From the NCBI RefSeq assembly GCF_900446695.1, contig NZ_UAVP01000007.1, positions 372,001 to 436,000 of the forward strand: a stretch of 64,000 nucleotides of DNA. Reading direction: 5' to 3'. The translations under genes were made by a program, and so were the position numbers. Shown here one piece after another: positions 1 through 64,000 of the stretch. Numbering within the stretch: position 1 is the stretch's first letter; every line of letters begins with the position of its first letter. This stretch comes from Capnocytophaga sputigena. GTDB lineage: Bacteria > Bacteroidota > Bacteroidia > Flavobacteriales > Flavobacteriaceae. The notes beneath the pieces were generated by a model. That model did not search any database. It was not told the origin of the DNA and saw only the letters and a list, made by a program, of their open reading frames with translations.

Positions 1-927
1 AGGGGTGTTCTCTTGGGTAGTCTCAACATTTTCGCGGTATTGTCCGTTTTTGAGGAAAATTACCTTGTCAGATATTTTTTCCACTTCAAAGAGTTGTTGA
101 GAGCTCAATATCAAAGCGATAGGGTGATTTACTGAGTTGGCTATCATTTTGAGGTCTTCTAATATTACCTGTTGTGCCAATACATCTAAGTTCCCTAAAG
201 GCTCGTCTAAAAGCAATAATTCTGGCTGACGTAATAGGGTGCGCGCTAATTCAAAACGCATTTTATACCCTGATGATAGCGCATTCCAGTTTAGATTGCG
301 GTATTTCCACAAACCTAAACGGGCAATCATTAGCAGAGTGCGTGGTTCGTTTTCTTCAGCAGGGATACCATAGCACGCCAAAGTAAATTTGAGATTGTCT
401 TTCAAACTACCATACCATTTGTCGGTGCGTTGGGGAATGTAAGCTAATTTAGTGCGTAAATCGTATTCATTAGTGGGCGTTTTTTTGAAGTAATAGGTTA
501 TTTCGCCCGAATTATAAGAGAGGTCGTGTGCTAAGATGCGCAAAAGGGTTGTTTTCCCATTGCCATTTTCACCTACTAAGCCATAAACTTGTCCTTTATT
601 AATAGTAAGTGATACAGGACCTAATGAAAACATTCCCGAATTGTAGGTTTTTTTAATGTCTTTAGCAACAAGCACAGCTTTTTCAGTTATTACCTCCTCT
701 ACGGTGCATCGCCCTACTTCTTCAAGTAAGGCAGAAGCCTTTTCTGTAAGTTGATCCAACTCATTAGGATTGTTTTCCTTCCAGTTGGTAAGTTCTATAG
801 CCTTTAGGTAGAGAGGCATTTGTTGTGTGTCGGCTACACAATCTAAGAGTTTGCGAAAGCCTAATTCAGTATCTTTTTGTGTAAAGAATTTAAGAGCGTC
901 TTGCACGCGGAGTTGATGTTTTGTCAT
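1..927 (-). CDS. ABC transporter ATP-binding protein (3' end outside window)
   Basis: The reading frame is open from the ATG at 927 to the window edge (309 codons), so the C-terminus is missing. The first 95 or so residues are a helical, non-ABC extension. The ATPase core follows, with Walker A GENGNGKTT, the signature LSSGYKMRFELA and Walker B LLLLDEP, then an SSQQLFEVEKI stretch where the switch region is expected. It should hydrolyse ATP on the cytoplasmic side of a transporter. The permease is not in view and would have to lie to the left, so substrate and direction are unknown. A minus-strand promoter lies at 948-979. The fold is certain; the role is not. Confidence 0.85.
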   Translation of the reverse strand, partial: MTKHQLRVQDALKFFTQKDTELGFRKLLDCVADTQQMPLYLKAIELTNWKENNPNELDQLTEKASALLEEVGRCTVEEVITEKAVLVAKDIKKTYNSGMFSLGPVSLTINKGQVYGLVGENGNGKTTLLRILAHDLSYNSGEITYYFKKTPTNEYDLRTKLAYIPQRTDKWYGSLKDNLKFTLACYGIPAEENEPRTLLMIARLGLWKYRNLNWNALSSGYKMRFELARTLLRQPELLLLDEPLGNLDVLAQQVILEDLKMIANSVNHPIALILSSQQLFEVEKISDKVIFLKNGQYRENVETTQENTP

Positions 928-947
928 AAACGAATGGTTTGATGCGA

Positions 948-979
948 CAAAAGTAGTCAATAATTAGTAAATTAGCAAA
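948..979 (-). promoter_or_regulatory. Promoter of the ABC ATPase gene
   Basis: Read on the minus strand, TTTG (979-976) is followed after 20 nt by TACTTTTG (955-948). This matches the Bacteroidetes housekeeping pattern TTTG-N19/20-TAnnTTTG. The transcript would start near 941, about 14 nt before the ATG at 927. Confidence 0.6.
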
Positions 980-1008
980 TTAACGATAAAAAAAATCACT
1001 TTCGTAAC

Positions 1009-1037
1009 TTGTAATTCGCAATAATTTATTACCTTTG
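1009..1037 (+). promoter_or_regulatory. Promoter of glmM
   Basis: TTG (1009-1011), an 18-nt spacer and TACCTTTG (1030-1037) fit the Bacteroidetes promoter pattern. It sits 41 nt before the glmM ATG and is divergent to the ABC gene promoter. Confidence 0.6.
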
Positions 1038-1078
1038 CGCTTATTAATTCTAAATTATAAAATTTTAATTGTAAGAAT

Positions 1079-2464
1079 ATGTCTCTAATAAAATCTATAT
1101 CAGGCATTCGCGGTACTATAGGGGGAGTACCCGATGACAACTTAACCCCCATTGATGCTGTAAAATTTGCCGCTGCTTATGGCACTTGGCTCAAAAAACA
1201 TATTTATAAAACCCGTGTGAAGGTGGTTGTAGGTCGCGATGCACGTATTTCGGGTGAAATGGTGCAGAATCTCGTCCAATACACCCTTGTAGGTTTAGGA
1301 ATTGATGTGGTAGATATAGGCTTGAGTACCACCCCTACTGTGGAAGTGGCGGTTATTATGGAACAAGCCGATGGCGGTATTATCCTCACTGCCAGTCATA
1401 ATCCTAAACAGTGGAATGCCCTCAAATTGCTGAACAACAAAGGTGAGTTTCTCAACGCTCAGGAAGGCGAAGAAATCTTGCGCATTGCTGCTGCCAATGA
1501 GTTTACTTTTGCCGAAGTAGATGCACTAGGGCATATCACTCACAACGATACTTATATACAACGCCATATCGATGCGGTGCTTTCGCTCTTGCCATTAGCA
1601 ACTTTGGAAGCTATTCGCAAACGCAAATTCAAAGTAGCGGTCGATGCTGTAAACTCTACTGGAGGTATTGCTATCCCACTTTTGTTAGAACGCTTGGGTG
1701 CTGAGGTGGTACCACTCTACTGTGAACCTAACGGTCAGTTCCCGCATAATCCCGAACCTCTTAAAGAATATCTTTCTGATATTTGTGCTAAGGTATTGGA
1801 AGTAAAAGCCGATTTAGGGGTGGTGGTAGACCCCGATGTAGACCGCCTTGCGCTTATTACCGAAGAAGGCGAAATGTTTGGTGAAGAATATACCCTTGTT
1901 GCCTGCGCCGATTATTACCTCGGTAAAAAGAAAGGAAATGTGGTGTCTAATCTCTCCTCTTCACGTGCTTTGCGCGATATAGCCGAAAAACACGGGGTAG
2001 AATATGCAGCTGCTGCTGTTGGTGAGGTGAATGTAGTAACAAAAATGAAAGAAGTAAATGCTGTGATAGGAGGTGAAGGCAATGGTGGTGTCATTTTTCC
2101 CGAATTGCATTATGGTCGTGATGCCTTAGTGGGGGTAGTGTTTTTCCTCTCACTTTTGGTAGAAAAAGGTACTACTGTGAGCGCTTTGCGCCGTAGTTAC
2201 CCTGCTTATTTTATGAGCAAAAATAAAATCCAACTCACTAGCAGACTTAATCCGGACAAGGTGTTGCACGCAATGCAAGAAAAGTACGCACACGAGCAAA
2301 TCACCACTATCGACGGACTTAAAATTGATTTTCCTTTCAGCTGGGTACATTTGCGCAAATCGAATACCGAGCCGATTATCCGCATCTATACTGAGGCTAA
2401 AACCCAAGCAGAAGCCGATGCTTTAGCCACTCGCTTTATGGAGGAAATGGCAGCGATTAGTTAA
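1079..2464 (+). CDS. glmM: Phosphoglucosamine mutase (phosphohexomutase family)
   Basis: This enzyme should convert glucosamine-6-phosphate to glucosamine-1-phosphate on the way to UDP-GlcNAc for peptidoglycan and lipid A. The 461-aa length is normal for the alpha-D-phosphohexomutase family. The four diagnostic loops are present: the phosphoserine loop TASHNP (Ser106), the metal loop DPDVDRL (Asp251, Asp253, Asp255), the sugar loop GGEGNGG (331-337) and the C-terminal phosphate loop RKSNTEPIIRIY (426-437). GlmS, the preceding step of the pathway, is at 59.1 kb. The family also holds phosphomannomutases and phosphoglucomutases, so substrate choice is by family likeness rather than proof. Confidence 0.9.
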   Translation: MSLIKSISGIRGTIGGVPDDNLTPIDAVKFAAAYGTWLKKHIYKTRVKVVVGRDARISGEMVQNLVQYTLVGLGIDVVDIGLSTTPTVEVAVIMEQADGGIILTASHNPKQWNALKLLNNKGEFLNAQEGEEILRIAAANEFTFAEVDALGHITHNDTYIQRHIDAVLSLLPLATLEAIRKRKFKVAVDAVNSTGGIAIPLLLERLGAEVVPLYCEPNGQFPHNPEPLKEYLSDICAKVLEVKADLGVVVDPDVDRLALITEEGEMFGEEYTLVACADYYLGKKKGNVVSNLSSSRALRDIAEKHGVEYAAAAVGEVNVVTKMKEVNAVIGGEGNGGVIFPELHYGRDALVGVVFFLSLLVEKGTTVSALRRSYPAYFMSKNKIQLTSRLNPDKVLHAMQEKYAHEQITTIDGLKIDFPFSWVHLRKSNTEPIIRIYTEAKTQAEADALATRFMEEMAAIS

Positions 2465-2591
2465 GGTTGATTGCTTGATAATCAGTTGTACTCTTTTAAC
2501 ACTACATTTCCTTTGTAAAATACCCGCCCAACTAGTCCGAATTGTCCGACTCGTCTAACTTGTCCAATAAAATAAATTTTAGTACTTAATC

Positions 2592-2624
2592 AATTGTTAG
2601 GTAGTCCCCTAAGGACTAACAATT
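2592..2624. repeat. Imperfect hairpin upstream of the VWA gene
   Basis: AATTGTTAG, then GTAG as a 4-nt bulge, then TCC faces GGACTAACAATT across a short loop. There is no T-run, so it is not a clear terminator. It lies in the 195-nt gap between glmM and the VWA gene, which also holds a run of imperfect GTCC repeats (2529-2567). Confidence 0.4.
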
Positions 2625-2659
2625 AACCCCTAATGAACTAACATCTAATAACTAACAAT

Positions 2660-4483
2660 ATGAAACAAATTTTATTATTCTGCTTTCTGTTTATAGGAAG
2701 CCTCTATGCACAAGAGTATGAAGTAACAGGAAAGGTTACTGATGTTTTTAATGAACCTTTACTTGGAGCTTCAGTACTCATCAAAGGAACTACCCAAGGA
2801 GTTACTACTGATTTTGATGGTAAATACACTATCAAAGTAAAGAATGGTGATATTTTAGAGTTTTCTTTTATAGGAATGAAAATCAAGCAAGTAAAATTTT
2901 CCGGACAGAAGATTATCAATGTAGTTTTAGAAGAAGATAATGTTGCACTTCAAGAAGTGGTGGTAACAAGTTATGAAACTGCAAAAAGGCGAGATGTAAC
3001 TAGTTCTTCTATACGTATAAGAGGTGCAGGAAGTGTTAGTAGAAATTATCGAACAAAAAATAGCTATACTTTAAATAGTTCTCTCGAGACTTATAAAGCG
3101 ATAGATGAAGGCGGCTTTAAGAAAACAACAAAAGACCCCGTAACTACTTTCTCTGCCGATGTAGATAGAGCTTCTTATAGCAATGTGCGCCGTATGCTCA
3201 ACTACGGACAAAAGCCTCATAAAGATGCTGTGCGTATAGAGGAGCTTATCAACTATTTTGACTATGATTATGCTCCACCAGCCGAAGGAGGCAAAACCCC
3301 TTTGAAAGCTACTACCACGCTAAGTAGTTGTCCTTGGAATCCTGATAATTATCTGTTGCGCATTGGATTACAAGCAAAGAAAATAGATTTTACCAAAGCG
3401 CCACCTTCTAATATAGTATTTCTAATAGATACCTCAGGTTCTATGGATGAGCCCAATAAAATGCCTCTACTCAAAGCATCGTTCAAATTGCTTTTGGATA
3501 ACTTACGTCCAGAAGATAGGATAGCGATTGTAGTTTATGCAAGCCAAACGGGTATCGCTTTACCTTCTACTCCAGCGAAAGAAAAAGAGAAAATCTCCAA
3601 AGTGATAGACGATTTGGTGGCTAGTGGATCTACTGCAGGAGGAGCAGGATTGCAAACTGCCTATGAAGTAGCCGAAAAAAACTTTTTACCCAAAGGTAAT
3701 AACCGTATTATCTTGGCTACCGATGGTGATTTCAACGTAGGAATTTCTTCACGTGATGAACTACAACGTTTGGTAGAAGAGAAGCGCAATAATGGAATTT
3801 ACATTTCGGTATTGGGCTATGGTATGGGTAATTACCGCGATGATATGGCAGAAACTATTGCCAACAAAGGGAATGGTAACTATGCTTATATCGATAATTT
3901 TACTGAAGCTAAAAAAGTATTGGTAAATGAATTTGGCGGTACGCTCTACACCGTAGCTAAAGATGTGAAATTACAATTAGAATTCAATCCTCAATACGTG
4001 AAAGAATACCGCTTGGTAGGCTATGAAAACCGCGCTTTAGCCAATGAGGATTTTGAAGACGACAAGAAAGATGCTGGTGAGATAGGTGCAGGACATACCG
4101 TAACTGCTTTGTATGAATTGATACCTGCCAAAGGTGCTACTACCGATGGGTTGCGCTATCAAAAACAAGTGAAAGAAGGATTTGCTAACGAATTAGCTTT
4201 CCTCAAAATACGCTATAAAGACCCTGTGGTAAAAGATGCTAAAAGTGTAGAAGAAAGCACTCCTATTCCTTTTTCTCTCACTGATCTCACCCAAACTGAT
4301 GATGATTATCGCTTTGCTGCCGCTGTTGCCGAATGGGGAATGCTCCTAAGAAATTCTAAATACAAAGCAAAATCCTCATATAAACAAGTAATAGATTTAG
4401 CTAAGAATGCGATTGGAAAAGATGAAGAGGGCTATCGCAAAGAGTTCATTCGCTTGGTCGAACTTTCTGAAAAAATAAAATAA
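2660..4483 (+). CDS. VWA domain protein with N-terminal CarboxypepD_reg-like domain
   Basis: The 607-aa product starts with a signal peptide (residues 1-17, cleavage near LYA-Q). A CarboxypepD_reg-like beta-sandwich (about 20-95) follows, of the kind usually found at the front of SusC-like receptors: VTGKVTD, GVTTDFDGKYTI, LQEVVVTSY. A VWA domain with an intact MIDAS motif D257-T-S259-G-S261 occupies the middle, flanked by YfbK-type conserved regions (TFSADVDRASY before it and a DUF3520-like C-terminus after it). It should be exported and bind a ligand through a divalent metal. The VWA part is closely similar to the lipoprotein at 23.7 kb, a clear paralogue. A rhodanese-cupin gene follows 25 nt downstream and may be co-transcribed. 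The ligand is unknown. Confidence 0.85.
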   Translation: MKQILLFCFLFIGSLYAQEYEVTGKVTDVFNEPLLGASVLIKGTTQGVTTDFDGKYTIKVKNGDILEFSFIGMKIKQVKFSGQKIINVVLEEDNVALQEVVVTSYETAKRRDVTSSSIRIRGAGSVSRNYRTKNSYTLNSSLETYKAIDEGGFKKTTKDPVTTFSADVDRASYSNVRRMLNYGQKPHKDAVRIEELINYFDYDYAPPAEGGKTPLKATTTLSSCPWNPDNYLLRIGLQAKKIDFTKAPPSNIVFLIDTSGSMDEPNKMPLLKASFKLLLDNLRPEDRIAIVVYASQTGIALPSTPAKEKEKISKVIDDLVASGSTAGGAGLQTAYEVAEKNFLPKGNNRIILATDGDFNVGISSRDELQRLVEEKRNNGIYISVLGYGMGNYRDDMAETIANKGNGNYAYIDNFTEAKKVLVNEFGGTLYTVAKDVKLQLEFNPQYVKEYRLVGYENRALANEDFEDDKKDAGEIGAGHTVTALYELIPAKGATTDGLRYQKQVKEGFANELAFLKIRYKDPVVKDAKSVEESTPIPFSLTDLTQTDDDYRFAAAVAEWGMLLRNSKYKAKSSYKQVIDLAKNAIGKDEEGYRKEFIRLVELSEKIK

Positions 4484-4508
4484 TAAACTAATAAACAAAC
4501 TAACAATA

Positions 4509-5132
4509 ATGAAATATCCAATAACTTTAGGAATGCTTTTGCTTACGATGATTACAGCAAAAGCTCAAACGCTCGCCGAGCGTATTAATGCTAAAAATGC
4601 TACTTTAATTGATGTGCGTACCCCCGAAGAATTTGCTAAGGGTACAGCCGAAGGAGCAATTAATATCCCGTTGGAAGAAATAGGAACCCGATGGCAAGAA
4701 TTAAAAGGAAAAGAGAATGTTGTACTCTTTTGTCGTAGGGGGATTCGTGCTGGCAAAGCACAAGATATCCTCAAGAAGCATAATATTGCAGCCGTGAATG
4801 GTAAAACAGTAGAGCATATAAAATCTTTGCAAAAAGTAAATTTAGCCGATAAACTTACTTTCCGCAATGATAAACAAACTACCTATTTTGTAAAAGATGG
4901 TCAAAATGTGAGACAAGTAGCCATAGCTTTAGGTGAAGGAGCTGTACTAAAAAAACATACTACTAATATTCCAGCAACCCTTATTATGGTAAAAGGAACT
5001 GTACGTTTTCTTATCAATGGTGAAGAAGTTGTTCTCAAAGACCTTGATACCTATCAAATCCCTGTAGATGTAGAACACGAAGTGATAGGAGTAGAGAAAG
5101 AAAATGTATTTATAGTAACCAAAGGAAATTAA
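4509..5132 (+). CDS. Exported rhodanese-cupin protein
   Basis: The 207-aa product has a signal peptide (1-19, AKA-Q), a single rhodanese domain (about 21-105) with DVRTPEEF and active-site loop CRRGIR (Cys75), and a C-terminal cupin-like beta-barrel (about 125-207). The cupin part lacks an obvious two-histidine-plus-glutamate metal set; only part of it (KKHTTN, DVEHEV) can be seen. Rhodaneses carry sulfur as a cysteine persulfide; what the cupin part contributes is unknown. It follows the VWA gene by 25 nt, so the two exported proteins are probably expressed together. A strong hairpin lies 20 nt after the stop. Confidence 0.75.
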   Translation: MKYPITLGMLLLTMITAKAQTLAERINAKNATLIDVRTPEEFAKGTAEGAINIPLEEIGTRWQELKGKENVVLFCRRGIRAGKAQDILKKHNIAAVNGKTVEHIKSLQKVNLADKLTFRNDKQTTYFVKDGQNVRQVAIALGEGAVLKKHTTNIPATLIMVKGTVRFLINGEEVVLKDLDTYQIPVDVEHEVIGVEKENVFIVTKGN

Positions 5133-5153
5133 CTTCAAGTAACAAGTAATAGG

Positions 5154-5199
5154 TAACAAGTAACCACCAACACAAATTTGTGTTGCTGGTTACTTGTTA
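5154..5199. terminator. Long hairpin after the rhodanese-cupin gene
   Basis: TAACAAGTAACCA (5154-5166) pairs perfectly with TGGTTACTTGTTA (5187-5199). After one C/C mismatch the stem continues through the palindrome CAACACAAATTTGTGTTG (5168-5185). It probably ends transcription from 4509-5132, although the T-run is poor. Confidence 0.5.
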
Positions 5200-5387
5200 T
5201 TACACTTTGCCAAAGTTGTTTGTTTTTTTAGAGTATGTTATGTAGGAATGCCAGCAATAGCTGGGTATGTGCTGCAAACGCCCCTACTAAATCATCAAAT
5301 TGTTATCTGTCGCTCCTACAACTCCCACCACTCTCACTTTTCTAGATTGTCCTCCTTCAGAGGGGGCGGGGGTTAATCGCCAAATCA
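5200..5387. other. Non-coding spacer between convergent genes
   Basis: I see no convincing gene here. The stretch opens with TACACTTTGCCAAAGTT, shared with the hairpin at 28.8 kb. It continues with pyrimidine-rich sequence and ends with a short palindromic CCTCCTTCAGAGGGGGCGGG segment (5351-5370) like the extragenic G/C palindromes scattered in Bacteroidetes genomes. Confidence 0.4.
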
Positions 5388-6230
5388 TCACATTGCCAAA
5401 TTGTCAATTAATCTCACACCTTCTGCGTATACCACTATAAAAGCGCGATACTCTTTGCCTGCTTCTTTTGTAGTGATATGTTGCAAGGTATGAGCATCAG
5501 TGATGGTAAAATACTCTAAGGTGAAATCAGGCTCTTTTGCAAAAGTATCTACCACCCACGCTTCTACTTCAGCAGGTGTATGAGTGGCAAAACGCTCTTT
5601 GGCAGCCAAAAGAGTGCGATAGATAAATGAAGCGCGCTGTGTCATAGCTTCACTTAGCAGAGCATTGCGTGAGCTGAGGGCTAACCCTTCACTATTGCGC
5701 ACGATAGGGCAGGGAACAATAGTCACTGGTAAGCCTGTTTGTCGTACCATTTGCTGGATAATGAGCAGTTGTTGGTAGTCTTTTTCACCAAAGTAAGCTC
5801 TGTTGGGCATTACAATCTCAAAAAGTTTTTTAACAATCGTACCTACACCATCAAAATGCCCAGGTCGTGAACTGCCTTCCATTACTTTGTCTAATCCTGC
5901 AAAGTCAAAAGGTTGAGCCACTACCTCTTCACCGTAAATATCATCAACGGTAGGGGCAAATATAATTACCTCTTCACTGTATTGGGCAATCTTCTCAGCA
6001 TCTGCTGTTAGGGTACGCGGATATTTCTCTAAATCCGTAGGATTATTGAACTGTGTAGGGTTCACAAAAATGCTCACAACTGCTATATCATTCTCTTTTT
6101 TAGCTTTTTTTATGAGTGATAAATGTCCGTCGTGTAAAGCGCCCATAGTAGGTACTAAACCTATTGTTTTTCCTTGATTTTTAAGGGTTTCCATAAGTGA
6201 ATGGAGTTCCTTTTGCTGTGTGTAAATCAT
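5388..6230 (-). CDS. panC: Pantothenate synthetase
   Basis: It joins pantoate and beta-alanine with ATP to make pantothenate, the precursor of coenzyme A. PTMGALHDGHLSLI (about 28-41) is the HIGH-like nucleotide loop, and FVNPTQFNN, YFGEKDYQQL and SSRNALL are further PanC motifs. The start at 6230 (MIYTQQKEL) gives 280 aa, the usual family length; an ATG at 6317 would add 29 untypical residues and reach over the divergent promoter region. CoaBC (11.0 kb) and CoaD (61.0 kb), later steps of the same pathway, are also in the window. Confidence 0.93.
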   Translation of the reverse strand: MIYTQQKELHSLMETLKNQGKTIGLVPTMGALHDGHLSLIKKAKKENDIAVVSIFVNPTQFNNPTDLEKYPRTLTADAEKIAQYSEEVIIFAPTVDDIYGEEVVAQPFDFAGLDKVMEGSSRPGHFDGVGTIVKKLFEIVMPNRAYFGEKDYQQLLIIQQMVRQTGLPVTIVPCPIVRNSEGLALSSRNALLSEAMTQRASFIYRTLLAAKERFATHTPAEVEAWVVDTFAKEPDFTLEYFTITDAHTLQHITTKEAGKEYRAFIVVYAEGVRLIDNLAM

Positions 6231-6293
6231 CGGTATAAAATCTTTTTTGGGTGCAAACTTATATAATTTTATGGATATGTGCATATTTTTTTG

Positions 6294-6301
6294 TACTTTT
6301 G
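6294..6301 (+). promoter_or_regulatory. -7 element upstream of the GT5 gene
   Basis: TACTTTTG matches TAnnTTTG and is 39 nt before the ATG at 6341. No good TTG partner is visible at the expected distance. Confidence 0.4.
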
Positions 6302-6340
6302 TGCCTTCTAAGAGCAAAATAAATTAAAGAAATACTCTTT

Positions 6341-7150
6341 ATGAAAGATAAAAAAGTACTCTACGTGTCGTCGGAAGTATTGCCTTATTCGCCTTATAGT
6401 GAGTTGGCTAAAATGTCGTTTGAAACCCCTAGAATGGTGAATACTAACGGCGGACAAATACGTATTTTTATGCCTAAGTTTGGTAATATCAACGAGCGTC
6501 GTCACCAGTTGCACGAGGTGATACGCCTATCAGGTATGAATATTGTTATCAACGACATCGATGTGCCGCTCATTATCAAAGTAGCCTCTATCCCCAAAGA
6601 ACGCATTCAAGTGTACTTTATTGATAATGATGAGTATTTCGCACGTACTGGCACACTCTTTGATGAGGAAAACAATATGTATCCGGATAACGATGAGCGC
6701 TGTATCTTCTTTGCAAAAGGCATTGTAGAAACAGTTAAAAAACTCAATTGGTTACCCGATATCATCCATATACACGGTTGGGTTTCTGCTTTGTTGCCTC
6801 TTTATTTACGCACTTACTACAAAGATGAACCTATCTTTTCCGAAAGCAAAATTATTACCTCTGTGTTTGATAGTGATTACGAAGGCGCTCTCGATGCCTC
6901 ACTTATCAATAAAGTAGCTTTTGATGGCATTAGTAAAAAAACAATTGACCCCCTCAAAAATCCTACTTACTACAACCTGATGCGTATCGCTATCAAGCAT
7001 TCTGATGGCGTAATTGTAGTGAGCGAAGATATGCCCGAAGATTTTAAAACTTATCTCAAAAACTTAAGAAAACCAGTGATTTATAACAGCGATAAAGAAA
7101 CTTTCCAAGATTCCTATCGCGATTTTTACACTAAAATACTAAAGAAATAA
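6341..7150 (+). CDS. Glycogen/starch synthase-like protein (GT5 N-terminal domain only)
   Basis: The 269-aa product matches the starch-synthase catalytic domain: VLYVSSEVLPYSPYSELAKM at the start, VNTNGGQIRIFMPKFG, and PDIIHIHGW. Full-length glycogen synthases are about 480 aa and have a second Rossmann domain; only the N-terminal half is present, as in the short Flavobacteriia homologues. The acceptor loop usually reads KTGGL, whereas here the matching place reads YSELAKMS, so glycogen synthase activity should not be assumed. It is divergent from panC and followed 10 nt later by the DUF4270 lipoprotein. Confidence 0.75.
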   Translation: MKDKKVLYVSSEVLPYSPYSELAKMSFETPRMVNTNGGQIRIFMPKFGNINERRHQLHEVIRLSGMNIVINDIDVPLIIKVASIPKERIQVYFIDNDEYFARTGTLFDEENNMYPDNDERCIFFAKGIVETVKKLNWLPDIIHIHGWVSALLPLYLRTYYKDEPIFSESKIITSVFDSDYEGALDASLINKVAFDGISKKTIDPLKNPTYYNLMRIAIKHSDGVIVVSEDMPEDFKTYLKNLRKPVIYNSDKETFQDSYRDFYTKILKK

Positions 7151-7160
7151 CAGCAAACGA

Positions 7161-8684
7161 ATGAATAATACTTACAAATTACTTTTTTTCCTTACTGTAC
7201 TAACACTTTTTAGCGCTTGTTCTTCCGATGATTTCAACGAAATAGATGGCGCACTTCTCAAAAATCCTAACTACGAAACCAACGTGTTCACAGCTACTAT
7301 TTCAGTGAACCAAGTCAAACAAACTGCCGTACAAACCAATGGTTTAGGAGGATATTTGCTCGGGCAATACACTCAAGCTCCTTTTGGTACTAAATCGGCT
7401 ACTATTGTTGCACAAGTAGGGCTTCCAGCCGCTAATCCTTCTTTTGGTAGCAAAACTCAAGCACTAGAAATTAGTGAAAATAAACCTGAAAATGAAAAGG
7501 TGATGAATGCTTATTTGTATATCCCTTTCTTCAATCCCAATAGTTCAAGCAACAATGCTACCTATAGCCAAAATGTTGAATATCAATTAGATTCCATCTA
7601 TGGCGACAAAAGTGCTTCTTTTCGTGTAGAAGTGAAAGAAACTAACTACTTCCTCAGCGATATAGGTACCGACCTAAAATCAAAAGTCTATTATTCTAAT
7701 AATACTGATATACTCACAAACTTAGGTAGCTCAATAGTTTCAACCACTACTTCAGCTACAACTATTAGTAATAAGGCAATCGCTCGTTTCCAGTTTGATG
7801 ATCCCAAAACTACTGCCGATGAATCTAAAACTGTACACGATGTCTTAGCCCCTGGTTTGCGTATTCCTCTTAGTACTTCTTTCTTTCAATCTAAAATATT
7901 AGACAAAGAAGGTAGTAGTGAATTAGCAAGTGTTACCGACTTTAAAAAGTATTTTAAAGGAATACAAGTCAGTGCCTCTAACTTCTCTAAAGATGTGATG
8001 ATGCTCCTCAATATGGCAAATGCCAAAATACAGTTGGAGTATAGTTATACCGCTTATGTAAGTGGTAGCACAGCTACTAAAACTCAGTACAGCCGTTATG
8101 ATTTGCCTCTCAATGGTATTGCTGTAAACCTTTTCAACAATGCAGGCGAAAGTCTTACGGATACTAGTAAAACTTATTTGAGTGGTGCTTTAGGGCAAAC
8201 TGCTTCTATTACTATTTCAGATACCGATATTGCTCGTATCAAATCTGAAAAATGGTTAGTTACCGATGCGAGCTTGTTCTTTTATGTAGATGAAAGCGTG
8301 ACTTATAGCAAAACTCCTGAACGCCTTTATATTTATAATGCTCAAACGGGGGCTGTGTTAGCCGATTATCAGTACGACCCTACCGCTAACAACACTACTT
8401 CAGCCTATTCACACTTGGTGCATTTAGGGAAATTACAAAAAGAAAATGGGGTAGGTAAATATTACCAACTAAGGATTACTAACCATATTCTTAATATGGT
8501 AACAAATAATACTACTAATGTTCCTTTAGCAATTGCTATAGGGTCTAATATAAAGCAAACTACAGCAGGTAGTTATAAAAGTGCAAGTGGTGAAGGCAAA
8601 ATTGCCAATACAGCCCTTGCTACCCCTTTAGGAGTAGTGATTAAAGATGTAAAATTGATTGTCAACTATACCAAAGTAAAATAA
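7161..8684 (+). CDS. DUF4270 family lipoprotein
   Basis: The 507-aa product has a lipoprotein signal (FFLTVLTLFSACSSDD, lipobox Cys about residue 20) and the Bacteroidetes-only DUF4270 body, rich in Thr, Ser and Asn. It ends in the beta-rich stretch TALATPLGVVIKDVKLIVNYTKVK. It should sit on the outer membrane. The function of the family is unknown. It stands between the GT5 gene and the SUI1 gene with gaps of 10 and 2 nt, so the three are probably one operon. Confidence 0.8.
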   Translation: MNNTYKLLFFLTVLTLFSACSSDDFNEIDGALLKNPNYETNVFTATISVNQVKQTAVQTNGLGGYLLGQYTQAPFGTKSATIVAQVGLPAANPSFGSKTQALEISENKPENEKVMNAYLYIPFFNPNSSSNNATYSQNVEYQLDSIYGDKSASFRVEVKETNYFLSDIGTDLKSKVYYSNNTDILTNLGSSIVSTTTSATTISNKAIARFQFDDPKTTADESKTVHDVLAPGLRIPLSTSFFQSKILDKEGSSELASVTDFKKYFKGIQVSASNFSKDVMMLLNMANAKIQLEYSYTAYVSGSTATKTQYSRYDLPLNGIAVNLFNNAGESLTDTSKTYLSGALGQTASITISDTDIARIKSEKWLVTDASLFFYVDESVTYSKTPERLYIYNAQTGAVLADYQYDPTANNTTSAYSHLVHLGKLQKENGVGKYYQLRITNHILNMVTNNTTNVPLAIAIGSNIKQTTAGSYKSASGEGKIANTALATPLGVVIKDVKLIVNYTKVK

Positions 8685-8686
8685 GT

Positions 8687-9010
8687 ATGGACTTAAGAGA
8701 CCAACTTAAAAATCTTTTCCCCGACCATATAGAAGAGGAAGTACCTCAAGAAACACCATCTACTATATGGTTGCAAGATGAACCTCTACTTTGTAAATAC
8801 GAGAAGCGCAAAGGCAAACCTGTAACAGTAATCGAAGGTTATAACGGAGCCGATAGCGATTTCAAAATATTAGCTAAAGAACTAAAAACATACCTTGGAG
8901 TGGGCGGAACAATAAAAGATGATACGATTCTCATACAAGGTGATTACCGCGATACTATTATGCAACTCCTTAAAGAAAAAGGATTTAAAGTAAAACGCGT
9001 AGGAGGTTAA
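8687..9010 (+). CDS. SUI1/eIF1-like translation factor (YciH family)
   Basis: At 107 aa this is a bacterial YciH-type protein. The SUI1 fold covers about 35-105, with KRKGKPVTVIEGY, LAKELKTYLGVGGTIKDDTILIQGDY and the closing lysine-rich strand. Archaeal and eukaryotic relatives guard start-codon choice on the small ribosomal subunit; the bacterial role is less clear. It begins 2 nt after the DUF4270 stop, so translational coupling is likely. Confidence 0.85.
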   Translation: MDLRDQLKNLFPDHIEEEVPQETPSTIWLQDEPLLCKYEKRKGKPVTVIEGYNGADSDFKILAKELKTYLGVGGTIKDDTILIQGDYRDTIMQLLKEKGFKVKRVGG

Positions 9011-9044
9011 AGATAATTAACAATTCATAATTAACAATTATAAT

Positions 9045-9791
9045 ATGAAATTATTAGAAGGAAAAACAGCTATTATCACTGGTGCTAGTCGTGGTATCGG
9101 TCGTGGTATAGCCGAAGTGTTTGCCGCTCACGGAGCGAATATTGCTTTTTCATATAGCTCATCGGTAGATGCTGCAAAAGCTCTAGAAAAAGAATTAGCT
9201 GCACAAGGTGTAAAAGTGAAAGGCTATCAAAGTGATGCCTCCAACTTTGCACAATCACAAGAATTTGTCGATGCCGTTGTTGCTGAGTTTGGCACCGTTG
9301 ATATCCTTGTAAACAACGCTGGTATCACCAAAGACAACTTGCTAATGCGCATCAGCGAAGAGGATTTCGATAAAGTAATTGAAGTAAACCTCAAATCAGT
9401 GTTTAATATGACCAAAGCAGTACAACGTGTGATGCTCAAACAGCGCAAAGGCTCTATTATCAATATGAGTAGCGTGGTAGGGGTAAAAGGTAATGCTGGT
9501 CAGTCTAACTATGCAGCCTCTAAAGCGGGAATTATCGGTTTTACTAAATCTATAGCTTTAGAATTGGGGTCTCGTAACATCCGTTGCAATGCTATTGCAC
9601 CAGGATTTATAGAAACTGAAATGACAGCTGTGCTTGATGAAAAAGTAGTACAAGGATGGCGTGATGCTATTCCTCTTAAACGTGGCGGACAGCCAGAAGA
9701 TGTAGCCAATGCTTGCGTGTTTTTAGCCTCCGATATGTCGGCTTATATCACTGGGCAAGTGCTCAATGTAGATGGCGGAATGCTCACATAA
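9045..9791 (+). CDS. fabG: 3-oxoacyl-[acyl-carrier-protein] reductase
   Basis: This short-chain dehydrogenase should reduce 3-oxoacyl-ACP with NADPH in fatty acid elongation. The cofactor loop is TGASRGIGRG (12-21), followed by NNAG (90-93), with catalytic Asn115, Ser143, Tyr156 and Lys160 (YAASK). The 248-aa length and the C-terminal GQVLNVDGGM agree with FabG. The spacer before it is made of TTAACAATT-like repeats. FabD lies 2.5 kb downstream on the same strand. Confidence 0.92.
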   Translation: MKLLEGKTAIITGASRGIGRGIAEVFAAHGANIAFSYSSSVDAAKALEKELAAQGVKVKGYQSDASNFAQSQEFVDAVVAEFGTVDILVNNAGITKDNLLMRISEEDFDKVIEVNLKSVFNMTKAVQRVMLKQRKGSIINMSSVVGVKGNAGQSNYAASKAGIIGFTKSIALELGSRNIRCNAIAPGFIETEMTAVLDEKVVQGWRDAIPLKRGGQPEDVANACVFLASDMSAYITGQVLNVDGGMLT

Positions 9792-9823
9792 TTTTGTTAT
9801 ATCAGAAAAACTTTTTACTTTTG
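9792..9823 (+). promoter_or_regulatory. Promoter of bamD
   Basis: TTTTG (9792-9796), 19 nt and TACTTTTG (9816-9823) give a near-perfect Bacteroidetes promoter. Transcription should begin at about 9828-9831, at or just before the ATG codons (9828 and 9834), so the mRNA has almost no leader. Confidence 0.7.
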
Positions 9824-9827
9824 CCGA

Positions 9828-10634
9828 ATGTTAATGAAAAAATATATCATCATCGGTCTGCTCGGTGTGCTTTTTGCCTCCTGTGGTGAGTACCAAAAAG
9901 CTCTGAAATCTACAGATGGGAGCGTAAAATACATAGAAGCTGAAAAGCTCTATAAGGCTAAAAAATACAAAAAAGCGAATCGCCTTTTTGAACAAATAGC
10001 CTCAGAATATGCAGGAAAACCTCAAGGGGAACGCATCTACTATATGTATGGTGACGCTTGTTATCAACTCAAGCAGTACAGTTTAGCTTCCTATCAGTTC
10101 GAACGTTTGCAGAAATTGTATCCTCGTAGTGAAAAAGCTACCGAAGCCTCCTTTTTAGAAGCAAAATCGCTTTACTTAGAAACACCTAAATATAGTGTAG
10201 ATCAAACCTATACTTATCAGGCTCTCGAAAAATTGCAGTACTTTTTGGATAGATACCCTAATAGTGAGTATACCAAAGAGGCTAACGAACTTACCTTAGA
10301 TTTGGTAACACGTTTAGAGAAAAAAGATTTTGAAATTGCCAAACAGTATGATAAAATACGCGACTATCAGGCTGCAATGAAATCGTTAGATAATTTCTTG
10401 ACCAATAACCCTGGAAGTCCTTTCAGAGAAGAAGCCCTATACACCCGTTTGCACTCAGCCTATGAGTGGGCGATCAATAGTGTCGAAAGCAAAAAAGAAG
10501 AACGCCTCAATACAGCTAAAGAAGCCTACGACAACTTGTTGCGCGCTTATCCTGAAAGCAAATTCAAAAAGGAAGCTGAGAATATGCTTGCTAAAATTAA
10601 TACATCACTAAAAAGTTTTACATCACAAAAATAA
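9828..10634 (+). CDS. bamD: Outer membrane assembly lipoprotein BamD
   Basis: The 268-aa product has a lipoprotein signal (IIIGLLGVLFASCGEY) and TPR-like helical repeats typical of BamD/YfiO: AEKLYKAKKYKKANRLFEQI, YYMYGDACYQLKQYSLASYQFERL, and YPNSEYTKEANELTLDL. BamD should act with BamA in inserting beta-barrel proteins into the outer membrane. Either ATG, 9828 or 9834, could be used; given the predicted transcript start, 9834 (MKKYIII) is at least as likely. The order bamD-rpoZ-coaBC is common in Flavobacteriia. Confidence 0.9.
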   Translation: MLMKKYIIIGLLGVLFASCGEYQKALKSTDGSVKYIEAEKLYKAKKYKKANRLFEQIASEYAGKPQGERIYYMYGDACYQLKQYSLASYQFERLQKLYPRSEKATEASFLEAKSLYLETPKYSVDQTYTYQALEKLQYFLDRYPNSEYTKEANELTLDLVTRLEKKDFEIAKQYDKIRDYQAAMKSLDNFLTNNPGSPFREEALYTRLHSAYEWAINSVESKKEERLNTAKEAYDNLLRAYPESKFKKEAENMLAKINTSLKSFTSQK

Positions 10635-10641
10635 TTACATT

Positions 10642-10956
10642 ATGGATTTTAAAAAAATAGATGCTCCTACCTCTACGGTTACTTACAACAAATCGGCTAT
10701 AGAAGCACCTACTGGTAATATTTACGAGGCGATCTCTATTATTGCCAAACGTGCTAACCAAATAAACGCCGAAATTAAAAAAGAATTGGTAGAAAAGTTA
10801 GAGGCTTTTGCTACTAATAACGACAGTTTAGAGGAAATCTTTGAGAACAAAGAGCAAATAGAAGTATCTCGTTTCTACGAGCGTTTGCCTAAACCTCAAG
10901 CCATTGCTGTAAAAGAATGGTTAGATGGTAAGGTATACTACCGTGAAACCGAATAA
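10642..10956 (+). CDS. rpoZ: RNA polymerase omega-like subunit
   Basis: This 104-aa protein has the omega/Rpb6-like core: TGNIYEAISIIAKRANQINAEIKKEL (about 25-50), where the first helices of omega are expected. It should help assemble RNA polymerase by holding the beta-prime subunit. The acidic segment EEIFENKEQIEVSRFYERLPKP is typical of Bacteroidetes versions. It begins 7 nt after bamD, so both share the bamD promoter, and a terminator follows. Confidence 0.85.
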   Translation: MDFKKIDAPTSTVTYNKSAIEAPTGNIYEAISIIAKRANQINAEIKKELVEKLEAFATNNDSLEEIFENKEQIEVSRFYERLPKPQAIAVKEWLDGKVYYRETE

Positions 10957-10982
10957 AAATGGGTATTTATAAATTGTTTGTT

Positions 10983-11026
10983 AGGCTTTAAGTAGTAAGC
11001 TATCGCTTGCCGTTTAAAGCCTTTTT
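10983..11026 (+). terminator. Terminator after rpoZ
   Basis: AGGCTTTAA (10983-10991) pairs with TTAAAGCCT (11014-11022), and TTTT follows. The loop holds a second small stem, AGC-tatc-GCT. It separates bamD-rpoZ from coaBC. Confidence 0.65.
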
Positions 11027-11040
11027 CAATCTGTTTAATT

Positions 11041-12225
11041 ATGAATATAGTACTTGGTATTACAGCAGGAATTGCCGCCTACAAAACGCCTCAATTGGTA
11101 CGTTTGCTCACTAAAAAAGGACATAATGTAAAGGTTATCCTTACCGAAAATGCGAAAGAGTTCGTAACACCTCTTACTCTCAGTACAGTGTCTAAAAATC
11201 AGGTGCTTACGAGTTTTTCATCTCCTGAGGGCGATTGGCATAGTCACGTGGAGTTAGCACTCTGGGCAGATAGAATGCTCATCGCTCCTGCTACTGCCAA
11301 TACCATTGCTAAAATGGCTCACGGGGTATGTGATAATCTGCTGTTAGCTACTTATTTTTCCGCTAAAGCACCCGTATTCATAGCTCCCGCAATGGATTTG
11401 GATATGTATGCCCACCCCACGGTTACCGAGAATTTAGCAAAATTAGCATCCTATGGCAATCATATTATTCCCGCAACTTATGGTGAACTCGCTAGCGGAC
11501 TTGTAGGACAGGGACGTATGGCTGAACCTGAAGATATAATACTGTTTTTAGAGAATACGCTCTCCGAAAATCTTCCTCTTAAAGGTAAAAAAATACTTAT
11601 CACCGCTGGTCCTACTTACGAGGCTATCGACCCCGTGCGATTTATAGGAAACTTCTCCTCTGGCAAAATGGGGATTGCTCTTGCTAATGAAGCCGTACGA
11701 CAAGGCGCTGAAGTACATTTAGTGTTAGGACCTTCTTCCGAAAAAAATATTCACTCACAAATACACTTACATCGTGTGGTAAGTGCTCAGCAAATGTATG
11801 AAGCTGCTGTAACCGAATTTTCTACTTGTGATATCGCTATCCTCGCCGCAGCCGTCGCCGACTATACGCCTGAATTTGTAGCTCCCGAAAAAATTAAAAA
11901 GAAAGGCGGTAACCTCAGTTTAACTTTAGTTCCTACCGTCGATATATTAGCTTCTTTGGGTAAAATCAAAACTACTCAAACGCTTATAGGCTTTGCTTTA
12001 GAAACTGAAAATGAGGTGGCTAATGCCCAAACCAAATTGGAGAAAAAAAACTTAAATGGCATTGTACTCAACTCATTGCGCGATGCAGGGGCAGGTTTTG
12101 GTACCGATACTAATAAAGTTACTTTTATTACTAAAGAAACACAAATCAGTTTTCCTTTAAAAACTAAAGAAGAAGTTGCTAAAGATATTTTGGCGCAAAT
12201 ATTTGGCATTCTTATAGAAAAGTAA
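11041..12225 (+). CDS. coaBC: Bifunctional phosphopantothenoylcysteine decarboxylase / phosphopantothenate-cysteine ligase
   Basis: At 394 aa this is the usual fused CoaBC. The N-terminal flavin-dependent decarboxylase (1-180) shows GITAGIAAYK, catalytic His69 (SHVELALWA), PATANTIAKMAHG and PAMDLDMY. The C-terminal ligase (about 183-394) shows ITAGPTYEAIDPVRFIGNFSSGKMG and AAVADYTP. It converts 4'-phosphopantothenate plus cysteine to 4'-phosphopantetheine in two steps, the substrate for CoaD (61.0 kb). Its last codons overlap the fabD promoter. Confidence 0.94.
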   Translation: MNIVLGITAGIAAYKTPQLVRLLTKKGHNVKVILTENAKEFVTPLTLSTVSKNQVLTSFSSPEGDWHSHVELALWADRMLIAPATANTIAKMAHGVCDNLLLATYFSAKAPVFIAPAMDLDMYAHPTVTENLAKLASYGNHIIPATYGELASGLVGQGRMAEPEDIILFLENTLSENLPLKGKKILITAGPTYEAIDPVRFIGNFSSGKMGIALANEAVRQGAEVHLVLGPSSEKNIHSQIHLHRVVSAQQMYEAAVTEFSTCDIAILAAAVADYTPEFVAPEKIKKKGGNLSLTLVPTVDILASLGKIKTTQTLIGFALETENEVANAQTKLEKKNLNGIVLNSLRDAGAGFGTDTNKVTFITKETQISFPLKTKEEVAKDILAQIFGILIEK

Positions 12226-12233
12226 TATCTTTG
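12202..12233 (+). promoter_or_regulatory. Promoter of fabD inside the coaBC 3' end
   Basis: TTTG (12202-12205), 20 nt and TATCTTTG (12226-12233). The -7 element begins directly after the coaBC stop codon TAA (12223-12225). The transcript would start about 22 nt before the fabD ATG. Confidence 0.6.
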
Positions 12234-12261
12234 TACTTTCAATCTTATAAAAATAAAATAA

Positions 12262-13143
12262 ATGAAAGCATACATCTTCCCTGGTCAAGGAGCCCAATTT
12301 GTAGGTATGGGGCTTGACTTATATGAAAAATCTGCCGAAGCTAAAGCGCTTTTTGAAGCGGCTAATGGCATTCTTGGATTCTCTATTACCGATATAATGT
12401 TCAGTGGTACTGATGAAGACCTCAAACAAACTAAAGTTACCCAGCCTGCTATATTCTTGCACTCAGTAATCCTTAGCAAGGTGCTCGGTAAAAATTTTGC
12501 TCCTCAAATGGTTGCAGGACATTCATTAGGTGAATTTTCTGCTTTAGTAGCCAATGGGGCTCTCTCATTTGAAGATGGTTTGCAATTAGTAGCCAAGCGT
12601 GCTGCTGCTATGCAAAAGGCTTGCGAATTACAACCTGGTACAATGGCTGCCGTATTGGGTTTAGAGGATGCTAAAGTGGAAGAACTTTGTGCTACAGTCG
12701 ATGGGATTGTAACTCCTGCCAACTATAATTGCCCAGGTCAGTTGGTGATTTCAGGCGAACTCAAAGCTGTAGAGGCGGCTTGCGAAAAGATGAAAGAAGC
12801 AGGCGCTAAACGCGCTCTTGTTCTTCCCGTAGGTGGTGCATTCCACTCAGTACTGATGAAACCTGCTGAAGAAGAATTAGCTGCAGCAATTGAGCAAACA
12901 ACATTCCACAAGCCGTTATGCCCTGTTTATCAAAATGTAACCACTACAGCCGTAAGCGATGAAAATGCTATCAAAACCAACCTTATCAAGCAACTTACCG
13001 CTCCTGTGAAATGGACACAAAGCGTACAACAAATGATTGCTGATGGCGCTACCGAATTTATTGAAGTAGGACCTGGTAAAGTACTACAAGGTTTGGTGAA
13101 AAAGATAAATAAAGAGGCTGTGGTAGCCTCGGCTGAACTATGA
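12262..13143 (+). CDS. fabD: Malonyl CoA-acyl carrier protein transacylase
   Basis: It moves malonyl groups from CoA to ACP, feeding fatty acid synthesis. The nucleophile elbow GHSLGE (Ser88), FPGQGAQ at the start, and catalytic His195 in GGAFHS are all present; 293 aa is the family norm. Its stop overlaps the start of the following ATPase gene as ATGA (13140-13143), so translation is coupled. Confidence 0.94.
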   Translation: MKAYIFPGQGAQFVGMGLDLYEKSAEAKALFEAANGILGFSITDIMFSGTDEDLKQTKVTQPAIFLHSVILSKVLGKNFAPQMVAGHSLGEFSALVANGALSFEDGLQLVAKRAAAMQKACELQPGTMAAVLGLEDAKVEELCATVDGIVTPANYNCPGQLVISGELKAVEAACEKMKEAGAKRALVLPVGGAFHSVLMKPAEEELAAAIEQTTFHKPLCPVYQNVTTTAVSDENAIKTNLIKQLTAPVKWTQSVQQMIADGATEFIEVGPGKVLQGLVKKINKEAVVASAEL

Positions 13144-13907
13144 TACAAGTAGAAAATTTACATAAATCTTTCAATGGAACTGAAGTGCTGAAAGGCATTT
13201 CCACCGTATTTGAAAAAGGCAAAACAAATCTTATTATTGGGCAAAGTGGTTCAGGAAAAACAGTATTCCTCAAATCACTCTTAGGACTCTTCACCCCCGA
13301 TTCAGGTGATATCATCTACGATGGGGTAAAATACGCCGATATGAAACGCAAAGAACAAGTAGCCCTCCGCCAAAAAATGGGAATGGTATTTCAAGGTAGT
13401 GCCTTATTCGACTCGATGACGGTGCTCGAAAATGTGATGTTTCCTTTGAAGATGTTTTCCCAAAAATCAGCTGATGAAATCCGTGAACGCGCTGATATAG
13501 TGCTCAGCAGGGTGAATTTGGTAAATGCCGAAAACAAATTGCCTTCCGAAATTTCTGGAGGTATGCAAAAACGGGTGGCTATTGCTCGTGCAATTGTAAA
13601 TAATCCTAACTACTTGTTCTGCGACGAACCTAACTCAGGTCTCGATCCAAAAACTTCTATCGTAATAGATAACCTTATTCAGGAAATTACCCAAGAGTTC
13701 AATATCACTACTGTAATCAATACTCACGATATGAACTCCGTAATGGAAATAGGGGCTAAGATTGTTTTCTTGAAAAATGGATACAAAGAGTGGGAAGGTT
13801 CTAAAGATACTATTTTCCGTACAGACAATGAAGCCGTTACCGATTTCGTGTATTCATCGGAACTCTTCAAAAAAGTGCGAAAGGCGTATTTGGAAGAACA
13901 CGTCTAA
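13140..13907 (+). CDS. MlaF-like ABC transporter ATP-binding protein
   Basis: The 255-aa ATPase has Walker A GQSGSGKT (34-41), signature SGGMQKR (139-145), Walker B LFCDEP (159-164) and SGLDPKTS, the last being characteristic of MlaF/MkL ATPases that drive phospholipid or sterol traffic across the envelope. An MlaE-type permease and an MCE protein would be expected as partners, but none is adjacent here; the permease must be encoded elsewhere. Coupling to fabD through a 4-nt overlap ties a lipid transporter part to fatty acid synthesis. Confidence 0.85.
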   Translation: MIQVENLHKSFNGTEVLKGISTVFEKGKTNLIIGQSGSGKTVFLKSLLGLFTPDSGDIIYDGVKYADMKRKEQVALRQKMGMVFQGSALFDSMTVLENVMFPLKMFSQKSADEIRERADIVLSRVNLVNAENKLPSEISGGMQKRVAIARAIVNNPNYLFCDEPNSGLDPKTSIVIDNLIQEITQEFNITTVINTHDMNSVMEIGAKIVFLKNGYKEWEGSKDTIFRTDNEAVTDFVYSSELFKKVRKAYLEEHV

Positions 13908-13944
13908 ATTACAACTCTTTTGTCCGTATTTAGCAAATAATTAC

Positions 13945-13952
13945 TATCTTTG
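13945..13952 (+). promoter_or_regulatory. -7 element upstream of the ferritin gene
   Basis: TATCTTTG lies 35 nt before the ferritin ATG. A possible TTTTG partner (13918-13922) is 22 nt away, slightly long. No iron-box-like palindrome is obvious. Confidence 0.5.
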
Positions 13953-13987
13953 CACCCACTAAAAAAACTTAAAAACAATTTATTAAA

Positions 13988-14518
13988 ATGACAAAACACA
14001 AGTACACCAGATCGCAAACTAGTTTGCACCCTGAAATCATTGACCTATTGAACGACCAAGTAAGTAAAGAAGCTGAAGCAAGCTCTCTCTATTTAGCTAT
14101 GGCTTCTTGGGCTGAATATAATGGCTACTCTCGCAGTGCCGAGTTCTTTTATGACCACGCTGTAGAAGAAAGAGATCACATGATGAAAATCTTCCGCTTC
14201 CTCAACGAAAATGGCGCACGTGCTTTTGCTCCTAAAGTAGGTGAGGTACAACAAGAATTTGATTCACTTAAAGAAGTTTACGAAAAAACTTTGGAACACG
14301 AAATCAAAGTTACTCAATCTATCTTCGCGATCTTCAAAAAAGCACGCCAAGTAGATGATTACGCTTCCGAAAACTTCTTGCAATGGTTCGTTCAAGAACA
14401 GTTAGAAGAAGAACGTTTGGTACACTCTATCCTCGACCTCTTCGAATTCTACAACGAGAACGATTCGCCTATAGCTCTCAAACTTATCGACGAACGTATT
14501 CCTTTAGACGAAAAATAA
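13988..14518 (+). CDS. ftnA: Non-haem ferritin
   Basis: The 176-aa four-helix protein has the ferroxidase ligands in their usual places: the Glu in VSKEAEASSLYLAMASWAE, the EERDHMMK pair, EHEIKVTQ and QWFVQEQLEEE. It should oxidise and store iron in a 24-subunit cage in the cytoplasm. It has its own promoter and overlaps the downstream epimerase by one base (TAATG), so that gene is probably read through from here. Confidence 0.92.
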   Translation: MTKHKYTRSQTSLHPEIIDLLNDQVSKEAEASSLYLAMASWAEYNGYSRSAEFFYDHAVEERDHMMKIFRFLNENGARAFAPKVGEVQQEFDSLKEVYEKTLEHEIKVTQSIFAIFKKARQVDDYASENFLQWFVQEQLEEERLVHSILDLFEFYNENDSPIALKLIDERIPLDEK

Positions 14519-15516
14519 TGATTTTAGTAACTGGCGGAACAGGGCTGATTGGCAGCCGCTTGCTTTTTTACCTTACTCAAAACAAGGCGCATAAAGTAAG
14601 GGCTATCTATCGCAGTGCCCATTCGTTAGAGAAAGTCGAACAACTTTTTATACAACAATCCCCCAATGGAGCGGAACAATTCCGCTCTATTGAGTGGGTA
14701 CAAACCGATATAAGTAACATTCCAGCGCTTGAACAAGCATTTGCGAATGTTACTTTTGTTTTTCATTGTGCAGGCTTTATCTCTTTCCAACCTAAAGATT
14801 TTGCTCAACTCCTCAAAGTGAATGTAGAGGGAACGGCTAATATTGTAAACTTGTGTATTGATTTTAAGGTAAAAAAACTCTGTTATGTAAGTTCTGTAGC
14901 TACCCTTTCTGCCTTGCCTCACACACCTATTGACGAGGAAAACGATTGGAATAATGAGGAAAATAATACCGATTATGCTATCAGTAAGAATGGCGGTGAG
15001 ATGGAAGTATGGCGTGGCTCTCAAGAAGGATTGCCAGTAGTTATTGTAAATCCTTCAGTGGTGTTAGGTGCTGATTTCTACGAGCAAGGATCTGGTTTAT
15101 TGTTCAAAAAAGTAGCTAACGGACTAAAATATTACCCCACAGGAGGTACAGGCTTTGTGGCGGTAGATGATGTGGTACGTGCAATGATTGCCTTACAATT
15201 CTCCGAAGTTACGGGAGAACGCTTTGTGCTGAATACGGCTAACCTTACTTATCAATCAGTTTTTGAAAAGATAGCCAAAGGATTAGGAGTGAAAGCTCCT
15301 ACTAAAAAGATTTCACATAAAGTATTGCGTCGTTTGGCGCGTTTAGACGGCTTTTTAAGTTTCTTGGGTATTAAAAAGCGAACCCTCACTCTACAAACAG
15401 CCGATGCTCTCGGATTGGTAACCACTTATAATGGTGATAAAATTAAAAAGTTTGTTGATTTTCAATACAGTGACATTGATGAAGTAATCCAAGGAATTTG
15501 TCATAAAATAACGTGA
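14518..15516 (+). CDS. NAD-dependent epimerase/dehydratase family protein
   Basis: The extended SDR fold begins directly with ILVTGGTGLIGSRL (2-15). FVFHCAGFISF and the active-site pair Tyr153-x3-Lys157 (YAISK) follow. The 332-aa length fits dihydroflavonol-4-reductase-like SDRs; the substrate is unknown. The start at 14518 overlaps the ferritin stop as TAATG; the frame is also open further upstream inside ferritin, but those residues have no SDR likeness. The last codons, including the TGA stop at 15514-15516, lie inside the terminal repeat of a MITE-like element (15509-15717), so the native C-terminus may have been altered by the insertion. Confidence 0.85.
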   Translation: MILVTGGTGLIGSRLLFYLTQNKAHKVRAIYRSAHSLEKVEQLFIQQSPNGAEQFRSIEWVQTDISNIPALEQAFANVTFVFHCAGFISFQPKDFAQLLKVNVEGTANIVNLCIDFKVKKLCYVSSVATLSALPHTPIDEENDWNNEENNTDYAISKNGGEMEVWRGSQEGLPVVIVNPSVVLGADFYEQGSGLLFKKVANGLKYYPTGGTGFVAVDDVVRAMIALQFSEVTGERFVLNTANLTYQSVFEKIAKGLGVKAPTKKISHKVLRRLARLDGFLSFLGIKKRTLTLQTADALGLVTTYNGDKIKKFVDFQYSDIDEVIQGICHKIT

Positions 15517-15717
15517 GTTAGATATAACAGAATGTTGATTTACAGCACTGTATCACAATTTATTTACAAAATAATTCACCGTCAGGTGAAAATTTGTGAG
15601 ATAATATAAAGTAAAGAGTTTTGTGCACTCCAAATTTCGTGAAAATTCGTGAAATTCGTGGGAGATTAAAAATATTTTGCTGATTATTAAATAATTACTT
15701 ACGTCGAACTCACGTTA
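15509..15717. mobile_element. MITE-like element, about 209 bp
   Basis: TAACGTGAGTT (15509-15519) and AACTCACGTTA (15707-15717) are perfect 11-bp inverted repeats, and the match extends imperfectly inward to about 17 bp (ACGTGAGTTmGAyrTAA). The interior has no gene. It holds a hairpin with TTCACC-gtca-GGTGAA (15575-15590), extended by near-matching TCACAATTT / AAATTTGTGA arms, and three short TTCGTGAAA-like repeats (15639-15660). The outer TA could be either the target duplication or part of the repeat. No transposase is nearby with matching ends. It starts inside the epimerase gene and ends 32 nt before the next gene. Confidence 0.5.
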
Positions 15718-15748
15718 AAATAAAAACTACAACTTTTGGAAGCTCTCT

Positions 15749-16426
15749 ATGATAAAAAAACTTTTAAAATATTTCCTAAAAACCCTACTCTTTGTAGTAG
15801 GTTTTGTAGTACTTTATGTGCTACTGTGCTTGCTGTTGCCATTAATTCCCATTTCTGCAGAAAAAACTACAGAGCCCAAAACTATTACCATTTACCTTCT
15901 CTCTAACGGAATGCACACCGATTTGGTACTACCTACTCAAAATGAATACATTAATTGGACAACTAAAGTTTCCCCTGATGATACCAAAGGGAAAATGAGA
16001 GGTGATTGGTTGGCTTTTGGTTGGGGCGACAAAGGCTTTTACCTCAACACCCCCACTTGGGCTGATTTAAAGTTCTCTACAGCAGTAAAAGCTGCTTTTT
16101 GGATGAGTGATTCGGCTATGCACACCACCTATTTAGGAGGTACCGAAGGATATGAAAAAGTAGCACAACTAAGTCTTACAGCTGCACAATACAAGCGCTT
16201 GGTAAGCTATATCGACCAGCAGTTTGACAAAGATGCACAAGGTAAATACATTCCTATTCCCACCAATGCCGTTTATGGCACTACCGATGCTTTCTACGAA
16301 GCCAAAAGAACTTACAACTTTCTCTATACCTGCAACACTTGGGCAGACTACGGGCTTCGCGCTGCCGGACAAAAATACGCCCTCTGGACAGCTACCGATT
16401 CAGGGATATTTAGGCATTATAAATAA
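15749..16426 (+). CDS. DUF2459 / TIGR02117 family protein
   Basis: The 225-aa product has one N-terminal membrane segment (about 8-34) and an exported domain starting with ITIYLLSNGMHTDLVLPT, the hallmark of the family, followed by WLAFGWGDKGFYLNTPTW and YNFLYTCNTWADYGLRAAG. The conserved His and the Cys (TCNTW) are reminiscent of NlpC/P60-type cysteine peptidase folds, but no activity is established. An IS1595 element is inserted 5-8 nt after the stop codon. Confidence 0.8.
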   Translation: MIKKLLKYFLKTLLFVVGFVVLYVLLCLLLPLIPISAEKTTEPKTITIYLLSNGMHTDLVLPTQNEYINWTTKVSPDDTKGKMRGDWLAFGWGDKGFYLNTPTWADLKFSTAVKAAFWMSDSAMHTTYLGGTEGYEKVAQLSLTAAQYKRLVSYIDQQFDKDAQGKYIPIPTNAVYGTTDAFYEAKRTYNFLYTCNTWADYGLRAAGQKYALWTATDSGIFRHYK

Positions 16427-16430
16427 TTAA

Positions 16431-17392
16431 TAATTGAGGTGTCAAAATAATTTCATGTATTTGCGCTCTGAAAATTAATGTATTATGAAATTATTTAAGG
16501 GACAAAGCCTCTTAGAGTTTACTGAACGCTTTAAAACAGACTTAGATTGCGAAGAATACTTAGCTTCCATAAAATGGGAAAAAGGGTATTGTTGCCGTAA
16601 ATGTGGACATACAAAATACCAAGTTCGCAAAGATTTTTCACGCACTTGCAATATCTGTTCAGATACAGAAAGTCCTATAGCTGGGACTTTGTTTCACAAG
16701 CTAAAATTTGGACTTCTCAAAGCATTTTATATATGTTTTGAGATGTCAACAACTACAAAAAGTCTATCAGCATCACAAGTTGCTCGCCGTTATGATATTA
16801 GTCGACAAACAGCACATTATTTTATGCACAAGGTTCGTGAAGCTATGAAATCCAGTGAGTCACAGAAAATGGATGGCAAAGTGCAAGTCGATGAATTTAC
16901 CATAGGAGGAAAAGAAGAAGGAAAACAAGGTAGAAGTTATGACACAAAGAAAAAGAAAGTTCTTTGTGTGATACAACTTAGTAACCAAGGTAAAGTTAAA
17001 CGTTTTTATGCATTTAAAATTCCTGACTATTCTTCAAAATCATTACGAACAATATTTGATAAACACATTGATAAGACAGCTTATATAACGACTGATGAAT
17101 GGAAAGGCTATAGACCTATAAAGGACTATAATATAACTCAAATTTCTAGTAATGACGGAAAGAATTTTCCTACATTACATAAGGTAATACATCAAGTAAA
17201 ATCTTGGATACGAGGTATATATTCTTGGGTATCAGAATTTAACATAGACCGATATTTAGCTGAGTATAGTTTTAGAATCAATCGTTCACAGAGCAAAGAG
17301 ACTATCTTTAACAATCTAATAAAAAAGATTGATTGAAAGAAAACCTATTTTCCAATCTCAGTTGGTATGCCCTTAACTTGACACCTCAATTA
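16431..17392 (+). mobile_element. Intact IS1595-family insertion sequence (ISXO2-like)
   Basis: A 15-bp perfect inverted repeat, TAATTGAGGTGTCAA (16431-16445) and TTGACACCTCAATTA (17378-17392), bounds a 962-bp element with a single transposase gene. Only the 12-bp core TTGAGGTGTCAA is shared with the decayed copy at 18473-19020 and the lone end at 19619-19630. The expected 8-bp target duplication is not seen whichever end definition is used, which suggests later rearrangement between copies. Confidence 0.85.
16485..17336 (+). CDS. IS1595 family transposase
   Basis: The 283-aa product has an N-terminal zinc ribbon (CCRKCGHTKY and CNICSDTESP, about 33-65), a helix-turn-helix-like stretch (SASQVARRYDISRQTAHYFM) and the ISXO2-like DDE catalytic domain. 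First acid VDEFTIGG, second acid TTDEWKGY, and the C-terminal YLAEYSFRINR helix are all present. The frame is intact, so the element could be active. Confidence 0.88.
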   Translation: MKLFKGQSLLEFTERFKTDLDCEEYLASIKWEKGYCCRKCGHTKYQVRKDFSRTCNICSDTESPIAGTLFHKLKFGLLKAFYICFEMSTTTKSLSASQVARRYDISRQTAHYFMHKVREAMKSSESQKMDGKVQVDEFTIGGKEEGKQGRSYDTKKKKVLCVIQLSNQGKVKRFYAFKIPDYSSKSLRTIFDKHIDKTAYITTDEWKGYRPIKDYNITQISSNDGKNFPTLHKVIHQVKSWIRGIYSWVSEFNIDRYLAEYSFRINRSQSKETIFNNLIKKID

Positions 17393-17414
17393 AAGAATAT
17401 TATTCTGTAAAAAT

Positions 17415-18266
17415 ATGAAAAAAACTTACTATATATTAATATTATTTCTTTTTATATCTTGTAATTCAAAATTAATTCCTTTAGTTTATCCGCCTATTAG
17501 TTTGAAAAAGGATTATTCTGAAGACACAAGAAACTTTAAGGAATATAAAGGAAAGATTGAAGGATTGCCAAAAGATAGATATTATAAAGCTGCTATAAAA
17601 ATACTATTAGATAGTACTTTATGTAGTTTTACTTCTTCTGATATGGATCATACTTTTTATATATATTTGGATACAACTTGTATTAGAAGAGATAGTTATA
17701 TAGAAATTATTTTAAATGATTACTCTCCTAAAACAATTTTATTAAATGATTTTATTAATTCTGATAAAAATATTACTCTTATTAAAGATAAGAATATTAT
17801 AACAAAAGATACTTATGATAATTTTTATAGAACATCTTTATCCGAATGTGGGACCATTTCTGATAGAGATATTATTTATTCTACTAAATATCTTACAGAA
17901 GATAGAATTCATTTAAGTAATATAGAAGAAATAAACCAATTAAAAAATGGAGATTTCTACTATGAGGATAATAAGACTCATGTTTTAGTCATAGGAAGTA
18001 AACTAAATAGTAATAAAAATGGAGAGTGGAGAACTTATTTGCTAAAATATAGTGATGATCCAGTGTTAAAAAAAATAGAAACTTATTCTAATAATTATTT
18101 AGATGGTTATTACTATGAAACAGATAACTCTAATTTTACTAAACAAGGCTATTATAAGAAAAATAAAAAGTATGGATACTGGGAAGAGATAGATTGGAAA
18201 GGAAATATACATAAAGAGTATTATAAAAATGGAAAGAAGAAAACAAAGCGCAGAGGAAATCTTTAA
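17415..18266 (+). CDS. AT-rich lipoprotein with C-terminal MORN-like repeats
   Basis: The 283-aa product has a lipoprotein signal (ILILFLFISCNSK, Cys about residue 16). The last 60 residues hold short repeats of the type KQGYYKKNKKYGYWEE and KEYYKNGKKK, as in MORN/YwqK proteins. The middle part is unknown to me. Base composition is clearly more AT-rich than in the neighbouring housekeeping genes, and it sits between two IS1595 copies, so acquisition by transfer is likely. A second lipoprotein start follows at once (18267). Confidence 0.6.
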   Translation: MKKTYYILILFLFISCNSKLIPLVYPPISLKKDYSEDTRNFKEYKGKIEGLPKDRYYKAAIKILLDSTLCSFTSSDMDHTFYIYLDTTCIRRDSYIEIILNDYSPKTILLNDFINSDKNITLIKDKNIITKDTYDNFYRTSLSECGTISDRDIIYSTKYLTEDRIHLSNIEEINQLKNGDFYYEDNKTHVLVIGSKLNSNKNGEWRTYLLKYSDDPVLKKIETYSNNYLDGYYYETDNSNFTKQGYYKKNKKYGYWEEIDWKGNIHKEYYKNGKKKTKRRGNL

Positions 18267-18410
18267 ATGAAAACCACAATTATGAAGAAAATATTCTTTT
18301 TAGTATTAGTTATTTTTATTTCTTGTAATAGAAAAATGGAGTTTATACAGTCTGAAACCATACCCAGTCTTATTTTAGTAAGAAACTCTATAGAAAATGA
18401 TTCTTGTTAA
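18267..18410 (+). CDS. Small or truncated lipoprotein (47 aa)
   Basis: An ATG directly after the stop of the previous gene opens a 47-codon frame: a Lys-rich start, a hydrophobic stretch and the lipobox LVIFISCNRK, then about 28 residues to a TAA at 18408. A mature part this short suggests a truncated relative of the gene before it. The decayed IS copy begins 63 nt further on, which fits loss of the 3' part. Confidence 0.45.
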   Translation: MKTTIMKKIFFLVLVIFISCNRKMEFIQSETIPSLILVRNSIENDSC

Positions 18411-18472
18411 AAAACCAACTAATTAGCTTTATAATAAAAAATCATCATAAAAATCGTATCCAATTTTATAAA

Positions 18473-19020
18473 TTGAGGTGTCAAAATAATTTCATATATT
18501 TGCACTCTGAAAATGAATGTATTATGGAATTATTTAAGGGACAAAGCCTCTTAGAGTTTACTGAACGCTTTAAAACAGACTTAGATTGCGAAGAATATCT
18601 GCTTCTTTAAAGTGGGAAGATGGATATTGCTGTCGCAAATGTAGTCATAAAAAATACCAAGTCAGAAAAGATTTTTATGGATTTGATACAGAAAGTCCTA
18701 CTGCAGAAACACTATTTTAAGCAAAAAGTCCGCAAAACTATGAAATCCCGTGAATTGCACAAATTGAATGATAGCGTTTAGGTTGATGAATTTACCATAG
18801 GAGGAAAAGAGAAAGGAAATACACCAAGTAAAGTCTTGGATACGAGGTATATATTCTTGGGTTTCAGAGTTTAATATAGACCGCTATTTAGCAGAATACA
18901 GTTTTAGAATCAATCGCTCACAGAGCAAAGAGACTATCTTTAACAATCTAATAAAAAGATTGATTGAAAGAGAACCTATTTTCCAACCTCTGTTAATATG
19001 CCATTAACTTGACACCTCAA
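18473..19020 (+). mobile_element. Decayed IS1595 copy
   Basis: TTGAGGTGTCAA (18473-18484) and TTGACACCTCAA (19009-19020) bound a 548-bp remnant of the element at 16.4 kb. The left end and the first 28 or so codons are nearly identical to the intact copy, the middle has several large deletions, and the right end from about 18820 is again nearly identical. Confidence 0.8.
18524..18967 (+). pseudogene. IS1595 transposase pseudogene
   Basis: It starts MELFKGQSLLEFTERFKTD like the intact transposase, but the frame ends at 18610 after 28 codons. Fragments matching the zinc-ribbon region, the VDEFTIGGKE region and the C-terminal helices follow in shifted frames with about 400 bp lost in total. It cannot give an active enzyme. 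Confidence 0.85.
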
Positions 19021-19047
19021 AAAATAATTTAACAAAATAATAGATAT

Positions 19048-19608
19048 ATGAATAAATTTTTATTTGGAAATAAGAATAATCGCCAGATATGGATAATATT
19101 TATTGTAGCTAATTTGCTTTATTCATTAATGATTTTTATGAGTATCCCTCATTTGCAAAAACTTTCGCAAGGCTTACCTATATTGGATATGAGGGCAGGC
19201 GGCTATACTTTGGAAGAGGTGCAAGCACTATATACAGCCTTAGGAAGTGAGGGGCGAAGTTACTATCTTTTTCCTCAGTTATTTTTTGATATATTTTATC
19301 CAGGGCTTTTTGCAGTGACTTATACTTGGATTATCATCAGGCTATTACAACAACTCTCCATACAAAATAAATGGTTAAAAGGTTTGTGTTATTTACCATT
19401 GATTACCAGTTTTTTTGATTATTCTGAGAATATCAGTATCTTCATTACTCTCAAAAGTTATCCTGAGTTGTCCCCTACGCTTGTTCAATTGGGAAGTGTC
19501 TGCACATTTCTAAAAAACATTAGCGGGATGATGACTTTCAGTGTGATGATTGTACTGTTTTTGGTATGGGTTGTAAGGAAATTAAGACAGAATAAAAGCT
19601 CAAATTAA
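19048..19608 (+). CDS. Unknown four-helix membrane protein
   Basis: I do not recognise this 186-aa protein. It has about four membrane segments (near 13-33, 76-99, 109-130 and 153-176), a short periplasmic or cytoplasmic loop with GGYTLEEVQALYTALG, and a basic tail. It sits between the right end of the decayed IS copy (27 nt upstream) and a solitary IS end (11 nt downstream), so it may have come with, or been trapped by, the insertion elements. Confidence 0.6.
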   Translation: MNKFLFGNKNNRQIWIIFIVANLLYSLMIFMSIPHLQKLSQGLPILDMRAGGYTLEEVQALYTALGSEGRSYYLFPQLFFDIFYPGLFAVTYTWIIIRLLQQLSIQNKWLKGLCYLPLITSFFDYSENISIFITLKSYPELSPTLVQLGSVCTFLKNISGMMTFSVMIVLFLVWVVRKLRQNKSSN

Positions 19609-19618
19609 TAAAGAAAAA

Positions 19619-19630
19619 TTGAGGTGTCAA
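19619..19630. repeat. Solitary IS1595 end
   Basis: TTGAGGTGTCAA is identical to the 12-bp terminal repeat of both IS1595 copies, but no element follows: 20 nt of AT-rich sequence lead straight into the lpxK start. It looks like a footprint left by deletion or excision. Confidence 0.6.
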
Positions 19631-19650
19631 TTAATATAATTAACTTAATA

Positions 19651-20661
19651 ATGCGTCATTCGTCATTCGTCATTCGTTATTTGCTTTTCCCCTTTGCAGT
19701 GATCTATGGGGCAATCGTTCGTTTGCGCCATTGGTGCTATAACGTTGGCATTTTTAAAGTACATACCTTTGCAGTGCCTACAATTTGTGTGGGCAATGTA
19801 GCAGTAGGAGGTACCGGTAAAAGTCCGATGGTGGAGTATCTAATTAGGCAGCTAAAAACAACCCAGCGCGTAGGGGTGTTGAGCAGAGGGTATAAACGCA
19901 AATCTAAAGGTTTTGTATTAGCTAATGGAAATAGTACAGTATACGATTTAGGCGATGAACCTTTTCAGTTTTGGAAGAAATTTAAAGATAATATTATATT
20001 AGCTGTATGTGGTAATAGGGTGGAAGGAATAGAGCAGATGCTTGCGCTACCAGAGCCTCCCGAAGTAATCATTTTAGACGATGCTTTCCAACATCGTCCC
20101 GTAAAAGCAAAAATCAATATAGTACTTACAGCTTATAAACAGTTATTTACTAACGATTGGCTACTGCCAATGGGGCAACTCCGTGATGTAGTAAGTCGAG
20201 TGCAACAAGCTGATATAGTGGTAGTAACCAAATGTCCTACTTCCTTGTCTCAAAGTGAACGTTCTCTTATTGAAAAACAGTTACAAAAAAAGGCTCATTG
20301 CCCTATAGTTTTTGCTACTATAGCTTATGATGAACAAGTGTTCAAACAAGATGAAGCTATCTCTTTGTCAAACTTTATCAAAAAACCTTTTACTTTGGTA
20401 ACAGGTATTGCTAATCCACAACCTCTATTAGTGTATTTAAAAGAACAAGGAGCAGATTTTCAGCACTTAAACTTCCCCGATCATCACCATTTTAGTTCAG
20501 AAGAAATACAGCAATTGCAAGATAAATGTATTCTCACTACCGAAAAAGACTATGTGCGCCTACAATCTCATTTACAAAACTTATACTATTTGCCCATTGC
20601 AATGCAGTTCCTCACCCCTTCCGATGAACATATATTTGGCACGGTTTTTGAAAATCTGTAA
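19651..20661 (+). CDS. lpxK: Tetraacyldisaccharide 4'-kinase (lipid A)
   Basis: It phosphorylates the 4' position of the lipid A disaccharide at the inner membrane. The P-loop GNVAVGGTGKSP (about 50-61), LSRGYKRKSKG, DEPFQFWKKF, ILDDAFQHR and TTEKDYVRL are all LpxK motifs. The ATG at 19651 gives 336 aa; an earlier ATG at 19624 lies within the IS end and adds nine residues. The first codons come from a CGTCATT(C) simple repeat (MRHSSFVIRY), then the normal LLFPFAVIYGAIVRLRHW membrane helix begins. Confidence 0.92.
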   Translation: MRHSSFVIRYLLFPFAVIYGAIVRLRHWCYNVGIFKVHTFAVPTICVGNVAVGGTGKSPMVEYLIRQLKTTQRVGVLSRGYKRKSKGFVLANGNSTVYDLGDEPFQFWKKFKDNIILAVCGNRVEGIEQMLALPEPPEVIILDDAFQHRPVKAKINIVLTAYKQLFTNDWLLPMGQLRDVVSRVQQADIVVVTKCPTSLSQSERSLIEKQLQKKAHCPIVFATIAYDEQVFKQDEAISLSNFIKKPFTLVTGIANPQPLLVYLKEQGADFQHLNFPDHHHFSSEEIQQLQDKCILTTEKDYVRLQSHLQNLYYLPIAMQFLTPSDEHIFGTVFENL

Positions 20662-20691
20662 ACACGAAATAATTTCAAACTTTTATCAACT

Positions 20692-21243
20692 ATGACAAAA
20701 AAACTCATCGCTATTGTAGCTTTTATTTTAGCAACAACTGCTACCCTCGAAGCTCAAGAAATTAAATGGATGACTTTTGACCAAGCTATTGCTGCTCAAA
20801 AGAAAAAACCTAAAAAAATATTTGTAGATGTATACACTAATTGGTGTGGTCCTTGCAAAATGTTAGCTAATAACACCTTTAAGAACAAAGACTTAGTGAA
20901 CTATGTAAATGATAACTACTACGCTGTGAAATTCAATGGTGAAGGTAACGAAGTAGTAAATTACAAAGGTCAAAAGTTTGAGAATAAGGATTATGATCCT
21001 GCAAGAGCTCAATCGCGCAACTCACTCCACCCGCTCACCAATTACTTGCAAGTGCAAGCATACCCTACAATGGTGTTCTTAGACGAGAAAAACGATTTGA
21101 TTACAGGTATCACTGGCTATATGTCACCTACCCAATTAGAACTCTACTTGAAAATGTTTAAAAATGACGAACATAAAAGCATTACTAACCAACAAGAGTT
21201 CCAAGTATATCAGTCAAAGTTCAAACCTACATTTAAAAACTAA
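20692..21243 (+). CDS. Exported thioredoxin-fold protein
   Basis: The 183-aa product has a signal peptide (1-22, LEAQE) and a thioredoxin fold with the active site W51-C-G-P-C55 and the cis-proline stretch QAYPTMVF. An insert rich in Lys and Asn between these two elements (about 75-110) is unlike small thioredoxins and like the DsbD-C/DUF255-type periplasmic relatives. It should reduce disulfides in the periplasm. A strong terminator follows. Confidence 0.85.
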   Translation: MTKKLIAIVAFILATTATLEAQEIKWMTFDQAIAAQKKKPKKIFVDVYTNWCGPCKMLANNTFKNKDLVNYVNDNYYAVKFNGEGNEVVNYKGQKFENKDYDPARAQSRNSLHPLTNYLQVQAYPTMVFLDEKNDLITGITGYMSPTQLELYLKMFKNDEHKSITNQQEFQVYQSKFKPTFKN

Positions 21244-21271
21244 TAAATACACTTTTTCATAAACACACGCG

Positions 21272-21306
21272 AAAAACTCTTGGCAAAATGTCAAGAGTTT
21301 TTTAAT
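21272..21306 (+). terminator. Terminator after the thioredoxin-like gene
   Basis: AAAAACTCTTG (21272-21282) pairs with CAAGAGTTTTT (21292-21302) across a 9-nt loop, and the T-run continues. Confidence 0.8.
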
Positions 21307-21313
21307 TTTTTAT

Positions 21314-21321
21314 TATCTTTG
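21314..21321 (+). promoter_or_regulatory. -7 element upstream of the sigma-54 regulator
   Basis: TATCTTTG is placed 60 nt before the start at 21381. The leader contains the 13-mer GTGCGGCTCGCAC (21348-21360) flanked by AAATTGGCAAATTA direct repeats. Confidence 0.45.
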
Positions 21322-21380
21322 CCACATAAATTGGCAAATTAATGCCCGTGCGGCTCGCACTAAATTGGCAAATTAGAATT

Positions 21381-22544
21381 ATGGCAAAAATACTTATTAT
21401 AGAAGACGAATCGGCTATTCGTCGTGTACTCAGCAAAATATTAGTAGAAGAAAGCAAAGAGTACGAAGTAGAGGAGGCGGTTGATGGTATCGAAGGCGTA
21501 GAAAAACTCAAAAAAGAGGACTACGATTTGGTGCTTTGCGACATCAAAATGCCTAAAATGGACGGTATGGAGGTACTCACCGAGATTAAAAAGGTGAAAC
21601 CTGAAATCCCTTTTGTAATGATTTCTGGTCACGGCGACCTTGAAACCGCTGTAAATGCAATGCGTCTTGGGGCTTACGACTATATCTCAAAACCACCCGA
21701 TTTGAACCGCTTGCTCAATACAGTACGTAATGCTCTCGATAAGAAGAAGTTAGTAGTAGAGAATAAACACCTCAAAAAGAAGGTGAGCAAGAGTTATGAG
21801 ATGATAGGAGAAAGTGCTCCTTTGCAACAAATCCGTCAGATGATAGAAAAAGTAGCGCCTACCGAAGCGCGAGTACTCATCACGGGCTCTAATGGTACAG
21901 GTAAAGAGTTAGTAGCTCACGCTATTCACTACCAAAGTGAGCGCAGTGAAGCCCCTATGATAGAAGTGAACTGTGCTGCTATCCCTTCAGAACTGATAGA
22001 GAGTGAACTCTTTGGGCATATCAAAGGGGCATTTACTTCAGCAGTTAAAGATCGTGCAGGTAAGTTTGAAGCCGCTAACAATGGTACAATTTTCTTAGAT
22101 GAGATAGGAGATATGAGCCTCTCTGCACAAGCCAAAGTATTGCGTGCTTTGCAAGAAAATAAGATTACCCGTGTAGGTAGTGATAAAGATATCAATGTAG
22201 ATGTACGAGTGATAGCCGCAACCAATAAGGATTTGAAAAAAGAGATAGCTGAAGGTCGTTTTCGCGAGGATTTGTACCACCGTTTGGCAGTAATTCTTAT
22301 TCGTGTGCCTTCACTCAATGAAAGAAGAGATGATATTCCATTACTTATTGATTATTTTTCAGTAAAAATAGCCGAAGAACAAGGTATTAGTCCCAAGAAA
22401 TTTAGCAAAAAAGCGGTAGAACTTCTCCAAAAGCAAGATTGGACAGGTAATATTCGCGAATTGCGCAATGTAGTAGAGCGGCTTATCATCTTAGGAGGTA
22501 AAGAAATCTCAGAAGATGATGTCAAAGCCTTTGCCGGTAAGTAA
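21381..22544 (+). CDS. Sigma-54-dependent response regulator without DNA-binding domain
   Basis: The 387-aa product has a receiver domain (1-120; IIEDE, phospho-acceptor Asp54 in LCDIKMPKMDG, Lys104) and a sigma-54 AAA+ domain with Walker A GSNGTGKE (169-176), GAFTSA (216-221) where GAFTGA is usual, and Walker B IFLDEIGD. After the AAA+ lid it ends at KEISEDDVKAFAGK, so the Fis-type helix-turn-helix of NtrC proteins is missing. It probably activates sigma-54 RNA polymerase from solution or with a partner. The start at 21381 (MAKILIIEDE) is chosen because the receiver fold begins there. No histidine kinase gene is next to it. Confidence 0.88.
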   Translation: MAKILIIEDESAIRRVLSKILVEESKEYEVEEAVDGIEGVEKLKKEDYDLVLCDIKMPKMDGMEVLTEIKKVKPEIPFVMISGHGDLETAVNAMRLGAYDYISKPPDLNRLLNTVRNALDKKKLVVENKHLKKKVSKSYEMIGESAPLQQIRQMIEKVAPTEARVLITGSNGTGKELVAHAIHYQSERSEAPMIEVNCAAIPSELIESELFGHIKGAFTSAVKDRAGKFEAANNGTIFLDEIGDMSLSAQAKVLRALQENKITRVGSDKDINVDVRVIAATNKDLKKEIAEGRFREDLYHRLAVILIRVPSLNERRDDIPLLIDYFSVKIAEEQGISPKKFSKKAVELLQKQDWTGNIRELRNVVERLIILGGKEISEDDVKAFAGK

Positions 22545-22575
22545 CCTTTTACCTCTTACTTCTTACCTAAACAAA

Positions 22576-23226
22576 ATGAACAAAATAAAATCTTTTCTAA
22601 AACCCTTAAAAACCAAACGTTTCTGGAAAGTTACTGCTCTACTATCACTGTGGTTGCTCTTAGTAATCATCGCTTGTAACGTGCAGGTAAGCAAAGAAAC
22701 TAAAAACTTGTTGTATACTGATATAGCTGAAGTGCCTGCACATAAAGTAGGTTTGCTTTTAGGTACGAATCCTTATTTAAGAAGTGGGGCACCCAATAAG
22801 TATTTTCTTTATAGAATAGATGCTGCGGTTGCCCTATATAAGGCAGGGAAAATTGAATATATTTTAGTGAGTGGCGATAATCATAGAAATGACTACAACG
22901 AGCCCGAAGAAATGAAAAGAGCCTTGATGAATAACGGAATCCCTGAAGAACGTATTATCTTAGACTATGCGGGTTTCAGAACCTTAGACTCCGTAGTGCG
23001 AGCCAAAGAAGTATTTGGCTATGATACATTCATTGTTATCTCACAACGTTTTCACAATGAGCGTGCCCTTTTCTTGGCAAAGCATCACGATATACAAGCT
23101 ATTGGTTTTGATGCGCAAGATGTTACTGCCTACTACGGTTTTAAAACACGTGTACGCGAGTATTTAGCACGCACCAAACTCTTTGTAGACTTGTGGTTTG
23201 AGGTACAACCCAAATTCAAAAAGTAG
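22576..23226 (+). CDS. SanA/YdcF-like DUF218 membrane protein
   Basis: The 216-aa product has an N-terminal basic stretch and one membrane helix (about 17-34), then the DUF218 domain: LLLGTNPYLRSGAPNKYFLYRIDAA, ILVSGDNHRNDYNEPEEMKRAL and DTFIVISQRFHNERALFLA. E. coli SanA keeps the envelope closed to vancomycin at high temperature; the biochemical activity is unknown. The ATG at 22576 is chosen because an upstream frame would overlap the sigma-54 regulator without family likeness. Confidence 0.85.
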   Translation: MNKIKSFLKPLKTKRFWKVTALLSLWLLLVIIACNVQVSKETKNLLYTDIAEVPAHKVGLLLGTNPYLRSGAPNKYFLYRIDAAVALYKAGKIEYILVSGDNHRNDYNEPEEMKRALMNNGIPEERIILDYAGFRTLDSVVRAKEVFGYDTFIVISQRFHNERALFLAKHHDIQAIGFDAQDVTAYYGFKTRVREYLARTKLFVDLWFEVQPKFKK

Positions 23227-23245
23227 TAAATTGATAAAAAAGTAT

Positions 23246-23253
23246 TATCTTTG
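23246..23253 (+). promoter_or_regulatory. -7 element upstream of the ferredoxin gene
   Basis: TATCTTTG stands in the sequence AAAAAAGTATTATCTTTGCG, nearly the same as the sequence around the promoter at 26.7 kb. It is 53 nt before the ATG. Confidence 0.5.
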
Positions 23254-23305
23254 CGCCCTTTCCTAATCCACAACCTTTAAACACTATAATCACTAACGAC
23301 TAAAA

Positions 23306-23662
23306 ATGGCTATAATAATAACAGATGATTGTATCAACTGCGGGGCTTGCGAACCTGAATGTCCTAACAACGCTATCTACGAAGGTGCCGATGATTGGCG
23401 CTATAGCGATGGTACAGCCCTAAAAGGACGAGTAGTATTGCCCAGCGGATTGGAAGTAGATGCTGATGAGCCTCAACAAGCTATCAGCGATGATATTTAT
23501 TTTATCATTGCCGATAAATGCACCGAGTGTATAGGTTTCCACGATGAACCTCAATGTGCTGCGGTATGCCCTGTAGATTGTTGTGTACCCGATGATGCCC
23601 ATCAAGAAACTGATGAGGAACTCTATGCTAAAAAGCGATTTATTCACAATGAAGAAGCTTAG
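23306..23662 (+). CDS. 4Fe-4S dicluster ferredoxin
   Basis: The 118-aa protein has two cluster motifs: [12 protein letters not shown] at residues 9-20 and [22 protein letters not shown] at about 73-94. The longer gap inside the second motif is the Alvin-type ferredoxin pattern. It should carry electrons in the cytoplasm. A central insert with repeated acidic residues (about 28-65) is typical of Bacteroidetes forms. The gene stands alone between a promoter and a hairpin. Confidence 0.9.
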
Positions 23663-23683
23663 TTTGGCATAACATTTGACTTT

Positions 23684-23716
23684 ATAAGGGTAAGATTTTT
23701 AATGTATTACCCTTAT
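23684..23716 (+). promoter_or_regulatory. Hairpin that includes the start codon of the VWA lipoprotein gene
   Basis: ATAAGGGTAA (23684-23693) pairs perfectly with TTACCCTTAT (23707-23716) across a 13-nt loop. The start codon ATG is 23715-23717, so two of its three bases are in the stem. No T-run follows, which argues against a terminator for the ferredoxin gene and for control of translation. Confidence 0.5.
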
Positions 23717-25388
23717 GAAAACAAATGTATCTTTAATGCTGTTATCAGCTTTGTTATTAGCGGCTTGTGGTAACCCCGAAGGTCACCGAAATTCAAGCAA
23801 TTCAGCCAACCAGCTTCCACCTCCTGCACCTGCTACAACAGTGGAAGAACTTACAGCGAACAAAATGGCTTCGCCTGAAACACCACCTCCGCCACCCCCA
23901 CCACCTGCGTATGATGCTGTAGTAGAAGAAATGGAAATTGCCAATTCTGAAGAACCTTCTCAACAGCAACTGCGTAGTAATGAAACCTACAAAGAGATTT
24001 CTGAAAATCCATTTGTAGCAGTAGCGCAACAACCCGTTACCACTTTCTCTGCCGATGTTGATCGCGCTTCGTATGCTAATTTGCGTCGTATGTTAGGTTA
24101 TGGTCAGTTACCTCCTAAAGATGCCATTCGCATAGAGGAGATGATAAACTACTTCGATTACGACTATCCTGCACCTACTAAGGAGGCTACTTCTCCTTTG
24201 CGCGTGACCCCCGAATTAGCTCCTACACCTTGGAATCCTGAACATTTGCTATTACGCATCGGTTTGCAAGCTAAAAAACTCGATTTGGCTCAAGCACCCC
24301 CTTCTAATATTGTCTTCCTGATTGATGTGTCGGGATCAATGGATGAGCCTAACAAGCTCCCTTTGCTAAAATCTTCTTTCAAACTCTTGCTTACTCAGCT
24401 CAAACCTACTGACCGAGTGGCGATTGTAACTTATGCCAGCGGTACAAAAGTAGCCCTTTCGTCTACTCCTGTAAAAGAGAGACAAAAAATAGAAAAAGTA
24501 CTTGATAATCTGTATGCAAGTGGTTCTACCTCAGGTAGTAGTGGTATTCAATTAGCTTACAAAGAAGCTCAAAAAAACTTCATTAAAAATGGTAATAACC
24601 GTATTATTTTAGCTACTGATGGCGATTTCAATGTGGGGATTAGTAATCCAAGAGAGTTAGAAAAATTCATTGAAAAACAGCGCGAAAGTGGTATTTATAT
24701 GTCAGTTTTAGGTTTTGGTATGGGTAATTATCGCGATGATATGGCCGAAACCATAGCCGATAAAGGTAATGGTAACTACGCTTATATCGATGATCTTACC
24801 GAAGCTAAAAAAGTATTGGTAAACGAGTTTAGCGGTATGCTTTTCGCCGTAGCAAAAGATGTGAAGTTGCAAATCGAGTTCAACCCTAAATACGTGAAAG
24901 AGTATAAGCTCATAGGTTATGAAAACCGTATGCTTGCCAATGAGGATTTTACTGATGATAAGAAAGATGCAGGTGAAATAGGTGCTGGGCATACTGTCAC
25001 AGCCCTCTATGAACTCATTCCATCGGAAGGTAAAGTGGCTCAAAATCTCCGTTATCAAACAAAAGAACTCAACGAAAAAGGTAAAGGCAATGAGTTAGGA
25101 TTCCTCAAAATACGTTATAAAGACCCTAAGGTAAAAGATGCCAAAAGTGTAGAAGTAACCGAACCTTTGTTATTTGCTAAGAAATCTTTAAATGAAACTT
25201 CTGTAGATTTTCGCTTTGCAGCCAGTGTAGCCGAGTTTGGTATCCTTCTGCGTGGTAATAGCAATAAAGCCCAAGCTACTTACGATCAAGTAGTAGAATT
25301 AGCTAATGGTGCTATAGGCAAAGATGAAGAAGGCTATCGCAAAGAATTTGTGCGCTTGGTAAAAAGTGCAAAATTGTTGGCTAAATAG
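23715..25388 (+). CDS. VWA domain lipoprotein (YfbK-like)
   Basis: The 557-aa product has a lipoprotein signal (LLSALLLAACGNPEGH), a low-complexity proline-rich linker (about 33-65, a run of eight Pro included), then the YfbK pattern: TFSADVDRASYANLRRML, a VWA domain with MIDAS D204-V-S206-G-S208 and a DUF3520-like C-terminus. It should be anchored in a membrane facing the periplasm or the surface. It is a paralogue of the protein at 2.66 kb, with which it shares long stretches (LATDGDFNVGIS, GMGNYRDDMAETIA, KKVLVNEF); the two differ in how they begin. Function and ligand are unknown. Confidence 0.85.
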   Translation: MKTNVSLMLLSALLLAACGNPEGHRNSSNSANQLPPPAPATTVEELTANKMASPETPPPPPPPPAYDAVVEEMEIANSEEPSQQQLRSNETYKEISENPFVAVAQQPVTTFSADVDRASYANLRRMLGYGQLPPKDAIRIEEMINYFDYDYPAPTKEATSPLRVTPELAPTPWNPEHLLLRIGLQAKKLDLAQAPPSNIVFLIDVSGSMDEPNKLPLLKSSFKLLLTQLKPTDRVAIVTYASGTKVALSSTPVKERQKIEKVLDNLYASGSTSGSSGIQLAYKEAQKNFIKNGNNRIILATDGDFNVGISNPRELEKFIEKQRESGIYMSVLGFGMGNYRDDMAETIADKGNGNYAYIDDLTEAKKVLVNEFSGMLFAVAKDVKLQIEFNPKYVKEYKLIGYENRMLANEDFTDDKKDAGEIGAGHTVTALYELIPSEGKVAQNLRYQTKELNEKGKGNELGFLKIRYKDPKVKDAKSVEVTEPLLFAKKSLNETSVDFRFAASVAEFGILLRGNSNKAQATYDQVVELANGAIGKDEEGYRKEFVRLVKSAKLLAK

Positions 25389-25407
25389 TAAAAAAATACT
25401 ATATTTG
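25377..25407 (+). promoter_or_regulatory. Promoter of the flavoprotein gene
   Basis: TTG (25377-25379), 20 nt and TATATTTG (25400-25407). The TTG lies inside the last codons of the VWA gene. The first 19 nt, TTGGCTAAATAGTAAAAAA, recur exactly at the promoter 26695-26725. Confidence 0.6.
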
Positions 25408-25433
25408 CCCCGTAGCTTTAAAAAAAAGTTTTT

Positions 25434-26687
25434 ATGAAAAAAGAAGTAACTGATGTATTAGTAATAGGCGCAGGACCTTCAGGATGTGTGTCAGCTGCCT
25501 ATTTGCACAATAATGGCGTAAAAGTACGCGTAGTAGAAAAAACTAAATTCCCGCGTTTGGTAGTGGGGGAGAGCCTTATTCCGCGTGTGATGGATCATTT
25601 TGACGAAGCGGGTTTTATGCCTGCCTTGGAAGCCCAAAAGTACGAAGTAAAATGGGGTGCCCGTTTTATCCGTGGTGAACAAGTATGTCAGTTTGATTTT
25701 GGTAAGAAGTACGGCAAAGGTTGGGATTGGACGTGGCAAGTGCCTCGCGCTGATTTCGATAATGTTTTGGCTCAAGAAATCATCCGCAAAGGTGTGCCTC
25801 TTAGTTTTGAAACCGAAGTTACGAACGTACAGTTTTTTGACGATCATCAAGTTACTACTGTTAAAGACAAGAATGGGGAAGTGTATGAAATCACCTCTAA
25901 ATTCGTCATTGATGCCAGTGGCTACGGTCGTGTATTGCCTCGCTTGTTAGACTTGAATTCTCCTTCTAAATTAGACGATCACTCTGCTATATTCACGCAT
26001 ATCAAAGAAGATAAGGTACGTCCTGAAGGTGAAGAAGGAACACTCATTTCTTTTGATATTTTAGAGAGAGAAGTATGGCTCTGGGTGATTCCTTTCTCTA
26101 ATGGCAATACCAGTGTAGGAGTCGTAGGGCCTACGCACTACATCAATAGTCTATCGGCTTCTGGTGATACTGCTGAAGCTTTGCGCAAGGCTATCGTAAC
26201 TTCAGATTTTTATAGAGAGCGCTTCCAGCATTCCGATTTTCTATTTGAACCTAACAAGATACAAAGCTACTCTTGTTCAGTGAAAAAACTCTTTGGCAAT
26301 GGCTTTGTACTCACAGGTAATAGCACTGAGTTCTTAGATCCTGTGTTCTCATCAGGAGTGGCTTTTGCTACCGAATCGGGTATGTTGGCAGCCAAATTGG
26401 TAAAACGCGAACTTGCAGGTGAAAAAGTAGATTGGCAAAAAGAATATACAGAGTATATGCAACGCGGTATCGATGTGTTTACTTCTTATGTAAGAGAGTG
26501 GTATACAGGTAATTTGCAAACGCTTTTCTTCCACCAGCCTGGTAACGAGGATGTAAAAGAAAAAATCTGTGCAGTATTAGCAGGTTATGTGTGGGATACC
26601 ACCAATCCGTTTGTAACCAAACACAAACACATCATCGAAAATATGGCGTATGCTATCAACAACGGCTTGGGAATGAAAGAAGCGTAA
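25434..26687 (+). CDS. FAD-dependent oxidoreductase (tryptophan halogenase-like)
   Basis: The 417-aa flavoprotein has a Rossmann FAD loop GAGPSGCVSAAYLH (about 12-25), GESLIPRV where halogenase-like and geranylgeranyl-reductase-like proteins have their second conserved motif, and VLTGNSTEFLDPVFSSGVAFA near 290-310 (the GD-type FAD site). The WxWxIP halogenase signature is seen only in part (EVWLWVIPFSNG, about 206-217). Members near aryl-polyene or flexirubin genes are common in Flavobacteriia, and the PaaK-like ligase, thioesterase and ABC permease further along are of kinds met there; that link is an inference. Confidence 0.75.
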   Translation: MKKEVTDVLVIGAGPSGCVSAAYLHNNGVKVRVVEKTKFPRLVVGESLIPRVMDHFDEAGFMPALEAQKYEVKWGARFIRGEQVCQFDFGKKYGKGWDWTWQVPRADFDNVLAQEIIRKGVPLSFETEVTNVQFFDDHQVTTVKDKNGEVYEITSKFVIDASGYGRVLPRLLDLNSPSKLDDHSAIFTHIKEDKVRPEGEEGTLISFDILEREVWLWVIPFSNGNTSVGVVGPTHYINSLSASGDTAEALRKAIVTSDFYRERFQHSDFLFEPNKIQSYSCSVKKLFGNGFVLTGNSTEFLDPVFSSGVAFATESGMLAAKLVKRELAGEKVDWQKEYTEYMQRGIDVFTSYVREWYTGNLQTLFFHQPGNEDVKEKICAVLAGYVWDTTNPFVTKHKHIIENMAYAINNGLGMKEA

Positions 26688-26694
26688 GTGTTTT

Positions 26695-26725
26695 TTGGCT
26701 AAATAGTAAAAAAGTATTACCTTTG
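26695..26725 (+). promoter_or_regulatory. Promoter of the DUF3857/transglutaminase gene
   Basis: TTG (26695-26697), 20 nt and TACCTTTG (26718-26725). Its first 19 nt duplicate the promoter at 25377, where they are partly coding. Confidence 0.6.
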
Positions 26726-26766
26726 CGCCTTTCATAACTCTTAATTTAAAAACTCTAAACAAAAAA

Positions 26767-28770
26767 GTGCAAACAGAAGAAAAAGAACTATACAGCTTCT
26801 CAGAAGCACCTGATTGGGCTAAATCCCTTTCAGATAATGAAATGGTACAACTTTTAGTAGAAACTGATTTCTCTCGTGAACAAACTGATGAGGGACGTGA
26901 CTACTGCTATTTCTTACATAAATACAGCAAAGTAGATAATAATAGTACTTCCGATTATACGTTGATGGCTTACACCCTCACTCAACCCGAAAACTTGGAA
27001 CGTGCCTCTATGTACGATATGGTACTTGAGGAAAATGAGTACTTTAGCATCCATCGTATTAGTGTGTATCGCAACGGTCAGCTGATTGATAAAACTGCCG
27101 ATACCACTATAAAAGTATTGGATAACGAAGGACAAAGCGGTCGTGGTATTATTAGCAGTTCTAAAAAACTGAACTTCTCTATCAAAGACCTTCACCTAGA
27201 CGATATCCTCATTTTGGAAGACACTAAAGAAAAAGTGTTTACCGAAAAAGAATTCTTGCGTCGCGACTTTATGAAGTACGTATATGTAACCCCCGATACT
27301 TATTGGGCGTATGGCAAATACCACTTCAAGCTCATCAACAATCGCAACAAACGCGTAGCTTATAAAGATGTGTTCTTCCGCGACGAGCAAGGTAACGTAA
27401 TCCCAAGTCAGGTGAAATACTTAGCGCAAGGAGAGGCATTTGAAATAGTACAAGAAAACTACATCAACCCAGTAGACCCTAACCGCGAAATCTTCCCTTT
27501 TATAGACTTTGCTACCGATAGTACTTGGAAAGACTTGTCTAACTATATCTATCCGCTTTATGAAGAGGTGTTCAAAGCACAGCCCGCTGATTTCGCCCCC
27601 GATTTGGTAGAGAAACTCAACAGTATGGCTACCCTCGACGAAAAATTGCAATACGCTATAGAGTTCGTGCAAAATAATATCTACTACGTGTACAACGCCG
27701 ATGAGATGAACGGACACAAACCACAAGCGCCCGCGCTTACTTACCAAAATAAACAAGGTGACTGTAAGGCGAAATGTGTATTGTTGAAATCTATCCTCAA
27801 CTATCTAGGTGTAGAGGCTTCAGTGGTATTGGTGAACTACAATTCCGATTATTATATGCAGTTCTACCTTCCTTCATTGCTTTCGTTCAACCACGTGATA
27901 GTGAAAATCAACTATAAAGGGAAAGAGTATTTTGTGGATGCCACTGCTCGTAATGAGTTTGGTAGATTGGAGAAACGCGCTGTGATTTCTTTCTGTCACT
28001 TTATGGAAATCTTGCCTAACCAAGAGTTACAAGTGCGCAAACCTACTTATTTCGATGATTTTTGTATCGATGAACGCATCACTTTAGAAGCCAAAGGCAA
28101 TATAGGTAAAATCCAACTGCTAACTACTTATCGTTATAATCGTGCTAATTCTATGCGTGGTTACTTCAAGTCAAGCAACAAAAACGAACGTTTGGACAGC
28201 TGGAACAACTCTTTGTTCTATGCGCTCAACTATGTGAACGACCGCAAAGGCAAAGATTTTCGCGAGATATTCAAAGATGCTACTTTGCAAATAGTAAAGG
28301 ATGACAAGGTAGAAAATGAATTTGTAGTGAAGTACGAAGCAACTATTGAGCAACCTTACTTTGTAGATAGTGAAGGTCGTCGTTTCTTGATGTACTACGA
28401 TGGTAGTGTGTTGAAAAACAGCATTCGTGAACACCAGCACAGCGATGCGAGTTTTTGGCATAACTTCGATAGCGAGCGTTATGAAATCGAACTCAAAACC
28501 GATGAGAATATCGATACTAAGGAAAAATACACCGTACAAGAGTGTGATATCAAAAATGAGTATTTTACTCATAAAACCCAAAAGTTCATCACTAAAAACT
28601 CTGGTAAGGTGATTGTAGAGTACAATCCGCTCACAAATATCGAATTGCCACTACATAAGTTGGAGCCTATTCGTGAAGATTATCACACTATGGCTGATAG
28701 CAACTTCGGTATCGGTATCGATGTGGTAGAAAAAGGATTTTTAAACTCCTTAAAACGACTTTTTAAATAA
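26767..28770 (+). CDS. DUF3857 and transglutaminase-like domain protein
   Basis: The 667-aa product starts with GTG; no ATG in frame fits better. A DUF3857-like N-terminal half (about 30-260) precedes a transglutaminase-like domain with a full Cys-His-Asp set: Cys333 (GDCKAKC), His376 (FNHVI) and Asp391 (FVDATAR). A DUF2569/DUF3858-like beta-rich part ends the protein. No signal peptide is seen, unusual because many relatives are exported. Relatives in Bacteroidetes are common but without known substrate. It has its own promoter and a terminator-like hairpin after it. Confidence 0.75.
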   Translation: MQTEEKELYSFSEAPDWAKSLSDNEMVQLLVETDFSREQTDEGRDYCYFLHKYSKVDNNSTSDYTLMAYTLTQPENLERASMYDMVLEENEYFSIHRISVYRNGQLIDKTADTTIKVLDNEGQSGRGIISSSKKLNFSIKDLHLDDILILEDTKEKVFTEKEFLRRDFMKYVYVTPDTYWAYGKYHFKLINNRNKRVAYKDVFFRDEQGNVIPSQVKYLAQGEAFEIVQENYINPVDPNREIFPFIDFATDSTWKDLSNYIYPLYEEVFKAQPADFAPDLVEKLNSMATLDEKLQYAIEFVQNNIYYVYNADEMNGHKPQAPALTYQNKQGDCKAKCVLLKSILNYLGVEASVVLVNYNSDYYMQFYLPSLLSFNHVIVKINYKGKEYFVDATARNEFGRLEKRAVISFCHFMEILPNQELQVRKPTYFDDFCIDERITLEAKGNIGKIQLLTTYRYNRANSMRGYFKSSNKNERLDSWNNSLFYALNYVNDRKGKDFREIFKDATLQIVKDDKVENEFVVKYEATIEQPYFVDSEGRRFLMYYDGSVLKNSIREHQHSDASFWHNFDSERYEIELKTDENIDTKEKYTVQECDIKNEYFTHKTQKFITKNSGKVIVEYNPLTNIELPLHKLEPIREDYHTMADSNFGIGIDVVEKGFLNSLKRLFK

Positions 28771-28820
28771 GATACTTATGGCGCTGTCCAAAAAGTCTCA
28801 AAATCACTTTTGCGTCACTA

Positions 28821-28871
28821 CACTTTGCCAAAGTTTCCAGCCTGTGCGGCTCGCACCTTTGGCAAAGTTTT
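28821..28871 (+). terminator. Hairpin with nested repeat after the transglutaminase-like gene
   Basis: ACTTTGCCAAAG (28821-28832) pairs with CTTTGGCAAAGT (28856-28867), then TTTT. The loop contains GTGCGGCTCGCAC (28843-28855), itself a 5-bp hairpin and identical to a 13-mer at 21348. It probably ends transcription of 26767-28770. Confidence 0.6.
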
Positions 28872-28897
28872 TATGATGTATTATCAATAAAATAACA

Positions 28898-30208
28898 ATG
28901 AACACACTGCTTCCAACCATAGAAACCCAATCTGAAGCCGAAATTATTGCTTTTCAAGAAGAAAAACTGAGAGAACTATTGCAATATCTCAATAAAAAAT
29001 CGGTTTTTTATCAAAATCTCTTCCGCAAGCACCATATCCGTATAGAGGATATCCGCACTCTTGCCGATTTACAAAAAATACCCACAACCCATAAAGACGA
29101 TTTGCAGCGTGAAAACGATGCTTTTCTCTGCGTGCCTAAAAGTGCTATTGTAGACTATGCTTCTACCTCAGGTACTATGGGAACGCCCGTTACTTTTGGT
29201 CTTACCGACAAGGATTTAGATCGTTTGGCGTACAACGAAACTATCTCATTGGCTTGTGCAGGCATTCAAAAAGGCGATGTAGTCCAACTGATGACTACTA
29301 TCGACCGCCGTTTTATGGCAGGTTTAGCTTATTTCTTAGGCATACGCAAAATGGGGGCAAGCATCATTAGGGTAGGGGCAGGAATTCCTGAATTGCAATG
29401 GGATTCTATCCGATTGTACGAACCTAAATACCTTATTGCAGTGCCTTCCTTTGTGCTGAAAATGATAGAATATGCCGAAAAGAATGGTATCGACTATCGC
29501 GCTTCTTCCGTGAAAGGAGTGGTGTGTATAGGTGAGGCGTTGCGCAATCAGGATTTTAGTCCTACACTCTTAGCAAAAAAGATTACTGAAAAATGGCAGG
29601 GATTGCAACTTTACTCCACTTATGCTTCTACCGAGATGAGCACTACTTTCACCGAGTGTGAGTACCAACACGGAGGGCATCACCACCCCGAGCTCATCAT
29701 CACTGAGGTATTAGACGACGATGGTCATCCCGTACCCGATGGCGAGAGTGGAGAGCTAACGATTACTACTTTGGGAGTGGAAGGTATGCCACTATTGCGT
29801 TTTCGCACAGGCGATATAGTAGCGATGCACAACACCCCTTGTAAGTGCGGGCGACATACGGCACGAGTGAGTCCTGTATTGGGTCGTAAACAGCAGATGA
29901 TCAAATACAAAGGAACGACTCTTTACCCACCAGCTCTAATGGATTTGCTTACGGGGTTTGAAGCTATAGAGAATTACATTATAGAAATCAATACCAATGA
30001 TATCTTCACCGATGAAATTCTTATCAAAATAGGAACAAAAACTCCTACTGAAGCTCTTCGCGAGCAAATATGCAACCATTTTCGCGCTAAACTAAGGGTA
30101 GTCCCTAAGATTGAGTTCTGCGATATAGCCCTCATTGAGCAGCAGCTCTACCCGTTAGGCAGTCGCAAACCGATGAAATTTGTAGATAAACGCAAACCAT
30201 TAAATTAA
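28898..30208 (+). CDS. Phenylacetate-CoA ligase-like adenylate-forming enzyme
   Basis: The 436-aa product is PaaK-like: DYASTSGTMGTPVTFGLT (about 87-104) is the P-loop, YSTYASTEMSTTFTEC the A5 region, LLRFRTGDIV the A7 motif with Arg and Asp, and RKQQMIKYKGTTLYPPALMDLL the C-terminal hinge. CKCGRHTARVSPVLGR is the usual PaaK end of the large domain. It should activate an aromatic or other carboxylic acid as AMP ester. The acid is not known; relatives occur in Bacteroidetes pigment clusters. Confidence 0.82.
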   Translation: MNTLLPTIETQSEAEIIAFQEEKLRELLQYLNKKSVFYQNLFRKHHIRIEDIRTLADLQKIPTTHKDDLQRENDAFLCVPKSAIVDYASTSGTMGTPVTFGLTDKDLDRLAYNETISLACAGIQKGDVVQLMTTIDRRFMAGLAYFLGIRKMGASIIRVGAGIPELQWDSIRLYEPKYLIAVPSFVLKMIEYAEKNGIDYRASSVKGVVCIGEALRNQDFSPTLLAKKITEKWQGLQLYSTYASTEMSTTFTECEYQHGGHHHPELIITEVLDDDGHPVPDGESGELTITTLGVEGMPLLRFRTGDIVAMHNTPCKCGRHTARVSPVLGRKQQMIKYKGTTLYPPALMDLLTGFEAIENYIIEINTNDIFTDEILIKIGTKTPTEALREQICNHFRAKLRVVPKIEFCDIALIEQQLYPLGSRKPMKFVDKRKPLN

Positions 30209-30214
30209 TTATAT

Positions 30215-30829
30215 ATGAAGACAAAAAAACTATTAGCAATCTTATTTTTATGTGTTACTTTAGCTGTAACAGCCCAAGATTTTCAAGAAGAAAGAGGTAA
30301 TTTGTCTTTCCTAAAAGATCAAAAAGTCGTAAATGTAGAGTTCAAATACGATAATTTGCGACTAATGAAAGACAATGTTACCGAAAAAGAATATGTAGAT
30401 GAACGCCGCGAATATTTAAATAACAAAGATAAAGGGAATGGCGATGTTTGGTTTAAGAAGTGGGAAAATGCTAAAGAAGGTATTTGGCAACCCAAGTTTT
30501 TAGAGCTTATGGTAAAGACTATTACATCATCTAAAGGTATTGAATTTAAAGAAGGAGCTACTGATGCCCCTTATACTCTCATTGTGGATGTACAATGGAT
30601 ATACCCAGGTTGGGATGCTTGGGTGATGAAACAAGCTGCCAAAGTAACAATGGTCTTGAAATTTGTAGAAACACAAAACAAAGATAAAGAACTATTTCAG
30701 TTGCGTTCTATTGAGGCTCCAGGTGATCAGTTTGGTAATAATTTTAGCAATGAATCACGTATAGGCGAGGGCTTTGCAAAAACGGCTAAATCCTTTGGAA
30801 AGCTCATTGTCAAACGCCTTAAAAAATAA
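30215..30829 (+). CDS. Exported protein of unknown function
   Basis: The 204-aa product has a signal peptide (1-20, VTAQD) and begins its mature part FQEERGNLSFLKDQKVVNVEFKYDNLRL. Later comes a beta-rich stretch with VDVQWIYPGWDAWVMKQAAKVTMVLKFVE. It looks like a periplasmic beta-sandwich of a Bacteroidetes family; I do not know its role. It starts 6 nt after the ligase gene, so it is in the same operon. Confidence 0.7.
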   Translation: MKTKKLLAILFLCVTLAVTAQDFQEERGNLSFLKDQKVVNVEFKYDNLRLMKDNVTEKEYVDERREYLNNKDKGNGDVWFKKWENAKEGIWQPKFLELMVKTITSSKGIEFKEGATDAPYTLIVDVQWIYPGWDAWVMKQAAKVTMVLKFVETQNKDKELFQLRSIEAPGDQFGNNFSNESRIGEGFAKTAKSFGKLIVKRLKK

Positions 30830-30849
30830 TAATTACAACACTCTTAATT

Positions 30850-30895
30850 GCAATACCCTTTGTCAAAGTCTCAAAACTTTGACAAAGGGTATTGC
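30850..30895. terminator. Bidirectional terminator between convergent genes
   Basis: A perfect 20-bp stem, GCAATACCCTTTGTCAAAGT (30850-30869) against its complement (30876-30895), with the loop CTCAAA. It lies between the stop codons of the plus-strand gene ending at 30829 and the minus-strand gene ending at 30902. Confidence 0.7.
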
Positions 30896-30901
30896 TACTT
30901 A

Positions 30902-31351
30902 TTACCTGTTACTTGTCATTTGTTTCTCCCATTCTTCATAGAAAGTCGGTTTATACAGTGATAAGCTATTGTCTTTTAATGAAGTAAATACCTGTACAGT
31001 TTCTCCCGTACAAACTAACTCATTAGCTTCGTTGTAGATAAAATACTGAAAGATGAGTTTCGCTACATTGGAGGGAATATATTGAGTTTCAATACGCAAG
31101 CGTTCGCCATATCGTACCATTTTTTTGTGTTCGCATACGCTCTTCACAATAGGGGTTGCATAGCCTTCGCGCTCTACATCAAGGTAAGAAATGCCGTACT
31201 TTCTCCCAAAGGCTTCTCGTCCGTCTTCAAAATATTTGATATAGTTGCCGTGCCACACAATACCAAGCGGGTCGGTTTCGCTAAAGCGTACCGTAATAAT
31301 AAAACTCTCAGATAAATTCGCAGGTTTATACGTTTCTTTTGGCTTTGTCAT
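30902..31351 (-). CDS. Acyl-CoA thioesterase (4HBT hot-dog family)
   Basis: The 149-aa product shows FSETDPLGIVWHGNYIKYFEDGREAF (about 27-52), the 4-hydroxybenzoyl-CoA thioesterase motif with the catalytic Asp and the WHGNY strand-helix. It should cleave an acyl- or aroyl-CoA or ACP thioester. Its start overlaps the end of the ABC permease gene by 26 nt, so the two are one operon. Confidence 0.85.
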   Translation of the reverse strand: MTKPKETYKPANLSESFIITVRFSETDPLGIVWHGNYIKYFEDGREAFGRKYGISYLDVEREGYATPIVKSVCEHKKMVRYGERLRIETQYIPSNVAKLIFQYFIYNEANELVCTGETVQVFTSLKDNSLSLYKPTFYEEWEKQMTSNR

Positions 31352-32582
31352 AATAAATAGAGATAAGAATACAAGTGATGAAAAAGAGCAGTAAAGCGCC
31401 TATTTTAGGCAACAAACTACTCGCAGAACCGCCTCTTAGTAATACCTCGTAGAAGGCTTGTAATCCCCAGTTCATAGGGGAAATATTAGAAAGTAATTGC
31501 ATAATATGGGGCATTGCAAAGGTAGGTATCCACACACCTCCAATGGCTGCAAAAAGCACTGTGAGGGTAGCTCCCAAGGGCGCTGATTGTTCTTGTGTTT
31601 TTGCTAAAGTACCTAAGAGTACCCCCAATCCTATTGCTGAAAGCCCTGAGGCTATGGCGACTAACAACAAGGGTAAAAGTTTACCTCCCACGTCCAATGT
31701 TGGTAAGCCTAAATAAGGAAATACGAACACCCCCATTACTACCATCAAAGCGAATTGTAGTAAGCTAATCATCAGAAAAACAATGATTTTAGCGGTGAGC
31801 AATGCCCAGTAGGGTAGGGGACTCGTGAAGAGTCGGAGTCCTGTGCCTTGTGTTTTTTCCTTTACAATACTCGCCGATAGCGGTATGGTAATGAAGAAGA
31901 TAGCAAAGAGAGCCCACGCGGGTACGTTGTGCTGGGTAGCGTTGGGGATAGCAGCAGTAGCCGTATTAGGGTTGATTTCTCTAAAACTCACTAATGCTTC
32001 TGTTTTTGGTAAACTTACCCCATCCTCTAACTGACTCTCAAAGGCTTTATAAATAAACTGATTTTCTATTTGGTATAGCAATTTGTCAATGCCACTCTTC
32101 ACACTTTCTTTAAACGAAGTCTGTAAAGTAGGGTCAAAATAGAGGCGTATTTCTTTGGTAGTATAAGCCGTTTCAGTAGGCGTTATGGTCTCGCCTGCAA
32201 AAGTGCTGATAATCGTCTCAACGTTCTGTTGCACTTTAGTTTGCAAGCTGGAGGAGAGTTCAGCGGGAATTACAATAGCCAGCAAGTAGTTGCCTTTCAG
32301 TACCTGCTCACGCGCCATAGCTTCGCCTATAGGTTTTCCATCCAGCGTTTTCACCATTTGGAAAGCACTTCCTTCTAAACTCTTACTGATATTTTCGGCA
32401 ATTTCACCGCCATCGTTATCCACTAACAAAACGGCTGTTTTCTGCTCACTGATATTCTTAAAAGCTCCGTCCTGCAATAGCGTAATGGTTACTACCAATA
32501 GCAATGGCATTGCAAAGAGAATGATAAGTGCCCCCACATCGCGCAACAGCAATAAGGCTTCTTTTTTTATAGATTGAAACAT
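31326..32582 (-). CDS. ABC-2 type transporter permease
   Basis: The 418-aa product has one N-terminal membrane helix (about 13-35), a large external domain (about 40-215) and five or six helices at the C-terminus with FFITIPLSASIVKEKTQGTGLRLFTSPLP, the ABC-2 permease motif. The start at 32582 (MFQSIKKEA) is better than the ATG 21 nt further out, because the helix follows directly. The matching ATPase is not adjacent. It resembles drug or lipid exporters; the substrate is unknown. Confidence 0.82.
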   Translation of the reverse strand: MFQSIKKEALLLLRDVGALIILFAMPLLLVVTITLLQDGAFKNISEQKTAVLLVDNDGGEIAENISKSLEGSAFQMVKTLDGKPIGEAMAREQVLKGNYLLAIVIPAELSSSLQTKVQQNVETIISTFAGETITPTETAYTTKEIRLYFDPTLQTSFKESVKSGIDKLLYQIENQFIYKAFESQLEDGVSLPKTEALVSFREINPNTATAAIPNATQHNVPAWALFAIFFITIPLSASIVKEKTQGTGLRLFTSPLPYWALLTAKIIVFLMISLLQFALMVVMGVFVFPYLGLPTLDVGGKLLPLLLVAIASGLSAIGLGVLLGTLAKTQEQSAPLGATLTVLFAAIGGVWIPTFAMPHIMQLLSNISPMNWGLQAFYEVLLRGGSASSLLPKIGALLLFFITCILISIYYDKAKRNV

Positions 32583-32682
32583 AACGGTTTGAATAGGGGG
32601 CAAAGATACAGATATTTTGCCAATTATTTCCTAATTTCTAAATCCTAAATCCTAAAATTTTTCGTCATTCATAATTATTTTG

Positions 32683-32690
32683 TACATTTG
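32683..32690 (+). promoter_or_regulatory. -7 element upstream of the lipoprotein gene
   Basis: TACATTTG lies 38 nt before the ATG at 32728, in the divergent spacer after the ABC-2 permease start. No good -33 partner is visible. Confidence 0.4.
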
Positions 32691-32727
32691 CGCCTTGATT
32701 TGTTGCTTTCTTAAACTTATATAACAA

Positions 32728-33426
32728 ATGATGAAATTTATTCTATTAGCTATAGTGTTCATCACCTTGGAGTCTTGCAGTGTGACCAATGTGTTTACTT
32801 TTCATAATGATGGTACTATTTCCACTGATATGACCTTAGATATGAGCGAGATGCTCGCTATGGAAGCTAAAGCAAAACAAGGTGAAAATAGCCTGAAAAA
32901 TGTGAATATGCCTAAATTTCCTAAAGAATGGCAATCGGTATATGATTTTCAAAAAACTATAGGTAGCAAGGATTCTATCTCAGAAGAAGAGGCTACTTTG
33001 CTCAAACGCTCTATGATTAAAGGACTGTTTAAAGACGATAAAGAAGTGGGATTCGAACTTCGTTTTAGTCATTTTTCTCCTGAACAGTTCGCTTCTATCA
33101 CTACTATTTTAGACAAAGGAAAGCAGAAAAACACTCCACTACAATTGCCATCTTTTAAATGGGAAGGTAAAGAATTGCATATTGATATGAATGTTTTCGA
33201 TTCCAAAAACGATGATGAACAAGCAGAGCGTCTTGCTCAAATGAAAAAAATGTTCAACATAGAACTCAATAATACCCTTGTTTTTGAAAATAAAATAAAG
33301 AAAATAAAAGGCAAACATCCTTTTATTCAAAAAATAGATGCACACACTATAAAAATAGATGTAAATGCTCCAGAAGGCAAAAAGAAAAAGAAACGTGATA
33401 GTGAAATTGTAATTATAACAAAATAA
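32728..33426 (+). CDS. Lipoprotein of unknown function
   Basis: The 232-aa product has the lipoprotein signal FILLAIVFITLESCSVTN and a mature part that opens with VFTFHNDGTISTDMTLDMSEML. The body is rich in Lys, Glu and Met and ends in a strongly basic tail (GKKKKKRDSEIVIITK). I do not recognise the family beyond Bacteroidetes lipoproteins of this kind. A block of four tandem repeats starts 3 nt after the stop. Confidence 0.7.
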   Translation: MMKFILLAIVFITLESCSVTNVFTFHNDGTISTDMTLDMSEMLAMEAKAKQGENSLKNVNMPKFPKEWQSVYDFQKTIGSKDSISEEEATLLKRSMIKGLFKDDKEVGFELRFSHFSPEQFASITTILDKGKQKNTPLQLPSFKWEGKELHIDMNVFDSKNDDEQAERLAQMKKMFNIELNNTLVFENKIKKIKGKHPFIQKIDAHTIKIDVNAPEGKKKKKRDSEIVIITK

Positions 33427-33429
33427 TTG

Positions 33430-33593
33430 TTATTTTCGTTTTTGGCGAAAAAGTAAAATAAGAAGATGCGTTATTTTCGTTTTTGGCGAAAAAGTAAAAT
33501 AAGAAGGTGTGTTATTTTCGTTTTTGGCGAAAAAGTAAAATAAGAAGGTGTGTTATTTTCGTTTTTGGCGAAAAAGTAAAATAAGGAGAAGCC
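33430..33593. repeat. Four tandem 41-bp repeats, each with a hairpin
   Basis: Units at 33430-33470, 33471-33511, 33512-33552 and 33553-33593. Each begins TTATTTTCGTTTTTGGCG and ends AAAAAGTAAAATAAG plus a variable 8-nt tail (units 2 and 3 are identical). The first 32 nt of each unit fold on themselves (TTATTTT with AAAATAA outside, TTTTCG with CGAAAA as the inner alternative). The block lies between a lipoprotein gene and mraY. Confidence 0.9.
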
Positions 33594-33630
33594 CCATTTT
33601 AATTGTTAATTGTTAATTGTTCATTGAAAA

Positions 33631-34869
33631 ATGTTATACCATTTATTAGAAAATCTTGAAAAATATTACGACTTTCCAGGGTCGGGATTATATAAATATT
33701 TGTCGTTTCGTGCAGGTTTGGCTTTGATGCTCTCTCTGCTGATTTCCACTATTTATGGGAAACGCATTATCAGTTTTTTACAACGCAAACAGATAGGCGA
33801 AACGGTACGCGATTTAGGTCTTAGTGGTCAGAATGAAAAAGCAGGAACACCTACAATGGGGGGGATTATCATCATCCTTGCAACTCTCATTCCCGTATTG
33901 CTCCTCGCAAAGTTAGATAATGTCTATACCTTGCTCCTCATCATCACAACTGTATGGATGGGAACTATTGGCTTTATCGACGACTATATCAAAACTTTCC
34001 GCAAAAATAAAGAAGGTCTTAAAGGGCGTTTCAAAGTATTAGGACAAGTAGGCTTGGGGATTATCGTAGGTGCAACCCTTTATTTCAATAGCAATGTAAC
34101 TATTAAAAACGAAAAAACAGGTATCGGGCGTGTGCGCACTGAAGTCGTTGCCCAAAATAATACCGATAATGTAGTAGTCCCTGAAGTAAAATCTACTAAA
34201 ACTACCATTCCATTTGTAAAAAATAACGAGTTTGACTATGCCGACCTCATTGCGTGGACGGGTGATAACTATCACCACTATGTGTGGCTCATATTTATCC
34301 CTATTGTTATCCTTATTGTTACAGCTGTTTCTAATGGTGCCAACCTCACTGATGGTATTGATGGACTGGCGGCGGGAAGTTCGGCAATTATAGTCCTGAC
34401 TTTGGGGGTATTTGCTTGGATTTCGGGTAATATTATCTTCTCAGAATACCTCAATATTATGTATATCCCAAGAGTGGGTGAAATGACGGTGTTTATAGCA
34501 GCTTTTGCAGGAGCTTTGGTAGGATTCTTATGGTACAACACCTATCCAGCTCAAGTGTTTATGGGTGATACGGGTAGTTTGACCATAGGGGGGATTATCG
34601 CTGTGATTGCTATAGCAGTACGCAAAGAATTGCTCATCCCTGTCCTTTGTGGTATCTTCCTAATCGAAAACTTATCGGTGATATTACAAGTCGCTTATTT
34701 TAAATATACGAAGAAAAAATATGGCGAAGGCAAACGTATCTTTTTGATGTCACCTTTGCATCACCATTATCAAAAGAAAGGTTATCACGAAAGCAAAATC
34801 GTAATGCGTTTCCTCATTGTAGGTATCTTTTTAGCAGTTATCAGTATAGTAACACTGAAAATTAGATAA
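33631..34869 (+). CDS. mraY: Phospho-N-acetylmuramoyl-pentapeptide-transferase
   Basis: The integral membrane enzyme makes lipid I from UDP-MurNAc-pentapeptide and undecaprenyl phosphate. Motifs: [56 protein letters not shown] and [15 protein letters not shown]. About 10 membrane segments are expected. The 412-aa length is greater than in E. coli (360) because of an extramembrane insert (about 150-205), as in other Bacteroidetes. Usually mraY lies among murE, murD and ftsW; here it stands alone, with a lipoprotein gene before and a convergent hydrolase after it. Confidence 0.94.
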
Positions 34870-34872
34870 TTA

Positions 34873-35541
34873 TCAATTCTCAAGTATCAAAGAATTTAGA
34901 TTTTCGTTAAACCATTTATACCGATTGATAATCATAATATGAGTGCCGTTTTTCACTACAACGGCATTTTTTATATACTGAATAGGAAAAACAGGGTCTT
35001 TATCACCGTGAATGTGAATTGTGCGGGGTAAAGGCTCTTTTTGTTGCCAATTCACAATGCGATCTATCGACCAATCAAGGTAGGCAGGTGAGCGCATCCC
35101 GATGTATTTTTCGTATAAGGCAATGCGTTTGCTGAGCACTTCAGAAAATGAAAATCGCTTCCAAAATTCTAAATCGCTAATAGCGCGTGTAGGTAATAAC
35201 TTGTGCAGATTGGTATAGCGCGCCAAAAGCATTTTTTTAGGCAGTTCATATTGTGTTTTTACACTTGATACAACTATCAATTTCTTGTAGTTGTCACATT
35301 GTTTAGCAATTTCTTGTATGATAATCCCTCCAAACGATACTCCCAAGAGTATGGGAGAAGGCTCAGTAATTTCTTCAGCAATACGTCCTGCATAGTGCGC
35401 TAAACTCTCGTTTTTCTCTGGAGTAATCCAGTCGAGCAAGTGCACACGGCAGTTACTCGGGAATTGCAAGCGCTCAAAAATCTTAGGACTGGCTGCCATT
35501 CCCGGCATTAAATAAATAGCAGGATTATCTTTTATATTCAT
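34873..35541 (-). CDS. Alpha/beta hydrolase
   Basis: The 222-aa product has the nucleophile elbow GVSFGG (about 63-68), an oxyanion region near the start (LMPGMAASPKIFERL), and TIHIHGDKDPVFP (late strand with the Asp) followed by NGTHIMIINR (catalytic His). The cap domain is small. The substrate is unknown. It ends 3 nt from the convergent mraY stop without a terminator between them. Confidence 0.8.
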   Translation of the reverse strand: MNIKDNPAIYLMPGMAASPKIFERLQFPSNCRVHLLDWITPEKNESLAHYAGRIAEEITEPSPILLGVSFGGIIIQEIAKQCDNYKKLIVVSSVKTQYELPKKMLLARYTNLHKLLPTRAISDLEFWKRFSFSEVLSKRIALYEKYIGMRSPAYLDWSIDRIVNWQQKEPLPRTIHIHGDKDPVFPIQYIKNAVVVKNGTHIMIINRYKWFNENLNSLILEN

Positions 35542-35547
35542 TTAGTA

Positions 35548-35577
35548 TTGTTTTTTTACGAAAAATTAGTAACTTTG
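35548..35577 (+). promoter_or_regulatory. Promoter of the small GNAT gene
   Basis: TTG (35548-35550), 19 nt and TAACTTTG (35570-35577). Transcription would start near 35584, giving a leader of about 115 nt that runs across the opposing promoter at 35636-35643. Confidence 0.5.
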
Positions 35578-35635
35578 CAGCGAAATAATTTGGTAATAAT
35601 CTACCTCTTATCTCTTATTTTTTCACTAACAGAAG

Positions 35636-35643
35636 CAAAGTTA
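35636..35643 (-). promoter_or_regulatory. -7 element of the alpha/beta hydrolase gene
   Basis: Read on the minus strand this is TAACTTTG, the same octamer as in the plus-strand promoter. The two octamers, extended to TAACTTTGC and GCAAAGTTA, form an inverted repeat. Transcription would start near 35629. Confidence 0.4.
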
Positions 35644-35699
35644 CAACTTTTTGTTGAATAATACATATTACTAATTAAAAAACTAAAAAACGCAATACA

Positions 35700-35981
35700 A
35701 TGGAAGTAATAGATAGTGAATTCTCACGCCAGTACCAAGCCAAAATCAATGGTGAACTTGCCTTTGTAGACTACGCTATACAAGAGCGCAAAATATTCTT
35801 TACCAAAACCTTATTGCCCGAAGCGACTGATGAAGTCCTTATCGATGAGTTCTTCAAAGGAGTCTTAGCGCTGGTAGCCCAGAAAAAATATAGGGTTGTG
35901 CCCGTGTGTCCTGTGGCTATTGCTTTTTTCAAACGCAATAAGGAATATAAAGATGTATTACCCGCTGGCATCCGAATATAA
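35700..35981 (+). CDS. Small GNAT-like N-acetyltransferase
   Basis: The 93-aa product has the short GNAT pattern of the YidJ/Gcn5-like group: INGELAFVDYAIQERKIFFTKTLLPE, then VLIDEFFKGVLALVAQKKYRVVPVCPVAIAFFKRNKEYKDVL. Val-Pro-Val-Cys-Pro-X-Ala is the usual end of these proteins. It should use acetyl-CoA; the acceptor is unknown. It lies 27 nt upstream of the hydroxyacid dehydrogenase, so an operon with the serine-related genes is likely. Confidence 0.8.
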   Translation: MEVIDSEFSRQYQAKINGELAFVDYAIQERKIFFTKTLLPEATDEVLIDEFFKGVLALVAQKKYRVVPVCPVAIAFFKRNKEYKDVLPAGIRI

Positions 35982-36008
35982 AGTTGTTAATCATTAATTG
36001 TAAATTAT

Positions 36009-36974
36009 ATGAAAGCCGTATTTTTAGACCGCAATACGCTCTCTGAGCGCATAGATGTGGATATTCCTAAAGGGGTAGCCCAATGGGTTGCTTTCCAAAA
36101 AACTGCCCCCGACGAAATTGTTCAACGCCTCAAACCCGCTGATATAGCTATAGTAAATAAGGTAAAAATTGATGAGAGTATCCTCAGACAGCTGCCTAAC
36201 CTCAAGCTCATCCATCTCACCGCTACGGGTATGGATAATATCGATAAAGAAGCAGCCAAAGCATTGGGCATAGAAGTGAAAAATGTAGCTGGCTACTCTA
36301 CCGAAAGTGTTACCGAACACTTTTTTATGATGTTGCTTTCGGCTATGCGCGCTCTCAAGACCTATCACGCAAATGTAAGTGATGGCACTTGGCAAAAAGA
36401 TGGTCGCTTTTGCCTTACTGAACCTCCAGTGTTTGAATTGCACGGCAAAACCTTAGGAATCATAGGTGTAGGTAATATCGGTAAAGCTATTAGCAAAGTA
36501 GCTGAAGCCTTCGGTATGAAAGTGCTATGGGCTGAACGTCAAGGCAAAGCACCACGTAGCAAAGAATATACTGATTTTGATAAGGTATTAGCACAGAGTG
36601 ATATTATTTCCCTCAACTGCCCGCTTACCCCTGAAACTAAACATTTAGTAAATGAAGATTTTGTGTCTAAACTTCGCAAAAAACCATTGCTCATCAATAT
36701 GGCACGCGGTGCAGTAGTTGATCCTCAAGCAGTGTACGAAGCTATTGAAAGTAACCGCATTATGGGCTTTGCTACCGACGTATTTGAGAGCGAACCTCCT
36801 TTGGCTACTGATCCTCTTCTAAAAATAGCCGATCATCCTCGTGTGATTTATACTCCTCACGTAGCTTGGGCAAGTGAGTATGCACAAGATAAATTGTGGC
36901 GCATCCTCAAACGCCAAGTTGAAGAATTTATTGTAAAATACAAAGCAGAACACAAACAAAATGAAAAAGCATAA
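36009..36974 (+). CDS. D-2-hydroxyacid dehydrogenase (glycerate dehydrogenase-like)
   Basis: The 321-aa NAD(P)-dependent enzyme has GVGNIGKAISK (about 152-162) as cofactor loop, INMARGAVVD with the catalytic Arg, the Glu in FESEPP, and the His in TPHVAWAS. The start KAVFLDRNTLSERIDV resembles hydroxypyruvate reductases of the HprA group. Because it overlaps serC by 14 nt, a role as phosphoglycerate dehydrogenase in serine synthesis is the obvious alternative; the short length, without an ACT domain, fits either. Confidence 0.82.
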   Translation: MKAVFLDRNTLSERIDVDIPKGVAQWVAFQKTAPDEIVQRLKPADIAIVNKVKIDESILRQLPNLKLIHLTATGMDNIDKEAAKALGIEVKNVAGYSTESVTEHFFMMLLSAMRALKTYHANVSDGTWQKDGRFCLTEPPVFELHGKTLGIIGVGNIGKAISKVAEAFGMKVLWAERQGKAPRSKEYTDFDKVLAQSDIISLNCPLTPETKHLVNEDFVSKLRKKPLLINMARGAVVDPQAVYEAIESNRIMGFATDVFESEPPLATDPLLKIADHPRVIYTPHVAWASEYAQDKLWRILKRQVEEFIVKYKAEHKQNEKA

Positions 36975-38022
36975 TTTTAGTGCAGGTCCCTCTATTTTAG
37001 CTCCCGAGGTATTCCAAAAAGCCTCTCAAGCCTTGTTAGATTTTGAAGGGACAGGCTTATCGGTAATAGAAGTATCTCACCGCAGTCCAGAGTTTGTACG
37101 CGTGATAGAACGCGCGCGTGCTTTGGCATTAGAAATCGCTGGTTTAGATGATTCGTACACCACACTCTTCTTACAAGGGGGAGCAAGTATGCAATTCCTA
37201 ATGGTGCCTTACAACCTGCTCGAAACCAAAGCTGCTTATATAGATACAGGAACTTGGGCTAACAAAGCTCAAAAAGAAGCTGCGCTCTTTGGCAATACCG
37301 AAGTAATCGCTTCCTCTAAAGCTGATGGTTATAAGTACATTCCTAAAAATGTAACTGTCCCTACAGATGCTAACTATCTGCACATCACTACCAATAATAC
37401 TATCTATGGCACTGAATTTCACAGCTTGCCACAAACTGATATTCCTTTGGTAGCCGATATGAGTTCTGATATTTTCTCGCGCCCATTAGACTACAAACAG
37501 TTTAGTTTGATTTATGCCGGTTCACAGAAGAATTTAGGTGCTTCGGGCTCTACTTTGGTGATTGTGAAGAAGGATATATTAGGTAAGGTAAGCCGTAAGC
37601 TGCCTTCAATGATGGACTATCAGTTGCATATCAAAAATGATAGTATGTTCAACACACCTTCTACTTTTGCAGTATATGTGAACTTATTGGTACTCGAGTG
37701 GATACAAGCACAAGGTGGATTGCAAGCCTTAGGCAAACGCAACCAAGCCAAAGCCGATTTGCTTTACGGAGAAATAGACCGCAACCCATTAGTAGTAGGC
37801 TATGCTAACAAAGAAGACCGCTCTCTAATGAATGTAGTGTTCAACCTCACCGATGAAAGCACCAAAGAACGTTTTGATACTTTGTGTAAAGAAGCGAATA
37901 TCAGTGGGATAAAAGGACACCGCAGCGTAGGAGGCTATCGCGCTTCTATCTATAATGCTTTGCCTTTAGAAAGTGTACAAGTATTAGTGGATGTACTCAA
38001 AGAATTTGAACGCACTGCATAA
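36961..38022 (+). CDS. serC: Phosphoserine aminotransferase
   Basis: It transaminates 3-phosphohydroxypyruvate with glutamate to phosphoserine (and acts in vitamin B6 synthesis in some bacteria). NFSAGPSILAPEVFQ and VIEVSHRSPEF at the start, FLQGGASMQFLM, and the PLP lysine Lys190 in YAGSQKNLGASG are family motifs. Length 353 aa is normal. Its start lies inside the preceding dehydrogenase gene (14-nt overlap), so translation is coupled. A strong terminator follows. Confidence 0.94.
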   Translation: MKKHNFSAGPSILAPEVFQKASQALLDFEGTGLSVIEVSHRSPEFVRVIERARALALEIAGLDDSYTTLFLQGGASMQFLMVPYNLLETKAAYIDTGTWANKAQKEAALFGNTEVIASSKADGYKYIPKNVTVPTDANYLHITTNNTIYGTEFHSLPQTDIPLVADMSSDIFSRPLDYKQFSLIYAGSQKNLGASGSTLVIVKKDILGKVSRKLPSMMDYQLHIKNDSMFNTPSTFAVYVNLLVLEWIQAQGGLQALGKRNQAKADLLYGEIDRNPLVVGYANKEDRSLMNVVFNLTDESTKERFDTLCKEANISGIKGHRSVGGYRASIYNALPLESVQVLVDVLKEFERTA

Positions 38023-38049
38023 TACATTTTTTAGTTGAAACAATAAAAG

Positions 38050-38086
38050 AGCCCCCAAAGAGCAAATACTCTTGGGGGCTTTTTAT
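38050..38086. terminator. Bidirectional terminator between serC and metG
   Basis: AGCCCCCAAAGAG (38050-38062) pairs with CTCTTGGGGGCT (38069-38080) with one bulged A and a 6-nt loop; TTTTT follows on the plus strand and TCTTTTATT on the minus strand. Confidence 0.85.
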
Positions 38087-38099
38087 TCAATGAAAAAAC

Positions 38100-40166
38100 T
38101 TATTTTACTTCAGTACCATTGGCAATTCCCTCGGTATCAGGGTTGATGAAGGTGTATTTGCCTTCACTATTCTCTACCATTAGTATCATTCCTTGACTTT
38201 CTACACCGCGTAGCTTGCGAGGAGCAAGGTTTACTAATACGGTTACTTTTTTGCCAATAATCTCTTCAGGAGCAAAACTTTGTGCAATTCCTGAGACGAT
38301 AGTGCGCTGGTCGATGCCTGTATCTACTTTTAAGATAAGGAGTTTATCGGCTTTAGGCATTTTCTCAGCTTCCAAAATAGTACCAATACGAATGTCCATT
38401 TTTGCAAAATCATCGTAGCTGATGAGCTCTTTTTGTGGAGCAACAGTTACTTCGGCATTGGCTTGAGCTTCTTGCTGGTTAGCTAATTTGGTATTCTCTA
38501 AACGTTGTAATTGCTTTTCGATAACGGCATCTTCAATTTTTTCAAAAAGGAGTTCCGCAGTGCCAATGCGATGTCCTGCTTTTAGCAATTCGGTGGCGTT
38601 TGTTTTTAGGTCCTCCCAAGTGATAGCCCCCAATTGCAACATACGTTTCAGTTTCTCAGAAGTGAAAGGCAAGAAAGGTTCGCTGGCAACTGCCAAAGCG
38701 GTGGCAATTTGCAAAGCGACGTACATTACTGTTTTTACGCGTTCAGGGTCGGTTTTGATGAGTTTCCAAGGCTCTTCATCGGCTAAATATTTATTGCCTA
38801 AGCGCGCCATATTCATCAGTTCTTGTTGAGCTTCACGGAAACGATAACGTTCTAACGATTGTTCTATTTTCTCGGTAAGTTCTGTGATTTGGCGAAGTGT
38901 TTCGGTGTCTATGTCGTTGAATTCTCCTGCAGCAGGTATAACTCCTTCGTAATATTTCTGCGTTAGCACAGCCACGCGATTGATGAAATTTCCAAAGATA
39001 GCCACAAGCTCGTTGTTGTTGCGCGCTTGGAAGTCTTTCCACGTAAAGTCGTTGTCTTTGGTTTCAGGAGCGTTGGCGGTAAGGGCATAGCGCAATACAT
39101 CTTGCTGATTAGGAAAATCTTGCAAGTACTCGTGTAACCATACTGCCCAGTTTTTGGAGGTAGAGAGTTTGTTGCCTTCTAAGTTGAGGAACTCATTGGC
39201 AGGAACGTTAGTAGGCAATATATAGCTGCCTTCGGCTTTGAGCATTGCAGGGAAGATAATGCAGTGGAACACGATGTTATCTTTCCCTATAAAGTGCACT
39301 AATTCAGTGTTTTTATCTTGCCAATAAGGACGCCAGTCTTTGCCTTCGCGTTCAGCCCATTCTTTAGTAGATGAGATATAACCGATAGGCGCATCAAACC
39401 ACACATAGAGCACTTTGCCCTCAGCGCCTTCTACAGGTACGGGAATTCCCCAATCGAGGTCACGAGTTACAGCACGTGGTTTGAGTTCGTCGTCGAGCCA
39501 ACTTTTCACTTGCCCATATACATTGGGTTTCCAATCGGATTTATGACCTTCTAATATCCATTTTTCCAGAAACTCTTGGTAGCGATTGAGGGGCAAAAAC
39601 CAGTGTTTGGTGGCTTTTAGGGTAGGTTTGCTACCTGTGATTGACGATTTAGGGTCGATAAGGTCGGTAGCGTTGAGCGAACTACCACAACGCTCACATT
39701 GGTCGCCATAAGCCTCAGGGTTGCCGCATTTTGGGCAAGTACCAATCACAAAGCGGTCGGCAAGGAATTGGTGTGCTTCTTCGTCGTAGAGTTGTTCGGA
39801 TATTTCTTCTATAAAATCACCTTGTTCATATAGTTTTTTGAAGAAATCGGAAGCTGTTTGGTGATGAATAGGGGCAGAAGTGCGCGAATAATTATCGAAT
39901 GAAATGCCAAAATCGGCAAACGATTGCTTGATAATCGCGTGGTATTTATCGATAATAGCCTGAGGGGTAGTACCTTCTTTTTTAGCTTTGATAGAGATTG
40001 CTACTCCGTGTTCATCACTTCCGCAAATAAAGGCTACATCGTTGTTTTTCAATCGTTGATAGCGTGCAAAAATATCGGCTGGCACATATACTCCCGCCAA
40101 GTGACCAATATGGATAGGCCCGTTCGTATAGGGTAAAGCCGCTGTAATGGTATAACGTTTAGACAT
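38100..40166 (-). CDS. metG: Methionyl-tRNA synthetase with fused tRNA-binding domain
   Basis: The class I synthetase charges tRNA-Met. HIGH motif at 19-22 (PIHIGHLAG), the zinc ribbon [18 protein letters not shown], the WYVW-type core, and a KMSKS variant reading KLSTSKN (about 336-342). An anticodon-binding helical domain follows, then an EMAP-II/Trbp111-like domain (about 585-688: [27 protein letters not shown]). The 688-aa length fits the MetG1 group. A linker of about 35 residues rich in Gln, Glu and Ala joins the two parts. Confidence 0.95.
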
Positions 40167-40191
40167 TTTTTGAGTTTTGAATTACAAGTCG

Positions 40192-40222
40192 CAAAATTAC
40201 GAATAATTTGTCAATTAGCCAA
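40192..40222 (-). promoter_or_regulatory. Promoter of metG
   Basis: On the minus strand TTG (40222-40220), 20 nt and TAATTTTG (40199-40192). It is 26 nt upstream of the start codon. Confidence 0.5.
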
Positions 40223-40241
40223 TTTGTCAATTAGCTAATTG

Positions 40242-42971
40242 TTAGGATTTTTCATAGAAAGGGGTATTGATATCAAAGATTTCGCGCAATAGTTCTTCAG
40301 TGTATTCACTGTACAAAGCGAGAGTTTTAGCGGTTACATCGTAATCTTTCTCCTTGTCGATATAGGTGTGGAAAGGCAAAAGACCTTTTTGCAAACGCTT
40401 GAATGATAGGTTCGCAACTATCATTTTTTTATTGATATTTAGGTGTTTGGTAATCATATAAGCATAAGTGAGCAGCTGGAAGGCTTTGCCGTACTTAATA
40501 TCGGTAATGAGGTTATTCCAATCTTTGATGCGCACATCGGTTTCCTCTACAATACCCGTTTTGTAGTCAATAATGTGCAATACCCCATTGCGCCTATCTA
40601 CACGGTCGATAATCCCCTTGAAATAGATAGGGAAGGGGAGGTGAGGAGCTTGGAAAGGTATCTTTATTTTCTGTTCTAAATAGAGAGGAATAATTTCGGT
40701 ACCACTTTTTATTTCGTTGAGTTCTAAAGCTAAAAAACTGCGTACATACTTTTCTATTACATTGAAGATGAGCCAGTTTTTTCCTGTTCTAAAATCAGTA
40801 CTTCTATACTCTTCTTCAAAGCGTTTTTCGATAGTAGGGAGTACCAAAGGTTGCATTTTTTTGATGTGCTCTTCGGTGAGTATTTCGTTTAAGAAAGGTG
40901 TGTACAAATCTTCCAAAGTGCCGTGAACGATATTTCCAAAAGTACGTGCTTCAACAGTTTCTTCTACCTCTTTTTCTTCGTATATATGCAGTACTTGTTG
41001 CTCGTAGAAAGTGAGCGGATTGCGGATGTAAGTAGTTAGTGCTGAAGGTGAAATGCCTTTCTCGGCAAGGACTTTTAGCGCATCGATTACAGCAGTTGTT
41101 TTTTCGATGGTAAGCGGTCGCAATATGGCTGGATATACTTTAGGAGCTTTGATTTGGTGTATCACCTTGTGGGTGGGGATTTTCTCAGCTAACAATTGGA
41201 GGATAAACCTACTTTTTTCTTTGCTTTTCAGGCTGTCCATCTCGGTGTCGTAAAACAAGTGTACTTGCTTGGCACGCTGCAAAATGCGGTAGAAGTTATA
41301 GCTATACACGGCATCGCGTTCCTTGAAAGTAGGTAGTTCTAACACGTGTTTCACATCGTAAGGAATAAGCGAATCACCACTTTTGCCTAACGGAAGTACC
41401 CCTTCGTTTACTGAGGTGATAATCACGCGGTCGAAATCCAAACTACGGCTTTCCAGCACCCCCATAACTTGCAAGCCTTCCAAAGGCTCACCGCGGAAAT
41501 TGAGCGAACTCTTCTGTAAGACATCTAAATAGAAATGATAAAGCGTTTTCACCGAATCGATATAGCCGTATTGTTCTTGCAACTGCTTCAACTGATTGAA
41601 TAACTGAAAGAAGCGATAAGCATACTCTTGAGTGAGTAGGTGAGTATTGCTCTCAGGGTCTATTTGTGCTTTTAGGCGATAGATAAGCGTAATAGCATTG
41701 TCGATAAGGGTAGTGATGAGTGCCTTGCCTTTGGCATCGGGGAATAGCAAAGTAAGCATCTCGTGTTCGGATTCATCTACCGACTCGAATAGCTTTTTAC
41801 GGGTGATATAGGTGAGGTTGTGCGTTTTGATATACTGCGAAATATGGCGCACCACTTCTTCTTTTAGCAAGGTGTGCAAGAAAGGTTGAGAGAGCAAGTT
41901 CAGTATATCTTTATGGTAAAAACTTTTGGAGAGATGCAAGCGGAAATAGGCGACAAAAAGGTCGTTGAGAGGCGTTTGTTGCAAAGGGTAACCCATCGTG
42001 ATGTTCACACTTGTTTTGGGTTGTACAGCTTGCAGTACGGGGATGAGCAGATTCTCATCGGCGATGATGAGGGCGGTTTTTTCCAATGCTTTGGTAGGCG
42101 TGTTTTTGAGTAGTTCGGCTACACTATGCGCCTGATTGATACTTTTGGGTACTCCCGTGAGATAGAGTTCTTTTTCTTTTTCGTAATTGCTTTGTATGAA
42201 CTTAGGTTTATGAGTTTGGTAATAGCGCCAACTGTTAGTATATTTGCGCAAGAAGAACCCTGCATCGTGAGTAGGGTTGTTCAAAAAATAAGTATCGCCA
42301 TCCCAATAAATTTCACCACCTATATCCATTAATATAGATTGAATCACGTGCTGTTCTGCTTTGGAAAGGGCGTTAAAACCGACGAATATATGAATAGTAT
42401 TAGTGTGTGTTTGCAGGTATTTGGGGAGTTTTTCAACAGCTTTTTTAGCGATGAAACCGCCATAACCTTTACCCATTTCGGTGAGTTTGCTGTTGAGAGC
42501 GAAATAGTAATCGCCGAGGCTATTCCAGAAAGCTAAGTGCTTTTTCTGCATCTCGCTAAGCTCGTCCATACCCGACCAGTGTTCGGCTTCTTTGAGGGCG
42601 TGGATATAAGGAAAAATCTTATCGGGGTTTACTAAATACTGGTCGATTTCGCTAAAATCTTTGAGAGCCGTTTGTCCCCAGCTGAGGAACTCTTCAAAGC
42701 TATCGGGGGTGTCTTTACAAGTTTTTGTGTAGCAATCGTAAAACTCAAAAAGCAAAGGCAAATTGCTGATAGACTGTACCCCTGAAATACGCGTAAATAG
42801 GTCGGCTATACCGATGAACTCAGGGGCAATAGTAGCGTGCTTTACCTGCTCGGCAAAGTGTTTTTTGAGGAAGAGCGCAGGGCGTTTCCCTGTAGTAACA
42901 AACACAAGGCGCTCTATCTTATTGGGATAGTTTTCTAAAACATCGGTAATAACTTCTTGTAAATAACTCAT
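40242..42971 (-). CDS. AddB-like PD-(D/E)XK nuclease protein
   Basis: The 909-aa product has an N-terminal part like an inactivated helicase (LVFVTTGKRPALFLKKHFAEQ, a degenerate P-loop) and a C-terminal RecB-type nuclease: the His in TFGNIVHGTLEDLY, the Asp in FKGIIDRVDRRNG and HIIDYKTG. Such proteins act with an AddA/RecB-like helicase in repair of double-strand breaks. The iron-sulfur cysteines of Bacillus AddB are not seen. The start MSYLQEVITD (42971) is taken rather than the ATG two codons earlier. AddA is not in the window. Confidence 0.82.
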   Translation of the reverse strand: MSYLQEVITDVLENYPNKIERLVFVTTGKRPALFLKKHFAEQVKHATIAPEFIGIADLFTRISGVQSISNLPLLFEFYDCYTKTCKDTPDSFEEFLSWGQTALKDFSEIDQYLVNPDKIFPYIHALKEAEHWSGMDELSEMQKKHLAFWNSLGDYYFALNSKLTEMGKGYGGFIAKKAVEKLPKYLQTHTNTIHIFVGFNALSKAEQHVIQSILMDIGGEIYWDGDTYFLNNPTHDAGFFLRKYTNSWRYYQTHKPKFIQSNYEKEKELYLTGVPKSINQAHSVAELLKNTPTKALEKTALIIADENLLIPVLQAVQPKTSVNITMGYPLQQTPLNDLFVAYFRLHLSKSFYHKDILNLLSQPFLHTLLKEEVVRHISQYIKTHNLTYITRKKLFESVDESEHEMLTLLFPDAKGKALITTLIDNAITLIYRLKAQIDPESNTHLLTQEYAYRFFQLFNQLKQLQEQYGYIDSVKTLYHFYLDVLQKSSLNFRGEPLEGLQVMGVLESRSLDFDRVIITSVNEGVLPLGKSGDSLIPYDVKHVLELPTFKERDAVYSYNFYRILQRAKQVHLFYDTEMDSLKSKEKSRFILQLLAEKIPTHKVIHQIKAPKVYPAILRPLTIEKTTAVIDALKVLAEKGISPSALTTYIRNPLTFYEQQVLHIYEEKEVEETVEARTFGNIVHGTLEDLYTPFLNEILTEEHIKKMQPLVLPTIEKRFEEEYRSTDFRTGKNWLIFNVIEKYVRSFLALELNEIKSGTEIIPLYLEQKIKIPFQAPHLPFPIYFKGIIDRVDRRNGVLHIIDYKTGIVEETDVRIKDWNNLITDIKYGKAFQLLTYAYMITKHLNINKKMIVANLSFKRLQKGLLPFHTYIDKEKDYDVTAKTLALYSEYTEELLREIFDINTPFYEKS

Positions 42972-43101
42972 AATCAATTAACAATTGACAATTAACAATT
43001 TGTCCTCCAAATATCTAATAGTGAGCACTCGTTAGCTTTCCAGAAGAGGGACAATTTGTAAATATAGTTGTAAATCAGCTTTGTATAAAGTTTTTTATAT
43101 T

Positions 43102-43902
43102 TTAATTTCTGAATTCTAAAAAAGATGGATGAGAGCGTTGGTTGTTTTGAGGGTTGTTGCTGTTTCTCTTTCTATTTCTGTTTTTGTTTTTAGAGTTGGA
43201 TAGTATTATTAAACCTATAGAAGCTAATAAAAGGAGTACTCCAAAACCAATACAAGCTATTTTGGCAAATAAGGACATATCACTTTCTTCATAGGCAGCA
43301 AACAAAAGGACTGCAGCAAAGCCAAGTATTCCCATTGGAATAGTGATACGAAAAACTACAATCCTCAGCATTTGCTTGTAACGCGTCATATCTTTACCCA
43401 AGGCGTAAAGCACAATTCCCACAAGGAGAAAATCAAAAAACAAGGCAAAGAAAATCATTACAGATAGCATTTTATAGAATCCTCTATCTGTTATAAACAC
43501 ATTTCCTGTAGAGGGATTGTAGTTTACTTTGCAATACATTGTTTCCTCCTTGTAGGAATATGAACTATTGTAATGCACAGCTTCCTTTGTAATTGTATCT
43601 CCTTGTGAGGTTACTAACTGAAACACAGGTACTTTTACGGTAACTTCTATTGTATGGTCGTTACTATCTGTTTTCTCTCTTGTTTCATATACAAAATCTA
43701 CGATTTTAGCGTTGTAAGTTTCACTTTGGTTTAAGTCTTTTATATATTGAACAACGGTTATCGGGAGCAATGTTCCAGCTAAAGTAATAGGGGATACTAT
43801 TGCAAAAAAGATAAGATAAGTAAAAATACTGGATTGAGGGCGAAACCGCTTTACAAAGTAATAAGTGAGAATAATTGCTATTATAATAATAGAAATATAC
43901 AT
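43102..43902 (-). CDS. DUF3592-like membrane protein
   Basis: The 266-aa product has membrane segments near 1-13, 24-47, 144-166, 180-202 and 210-235. An extracytoplasmic stretch (about 55-140) with VKVPVFQLVTSQGDTITKE and CKVNYNPSTGNVFITDRGFYK resembles DUF3592. It ends in a basic, Asn-rich tail (KNKNRNRKRNSNNPQNNQRS). Function unknown. It is in a minus-strand group with a zinc-ribbon protein and a rhomboid protease, gaps of 13 and 4 nt. Confidence 0.6.
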   Translation of the reverse strand: MYISIIIIAIILTYYFVKRFRPQSSIFTYLIFFAIVSPITLAGTLLPITVVQYIKDLNQSETYNAKIVDFVYETREKTDSNDHTIEVTVKVPVFQLVTSQGDTITKEAVHYNSSYSYKEETMYCKVNYNPSTGNVFITDRGFYKMLSVMIFFALFFDFLLVGIVLYALGKDMTRYKQMLRIVVFRITIPMGILGFAAVLLFAAYEESDMSLFAKIACIGFGVLLLLASIGLIILSNSKNKNRNRKRNSNNPQNNQRSHPSFLEFRN

Positions 43903-43915
43903 AAGGTTATTTTAA

Positions 43916-44281
43916 TTATTTTCTACGAAATGAAATTCGGTTAAAACCACTTACACGGCGAGTTTCTTCTTTTATAAAAAAGATGTATATTATTGAAGGG
44001 ATAAGAATAAGCATTCCCCAGCCTATACCATCAAAACTGGTAATATAGCTATATATTAGCAATGTCATTCCCACTATAAAAGAACTCAGAGCTATAATTT
44101 GTGGTACTTTTGAAGTTTTGGCGTAAAAATCGTTAGGCTGATATTGATGAGAATAATTGCAGTTTTTGCAAGTGATTTTCTTGTATTCTCCTTCTTGCAT
44201 TGCAAACTCTACACGACTTGTGGCCTCAGTAGCACAAGAATTTTCATACCCACAATTTTTGCATTTTAAAAAGACTCTCAT
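43916..44281 (-). CDS. Small zinc-ribbon membrane protein
   Basis: The 121-aa product has a zinc ribbon at the start (CKNCGYENSC and CKNCNYSHQY, residues 7-44) and two membrane segments (about 62-78 and 85-103). A basic end follows (KEETRRVSGFNRISFRRK). I cannot name it. It lies 4 nt from the rhomboid gene and is probably co-transcribed. Confidence 0.6.
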   Translation of the reverse strand: MRVFLKCKNCGYENSCATEATSRVEFAMQEGEYKKITCKNCNYSHQYQPNDFYAKTSKVPQIIALSSFIVGMTLLIYSYITSFDGIGWGMLILIPSIIYIFFIKEETRRVSGFNRISFRRK

Positions 44282-44285
44282 CTTA

Positions 44286-44912
44286 TTACTTTTTTAACAA
44301 CCGTACTCCCATATAGCCCAACGGCAATGCCATAACTCCCAAATAGAAAGCGTGTTGTATCACTATCTCAGGGGCATAAACTACTACTACTGCCAGACCA
44401 AAGAGCGCACCCCCTAAGTGAGCTGTGTGCCCTAAGTTGTCACCTTTTTGTGGGTTGAACATCATAAATACTGAATAGCCAAAGTACAATGCTCCAAAGA
44501 GCCAACCCGGTAAGAAGTTTACACTCAATGTTTTAGGATATAGAGCAATAGCTGCAAAGATAATCCCCGATACAGCTCCCGAGGCTCCTATGGCAGAGTA
44601 ATAGGGTTGATGTTTATAGATACGCAAACTAAAGATACTCCCCAGTAGCATTGATCCAAAATAGATGAGCAAAAATAGTAGGTTACCCATAGAACCGATA
44701 ATCACATCTTGAAAGAAATAGAGTGAAATCATATTAAAAATGAGGTGTTGCCAATCGGCGTGTAGGAAACCAGAAGATAACAGGCGCACATAATCGCCTT
44801 TTTGCACCGCTCCTACATTAAATTTGTAGCGGTTGAAGAAAGTAGGGTTGTTGAAGCCGTGATAACTTATTGCAATTGTAGCAACAAGAATAATGATAAA
44901 AGTGATATTCAT
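44286..44912 (-). CDS. Rhomboid family intramembrane serine protease
   Basis: The 208-aa protein has six membrane segments and the catalytic pair Ser111 (YSAIGASGAVSG) and His165 (GHTAHLGGALFG). HADWQHLIFNM (51-61) supplies the oxyanion Asn60. It should cut membrane-anchored substrates inside the bilayer; which ones is unknown. It follows the YfcC-like gene by 13 nt. Confidence 0.9.
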   Translation of the reverse strand: MNITFIIILVATIAISYHGFNNPTFFNRYKFNVGAVQKGDYVRLLSSGFLHADWQHLIFNMISLYFFQDVIIGSMGNLLFLLIYFGSMLLGSIFSLRIYKHQPYYSAIGASGAVSGIIFAAIALYPKTLSVNFLPGWLFGALYFGYSVFMMFNPQKGDNLGHTAHLGGALFGLAVVVVYAPEIVIQHAFYLGVMALPLGYMGVRLLKK

Positions 44913-44925
44913 AAGTTTTGTATTT

Positions 44926-46404
44926 TTAAATCCATAATAAAATAGTGAGTACTACTATAAGAATGAGTGCTAGTGGTGAGATGAAGCGTAACCACTGTTT
45001 GTAGTTGATATTTACCATTGCTAGTGAAGGCAATATGAGTCCGGTAGGGGTGATAAAAGCCATTATTCCCATTCCAAAGAGGTAGGCACTCACCACACTA
45101 TGTCCTTCTACTCCTACAACTGAAGCTAATGCCCCTATAATAGGCATCGTGAGCACTGCCATTCCGGAGGAGGAAGCTATAAACAAACTCAGTAGCCCAA
45201 AAATAAGCATTAGCATTGGCAGAAAGACCATAGGCGACATTCCTTGCACAAGGTCGGTAGCGTAATGCAGAATAGTACCCGATATTTGTCCGTCGTTCAA
45301 TATAAACGATACCCCTCTGGCTATCCCAATGATAAAAGCAACGCCCAATAAATCACGGGCTCCTGCCATAAATTGAGTAATAAATTGCTGTTCACTACAG
45401 CGTTGCAACAATGCAATAGCAATGGCTGCTACCAAAAAGAGTGCAGTCATATCCATAAAATCCCATTCCCACTGCGATACGCCTATAATCATAATCACAA
45501 AAGAGAGTGCAAATACTAAGAGCTCTATTTTGGTAGAAAATTTGAGTGAAGTGGTAGGTTCGGAGCTGTTAGAAGCATATATTTCGGGGATAGCTACTCC
45601 ATATACAATTGATTTTTCGGGGTGTTTACGCACTTTTTCGGCATAGCGGATAATATAAATAATGCTTATCACAACACACAAAACCAAAGCTATGATGCGA
45701 ATACTCAATCCCGATGTCCAATCTACCCCAGCGGCATCGGAAGCGATAATCACTGCAAATGGATTGGTAGTTGATGCCAATGTACCTATGTTGGCACCTA
45801 TGTAGATTACAGCCAACGGTACCATTAGGTCGTAACCTGCTGCCAAGAAAATAGGAACTATCATAGGGTAGAACACAAAAGTTTCTTCGGCTAAGCCAAA
45901 AGATGTACCTCCTAATGCCAAAAGTGTAGTGAGCAGAATGATGAGGACACCCTCACGCCCTTTGAGTTTGTGCGCTAAATAGCCAACCCCCATATTTAGA
46001 GCTCCCGAACTATTGAATACCCCTATAAAGCCGCCTAATACTAATACGAACAATATAATGTCAATAGTGTCGTAAATTCCTTTGATAGGAGCGAAGAGCA
46101 CTGATTTAACACCTTGATAATGCGGTTGGCTCTGTACATACGTATTGGGAATTGAGATAGGTTTGCGTATTTTCTCTTCTTTGAATTTGCTTAACTGAAT
46201 GTTGATCCCCAAATCCTTGAGCTGTTCTTGTGTTGCAGGTAGTGCATAAGTACTATCGGAAGTGTGAATTACAAAAGTATCGTTTGCTTTGTTATACTGT
46301 AAGGTGTTATAAGCCCCCGAAGGTAATAAAAAAGTAAGGCTGGCAGCTAAAATAATTACCAACATTAGTACCGTATAGGGAGTAGGGAATTTTAGTTTTT
46401 TCAT
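44926..46404 (-). CDS. YfcC-like transporter (DcuC/AbgT-related permease)
   Basis: The 492-aa product has about 12 membrane segments and the YfcC family motifs GGTSFGLAEETFVFYPMIVPI and NPFAVIIASDAAGV, as well as SSSGMAVLTMPIIGALA and GLILPSLAMVNI. A soluble loop (about 40-90) follows the first helix. These carriers are thought to move dicarboxylates or basic amino acids; the substrate here is unproven. Confidence 0.85.
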   Translation of the reverse strand: MKKLKFPTPYTVLMLVIILAASLTFLLPSGAYNTLQYNKANDTFVIHTSDSTYALPATQEQLKDLGINIQLSKFKEEKIRKPISIPNTYVQSQPHYQGVKSVLFAPIKGIYDTIDIILFVLVLGGFIGVFNSSGALNMGVGYLAHKLKGREGVLIILLTTLLALGGTSFGLAEETFVFYPMIVPIFLAAGYDLMVPLAVIYIGANIGTLASTTNPFAVIIASDAAGVDWTSGLSIRIIALVLCVVISIIYIIRYAEKVRKHPEKSIVYGVAIPEIYASNSSEPTTSLKFSTKIELLVFALSFVIMIIGVSQWEWDFMDMTALFLVAAIAIALLQRCSEQQFITQFMAGARDLLGVAFIIGIARGVSFILNDGQISGTILHYATDLVQGMSPMVFLPMLMLIFGLLSLFIASSSGMAVLTMPIIGALASVVGVEGHSVVSAYLFGMGIMAFITPTGLILPSLAMVNINYKQWLRFISPLALILIVVLTILLWI

Positions 46405-46547
46405 TGGTTTTTAGTTTTAGTGATTTTATATCCCAAAGAAACAGAAATTATTGATTATTTGAAAGTTGTATTGAATACTAGTTACTTGATCAAAGCTAAA
46501 AGTAATGAGGGAAAAGAAACGAATAGTGATATATAGTTTTAACATTT

Positions 46548-47600
46548 TCATTGATGCAAAAGTAAGGTAAAAATTTCATTTATTTGAGCTACCATATCTT
46601 TAATAACGTTATCTTTATCCTCTTCCGTCTTAGGATAAATAGGAATAAAGTTACCTTCTTTTTTATCTTCAAGGATAGCTTTTCCTATTATTAATGCTAT
46701 TTTTTTAATTTTGGACTTTAATTCTTCAGATTGGCTATATTTTCCTTTGTGTATATTGGTGATTTTGTCATTTCTTTCTTCTATTTTCAACCAAAAAGGA
46801 GTGTCTGCTTCTTTAGCCCAGTACTCAAAGTTAAGTCCAAAGGAAATGGTATAATTGTAATAGTTTCTATATACATAATACCTATTTTTTTTACCCCCCT
46901 GAGTTAGTCCTTCATTGTTGCACTGTTCATATTTGCTTAGTTCAGCAATTACTCCATCTACAATTTCATAGAAAGAATTTACTTTTTTTCCTATATTTGG
47001 AGATAAGTCTTTTTCTGTTAATGGGAGAAATGAATTTTTATCCACTACCTCACAAAGCCCAATAATTTGATCGATGTCTGATAACAATTCTGTTTCTTGA
47101 TGGATTTTAAGTTCAGCTTTTATAAGTTCTAAAATCTCTGTCCAAGACCATATAAGAATGTATTGGTTATTTAATTTGAATGAATTTGAAAATTCTTCAA
47201 ATGGTAACTTTTCACTCTGTATTCTTCTAAAAAGCTCTTTATACAAAGAAGCTTTTCTCAACGATGGGCAGATGAAAACTAATGTTCCATTATTATCTAA
47301 TCGTTTTAAATAAGAAATAGGTTGGTTTTCAGTGAGAGAAGCCCAGAATTTAGCTTCTAATATAACTTTTTCTTTTCCTTGACTATCAATGCCTGAAATG
47401 TCAGTACGTCCCAAATTCTCTTTAACAATTTGAGTGTGATAATGCAGTGTAGGGATAGAACTGCCTGTCTTGCTTTGGATTTGAGTAGCTATAACTTCTT
47501 TTGCTACTGCTGATTTTTCTAAAATGTAAGTAAGGCTTTCCGAAACAATATCTTCGTGAGATATTTTAATTTGGTTATAAAACTTAGCTAATAAAGACAT
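46548..47600 (-). CDS. Unknown protein with PD-(D/E)XK nuclease-like core
   Basis: The 350-aa product has Asp67 and, 14 residues later, Glu82-Ala-Lys84 (RTDISGID... VILEAKFW), with QPISYLKRL just behind; this is the D-x(n)-ExK-Q layout of PD-(D/E)XK nucleases. LVFICPSLRKASLY follows, as in restriction-like cores. The C-terminal half (about 200-350) is unknown. No known domain name can be given. It resembles proteins in variable or defence-like regions, but no methylase or ATPase is beside it. Confidence 0.55.
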   Translation of the reverse strand: MSLLAKFYNQIKISHEDIVSESLTYILEKSAVAKEVIATQIQSKTGSSIPTLHYHTQIVKENLGRTDISGIDSQGKEKVILEAKFWASLTENQPISYLKRLDNNGTLVFICPSLRKASLYKELFRRIQSEKLPFEEFSNSFKLNNQYILIWSWTEILELIKAELKIHQETELLSDIDQIIGLCEVVDKNSFLPLTEKDLSPNIGKKVNSFYEIVDGVIAELSKYEQCNNEGLTQGGKKNRYYVYRNYYNYTISFGLNFEYWAKEADTPFWLKIEERNDKITNIHKGKYSQSEELKSKIKKIALIIGKAILEDKKEGNFIPIYPKTEEDKDNVIKDMVAQINEIFTLLLHQ

Positions 47601-47662
47601 ATTTATTTTTGATTTTTTACTAAGGAGGAGTATTATTGGTAGTTGTGTTGAGTCTCCATAGT

Positions 47663-48778
47663 TTAATGGTTTATTGTGTTTATAACTTCTTCAATGAAGT
47701 GTAATACAAAATCGCTGTTTTTCAGTTCGTAACTGAGACTTATAGGGGTAATAGTTCCGGTTATTAGTTGCCAATTTTCGTCACGTGTTCTAACTACATC
47801 AGTAGAAGTAATGGTTACTACTCCTTTTTGTATAGCAATATGCTGAAGTTCATAAAGTCGCCATTCTTCTTCACGGGGATTGGTAAAGAATGTTTTTTCA
47901 AACAGAATCTTCGTATCGGCAATTTCATTGCGACTTTGTAGTTTGTTCTCTTCATTAATTCCCATAGTAAATACACTAAAGCCACCGCCCTCTTCAGCAC
48001 GAGGTATAATATTCCCCTCATTATTATACTGAGTAGCCCCCAGTTCACTCACTTTGCCATTTTCAGTAACCAATGTGATACTACTCCAGTGTTTTTTACG
48101 TTTGGTTAAGAGTACTTGCCCAGTATGCAAATCGTAAATAGTTTTAATCCACACCTTATCCGATGGATATTGTGCCAAGAAGCAGAAGTGCTGAAGTTTA
48201 TCTCTTGAAAGCACTTCAAAAGATAATTCGCTATAGTCAGGTTTTACTTGTACATTGTAAAGAGGTAGAGGAAAAGGGTCGCCATAAGGGTTTTCATCAT
48301 AATAAAATTGATGTGTATTAGGATCATAATCCAAACACGCAAAGTTTTCCTCTTCTATACCTCCTAATACTACTGAAAACCAATCAAAACTACCTATTTC
48401 CACCCTGCAATAATACAAATCTATTATTGTAGGGATAGGCTTAAAGCCATACGCCAAGGCTGCTTCACGAATAAAATCAGTAAGCTCTTTGGTATAGCCA
48501 AGATACAAAAATCCCCAAAGGAATTCAGGCATTTCTTCTTCCTCTGGGTTATTAAAAGTAGAGAGTTGCTCGCAGAGGGTTTGTATAGCTTCTGCGAGGT
48601 AAGTTTGTTTGTCTGTGGCTTGATTAGATTTTTCTAATTTAGCCAAGAAAACCTCCAAATATGTGTTACAATCGGTGATGTTTTCTTCTGTATAATAGCG
48701 GTCTTCCTCAATAGTTGTTGAGAGTTCTGCACGCATTTGGGCGATGATTTGGTCTTTTTGAGTAATGAATTGGGACAT
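47663..48778 (-). CDS. Protein of unknown function (371 aa)
   Basis: I do not recognise it. The first 75 residues are helical (MSQFITQKDQIIAQMRAELS), with several Thr/Gln-rich helices; then a mixed alpha/beta region with FDWFSVVLGG, DYSELSFEVLSRDKLQHFCFL and KVWIKTIYDLHTGQVLL. No signal peptide or membrane helix is present. The start at 48778 avoids a 17-nt overlap with the PLD gene that an ATG at 48805 would give. It lies 10 nt after the PLD gene and is probably co-transcribed with it. Confidence 0.55.
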   Translation of the reverse strand: MSQFITQKDQIIAQMRAELSTTIEEDRYYTEENITDCNTYLEVFLAKLEKSNQATDKQTYLAEAIQTLCEQLSTFNNPEEEEMPEFLWGFLYLGYTKELTDFIREAALAYGFKPIPTIIDLYYCRVEIGSFDWFSVVLGGIEEENFACLDYDPNTHQFYYDENPYGDPFPLPLYNVQVKPDYSELSFEVLSRDKLQHFCFLAQYPSDKVWIKTIYDLHTGQVLLTKRKKHWSSITLVTENGKVSELGATQYNNEGNIIPRAEEGGGFSVFTMGINEENKLQSRNEIADTKILFEKTFFTNPREEEWRLYELQHIAIQKGVVTITSTDVVRTRDENWQLITGTITPISLSYELKNSDFVLHFIEEVINTINH

Positions 48779-48788
48779 TTGCTTTATT

Positions 48789-49724
48789 TTATGATTGTTT
48801 GGCATAGCAACTATAACACAAAGGTGTTGCTACGGTTACTTTTTTCTCTTCACCACAACAATGGCAGTACTTTTCTTCATAAAAGCGATTGCCAAATTTT
48901 GCCCACTCCTGATAACAGCTATAGCATAGAGGTCTCAGTGGGTCTAAAGGAATAACTGTATTACAACGTATGCAATGTCCTTTCTTTTCTTGTGGAGCAG
49001 CTTGAGCAATAGGTTGTACTATTTCTTGTGTTATAGCTTGTGGAGTCTCCTCTTGTACTGCTTTTTCAGGTGCAGGCTCTCTTTCTGTGCGTTGTCTGTT
49101 CTCCGCATTTACATAGTTTTCAGGCACAAAAGAAGAGTAACGGATAGGCTTCACGGCTCTGTTTGAGAGTACATCATCTACCAAGTCTAAATGTACGGTA
49201 GAGCCTACATAGTCTTTTGCCAGACCTAAAAACTTCTTGTTGTAGTTAGGGCGTTTGGCAAAGATAGTGTAACCGCTGTCGAGCACACTCATAATAGTAT
49301 TTTTAGAAGTCTCGAAGAAGTTGTTTTTGTTCACAAGGTCGGTGAGGGCTTTTTCGGCAAGTACGCCAAACTCTACATTGTTTACCAAGGAATAGTCCAT
49401 AAGGTTCATAGAGGTAATGACCGACTGTTTTTCGTTCGCATAATACTTGCCGTGCAATTCGGGAATGTAAACAATAGTGATATTTGGGAAATTCAAGAAG
49501 TATTCTATTTCCTCCCTTTTGAAACTACGCTCTTTATTGCGTTCATTTTTGCCAAAGCCAATGAGAATATGCAGTTTGGAGTTATGGAGGTGTTGCTTAA
49601 AGATATTGTCTTTGAGGTAATCACCCAGCTGAATATAAGGAGAAATGATGATAAGTTCTTTTTCCGCCTTAAAAAGAGTGTCGTAAATAGTATCCGATAG
49701 CGGTTTTCCTGTTAAAAAGTCCAT
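48789..49724 (-). CDS. PLD-like nuclease or lipase with two C-terminal zinc ribbons
   Basis: The 311-aa product has a single phospholipase D-type active site: H91-G-K93 (PELHGKYYANE), then ITSMNLMDYSLVNNVEFGVL with Ser105, Asn107 and Glu119. A Pro/Gln/Ala-rich linker (about 215-250) leads to two treble-clef-like zinc ribbons: CIRC...CYSC and CHCC...CYSC. One HKD motif implies a dimer, as in the Nuc and BfiI nucleases. Nucleic acid is a better guess than lipid because of the zinc ribbons, but the substrate is unknown. Confidence 0.75.
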   Translation of the reverse strand: MDFLTGKPLSDTIYDTLFKAEKELIIISPYIQLGDYLKDNIFKQHLHNSKLHILIGFGKNERNKERSFKREEIEYFLNFPNITIVYIPELHGKYYANEKQSVITSMNLMDYSLVNNVEFGVLAEKALTDLVNKNNFFETSKNTIMSVLDSGYTIFAKRPNYNKKFLGLAKDYVGSTVHLDLVDDVLSNRAVKPIRYSSFVPENYVNAENRQRTEREPAPEKAVQEETPQAITQEIVQPIAQAAPQEKKGHCIRCNTVIPLDPLRPLCYSCYQEWAKFGNRFYEEKYCHCCGEEKKVTVATPLCYSCYAKQS

Positions 49725-49770
49725 AGTATATTATTTTATTAAGAGGCAAAGGTAATGGTTAATTAGCAAA

Positions 49771-50310
49771 TTAGCAAATTTGTTGGTTATTAGTGATTGA
49801 TTGGAATAATTTATATCCTATATATTTTTTGAAATTGGGGTGTGCATTTTTATAGAAACAATCCCAATAACTGGCAATACGGCTTTCTATACGAAGTTTG
49901 AAGCGTGGGTTTTTATTGAAGAAGTCTTTTAGTAGAGAGCGAGTGTTATTAGGTAGTTCGCGGTGAAGCACTTCTAATATTTCTATCACATAATCACCAA
50001 AAAGTTTGGCTATAAAGGGCAAGGCAAAATCTTCTTTTACTGCTAACAATTCTCTTAGGTAAAATTCTCTTAAATGACCGTTGTGATGACACAAATACAA
50101 GCAATTAAGCATTTGCTCTTGAACCAAAGTCAGGTTTTGAGTGTTGAACTCCCCAAAATAGACTCTTTGAGGTAACTCTAAAACTTCTCCATTGAGGCAA
50201 ACGAATTCTGTTCCTATAGTTTTGAAACTCTTAGGGTCATTTTGCTGTAGAAAATCTGCAATTTTATCAGCATCTTTGTGTAAATAAGAAGGGAAGGCTT
50301 TTTGTATCAT
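49771..50310 (-). CDS. Protein of unknown function (179 aa)
   Basis: Mostly helical, with no signal or membrane segment. LCHHNGHLREFYLRELLAVKEDFALPFIAKLFGDYVIEILEVL looks like a HEAT-like repeat pair. I do not recognise the family. It lies 8 nt after the 127-aa gene, so the two form a pair. Confidence 0.55.
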   Translation of the reverse strand: MIQKAFPSYLHKDADKIADFLQQNDPKSFKTIGTEFVCLNGEVLELPQRVYFGEFNTQNLTLVQEQMLNCLYLCHHNGHLREFYLRELLAVKEDFALPFIAKLFGDYVIEILEVLHRELPNNTRSLLKDFFNKNPRFKLRIESRIASYWDCFYKNAHPNFKKYIGYKLFQSITNNQQIC

Positions 50311-50318
50311 TATTTGTC

Positions 50319-50702
50319 TTATTTTTGTAAAGGAGAGGTATCATAACCCAATGATTGCAAAAAAAGCAAGCCATTTAAAGGAGATATTTTGTTACTACCT
50401 GTCCAACCTTGTGTTTCTGCCCAATCAATAAGTTTGGGGATGTATTTAGGTTCATTAAGGTTGATAGTATCCTCAGTTTGTGTAGTTTTATTCAACAAAT
50501 TGATGTTCCCATTGAGGGGTTGTCCCATAAACTCATCATCAATGGTAATAAAATCAATACACAAGGGCGTATTTTTCTCTCCACTTAAGAAAATACGCAC
50601 ATAAAGTAATGAGGTATTATCTCCTTTAGTGTTGTAAGCAGTATTTACACGATATAAATACTCTTGACCTTTATGAACTAATTTGCGTAATTTCTGTTTC
50701 AT
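50319..50702 (-). CDS. Protein of unknown function (127 aa)
   Basis: A small soluble protein starting MKQKLRKLVHKGQEYLYRVN. A beta-rich core (SLLYVRIFLSGEKNTPLCIDFITID) is followed by NEPKYIPKLIDWAETQGWTG. The family is unknown to me. It begins 8 nt after mltG and may be in its operon. Confidence 0.55.
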   Translation of the reverse strand: MKQKLRKLVHKGQEYLYRVNTAYNTKGDNTSLLYVRIFLSGEKNTPLCIDFITIDDEFMGQPLNGNINLLNKTTQTEDTINLNEPKYIPKLIDWAETQGWTGSNKISPLNGLLFLQSLGYDTSPLQK

Positions 50703-50710
50703 AATTATTT

Positions 50711-51736
50711 TTATTTAACACCTTTTTCATCAGCCCATTTGTGATATTTTTTAGCTTCTTGAGAATGTTGTAAAAAAGTACGTGAGAACTTGTGATAACC
50801 AAAATTTTCGGTATCAGCAGCAAAGAAGAAATAATCGTGTTGTTCGGGATTGAGTACCGCCTCAATAGACGAAATATCGGGCATAGAGATGAGACCTATA
50901 GGCAAACCGTAATTTTTATAAGTATTATAAGGATTTTCTAAACTTGTATGCAATCCTGTAACGCGTTTAACTACAAGAGTATAGTCATTTAAATGGTTTT
51001 TATAGCCAAAAATGGCAGTAGGGTCGGCTTGTAGCATCATATTGCTATGCAAGCGGTTGAGGTAAACTCCGGCAATGCGTGGGCGCTCATCAACTTTAGC
51101 AGTTTCTTTTTGTACGATAGAAGCCAATATACTGACTCCTATAGGTGTAAGGTCTTGCTTTTGGGCTAGAGCTTTGCGTTCAGGCGTCCAAAAACGTTCA
51201 TACTCTTTGAGCATACGGTCGCGAAAGTCTTCGGCTGAGGTATTCCAATAAAACTCATAGGTATTAGGAATATACATCGCCAATGCAGTAGCATCGGTGA
51301 AGCCGTTTTCTTTGAGGAAGTTAGGGTTTAAGAAAGCACGCATTAGAGTAGCGCTATCAGGTTCTATTTGAGCCGCAATGCGCCCAGCAAAATCTTCTAA
51401 TCGCTCCTGATTGTTGAATTTGAGTTTTACAGGAGTATTGCGATTGCGGAGTGTGCGCACAATATCTATATTGGTAGCCCCTTTTTTGATGATGTATTTA
51501 CCTGCTTTTACTTTATCAGCATAGCCCATACGCTTGGCTACTTGAGTAAAAGAGATAGGGTCTTTCAGTAGCGGACTCATCACGTGTAATACCTCGCTAA
51601 AATCAGCTCCTGTAGGGATATATACTATTTCTTCTTTGGTTTGAAAGGCTGTATTGCCTACCAATACAGTGCGATAAATAAAGAAGCCTACTACGGCTAC
51701 AGCGGCTATAACCGCTCCTATAATCCATTTTTTCAT
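50711..51736 (-). CDS. mltG: Endolytic murein transglycosylase
   Basis: The 341-aa product has an N-terminal membrane anchor (5-25) and the YceG fold: the LysM-like region (about 35-90) and the catalytic domain with ILASIVQKET (the Glu) and IAGVYLNRLHSNMMLQADPTAIFGYK. It should cut newly made glycan strands in the periplasm to limit their length. It fits with the other cell-wall genes in the window. Confidence 0.92.
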   Translation of the reverse strand: MKKWIIGAVIAAVAVVGFFIYRTVLVGNTAFQTKEEIVYIPTGADFSEVLHVMSPLLKDPISFTQVAKRMGYADKVKAGKYIIKKGATNIDIVRTLRNRNTPVKLKFNNQERLEDFAGRIAAQIEPDSATLMRAFLNPNFLKENGFTDATALAMYIPNTYEFYWNTSAEDFRDRMLKEYERFWTPERKALAQKQDLTPIGVSILASIVQKETAKVDERPRIAGVYLNRLHSNMMLQADPTAIFGYKNHLNDYTLVVKRVTGLHTSLENPYNTYKNYGLPIGLISMPDISSIEAVLNPEQHDYFFFAADTENFGYHKFSRTFLQHSQEAKKYHKWADEKGVK

Positions 51737-51748
51737 AGTTGTTTTATT

Positions 51749-51901
51749 TTAAAATTTCCATTCTATGGTTTTGTCTTCTTTTTCTCGAAATTCCTTTTCT
51801 TTAGCAATCTCATTTTGTAGATGCTTAGCATACCTACCGAAGTTCAACAAGGTTTCTAAACTAAGTGCTCTGTAAGTTTGTTTGATTTCTGAAATAGTCA
51901 T
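51749..51901 (-). CDS. Small charged protein of 50 aa
   Basis: An ATG at 51901 opens a 50-codon frame ending TAA at 51749, 12 nt before the mltG start. The product (MTISEIKQTYRALSLETLLN at the front) is helical and strongly charged (13 Lys/Arg and 8 Glu/Asp), with no membrane segment. Codon use looks normal for the region. It starts 6 nt after the HXXEE gene. I do not know its role. Confidence 0.45.
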   Translation of the reverse strand: MTISEIKQTYRALSLETLLNFGRYAKHLQNEIAKEKEFREKEDKTIEWKF

Positions 51902-51907
51902 TGGTTT

Positions 51908-52327
51908 CTATCTTTTAAACAACTGATACCCCCATTTTGGAATGAGATAAACGCCTATGAGACAGGTTACCATTACGGGTGAATAGGAATGGGTGAAATA
52001 GCTTATTAAGATATGCCATACCAAGAAGAAAGTCAATCCTGCGAGGTATATACCAAGAACAATTCTTGTAGCTTTTTCGCTCTTTCGACATAAAAAAGCA
52101 AAGACTGCTACCAAAGTAAGTTGCCCAATAGAAGCTCCTATAAAATATTCAGGGTGTTCATTAGCTAAATGAGCATTCTCAGCAATTCTGGGGAGTTGCA
52201 ACCATTGGGGTATCTTATCTACAAAGTCAATATACCATTGCCAGAATGAAATGCTTTCTTCTACTTGATGCAAAGCGTGTAGTCCCATTATAGGTAACCA
52301 CAAATGTATATATCTATTAGTTTGCAT
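51908..52327 (-). CDS. HXXEE domain membrane protein
   Basis: The 139-aa protein has four membrane segments and the motif H-Q-V-E-E in MGLHALHQVEESISFWQWYID, after which the domain is named, plus a His-containing helix (LANEHPEYFIGASIGQLTLVAVFAF). The function of the family is unknown. A -7 element reading TATCTTTG on the minus strand (52358-52351) is about 24 nt upstream. Confidence 0.75.
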   Translation of the reverse strand: MQTNRYIHLWLPIMGLHALHQVEESISFWQWYIDFVDKIPQWLQLPRIAENAHLANEHPEYFIGASIGQLTLVAVFAFLCRKSEKATRIVLGIYLAGLTFFLVWHILISYFTHSYSPVMVTCLIGVYLIPKWGYQLFKR

Positions 52328-52371
52328 TTTGCAAATCTTTTATCTGAAGGCAAAGATACTAAAAAAAAGAA

Positions 52372-52414
52372 AAACCGAAAACTTTATACTATAAAAGTAC
52401 TAAATCTTCGGTTT
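52372..52414 (-). terminator. Terminator after pnp
   Basis: TTCGGTTT and AAACCGAA (52407-52414 and 52372-52379) form an 8-bp stem; on the minus strand it is followed by TTCTTTTTTT. The loop is AT-rich and can extend the fold. Confidence 0.6.
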
Positions 52415-52452
52415 AAAAAATATTATGAATACAAAAATTCTATAACATACGC

Positions 52453-54687
52453 CTATTCTTGACGTGGTTTTTGGTTATTATTGTGTCCTTTAGGGCGGTC
52501 GTTACGAGGTTTACCATTGTATGGTTTATCCGATTTTGGACGGTCTTCTCTCGCAGGACGGTCAGGGCGCTCTTCGCGTGGTGGACGTGGCAACAAGGCT
52601 TTGCGTGATACTCTTGTTTTCTTGGTTTTAGGGTCGATACCAAGGTATTTCACTTCTATGATATCACCTTCTTTAAGAGCATCTTCTATTTTTTCGATTC
52701 TATCCCAAGATACTTCTGAAATGTGAAGCAAAGAGTCTTTACCAGGTACAAACTCTACAAAAGCACCAAACTCTACTAAGCGCACTACTTTCACAGTGTA
52801 AGTTTCGCCTTCTACAGGTTCAAATTTTACTGCGTTTACTGCCTCAATAGCTTCTTGGATACCTGCTTCATCAGTACCTAAGATTTCTACGATACCCAAT
52901 TCGCCCACTTCTTCCACCACAATGGTAGTATTGGTGCGTGCTTGCAAGTCTTGAATATTCTTACCACCTGTACCGATGAATGCTCCGATGTACTCTTTAG
53001 GCATATCCATCTTAACGATTTTAGGAGCGTGAGGTTTCACAGTTGGGTTAGGTTGAGCAATCGTATCGGTGATTTTACCTAAGATGTGCATACGTCCTTC
53101 GCGGGCTTGGTTTAAGGCTTTTTCGAGTATTTCGTAAGAAAGACCTTTGATTTTGATGTCCATTTGGCAAGCGGTAATACCATCGGCAGTACCGGTTACT
53201 TTGAAGTCCATATCACCTAAGTGGTCTTCATCACCTAAGATATCAGAAAGTACTGCATAACGTTCGCCATCGGTGATGAGTCCCATAGCTATACCAGAAA
53301 CAGGTTTTACCATTTGTACCCCTGCATCCATCAAGGCTAAAGTACCTGCGCACACAGTTGCCATTGAAGATGAACCATTAGATTCCAAAATCTCAGAAAC
53401 TACACGAACGGTATAAGGGCAATCCTCAGGGATCATACGTTTGAGGGCGCGTTGTGCCAAGTTACCGTGACCTATCTCACGACGTGATGTTCCGCGTAAC
53501 GGACGAGCTTCACCAGTAGAGAAAGGAGGGAAGTTGTAATGCAAGTAGAAACGTTCTTCACCTTGTTCTGAAGGCAAATCAATTACGTTTGCTTCGCGTG
53601 AAGTTCCCAAGGTAACAGTAGTAAGTGATTGGGTTTCACCACGTGTAAAGATAGATGAACCGTGAGCAGATGGCAAGTAGCCTACTTCGCACCAGATAGG
53701 ACGTATTTGGGTAGTATTACGACCATCTAAACGGATATTTTCGTTTAAGATAAGGTTACGAACAGCTTCTTTTTCAGCATCTCCGAAATAACGAGTGATG
53801 ATAGGAGTAAGCTCTTCTAATTCCTCTTCTGTAAAGAGTGCCAAACACTCTTCTTTTACAGCCGCGAATTTCTCACCTCGTTCTTGTTTAGTAGTGTTTT
53901 CTTTGGCTATAGCATAACATTTATTGTAAGCAAAATCATATACTTTTACTTTTACTTCTTCATTTTCTACTTCAGGTTCGTAGCTGCGTTTTTCAGTTTT
54001 ACCTACTTTTTCAGCCAAACGCAATTGTGCTTCGATATGAGGTTTGATAGCTTCGTGTGCAAATTTGATAGCTTCAGCCATATCTTTTTCGCTCACTTCG
54101 TCCATTTCACCTTCTACCATTGCTACGAAGTCTTTAGAAGCACCTACCATAATATCAATATCAGAGGCTTCTAATTGTTCACGGCTTGGGTTTACAATAA
54201 ACTGACCGTTTACACGACCTACGCGCACTTCGGAAATAGGACCATCAAATGGAATGTCAGAAACTGCCAAACAAGCAGAAGCAGCTAGACCTGCTAAAGC
54301 ATCGGGCATTACATTCTCGTCGTGAGAGATAAGCTGAATCATCACTTGTGTTTCAGCGTGATAATCTTTAGGAAATAGAGGGCGCAATACGCGGTCTACC
54401 AAGCGCATTGTCAAGATTTCTTGATCGCTAGGGCGAGCTTCGCGTTTGAAGAAGCCTCCAGGGAAACGACCTGCAGCTGCAAACTTCTCACGATAGTCTA
54501 CAGTAAGAGGTAAAAAGTCAGTTTCAGGATTGATTTCTTTTGCAGATACTACAGTAGCCAATAGCATTGCATTTCCCATTTGCACCACAACAGCACCATC
54601 GGCTTGTTTAGCCAACTTGCCAGTTTCGATAGTGATGGTACGACCATCACCTAATTCGATGATTTCTTTTTTTACTTCTGGAATCAT
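52453..54687 (-). CDS. pnp: Polyribonucleotide nucleotidyltransferase
   Basis: PNPase degrades RNA from the 3' end with phosphate. Two RNase PH domains ([11 protein letters not shown] near residue 40; [23 protein letters not shown] near 390 and [20 protein letters not shown] near 490), then a KH domain ([12 protein letters not shown], about 555-620) and an S1 domain ([13 protein letters not shown], about 625-690). The start at 54687 (MIPEVKKEI) gives 744 aa; an ATG at 54783 would add 32 untypical residues and run into the rpsO terminator. A basic Arg/Pro/Asp-rich tail (about 700-744) could bind RNA. It follows rpsO, as in many bacteria. Confidence 0.95.
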
Positions 54688-54773
54688 TGTTAATTGTAAA
54701 TTAATAATTTTTTTATTAGTTGTGTTGTGGGCTTTAGGGTTTTTAACCAATGAAAAACTGCTGTAATAAACAA

Positions 54774-54794
54774 AAGGAGGCACAAAGCCTCCTT
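54774..54794 (-). terminator. Terminator or attenuator after rpsO
   Basis: AAGGAGGC and GCCTCCTT (54774-54781 and 54787-54794) pair across ACAAA; on the minus strand TTTTGTTT follows. It lies between rpsO and pnp and may limit pnp transcription. Confidence 0.7.
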
Positions 54795-54802
54795 AGTATT
54801 GC

Positions 54803-55072
54803 TTATTTTCTGATGTTTAGCTCTTTGATAATCGCACGGTATCTCTCGATATCGTTATTTTTCAAATAATCGAGCAAACTTCTGCGTTTACCTACCAATT
54901 TCACCAATGAACGCTCGGTATTGAAATCTTTGCGATTTACTTTCAAGTGTTCTGTAAGGTGATTGATTCTAAGGGTAAAAAGAGCGATTTGCCCTTCTGC
55001 TGAACCAGTGTTGGTTTCTGAACCTGCGTACTTTTTAAAAATTTCCGCTTTTACTTCTTTAGTTAAATACAT
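54803..55072 (-). CDS. rpsO: 30S ribosomal protein S15
   Basis: The 89-aa protein matches S15: KKYAGSETNTGSAEGQIALFTLRINHLTEHLK and LVKLVGKRRSLLDYLKNNDIERYRAIIKELNIRK. It binds 16S rRNA early in small-subunit assembly. It has its own promoter at 55119-55148 and a terminator after it. Confidence 0.97.
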   Translation of the reverse strand: MYLTKEVKAEIFKKYAGSETNTGSAEGQIALFTLRINHLTEHLKVNRKDFNTERSLVKLVGKRRSLLDYLKNNDIERYRAIIKELNIRK

Positions 55073-55118
55073 TCCAATATTAATTTAATGATTATTATGT
55101 ACGAATTTTTTCGGGCGC

Positions 55119-55149
55119 AAAGGTAGTAAAATTTTTCTAACTACCAAAG
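55119..55149 (-). promoter_or_regulatory. Promoter of rpsO
   Basis: On the minus strand TTTG (55149-55146), 19 nt and TACCTTTG (55126-55119), followed by CGCCCG. The leader would be about 40 nt. Confidence 0.6.
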
Positions 55150-55171
55150 AAATAGCTCTTATTTTTATTTT

Positions 55172-55612
55172 TTATTCACTTACATCTTCTAAGTGGACGA
55201 GTTCTACACCTGCTTTTTTGAGGAAAGCTAAGCCCTCGTTGTCGCGATAGCCTTCCTTATACACCACGCGTTTGATACCCGATTGATAGATGAGTTTGCT
55301 ACATTCTTTGCAAGGCGACATTGTGATGTAGAGCGTAGCTCCTTCCGATGATTGGGTAGATGAGGCGACTTTCATTATCGCATTGGCTTCGGCGTGCAAT
55401 ACATACCAATGAGTATTGCCTTCCTCATCTTCACAACAGTTGTCAAAACCGGTGGGTGTACCATTATAACCGTCAGAAATAATCATACGGTCTTTTACCA
55501 TTATAGCACCTACTTGCTTGCGTTGTGAATAGGAAAGTTTAGCCCATTCCATTGCCATACGCATATAGGCTTTGTCATACCGCAATTGCTTTGCGCGCTG
55601 CTGTTTCGTCAT
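55172..55612 (-). CDS. Deoxycytidylate deaminase-like protein
   Basis: The 146-aa zinc enzyme has the HAE motif HAEANAIMKVA and PCKECSKLIY, plus GAIMVKDRMIISDGYNGTPTGFDNCCEDEEG, the dCMP deaminase (ComEB-like) pattern. It should convert dCMP to dUMP for dTMP synthesis. The start at 55612 (MTKQQRAKQL) overlaps the ribF end by 38 nt; the frame is open further up but only inside ribF. Translation coupling with ribF is likely. Confidence 0.88.
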   Translation of the reverse strand: MTKQQRAKQLRYDKAYMRMAMEWAKLSYSQRKQVGAIMVKDRMIISDGYNGTPTGFDNCCEDEEGNTHWYVLHAEANAIMKVASSTQSSEGATLYITMSPCKECSKLIYQSGIKRVVYKEGYRDNEGLAFLKKAGVELVHLEDVSE

Positions 55613-56501
55613 CTTGTAATTGTTTTTTAAGGAGGTCGATAGTAGCAAATTTCTGTTCTTCACGTAGGTATTGTACAAACTCAATGGTGAGTTTCTGGTC
55701 GTAAAGGTTGCCGTTGAAGTCAAAGAAATAGACTTCAATAGAAGCTCCTTTTCCTTCGATAGTAGGGTTCTTGCCAATGCTCATCATTCCATAAACTTTA
55801 CGACCGCCAATGTAGCTATACACGGCATATACGCCGTCTTTAGGGATGAGTTTATAGTCTTCGGTTACTTGTATATTAGCCGTAGGGTAGCCTAAGGTGC
55901 GCCCTAATTTAAGTCCGTGTACTACCCTGCCTGTGAGGCTATAAGGAGTCCCGAGATAATGTTCGGCAGTGGTCACGTCGCCTTTGTTCAATGCCTCTCT
56001 GATTTTGGTGGAACTCACCGATACTTCATCTACTTCTTGCACCGATATTTCTTCTACAGCAAATCCATACTTTTTACCAAATAAACGCATATCGTCTATA
56101 TTAGCAGTACGATTGCGCCCAAAACGATGGTCGTAACCGATAATTACCTTTTTTACATTAAGGTGTTCTACTAAGATAGTACTAACAAACTCTTCGGCAG
56201 AGAGTTGTGCAAAAGCCTCATTAAAAGGTTGCACAACGAGCAAATCTACGCCTAATTGCTGGAGTAGTTGTTTTTTTTCTTCTAAAGTGTGGATGAGTTT
56301 CAAGCCTTTGTCGTGTTGTACCACCATTCGCGGATGTGGAAAAAAAGTGAATACAGTAGCCAAAAGCCCCTCTTGACGTGCAGTGGTTACTACTCTTTCA
56401 ACAATTTTTTGATGTCCTAAATGGACGCCATCAAATGTGCCTATGGTGAGCACCGTAGGCTGCTGGGTTGTAAAAGTAGTAATATCGGTTATTTCTCTCA
56501 C
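55575..56501 (-). CDS. ribF: Bifunctional riboflavin kinase / FAD synthetase
   Basis: The N-terminal FMN adenylyltransferase has GTFDGVHLGHQKIV and VIGYDHRFGRNRTAN; the C-terminal flavokinase has GRVVHGLKLGRTLGYPTANI (about 185-205). It makes FMN and FAD from riboflavin. It starts with GTG at 56501, overlapping the acyl-CoA ligase stop as GTGA, and runs 38 nt into the dCMP deaminase gene, so three genes are translationally linked. Length 308 aa is usual. Confidence 0.93.
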   Translation of the reverse strand: MREITDITTFTTQQPTVLTIGTFDGVHLGHQKIVERVVTTARQEGLLATVFTFFPHPRMVVQHDKGLKLIHTLEEKKQLLQQLGVDLLVVQPFNEAFAQLSAEEFVSTILVEHLNVKKVIIGYDHRFGRNRTANIDDMRLFGKKYGFAVEEISVQEVDEVSVSSTKIREALNKGDVTTAEHYLGTPYSLTGRVVHGLKLGRTLGYPTANIQVTEDYKLIPKDGVYAVYSYIGGRKVYGMMSIGKNPTIEGKGASIEVYFFDFNGNLYDQKLTIEFVQYLREEQKFATIDLLKKQLQDDETAARKAIAV

Positions 56502-58270
56502 TTGTTGTAGAACTTGTTGTAAATGTCTATATATTTTTCTTTAATCACACGTCGTTTGAGTTTGAGGGTAGGGGTGAGGTGACCACCATCTATTGTCCAT
56601 TCATCAGGGGTGAAATCAAAAAGTTTTACTTGTTCCCACTTGCCGAGATGACTATTTACTTTTTCGACTTCTTTAGCAATACGGTCGTGAACCGCTTGAT
56701 TTTGTATGATTTCTTCGTTGGTTTTACCTAATTGTACTTTGTGACGGCGCGCCCATTCTTTTACAAATGGGAAATTGAGCTGAATGATAGCTGCAGGCAT
56801 CTTTTCACCTTCGCCTACTACCATCGCATTCTCAATAAAGCGAGAGAGTTTCAATTGGTTTTCAATCAGCTGAGGCGATACGTACTTACCGCCTGAAGTT
56901 TTGAAGATTTCCTTTTTGCGGTCGGTGATTTTAAGGAAGCCATCGGCATCGAGTTCGCCTATGTCGCCTGTGTGGAAGAAACCATCGGTGATGTTTTGAG
57001 CTGTTTGCTCGGGGTCTTTATAGTAGCCCAACATTACATTCTCACCTTTTACAAGTATTTCACCGTCTTCAGCGATTTTTACATCTACATTCACAATAGG
57101 TTTTCCTACAGTGCCTATTTTCCAAAATCTTCCGGATTCGCGGTTTACTGCAATAACGGGAGCGGTTTCGGTAAGGCCATAACCTTCCATAATTTTCAGC
57201 CCTGCGGCAGAGAACACCTTAGCCAAACGCGGTGAGAGAGCAGCGCTACCTGAGACGATCATCTGTATACGTCCGCCTAAGGCTTCACGCCATTTACTAA
57301 AGATGAGTTTGCGCGCTAATTTTAGTTTGAATTGATACCAAGCGCCATTGGCTCCATAAGGTTCGTACTTGAAGCCCAATTCGAGAGCCCAAAAGAAGAG
57401 TTTGCGTTTAATGCCTTTGAGTTCAGCACCTTTTGCGAAGATTTTGTCGTAAATCTTCTCTATAAGTCGGGGTACAACCGTAATGATATGTGGTTTTACT
57501 TCGCGTAAGTTATCACTGATTTTATCGAGAGATTCAGCAAAATAAATGCTTAGACAATCGTACTGATACAAATAGGTGAGCATACGCTCAAACACGTGGC
57601 ACACAGGCAAAAAGCTGAGTGCTGTAGAGCCTTCGGCAATAGGCAAACGGTCTTGGCAGTTCAGTATGTTAGAGATGATATTCCAGTGAGAGAGCATTAC
57701 CCCTTTTGGGCGGCTGGTAGTGCCCGAAGTGTAGATGATAGTCGCTAAATCGTCTTTCTGTATGCTATCTTTGCGTGCTTCCACTTCTGCTTGATTGCTC
57801 TCATCGGCGCCTAAATCGAGGATTTCTTGCCAATGGTGAGCATAAGGTACATCGTTGAAGGTAAAAATAGTTTTTAGATGAGGCAATTTATCTTGGATAG
57901 AAGAGATTTTCTCCCATAGTTCTTTATCGGAAACGACACAGTATTTACATTCCGAATGGTTGAGGATATACTCGAAATCCTCTAAGTTGATAGTGGGATA
58001 GATAGGTACATTCTGTGCGCCTACTTGTAAAATCCCGATGTCGAGCACGTGCCATTCGGTGCGGTTAGTGCTTGAAATGACTGCTATTTTATCATTTTTT
58101 TGAATGCCTAAGCGCAATAAGCCTCGGCTTACGGTATTTGCTTTTTTGATATATTCAGCAGTAGAGGTTTTTGCCCACTCACCGTTGTATTTGGTAGCAA
58201 AAGCGACCTCTAAAGGGTGTTTAGATTGTTGATAATAAGGTATATCGAATAAACGATTTACGGTATTCAT
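56498..58270 (-). CDS. Long-chain acyl-CoA ligase (AMP-forming)
   Basis: The 590-aa enzyme has the P-loop TIIYTSGTTSRPKGVMLSH (about 178-196), GYGLTETAPVIAVN, FHTGDIGELDADGFLKITDRKKEIFKTSGGKYVSPQ and the C-terminal Lys-containing loop (LTPTLKLKRRVI). It activates long-chain fatty acids. It is the first gene of a set followed by ribF and the dCMP deaminase; a -7 element reading TACTTTTG on the minus strand is at 58303-58296. Confidence 0.88.
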   Translation of the reverse strand: MNTVNRLFDIPYYQQSKHPLEVAFATKYNGEWAKTSTAEYIKKANTVSRGLLRLGIQKNDKIAVISSTNRTEWHVLDIGILQVGAQNVPIYPTINLEDFEYILNHSECKYCVVSDKELWEKISSIQDKLPHLKTIFTFNDVPYAHHWQEILDLGADESNQAEVEARKDSIQKDDLATIIYTSGTTSRPKGVMLSHWNIISNILNCQDRLPIAEGSTALSFLPVCHVFERMLTYLYQYDCLSIYFAESLDKISDNLREVKPHIITVVPRLIEKIYDKIFAKGAELKGIKRKLFFWALELGFKYEPYGANGAWYQFKLKLARKLIFSKWREALGGRIQMIVSGSAALSPRLAKVFSAAGLKIMEGYGLTETAPVIAVNRESGRFWKIGTVGKPIVNVDVKIAEDGEILVKGENVMLGYYKDPEQTAQNITDGFFHTGDIGELDADGFLKITDRKKEIFKTSGGKYVSPQLIENQLKLSRFIENAMVVGEGEKMPAAIIQLNFPFVKEWARRHKVQLGKTNEEIIQNQAVHDRIAKEVEKVNSHLGKWEQVKLFDFTPDEWTIDGGHLTPTLKLKRRVIKEKYIDIYNKFYNK

Positions 58271-58295
58271 TGGTTTAAATTTTTGTTACAGAGGG

Positions 58296-58303
58296 CAAAA
58301 GTA
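58296..58303 (-). promoter_or_regulatory. -7 element of the acyl-CoA ligase gene
   Basis: On the minus strand the octamer reads TACTTTTG, 26 nt before the ATG at 58270. A TTG partner at the right distance is not obvious. Confidence 0.45.
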
Positions 58304-58312
58304 ATAAATAAT

Positions 58313-58370
58313 TACGAAATACGAAATACGAATGAGGAAAAATGAATTACGAAATACGAAATACGAATGA
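58313..58370. repeat. Short tandem repeats of the ACGAAATACGAA type
   Basis: ACGAAATACGAAATACGAATGA occurs twice (starting at 58313 and 58347), separated by GGAAAAATGAATT. The reverse complement (TCATTCGTATTTCGT) is of the same kind as the CGTCATTCGTCATT run at the lpxK start (19653-19677). Confidence 0.7.
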
Positions 58371-58408
58371 CAAAAAAACTTTATTTCTCAAAAAAATATC
58401 TTTTATTA

Positions 58409-58438
58409 TTTGTAATTTAGAATTAATTCATACTTTTG
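58409..58438 (+). promoter_or_regulatory. Promoter of the structured-RNA candidate
   Basis: TTTG (58409-58412), 18 nt and TACTTTTG (58431-58438), followed by CACC. Transcription should start near 58445. No coding frame of note follows for 275 nt. Confidence 0.65.
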
Positions 58439-58444
58439 CACCAA

Positions 58445-58670
58445 ATAAAAACAATTGAGATATAGAAGAATAGAAAAATACGCATAAGATTTAAAGAGAA
58501 AGTTGTTAATATTCCTTTTAAAAAGAATCTGGTAAATTCAATAGAAACAGAGGTGAATTAACAAATGGTTTCTCGCCCCATAAGGGCGTGAACTGTTTTT
58601 GTTACATACCTGTTTCGGGCATACCAGAGCCTTTTTAAAGTGTGAACAAAACATTCACGCTTTTTTTATG
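58445..58670 (+). ncRNA. Candidate structured non-coding RNA or leader
   Basis: A transcript of about 225 nt is delimited by a promoter and an intrinsic terminator. Outer helix: TTAAAAAG (58518-58525) with CTTTTTAA (58631-58638); a 3 x 3 internal loop; second helix CTGGTA (58529-58534) with TACCAG (58622-58627). Inside lie hairpin A, AATTCA (58535-58540) with TGAATT (58554-58559), and hairpin B, about 17 bp with small bulges, CGCCC-cataa-GGGCG at its tip (58560-58603). The unpaired stretch 58604-58621 joins hairpin B to the outer helix. I recognise no known family. It may be a small RNA (a 6S-type RNA should be tested) or a leader of the lipoprotein gene at 58723. Confidence 0.5.
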
Positions 58671-58671
58671 C
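58642..58671 (+). terminator. Intrinsic terminator of the structured-RNA candidate
   Basis: GTGTGAA and TTCACGC pair (one G-U) across CAAAACA, and TTTTTTT follows. It lies upstream of, not after, the next gene, so either a free RNA ends here or expression of that gene is attenuated. Confidence 0.75.
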
Positions 58672-58722
58672 TCAAAGGTTGCCCTTATTCGTTTTGTAAT
58701 ATTAAAATTAAATCAATAACAA

Positions 58723-59082
58723 ATGAGAAAAATTGTTTTATTCAGTGCTTTGGCACTACTGTTAGTGAGTTGTGGTGTAACAAGAGAGTTATCACACAAT
58801 GTAAACAACCATACTACTCAAGTGGTTTTGGCTAAAAATAACTTTAAAGTAGTAGAACACGTGAAGGGAGAAGCTTCTAATCAATATTTTCTATTGATTA
58901 TAGGAGGCGGAAAACGTGCTTTGGTGGAAAAAGCAAGAGCTAAAATGCTTCAAAATGCTAATTTGGTAGGCTCTTCAAGAGCAGTTATCAATGAAACTAT
59001 TGAGTCACATTGGATTTTTATAGGAGTAGGCATCCAATATACGGTAACTGTTTCAGCAGACGTAATTGAGTTTACTGAGTAG
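58723..59082 (+). CDS. Small DUF6567-like lipoprotein
   Basis: The 119-aa product has the lipoprotein signal LFSALALLLVSCGVTREL and a mature part with LAKNNFKVVEHVKGEASNQYFLLIIGGGKRALVEKARAKML and NLVGSSRAVINETIESHWIFIGVGIQYTVTVSADVIEF, a pattern common in Bacteroidetes (DUF6567-like, by memory). It should sit in the envelope. Expression may depend on the leader/terminator before it. The stop is followed by a bidirectional terminator. Confidence 0.75.
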   Translation: MRKIVLFSALALLLVSCGVTRELSHNVNNHTTQVVLAKNNFKVVEHVKGEASNQYFLLIIGGGKRALVEKARAKMLQNANLVGSSRAVINETIESHWIFIGVGIQYTVTVSADVIEFTE

Positions 59083-59090
59083 TAAAAATA

Positions 59091-59132
59091 AAAAAGAGTC
59101 AGTTTATATTTTTTGGAAACTGACTCTTTTTT
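59091..59132. terminator. Bidirectional terminator before glmS end
   Basis: AAAAAGAGTCAGTTT (59091-59105) pairs perfectly with AAACTGACTCTTTTT (59117-59131), 11-nt loop. It serves the lipoprotein gene on the plus strand and glmS on the minus strand. Confidence 0.88.
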
Positions 59133-59141
59133 ATTAGTAAA

Positions 59142-60983
59142 TTATTCTACAGTTACTGATTTGGCTAAATTACGAGGTTGATCGACATTGCATCCGCGCT
59201 TGATAGCGATATAATAAGACAGCAATTGCAAAGGCACTGAGGCTAAAATAGGGGTAAGCGCCTCACTGATTTCGGGTATTTCAATCACGTGGTTTGCTAA
59301 GCCCGCCATTTGGGTATCGCCTTCGGTTACCACAGCTATAATTTTACCTTTGCGCGCCTTTATCTCTTGTGCATTGGAAACTACCTTATCATAATGTCCT
59401 TTAGATGGCGCAATGAATATCACTGGCATATTCTCATCGATAAGGGCGATAGGCCCGTGCTTCATCTCGGCAGCTGGATAGCCTTCGGCGTGAATATAGG
59501 ATATTTCTTTGAGTTTTAAAGCCCCTTCCAAAGCAGTAGGGAAATTAAAACCACGACCTAAATACAAGCAGTTGGTAGCTGTTTTATAGCTTTCGGCTAT
59601 CTCGGCGACCTTGTGATCGACTGTTTTGATAGTCGTTTCGAGCAACTGAGGCACGCGTTCTAATTCCTTACAAAGGTGGTGATAGGTTTCTGTACTGAGA
59701 GTACCCTTTTTATGTCCTAAATGCAAAGCGATAAGGGTAAGCACTGTGAGTTGGGTGGTAAAGGCTTTGGTAGAAGCTACCCCTATTTCAGGACCTGCGT
59801 GAGTGTAAGTGCCTGAATGGGTGATACGCGCAATTGATGAACCTACCACATTGCAAATACCGTAGATAAAAGCTCCTTTTTCTTTTGCTAATTTGAGGGC
59901 TGCCAAAGTATCCGCGGTCTCACCTGATTGTGAAATAGCAATGACGATATCCCCTTTATCAATAATAGGGTTGCGATAACGGAATTCTGAGGCGTACTCT
60001 ACCTCCACAGGAATACGCGCATATTCTTCTAACAGATATTCACCTACCAAGCCTGCGTGCCACGAAGTTCCACACGCTACAATAACAATGCGTTTTGCAT
60101 TGAGGAAGGTTTCTAAATGATTATCTACTCCTGATAGTTTGGTAGTATGATCGGGCAAGAGGCGACCGCGCATCGTGTCTTGAATAGACTTAGGCTGCTC
60201 ATAGATTTCTTTGAGCATAAAATGGTCGTATCCTCCTTTTTCAATGGCTTCGAGGTTGAGTTTGAGTTGTTGTACAAACGGACTCACCTGCTCGTTACTA
60301 CCTATTTTAATCACTTTCAACGGTTGGTTGAGGTGAATGGTAGCCATTTCGCCATCTTCTAAATACACAGCGTTTTGGGTATACTCTATAAAAGGAGAGG
60401 CATCGGAGGCGATGAAGAACTCTCCATCACCTACCCCTATTACCAACGGACTACCCAAGCGGGCTACTACTATTTCCTCAGGGTTGCTTTCCTCCATTAC
60501 AGCAATGGCAAAAGCGCCAACTACCTCATTGAGGGCATAGCGCACGGCAGTCTCTAAATTGACGTTTTCTTTTTCTTTGAAGTATTCGATGAAGTTTACT
60601 AATACTTCAGTATCAGTATCAGAATGGAATACAAAACCCTCTTTGATGAGGTTTTGCTTGATACTCTCGTAGTTCTCAATAATACCGTTGTGTACAATGG
60701 CTATTTTGCCAGAGTTAGAACGATGAGGGTGTGAATTGATGTCGTTAGGCACTCCGTGAGTTGCCCAGCGGGTATGCCCCATTCCACAGCCATAAGTAGG
60801 AACATTATCCCCTGCTTTGGCTACCAAATCGGATACTTTGCCTTTGGTTTTTTCTCCGTAAAAACTCTCAGCGTTTAAGATAAAACCTGCGCTGTCGTAT
60901 CCACGGTACTCTAAGCGTTTTAACCCATCAATTACGATGGGAAAAGCGGCACGTTTGCCTAAATAACCTACAATTCCACACAT
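59142..60983 (-). CDS. glmS: Glutamine-fructose-6-phosphate aminotransferase (isomerizing)
   Basis: It makes glucosamine-6-phosphate from fructose-6-phosphate and glutamine, the entry to UDP-GlcNAc. The N-terminal glutaminase starts MCGIVGYLG with the nucleophile Cys2; two SIS domains follow (VACGTSWHAGLVGEYLLEE and ISQSGETADTLAALKLAKEKG; LYLGRGFNFPTALEGALKLKEISYIHAEGYPAAEMKHGP), and the protein ends in NLAKSVTVE. No glmS ribozyme or other element is evident in the 30 nt before it. GlmM, the next enzyme, is at 1.1 kb. Confidence 0.96.
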   Translation of the reverse strand: MCGIVGYLGKRAAFPIVIDGLKRLEYRGYDSAGFILNAESFYGEKTKGKVSDLVAKAGDNVPTYGCGMGHTRWATHGVPNDINSHPHRSNSGKIAIVHNGIIENYESIKQNLIKEGFVFHSDTDTEVLVNFIEYFKEKENVNLETAVRYALNEVVGAFAIAVMEESNPEEIVVARLGSPLVIGVGDGEFFIASDASPFIEYTQNAVYLEDGEMATIHLNQPLKVIKIGSNEQVSPFVQQLKLNLEAIEKGGYDHFMLKEIYEQPKSIQDTMRGRLLPDHTTKLSGVDNHLETFLNAKRIVIVACGTSWHAGLVGEYLLEEYARIPVEVEYASEFRYRNPIIDKGDIVIAISQSGETADTLAALKLAKEKGAFIYGICNVVGSSIARITHSGTYTHAGPEIGVASTKAFTTQLTVLTLIALHLGHKKGTLSTETYHHLCKELERVPQLLETTIKTVDHKVAEIAESYKTATNCLYLGRGFNFPTALEGALKLKEISYIHAEGYPAAEMKHGPIALIDENMPVIFIAPSKGHYDKVVSNAQEIKARKGKIIAVVTEGDTQMAGLANHVIEIPEISEALTPILASVPLQLLSYYIAIKRGCNVDQPRNLAKSVTVE

Positions 60984-61013
60984 ATTTTTAAGTTCTTTTT
61001 ATTATTTATTAAT

Positions 61014-61466
61014 TTATACTCTTACACTTTCGGGCACTAATACGGTATAATCACCGTGATTGCGAATGACATCGCGCACAATAGATGATGATATAAACGA
61101 AGTTCGTGCTGCCGTAAGTAAAAAGACAGTTTCTATTTGAGATAATTTGCGGTTAGTATGTGCAATAGCTTTCTCAAACTCAAAGTCGGCTGGGTTGCGC
61201 AAACCTCTGAGAATAAATTGCGCATCGATTTCTTTGCAAAAGTCTACTGTGAGCCCTTGATAGGTAGTAACTTTTACTTTGGGTTCATCGGCAAAGGCTT
61301 TTTCGATAAACTCTTTGCGTTGTTCTACCGTAAACATATAGTTCTTGTCGCCATTAACACCTATGGCAACTACAATTTCATCGAATAGGTCTAAAGCACG
61401 TTTGATAATATCGTAATGACCTAAGGTAATGGGGTCGAACGACCCTGGGAATAAAGCTCTTTTCAA
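61014..61466 (-). CDS. coaD: Phosphopantetheine adenylyltransferase
   Basis: The 150-aa nucleotidyltransferase has PGSFDPITLGH (7-17, with His17) and the C-terminal loop TSFISSSIVRDVIRNHGD. It makes dephospho-CoA, the last but one step of CoA synthesis; PanC and CoaBC in this window provide earlier steps. It lies 17 nt after ddl, a pairing common in Flavobacteriia. Confidence 0.95.
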   Translation of the reverse strand: MKRALFPGSFDPITLGHYDIIKRALDLFDEIVVAIGVNGDKNYMFTVEQRKEFIEKAFADEPKVKVTTYQGLTVDFCKEIDAQFILRGLRNPADFEFEKAIAHTNRKLSQIETVFLLTAARTSFISSSIVRDVIRNHGDYTVLVPESVRV

Positions 61467-61483
61467 TGATTAACGATTAATGG

Positions 61484-62461
61484 TTAGTGATTCAATACTC
61501 GTTCTATTTCGCTTTCGAATAGTTCTTCAAGACTGATACCTGCTACTTTAGCTTGTTGAGGCAGTAAACTAGCTTCTGAAAGCCCTGGTGTAGTATTCAT
61601 TTCGAGCAAATAAGGTGTATCGCCTACTATGATGAACTCACTTCGGCTGAAGCCTTCCATTTTTAACAATCGGTATACGCGTTCTGCCAAAGCGTTGATT
61701 TTAGCAGTCATTTCGGCAGAAAGGCGTGCAGGAGTAATTTCTTGTGACTTACCGTTATATTTGGCATCATAATCGAAGAAATCGTTTTCGGATACTATTT
61801 CAGTCATTGGGAGTACTTTTATTTCACCGCGATAGTTGATTACCCCGATAGAGATTTCAGTACCTTTTAGGAAACTTTCGATGAGGATTTCGTCGTCTAC
61901 TTCAAATGCTTTGTCTATATACATAGGCAGTTGAGCCTCTTCATATACTTTATACACTCCAAAACTACTCCCTGATTTATTAGCCTTCACAAAGCAAGGC
62001 AAGCCTACTTTGGCTACAATATCAGCTGTATTATAGTTTTCACCTTTGTTGAGATAGTAAGAAGGGGCTGAAAGAATGCCAAAAGGTTTGAGTACTGATA
62101 GCATATCGCGTTTGTTGAATGTAAGAGCCGAAGCATACATACTACATCCTGTGAGCGGTAAGCCAATCAAATTAAAATAGGCTTGCAAATAGCCATCTTC
62201 ACCTGGGGTGCCATGAATGGCATTGAAAACGGCATCAAAAGTAATTTTACGTCCGTTTACTGTTACCGAGAAGTCGTTTTTATCAATAGGATGTTCGTTG
62301 TTTTGAGCATCTACATACACCCATTTATCGCGGTCAATACGAACGAGGTAAGGTACATATTTATCTTGGTTGAGGTTTTTGGCTACTACTGCAGCACTCT
62401 TTAAAGAAACGGGAGCTTCATTAGAGTAACCTCCCATTATGATTGCTATATTTTTTTTCAC
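61484..62461 (-). CDS. ddl: D-alanine-D-alanine ligase
   Basis: The 325-aa ATP-grasp enzyme makes the D-Ala-D-Ala end of the peptidoglycan stem. IIMGGYSNEAPVSLKSA, HGTPGEDGYLQAYFNLIGLPLTGC, CFVKANKSGSSFGVYKV and YLLEMNTTPGLSEASLLPQ are the family motifs. The start codon is GTG (62461), with no better ATG. It follows the zeta-like kinase by 19 nt. Confidence 0.95.
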   Translation of the reverse strand: MKKNIAIIMGGYSNEAPVSLKSAAVVAKNLNQDKYVPYLVRIDRDKWVYVDAQNNEHPIDKNDFSVTVNGRKITFDAVFNAIHGTPGEDGYLQAYFNLIGLPLTGCSMYASALTFNKRDMLSVLKPFGILSAPSYYLNKGENYNTADIVAKVGLPCFVKANKSGSSFGVYKVYEEAQLPMYIDKAFEVDDEILIESFLKGTEISIGVINYRGEIKVLPMTEIVSENDFFDYDAKYNGKSQEITPARLSAEMTAKINALAERVYRLLKMEGFSRSEFIIVGDTPYLLEMNTTPGLSEASLLPQQAKVAGISLEELFESEIERVLNH

Positions 62462-62480
62462 TTTTACAAGTATTTTTTTC

Positions 62481-63206
62481 TTATATATTTTCTATTTTCT
62501 CAATGAGATAGCGATGTATCCATTCAGGAATAACATCTTGCAAAATCTTCATTTCAGTTCCTTTTTTCTCTATTAAGAGAGAACGTTTATCTGAAAAAGT
62601 TGTATCGAAAATAAAAGCTCTATCGGCTATCATAAAAGCTTCGAACAATAATTCCATTGATCTATAATAACGCTCTATTACTTTCTTTTCTAACACATTA
62701 TGACCTCCTTTAGTTACTCTTAGCCCAATGCGTTCTATATTGATTTTTGGATCGCGTGTGCTTACAAAGTACAGATATGTTTTAAAACCTTGCTTTTTTA
62801 CATTCTTTAAAAACTCAACTTTTGAAGGGTGTGACATTACTGTTTCAAACGAAAAAGTACTTTCTGTACACAGTAATATCTGTCTAAAAAAGTTGGCTAT
62901 ACTTGCTGCTATATAGCTATCTATTGGAGTATTTAACACCAAGATATTATCAGTGATAACAATACTTTGGAGTTTTTGCTTATCAATTTGCTTATTTTCA
63001 GCATTTAGTTGAAAACTTTCCCAATCATATTGTGTGATAGGGGTAGGTACATACTCCTCACAGTTGATAAACCCCTGTGTTTTTAGTTGCTTTTCAATAA
63101 TATCAGCATTTACAAAATAACCTACGTTATAATGTTTTTTTACATCTTCTATAAGAGTGGACTTTCCCGAACCATTAGGTCCTGCAAACATACGAAAGCG
63201 TTTCAT
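62481..63206 (-). CDS. Zeta toxin-like kinase
   Basis: The 241-aa P-loop protein has Walker A GPNGSGKST (9-17), NADIIEKQL (where zeta kinases bind sugar nucleotide), ESTFSFET (115-122), and GLRVTKGGHNVLEKKVIERYYRS (161-183), which carries the Arg residues of the lid. This is the layout of zeta/PezT-like proteins, which phosphorylate UDP-GlcNAc. It lies in a cell-wall gene run, its start overlapping a 74-aa gene as ATGA. It is shorter than classical zeta (287 aa) and close to uncharacterised chromosomal relatives, so toxicity is not assured. Confidence 0.75.
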   Translation of the reverse strand: MKRFRMFAGPNGSGKSTLIEDVKKHYNVGYFVNADIIEKQLKTQGFINCEEYVPTPITQYDWESFQLNAENKQIDKQKLQSIVITDNILVLNTPIDSYIAASIANFFRQILLCTESTFSFETVMSHPSKVEFLKNVKKQGFKTYLYFVSTRDPKINIERIGLRVTKGGHNVLEKKVIERYYRSMELLFEAFMIADRAFIFDTTFSDKRSLLIEKKGTEMKILQDVIPEWIHRYLIEKIENI

Positions 63207-63427
63207 ATCGCTTTTTTTAGTTTATAAATACCCTTTTTAACCTTTACAGTTCCAAACTGGGCTTTTTGTCCTAAAGGTACAAGGGTGCCATCAGGTTTTT
63301 CTTCTACCAATTCACCATCTATTACGGTAATATTGCTAAGCCCTAAAGCGCGATTTTCACGGCGCGCTCTTTGCATTGCATTATAAAATATTTCATTTAG
63401 GGCTTCTGTAGGTATTTCTTGTTTCAT
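63203..63427 (-). CDS. Small protein upstream of the zeta-like kinase
   Basis: The 74-aa product starts with a helix (TEALNEIFYNAMQRARRENRALGLSN), followed by a beta-hairpin-like part (ITVIDGELVEEKPDGTLVPLGQ) and a basic end (VKVKKGIYKLKKAI). It overlaps the kinase by 4 nt, so they are translated together. Antitoxins are commonly of this size and place, but it has no likeness to epsilon or PezA that I can see. It could also be a chaperone or a partner subunit. Confidence 0.6.
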   Translation of the reverse strand: MKQEIPTEALNEIFYNAMQRARRENRALGLSNITVIDGELVEEKPDGTLVPLGQKAQFGTVKVKKGIYKLKKAI

Positions 63428-63477
63428 ATTAGGTCTTTACTTTGTGGTTGCTTTGTTATGTTCTAAAAAATGATTTA

Positions 63478-64000
63478 CTATTTCTGTCTGAAATACACAT
63501 CAATAGGTACCCCATTAAAATCGAAGTTCTCACGAAGTTTGTTCTCGATAAAACGTCGGTAGGGGTCTTTTACATACTGTGGCAAATTCGCAAAGAAAGC
63601 AAACTGTGGCATAGGGGTAGGCAACTGGGTGCAGAATTTTATCTTGATGTATTTTCCTTTGATCGCAGGGGGTGGATAGTTCTCAATGATAGGCAACATT
63701 ACTTCGTTGAGTTTGCGAGTAGGGATACGCTTAGTGCGGTTGTTATACACTGCTACCGCAGTTTCTATCGCTTTGTAGATACGTTGCTTGTTCAATGCCG
63801 ATACAAACAAGATAGGCACATCGGTGAAAGGTTCTATTTCTTTGCGGATAACTGCTTCGTACTCTTTAGCGGTATTGTTTTCCTTCTCTACCAAATCCCA
63901 TTTATTAACCAATATTACTATGCCTTTGCGATTGCGTTGTGCCAACCAGAAGATATTAGCATCTTGGCTTTCAAAACCTCGCGTAGCATCAAGCATTAAA
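63478..64000 (-). CDS. der: GTPase Der/EngA (5' end outside window)
   Basis: The frame runs off the right edge, leaving about 174 C-terminal residues. The end of the second G domain shows the G4 motif NKWDLVEK and G5 SALNKQ, preceded by [19 protein letters not shown]; the C-terminal KH-like domain contains [68 protein letters not shown]. Der is an essential GTPase in 50S subunit assembly. It ends 50 nt before the small gene upstream of the zeta-like kinase, so a shared transcript is possible. Confidence 0.92.

Follow-up and report, generated by a model that had tools for sequence, protein, structure and literature searches.

What does the transcription unit between the promoter at position 58409 and the run of Ts ending at position 58667 of this Capnocytophaga sputigena DNA (the window, i.e. 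the whole stretch of 64,000 nucleotides that was analysed) encode, and does its RNA act on the gene that follows it? An earlier note, made from the letters alone, had described a Bacteroidetes promoter, about 225 nt without a coding frame and an intrinsic terminator with seven Ts, had called the unit an orphan and had named a 6S-type RNA, an unknown small RNA and a leader of the next gene as the options. The promoter, the ends of the transcript and the following gene are located as follows.

58409..58412, plus strand: TTTG, the -33 box of a Bacteroidota promoter
58431..58438, plus strand: TACTTTTG, the -7 box, 18 nt after TTTG
58445..58499, plus strand: 5' extension of the transcript, aligned in genomes G000, G017 and G014 and longer than in most copies
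58661..58667, plus strand: U-run of seven Ts, seen in the sequence
58723..59082, plus strand: DUF6567 family gene (PF20205), a lipoprotein by its signal sequence (by eye) and the presumed regulated gene

Both boxes of the proposed promoter are in place, and they would put the transcription start near 58445. A promoter of the Bacteroidota type lies outside the coverage of a sigma-70 promoter scan, which addresses another promoter type. Just 5' of the promoter, at 58310-58370, an AT-rich unit of 26 nt (aattacgaaatacgaaatacgaatga) could be seen by eye to occur twice in direct orientation. The lack of a coding frame also holds, as no frame of at least 40 amino acids was found wholly inside 58440-58670, and a frame with a TTG start (58599-58835) runs across the 3' end of the RNA stretch. 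The fold of 58440-58680 has a z-score of -4.61, with none of 200 shuffled sequences being equally stable. The terminator of the earlier note corresponds to a terminator-like stem (58637-58663) and the T run at 58661-58667; a terminator pattern scan of the window found two patterns against 1.6 expected, i.e. within chance, and the significance derives from conservation and not from the pattern scan alone.

The orphan label could not be maintained upon searching for relatives. Blastn against 100 genomes recovered two near copies (L003 and L004) and weak partial matches; among the latter, three divergent Capnocytophaga copies at other loci (L008, L009 and L025) were recognised by eye, and the other nine weak loci listed revealed no family features on such inspection. 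Of the models subsequently used, R1 was trained on Capnocytophaga copies including that of the window and held 21 pairs only; it scored the near-palindromic rod on both strands and gave way to R2, a hand-drawn rod based on four copies of other genera that had themselves first been found with R1, and to R3, which is based on 36 copies including the window copy and excludes L133, a locus with matches on both strands. The sole match of R2 in the 64-kb window at E <=10 is 58500-58667 (29.6 bits, E 8.6e-5; E 0.004 in the whole-genome search), and 15 of the 20 Capnocytophaga genomes have an R2 match at E <=0.1, all E-values of these models being rough. Using R3 at the similarly rough E <=0.001, 142 matches were found, spread over 78 of the 397 family-level genomes; a phylum-level sample of 395 genomes, which overlaps with the former, has matches in 69, and 22 of these 69 belong to the same family, 7 to the same order, 18 to the same class and 22 share the phylum only. 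The window copy scores 74.9 bits on the plus strand vs 21.3 on the minus strand, and it is one of six copies in this genome. Two matches are on plasmids, of Chryseobacterium shandongense and Rhizosphaericola mali, and in both cases the next gene is a CDS annotated on the same strand; the phages searched with the leader model gave no match. In L063, L065, L107 and L111, a second copy of the RNA, or at least of its 5' part, directly follows the first, forming tandem leaders. The leader family recurs many times across the Bacteroidota and is apparently new to the literature; a search of published papers, with preprints outside its scope, returned nothing on point for the leader RNA.

The fold shared by the copies is a single rod, which is composed of five helices.

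58517..58524 with 58633..58639, plus strand: P1, seen in aligned copies with covariation
58528..58534 (UCUGGUA) with 58622..58628 (UACCAGA), plus strand: P2, 7 bp, with covariation
58544..58550 with 58610..58616, plus strand: P3, variable in sequence with the pairing kept
58558..58563 with 58600..58606, plus strand: P4, part of the rod
58571..58577 with 58585..58591, plus strand: P5, tip of the rod

The window copy has the entire P1-P5 rod, and its P2 is flanked by two conserved internal loops, which are A-rich on their 5' sides and of GGC type on their 3' sides. Both outer helices of the earlier note (8 and 6 bp) thus exist, with P2 being of 7 rather than 6 bp, and the 6-bp and roughly 17-bp hairpins that it had drawn inside them are instead one continuous rod, P3-P4-P5. 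In relatives, the P2 pair of the window is replaced by UCUCCAA/UUGGAGA, UCCGCCA/UGGCGGA and others. In an alignment of 93 matches, which was fitted to the structure and of which one is a minus-strand echo of L008, two-sided changes are present in 35 of 38 pairs, and 95.0% of the cells are paired vs 72.1% in shuffles and 30-41% with slid partners. An unfitted MAFFT alignment of six Capnocytophaga copies, of a kind that puts P3-P4 in the wrong register, still has two-sided changes in 12 of 31 predicted pairs. Covariation in relatives, the test that the earlier note itself had proposed, is hence positive by either alignment. The paired columns have 204 G-U cells vs 48 A-C cells, and it is therefore the plus strand that appears to be selected as RNA.

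The rod is only one of the folds that the RNA may adopt. Pairings that were absent from the earlier note, of a 5' strand with b and of b' with a tail before the U-run, involve the following segments.

58500..58518, plus strand: strand a, the 5' leader strand, pairing with b in the alternative fold (a:b -8.5 kcal/mol in the window copy)
58551..58577, plus strand: strand b, containing the 5' strands of P4 and P5
58585..58606, plus strand: strand b', the switch strand and 3' strand of P5-P4, pairing with b in the rod and with the tail in the terminator
58637..58662, plus strand: tail, the alternative partner of b' (b':tail -18.8 kcal/mol in the window copy)
58637..58663, plus strand: local terminator-like hairpin that the tail of the window copy can also form

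We compared each strand's own partner with partners swapped among 92 copies, which are the loci returned by the searches and not all matches, and from which the minus-strand echo of L008 in alignment A11 was excluded. For b':tail, the own partner outperforms the median of the swaps in 80 of 92 copies (in 81 when the tail length is fixed), and for a:b it does so in 87; the same test gives 63 for the rod pair b:b' and 31, 34, 47 and 49 for four unproposed control pairs. The b':tail energies are -17.2 with the own, -12.8 with the swapped and -8.2 with a shuffled partner. A basal helix between a and the tail, also tried, found no support, with the own partner being better in only 51 of 92. Thinning of near-identical copies (n = 33) leaves 32 for b':tail and all 33 for a:b, the controls reaching 13, 17 and 21. 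The thinned Capnocytophaga copies (n = 14) contribute 14 and 14, with controls of 4, 7 and 7, and the thinned copies of other genera (n = 19) contribute 16 and 19, with controls of 8, 13 and 15. In these 19 copies the b':tail count hardly exceeds that of the b:tail control (15), and the energy gain is 3.2 vs 0.7 kcal/mol.

A run of at least five Us starts 12-45 nt after P1 in 84 of 92 copies, with 19.0 expected from shuffles and 14 in a control stretch; this controlled count supersedes that of a looser criterion (at least four Us within 90 nt), which had given 90 of 92. In the window copy, too, b' is complementary to the tail and U7 follows. Conservation shows that the RNA has two mutually exclusive sets of predicted pairings, one of which is terminator-like in its make-up. 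Upon forcing each fold, the rod comes out ahead in stability in 70 of the 92 copies, with a median difference of 4.8 kcal/mol, and the alternative fold of the window copy is 13 kcal/mol less stable than its rod. The tail of the window copy folds on itself with -8.4 kcal/mol, the seventh strongest of 92. Pairing of the tail with sequence past the U-run is weak as a general feature (59 of 90 vs 49 of 90 in the control) and was not retained as such. A subclass comprising L137, L138, L167, L169 and L171 shows strong pairing of this kind with the sequence just past the U-run; three of the frames that follow are alike (by eye), and the switch logic of this subclass may differ.

The position of the copies in their genomes bears on whether they act in cis. 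Taking the next frame as the nearest downstream frame of at least 80 amino acids with an ATG start, by a crude frame calling, it shares the strand of the RNA in 87 of 92 copies, lies on the opposite strand in four (L170, L154, L008 and L009) and is absent in one. The 87 same-strand frames include 34 with a TonB plug, eight with sigma-70 region 2, five with collagen repeats and four with BspA-type repeats, with single members matching EcoRI methylase and N6_Mtase and two matching NucS_C. SusC, ECF-sigma/dead-Cas12f and lipoproteins are the kinds of downstream gene that we observe, a diversity beyond what an ordinary metabolite riboswitch would serve. On the upstream side, 24 of the 44 divergent frames lying no more than 200 nt away match HTH_3. 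In this genome, each of the six copies is followed by a frame on its own strand; those on C1, C10 and C11 precede lipoprotein-like frames (by eye), and the copies at C7:496126 and C7:5432 likewise precede same-strand frames. A role confined to the DUF6567 lipoprotein gene was rejected, as the genes behind other copies are unrelated. An inspection by eye that preceded the models revealed no copy directly upstream of the DUF6567 homologues in G007, G019 and G006, and R2 later found a weak member (L136) in G007 before the gene that precedes the DUF6567 homologue. Further along the window, at 62481-63206 on the minus strand, lies an AAA/zeta-toxin-like P-loop protein, whose Pfam matches are all sub-threshold.

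The motif TAnnTTTG is present within 130 nt upstream of 73 of 90 copies, with 9.9 expected and three in a downstream control, and the last such motif begins 20-40 nt before the model start in 56 of 90; the full -33/-7 promoter pattern is seen in only 23 of 90. Between the U-run and the gene, the gaps of less than 150 nt (n = 36) never contain TAnnTTTG, against a low expectation of 1.3, and the longer gaps contain it in six of 49 cases; the gap between the U-run and the DUF6567 gene of the window has none.

The foremost alternative is a family of trans-acting sRNAs, in which a stable rod of about 170-225 nt, ending at the U-run, acts on other mRNAs or on a protein and the position of the copies reflects their spread. 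An own promoter and a U-run are what such an sRNA needs, the local terminator-like hairpin of the window copy fits it, and two copies (L008 and L009) lie before a convergent gene. FopS sRNAs of Bacteroides, reportedly paralogous and trans-acting, likewise come as several paralogous RNAs per Bacteroidota genome, a likeness of description only. Rfp18 of Flavobacterium psychrophilum, which PMC9723704 describes as a structured sRNA that is conserved in the genus, is needed for protease expression and affects protease mRNAs, offers a flavobacterial parallel by description and not by sequence. However, a same-strand frame follows 87 of 92 copies, the promoter box is missing from all 36 short gaps with 1.3 expected, and the conserved b':tail pairing would be superfluous for a plain sRNA. 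We consider the trans-acting reading unlikely, though deserving of some weight, and of the options named in the earlier note it is the leader of the next gene that the strand bias and the short gaps favour.

On the whole, we think it fairly probable that the window RNA is a cis-acting bistable leader, i.e. a transcription attenuator with its own promoter, and belongs to a phylum-wide multi-copy family. In fold A, the single rod P1-P5 with b paired to b', the switch strand would be sequestered and RNA polymerase would read into the gene. In fold B, two tandem hairpins, a:b and b':tail, would form, the latter with the U-run having the make-up of an intrinsic terminator, and transcription would stop before the gene. 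At the internal loops flanking P2, which are conserved, a ligand, a protein or an RNA acting in trans would perhaps bias the choice of fold. The window copy would regulate the DUF6567 lipoprotein gene, and the switching of this gene by it is the least certain step; the local hairpin of this copy should work in either fold, and constitutive termination is therefore conceivable. Since some tails pair past the U-run, ON and OFF could be reversed in those copies.

The proposed leader resembles terminator-type attenuators and riboswitches in being a 5' leader with its own promoter, in which one strand pairs either upstream or with a tail next to the U-run. It is unlike the known ones in having no Rfam match, in exchanging four strands (a, b, b' and the tail) and in serving, as a family, diverse accessory genes.

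A different role for the same leader position is that of a processive antitermination element. The RNA elements put and EAR are of this kind, and the rod would similarly act on RNA polymerase, allowing it to read through the U-run and later terminators. The placement of the RNA ahead of operons (susCD and sigma-E/dCas12f among them), the diversity of the downstream genes and the U-run at its end would all agree with such a role; but the conserved competing b':tail pairing is more simply explained by an ordinary switch, and we regard antitermination as improbable.

An association of the attenuator candidate with RNA-guided transcription emerges from the loci L102 and L103, where a leader member stands before genes for an ECF sigma factor and for a nuclease-dead Cas12f (dCas12f). 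The proteins encoded at L102 have matches in PDB entries 9n9c (E 1.2e-194) and 9n9q (chain C, E 7.2e-114), which we take to represent the published sigma-E/dCas12f RNA-guided transcription system. Of the 397 family-level genomes, 16 have full-length dCas12f, at 20 loci in total, and five more have shorter matches; all 16 are among the 78 genomes with the leader RNA. Of 16 loci examined (one per genome), 12 have the leader no more than 1.5 kb upstream of dCas12f, and coordinates place it within 2 kb in 16 of the 20. A conserved guide scaffold, mostly ending in ATATACAAC, directly follows dCas12f in 16 of 16 loci. The guide RNA of the sigma-E/dCas12f system is thus a separate RNA encoded right after dCas12f, and this different scaffold led us to reject the leader as the guide RNA. 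In L206, L207, L208 and L211, the guide-RNA scaffold is repeated in a row after dCas12f, with differing guides.

With guide starts picked by patterns that were fitted by eye, the 17 nt after the scaffold match some b' (among 63 copies) with at most four mismatches in 10 of 16 loci; L205 and L208 do so at five mismatches, the guide of L206 is, by eye, similar to b' in a different register, and those of L207, L209 and L210 have no match to the 63 b' strands. Among the same-genome loci in hand, the best place of the guide is b' in 7 of 13 comparisons, with 1-3 mismatches, and the guide-b' match is not perfect. The commonest guide, allowing two mismatches, has 26 places in nine dCas12f genomes, which upon comparing coordinates with the dCas12f and leader matches were judged to be nine guides and 17 b' strands, the latter belonging to 17 of the 20 leader copies listed for these genomes; a reversed guide pattern has two places in ten genomes, and the commonest guide has none in the genome of the window. 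A G, presumably the target-adjacent base of the sigma-E/dCas12f system, is directly 5' of b' in 76 of 92 copies. In dCas12f genomes, the switch strand b' is likely also a target of RNA-guided transcription, as judged by these matches.

The concentration of guide places on b' and the preceding G could also be read as b' being conserved in DNA, as a landing site for sigma-E/dCas12f, with the RNA fold being secondary. Against this, dCas12f was not found in the 20 Capnocytophaga genomes, where the only match is of 57 residues with E 0.12, and, of the 78 family-level genomes that have the RNA, only 16 contain full-length dCas12f; moreover, helices far from b' covary with an excess of G-U that DNA would not give. 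We therefore attach little credence to a mere landing site. The leader family has a much broader distribution than dCas12f, and as dCas12f was not found in these Capnocytophaga genomes, the leader RNA would have to work there without it. Cas12f is without mention in the excerpt of PMC13418256 that was consulted.

The searches of Rfam leave the RNA without a known family, as the earlier note had foreseen in suggesting an unknown small RNA. Rfam release 15 gave four chance-level matches for the window stretch at E 10, each to an RNA family of eukaryotes; for three relatives, 19 matches to assorted families, all below threshold, were obtained at E 10 (best E 0.052), and 16 relatives gave nothing at E 0.1. 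A known Rfam RNA, including 6S and riboswitches, is excluded on the basis of matches at chance level only. A 6S-type RNA, which the long rod with internal loops might recall, can be dismissed for practical purposes, as the 6S models have no match here even at E 10, the similarly rod-like 6S-Flavo (RF01685) has its match at a separate locus of the same genome (G000:C10:224329, 84.7 bits, just below the cut-off of 85), and there are several leader copies per genome. The sole Rfam match in the window at gathering score is an S15-Flavobacteria ribosomal protein leader at 55070-55125 on the minus strand.

A leader member thus precedes most sigma-E/dCas12f operons, other members precede SusC genes, and the guides match b'. 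In the published system, transcription is said to start at a fixed distance downstream of the target. We propose, with confidence evenly divided for and against, that bistable attenuators in front of accessory operons form a network spanning the phylum, and that the sigma-E/dCas12f system arose on top of it. One guide would read the shared b', such that one complex could address many operons per genome, its own included, and transcripts starting downstream of b' would lack b' and hence the b':tail terminator, bypassing the attenuator. If true, this would add a widespread class of regulatory RNA to the Bacteroidota, positioned before SusC and other surface genes, and it would account for the natural choice of target in RNA-guided transcription, viz., an attenuator switch strand that is common to many operons.
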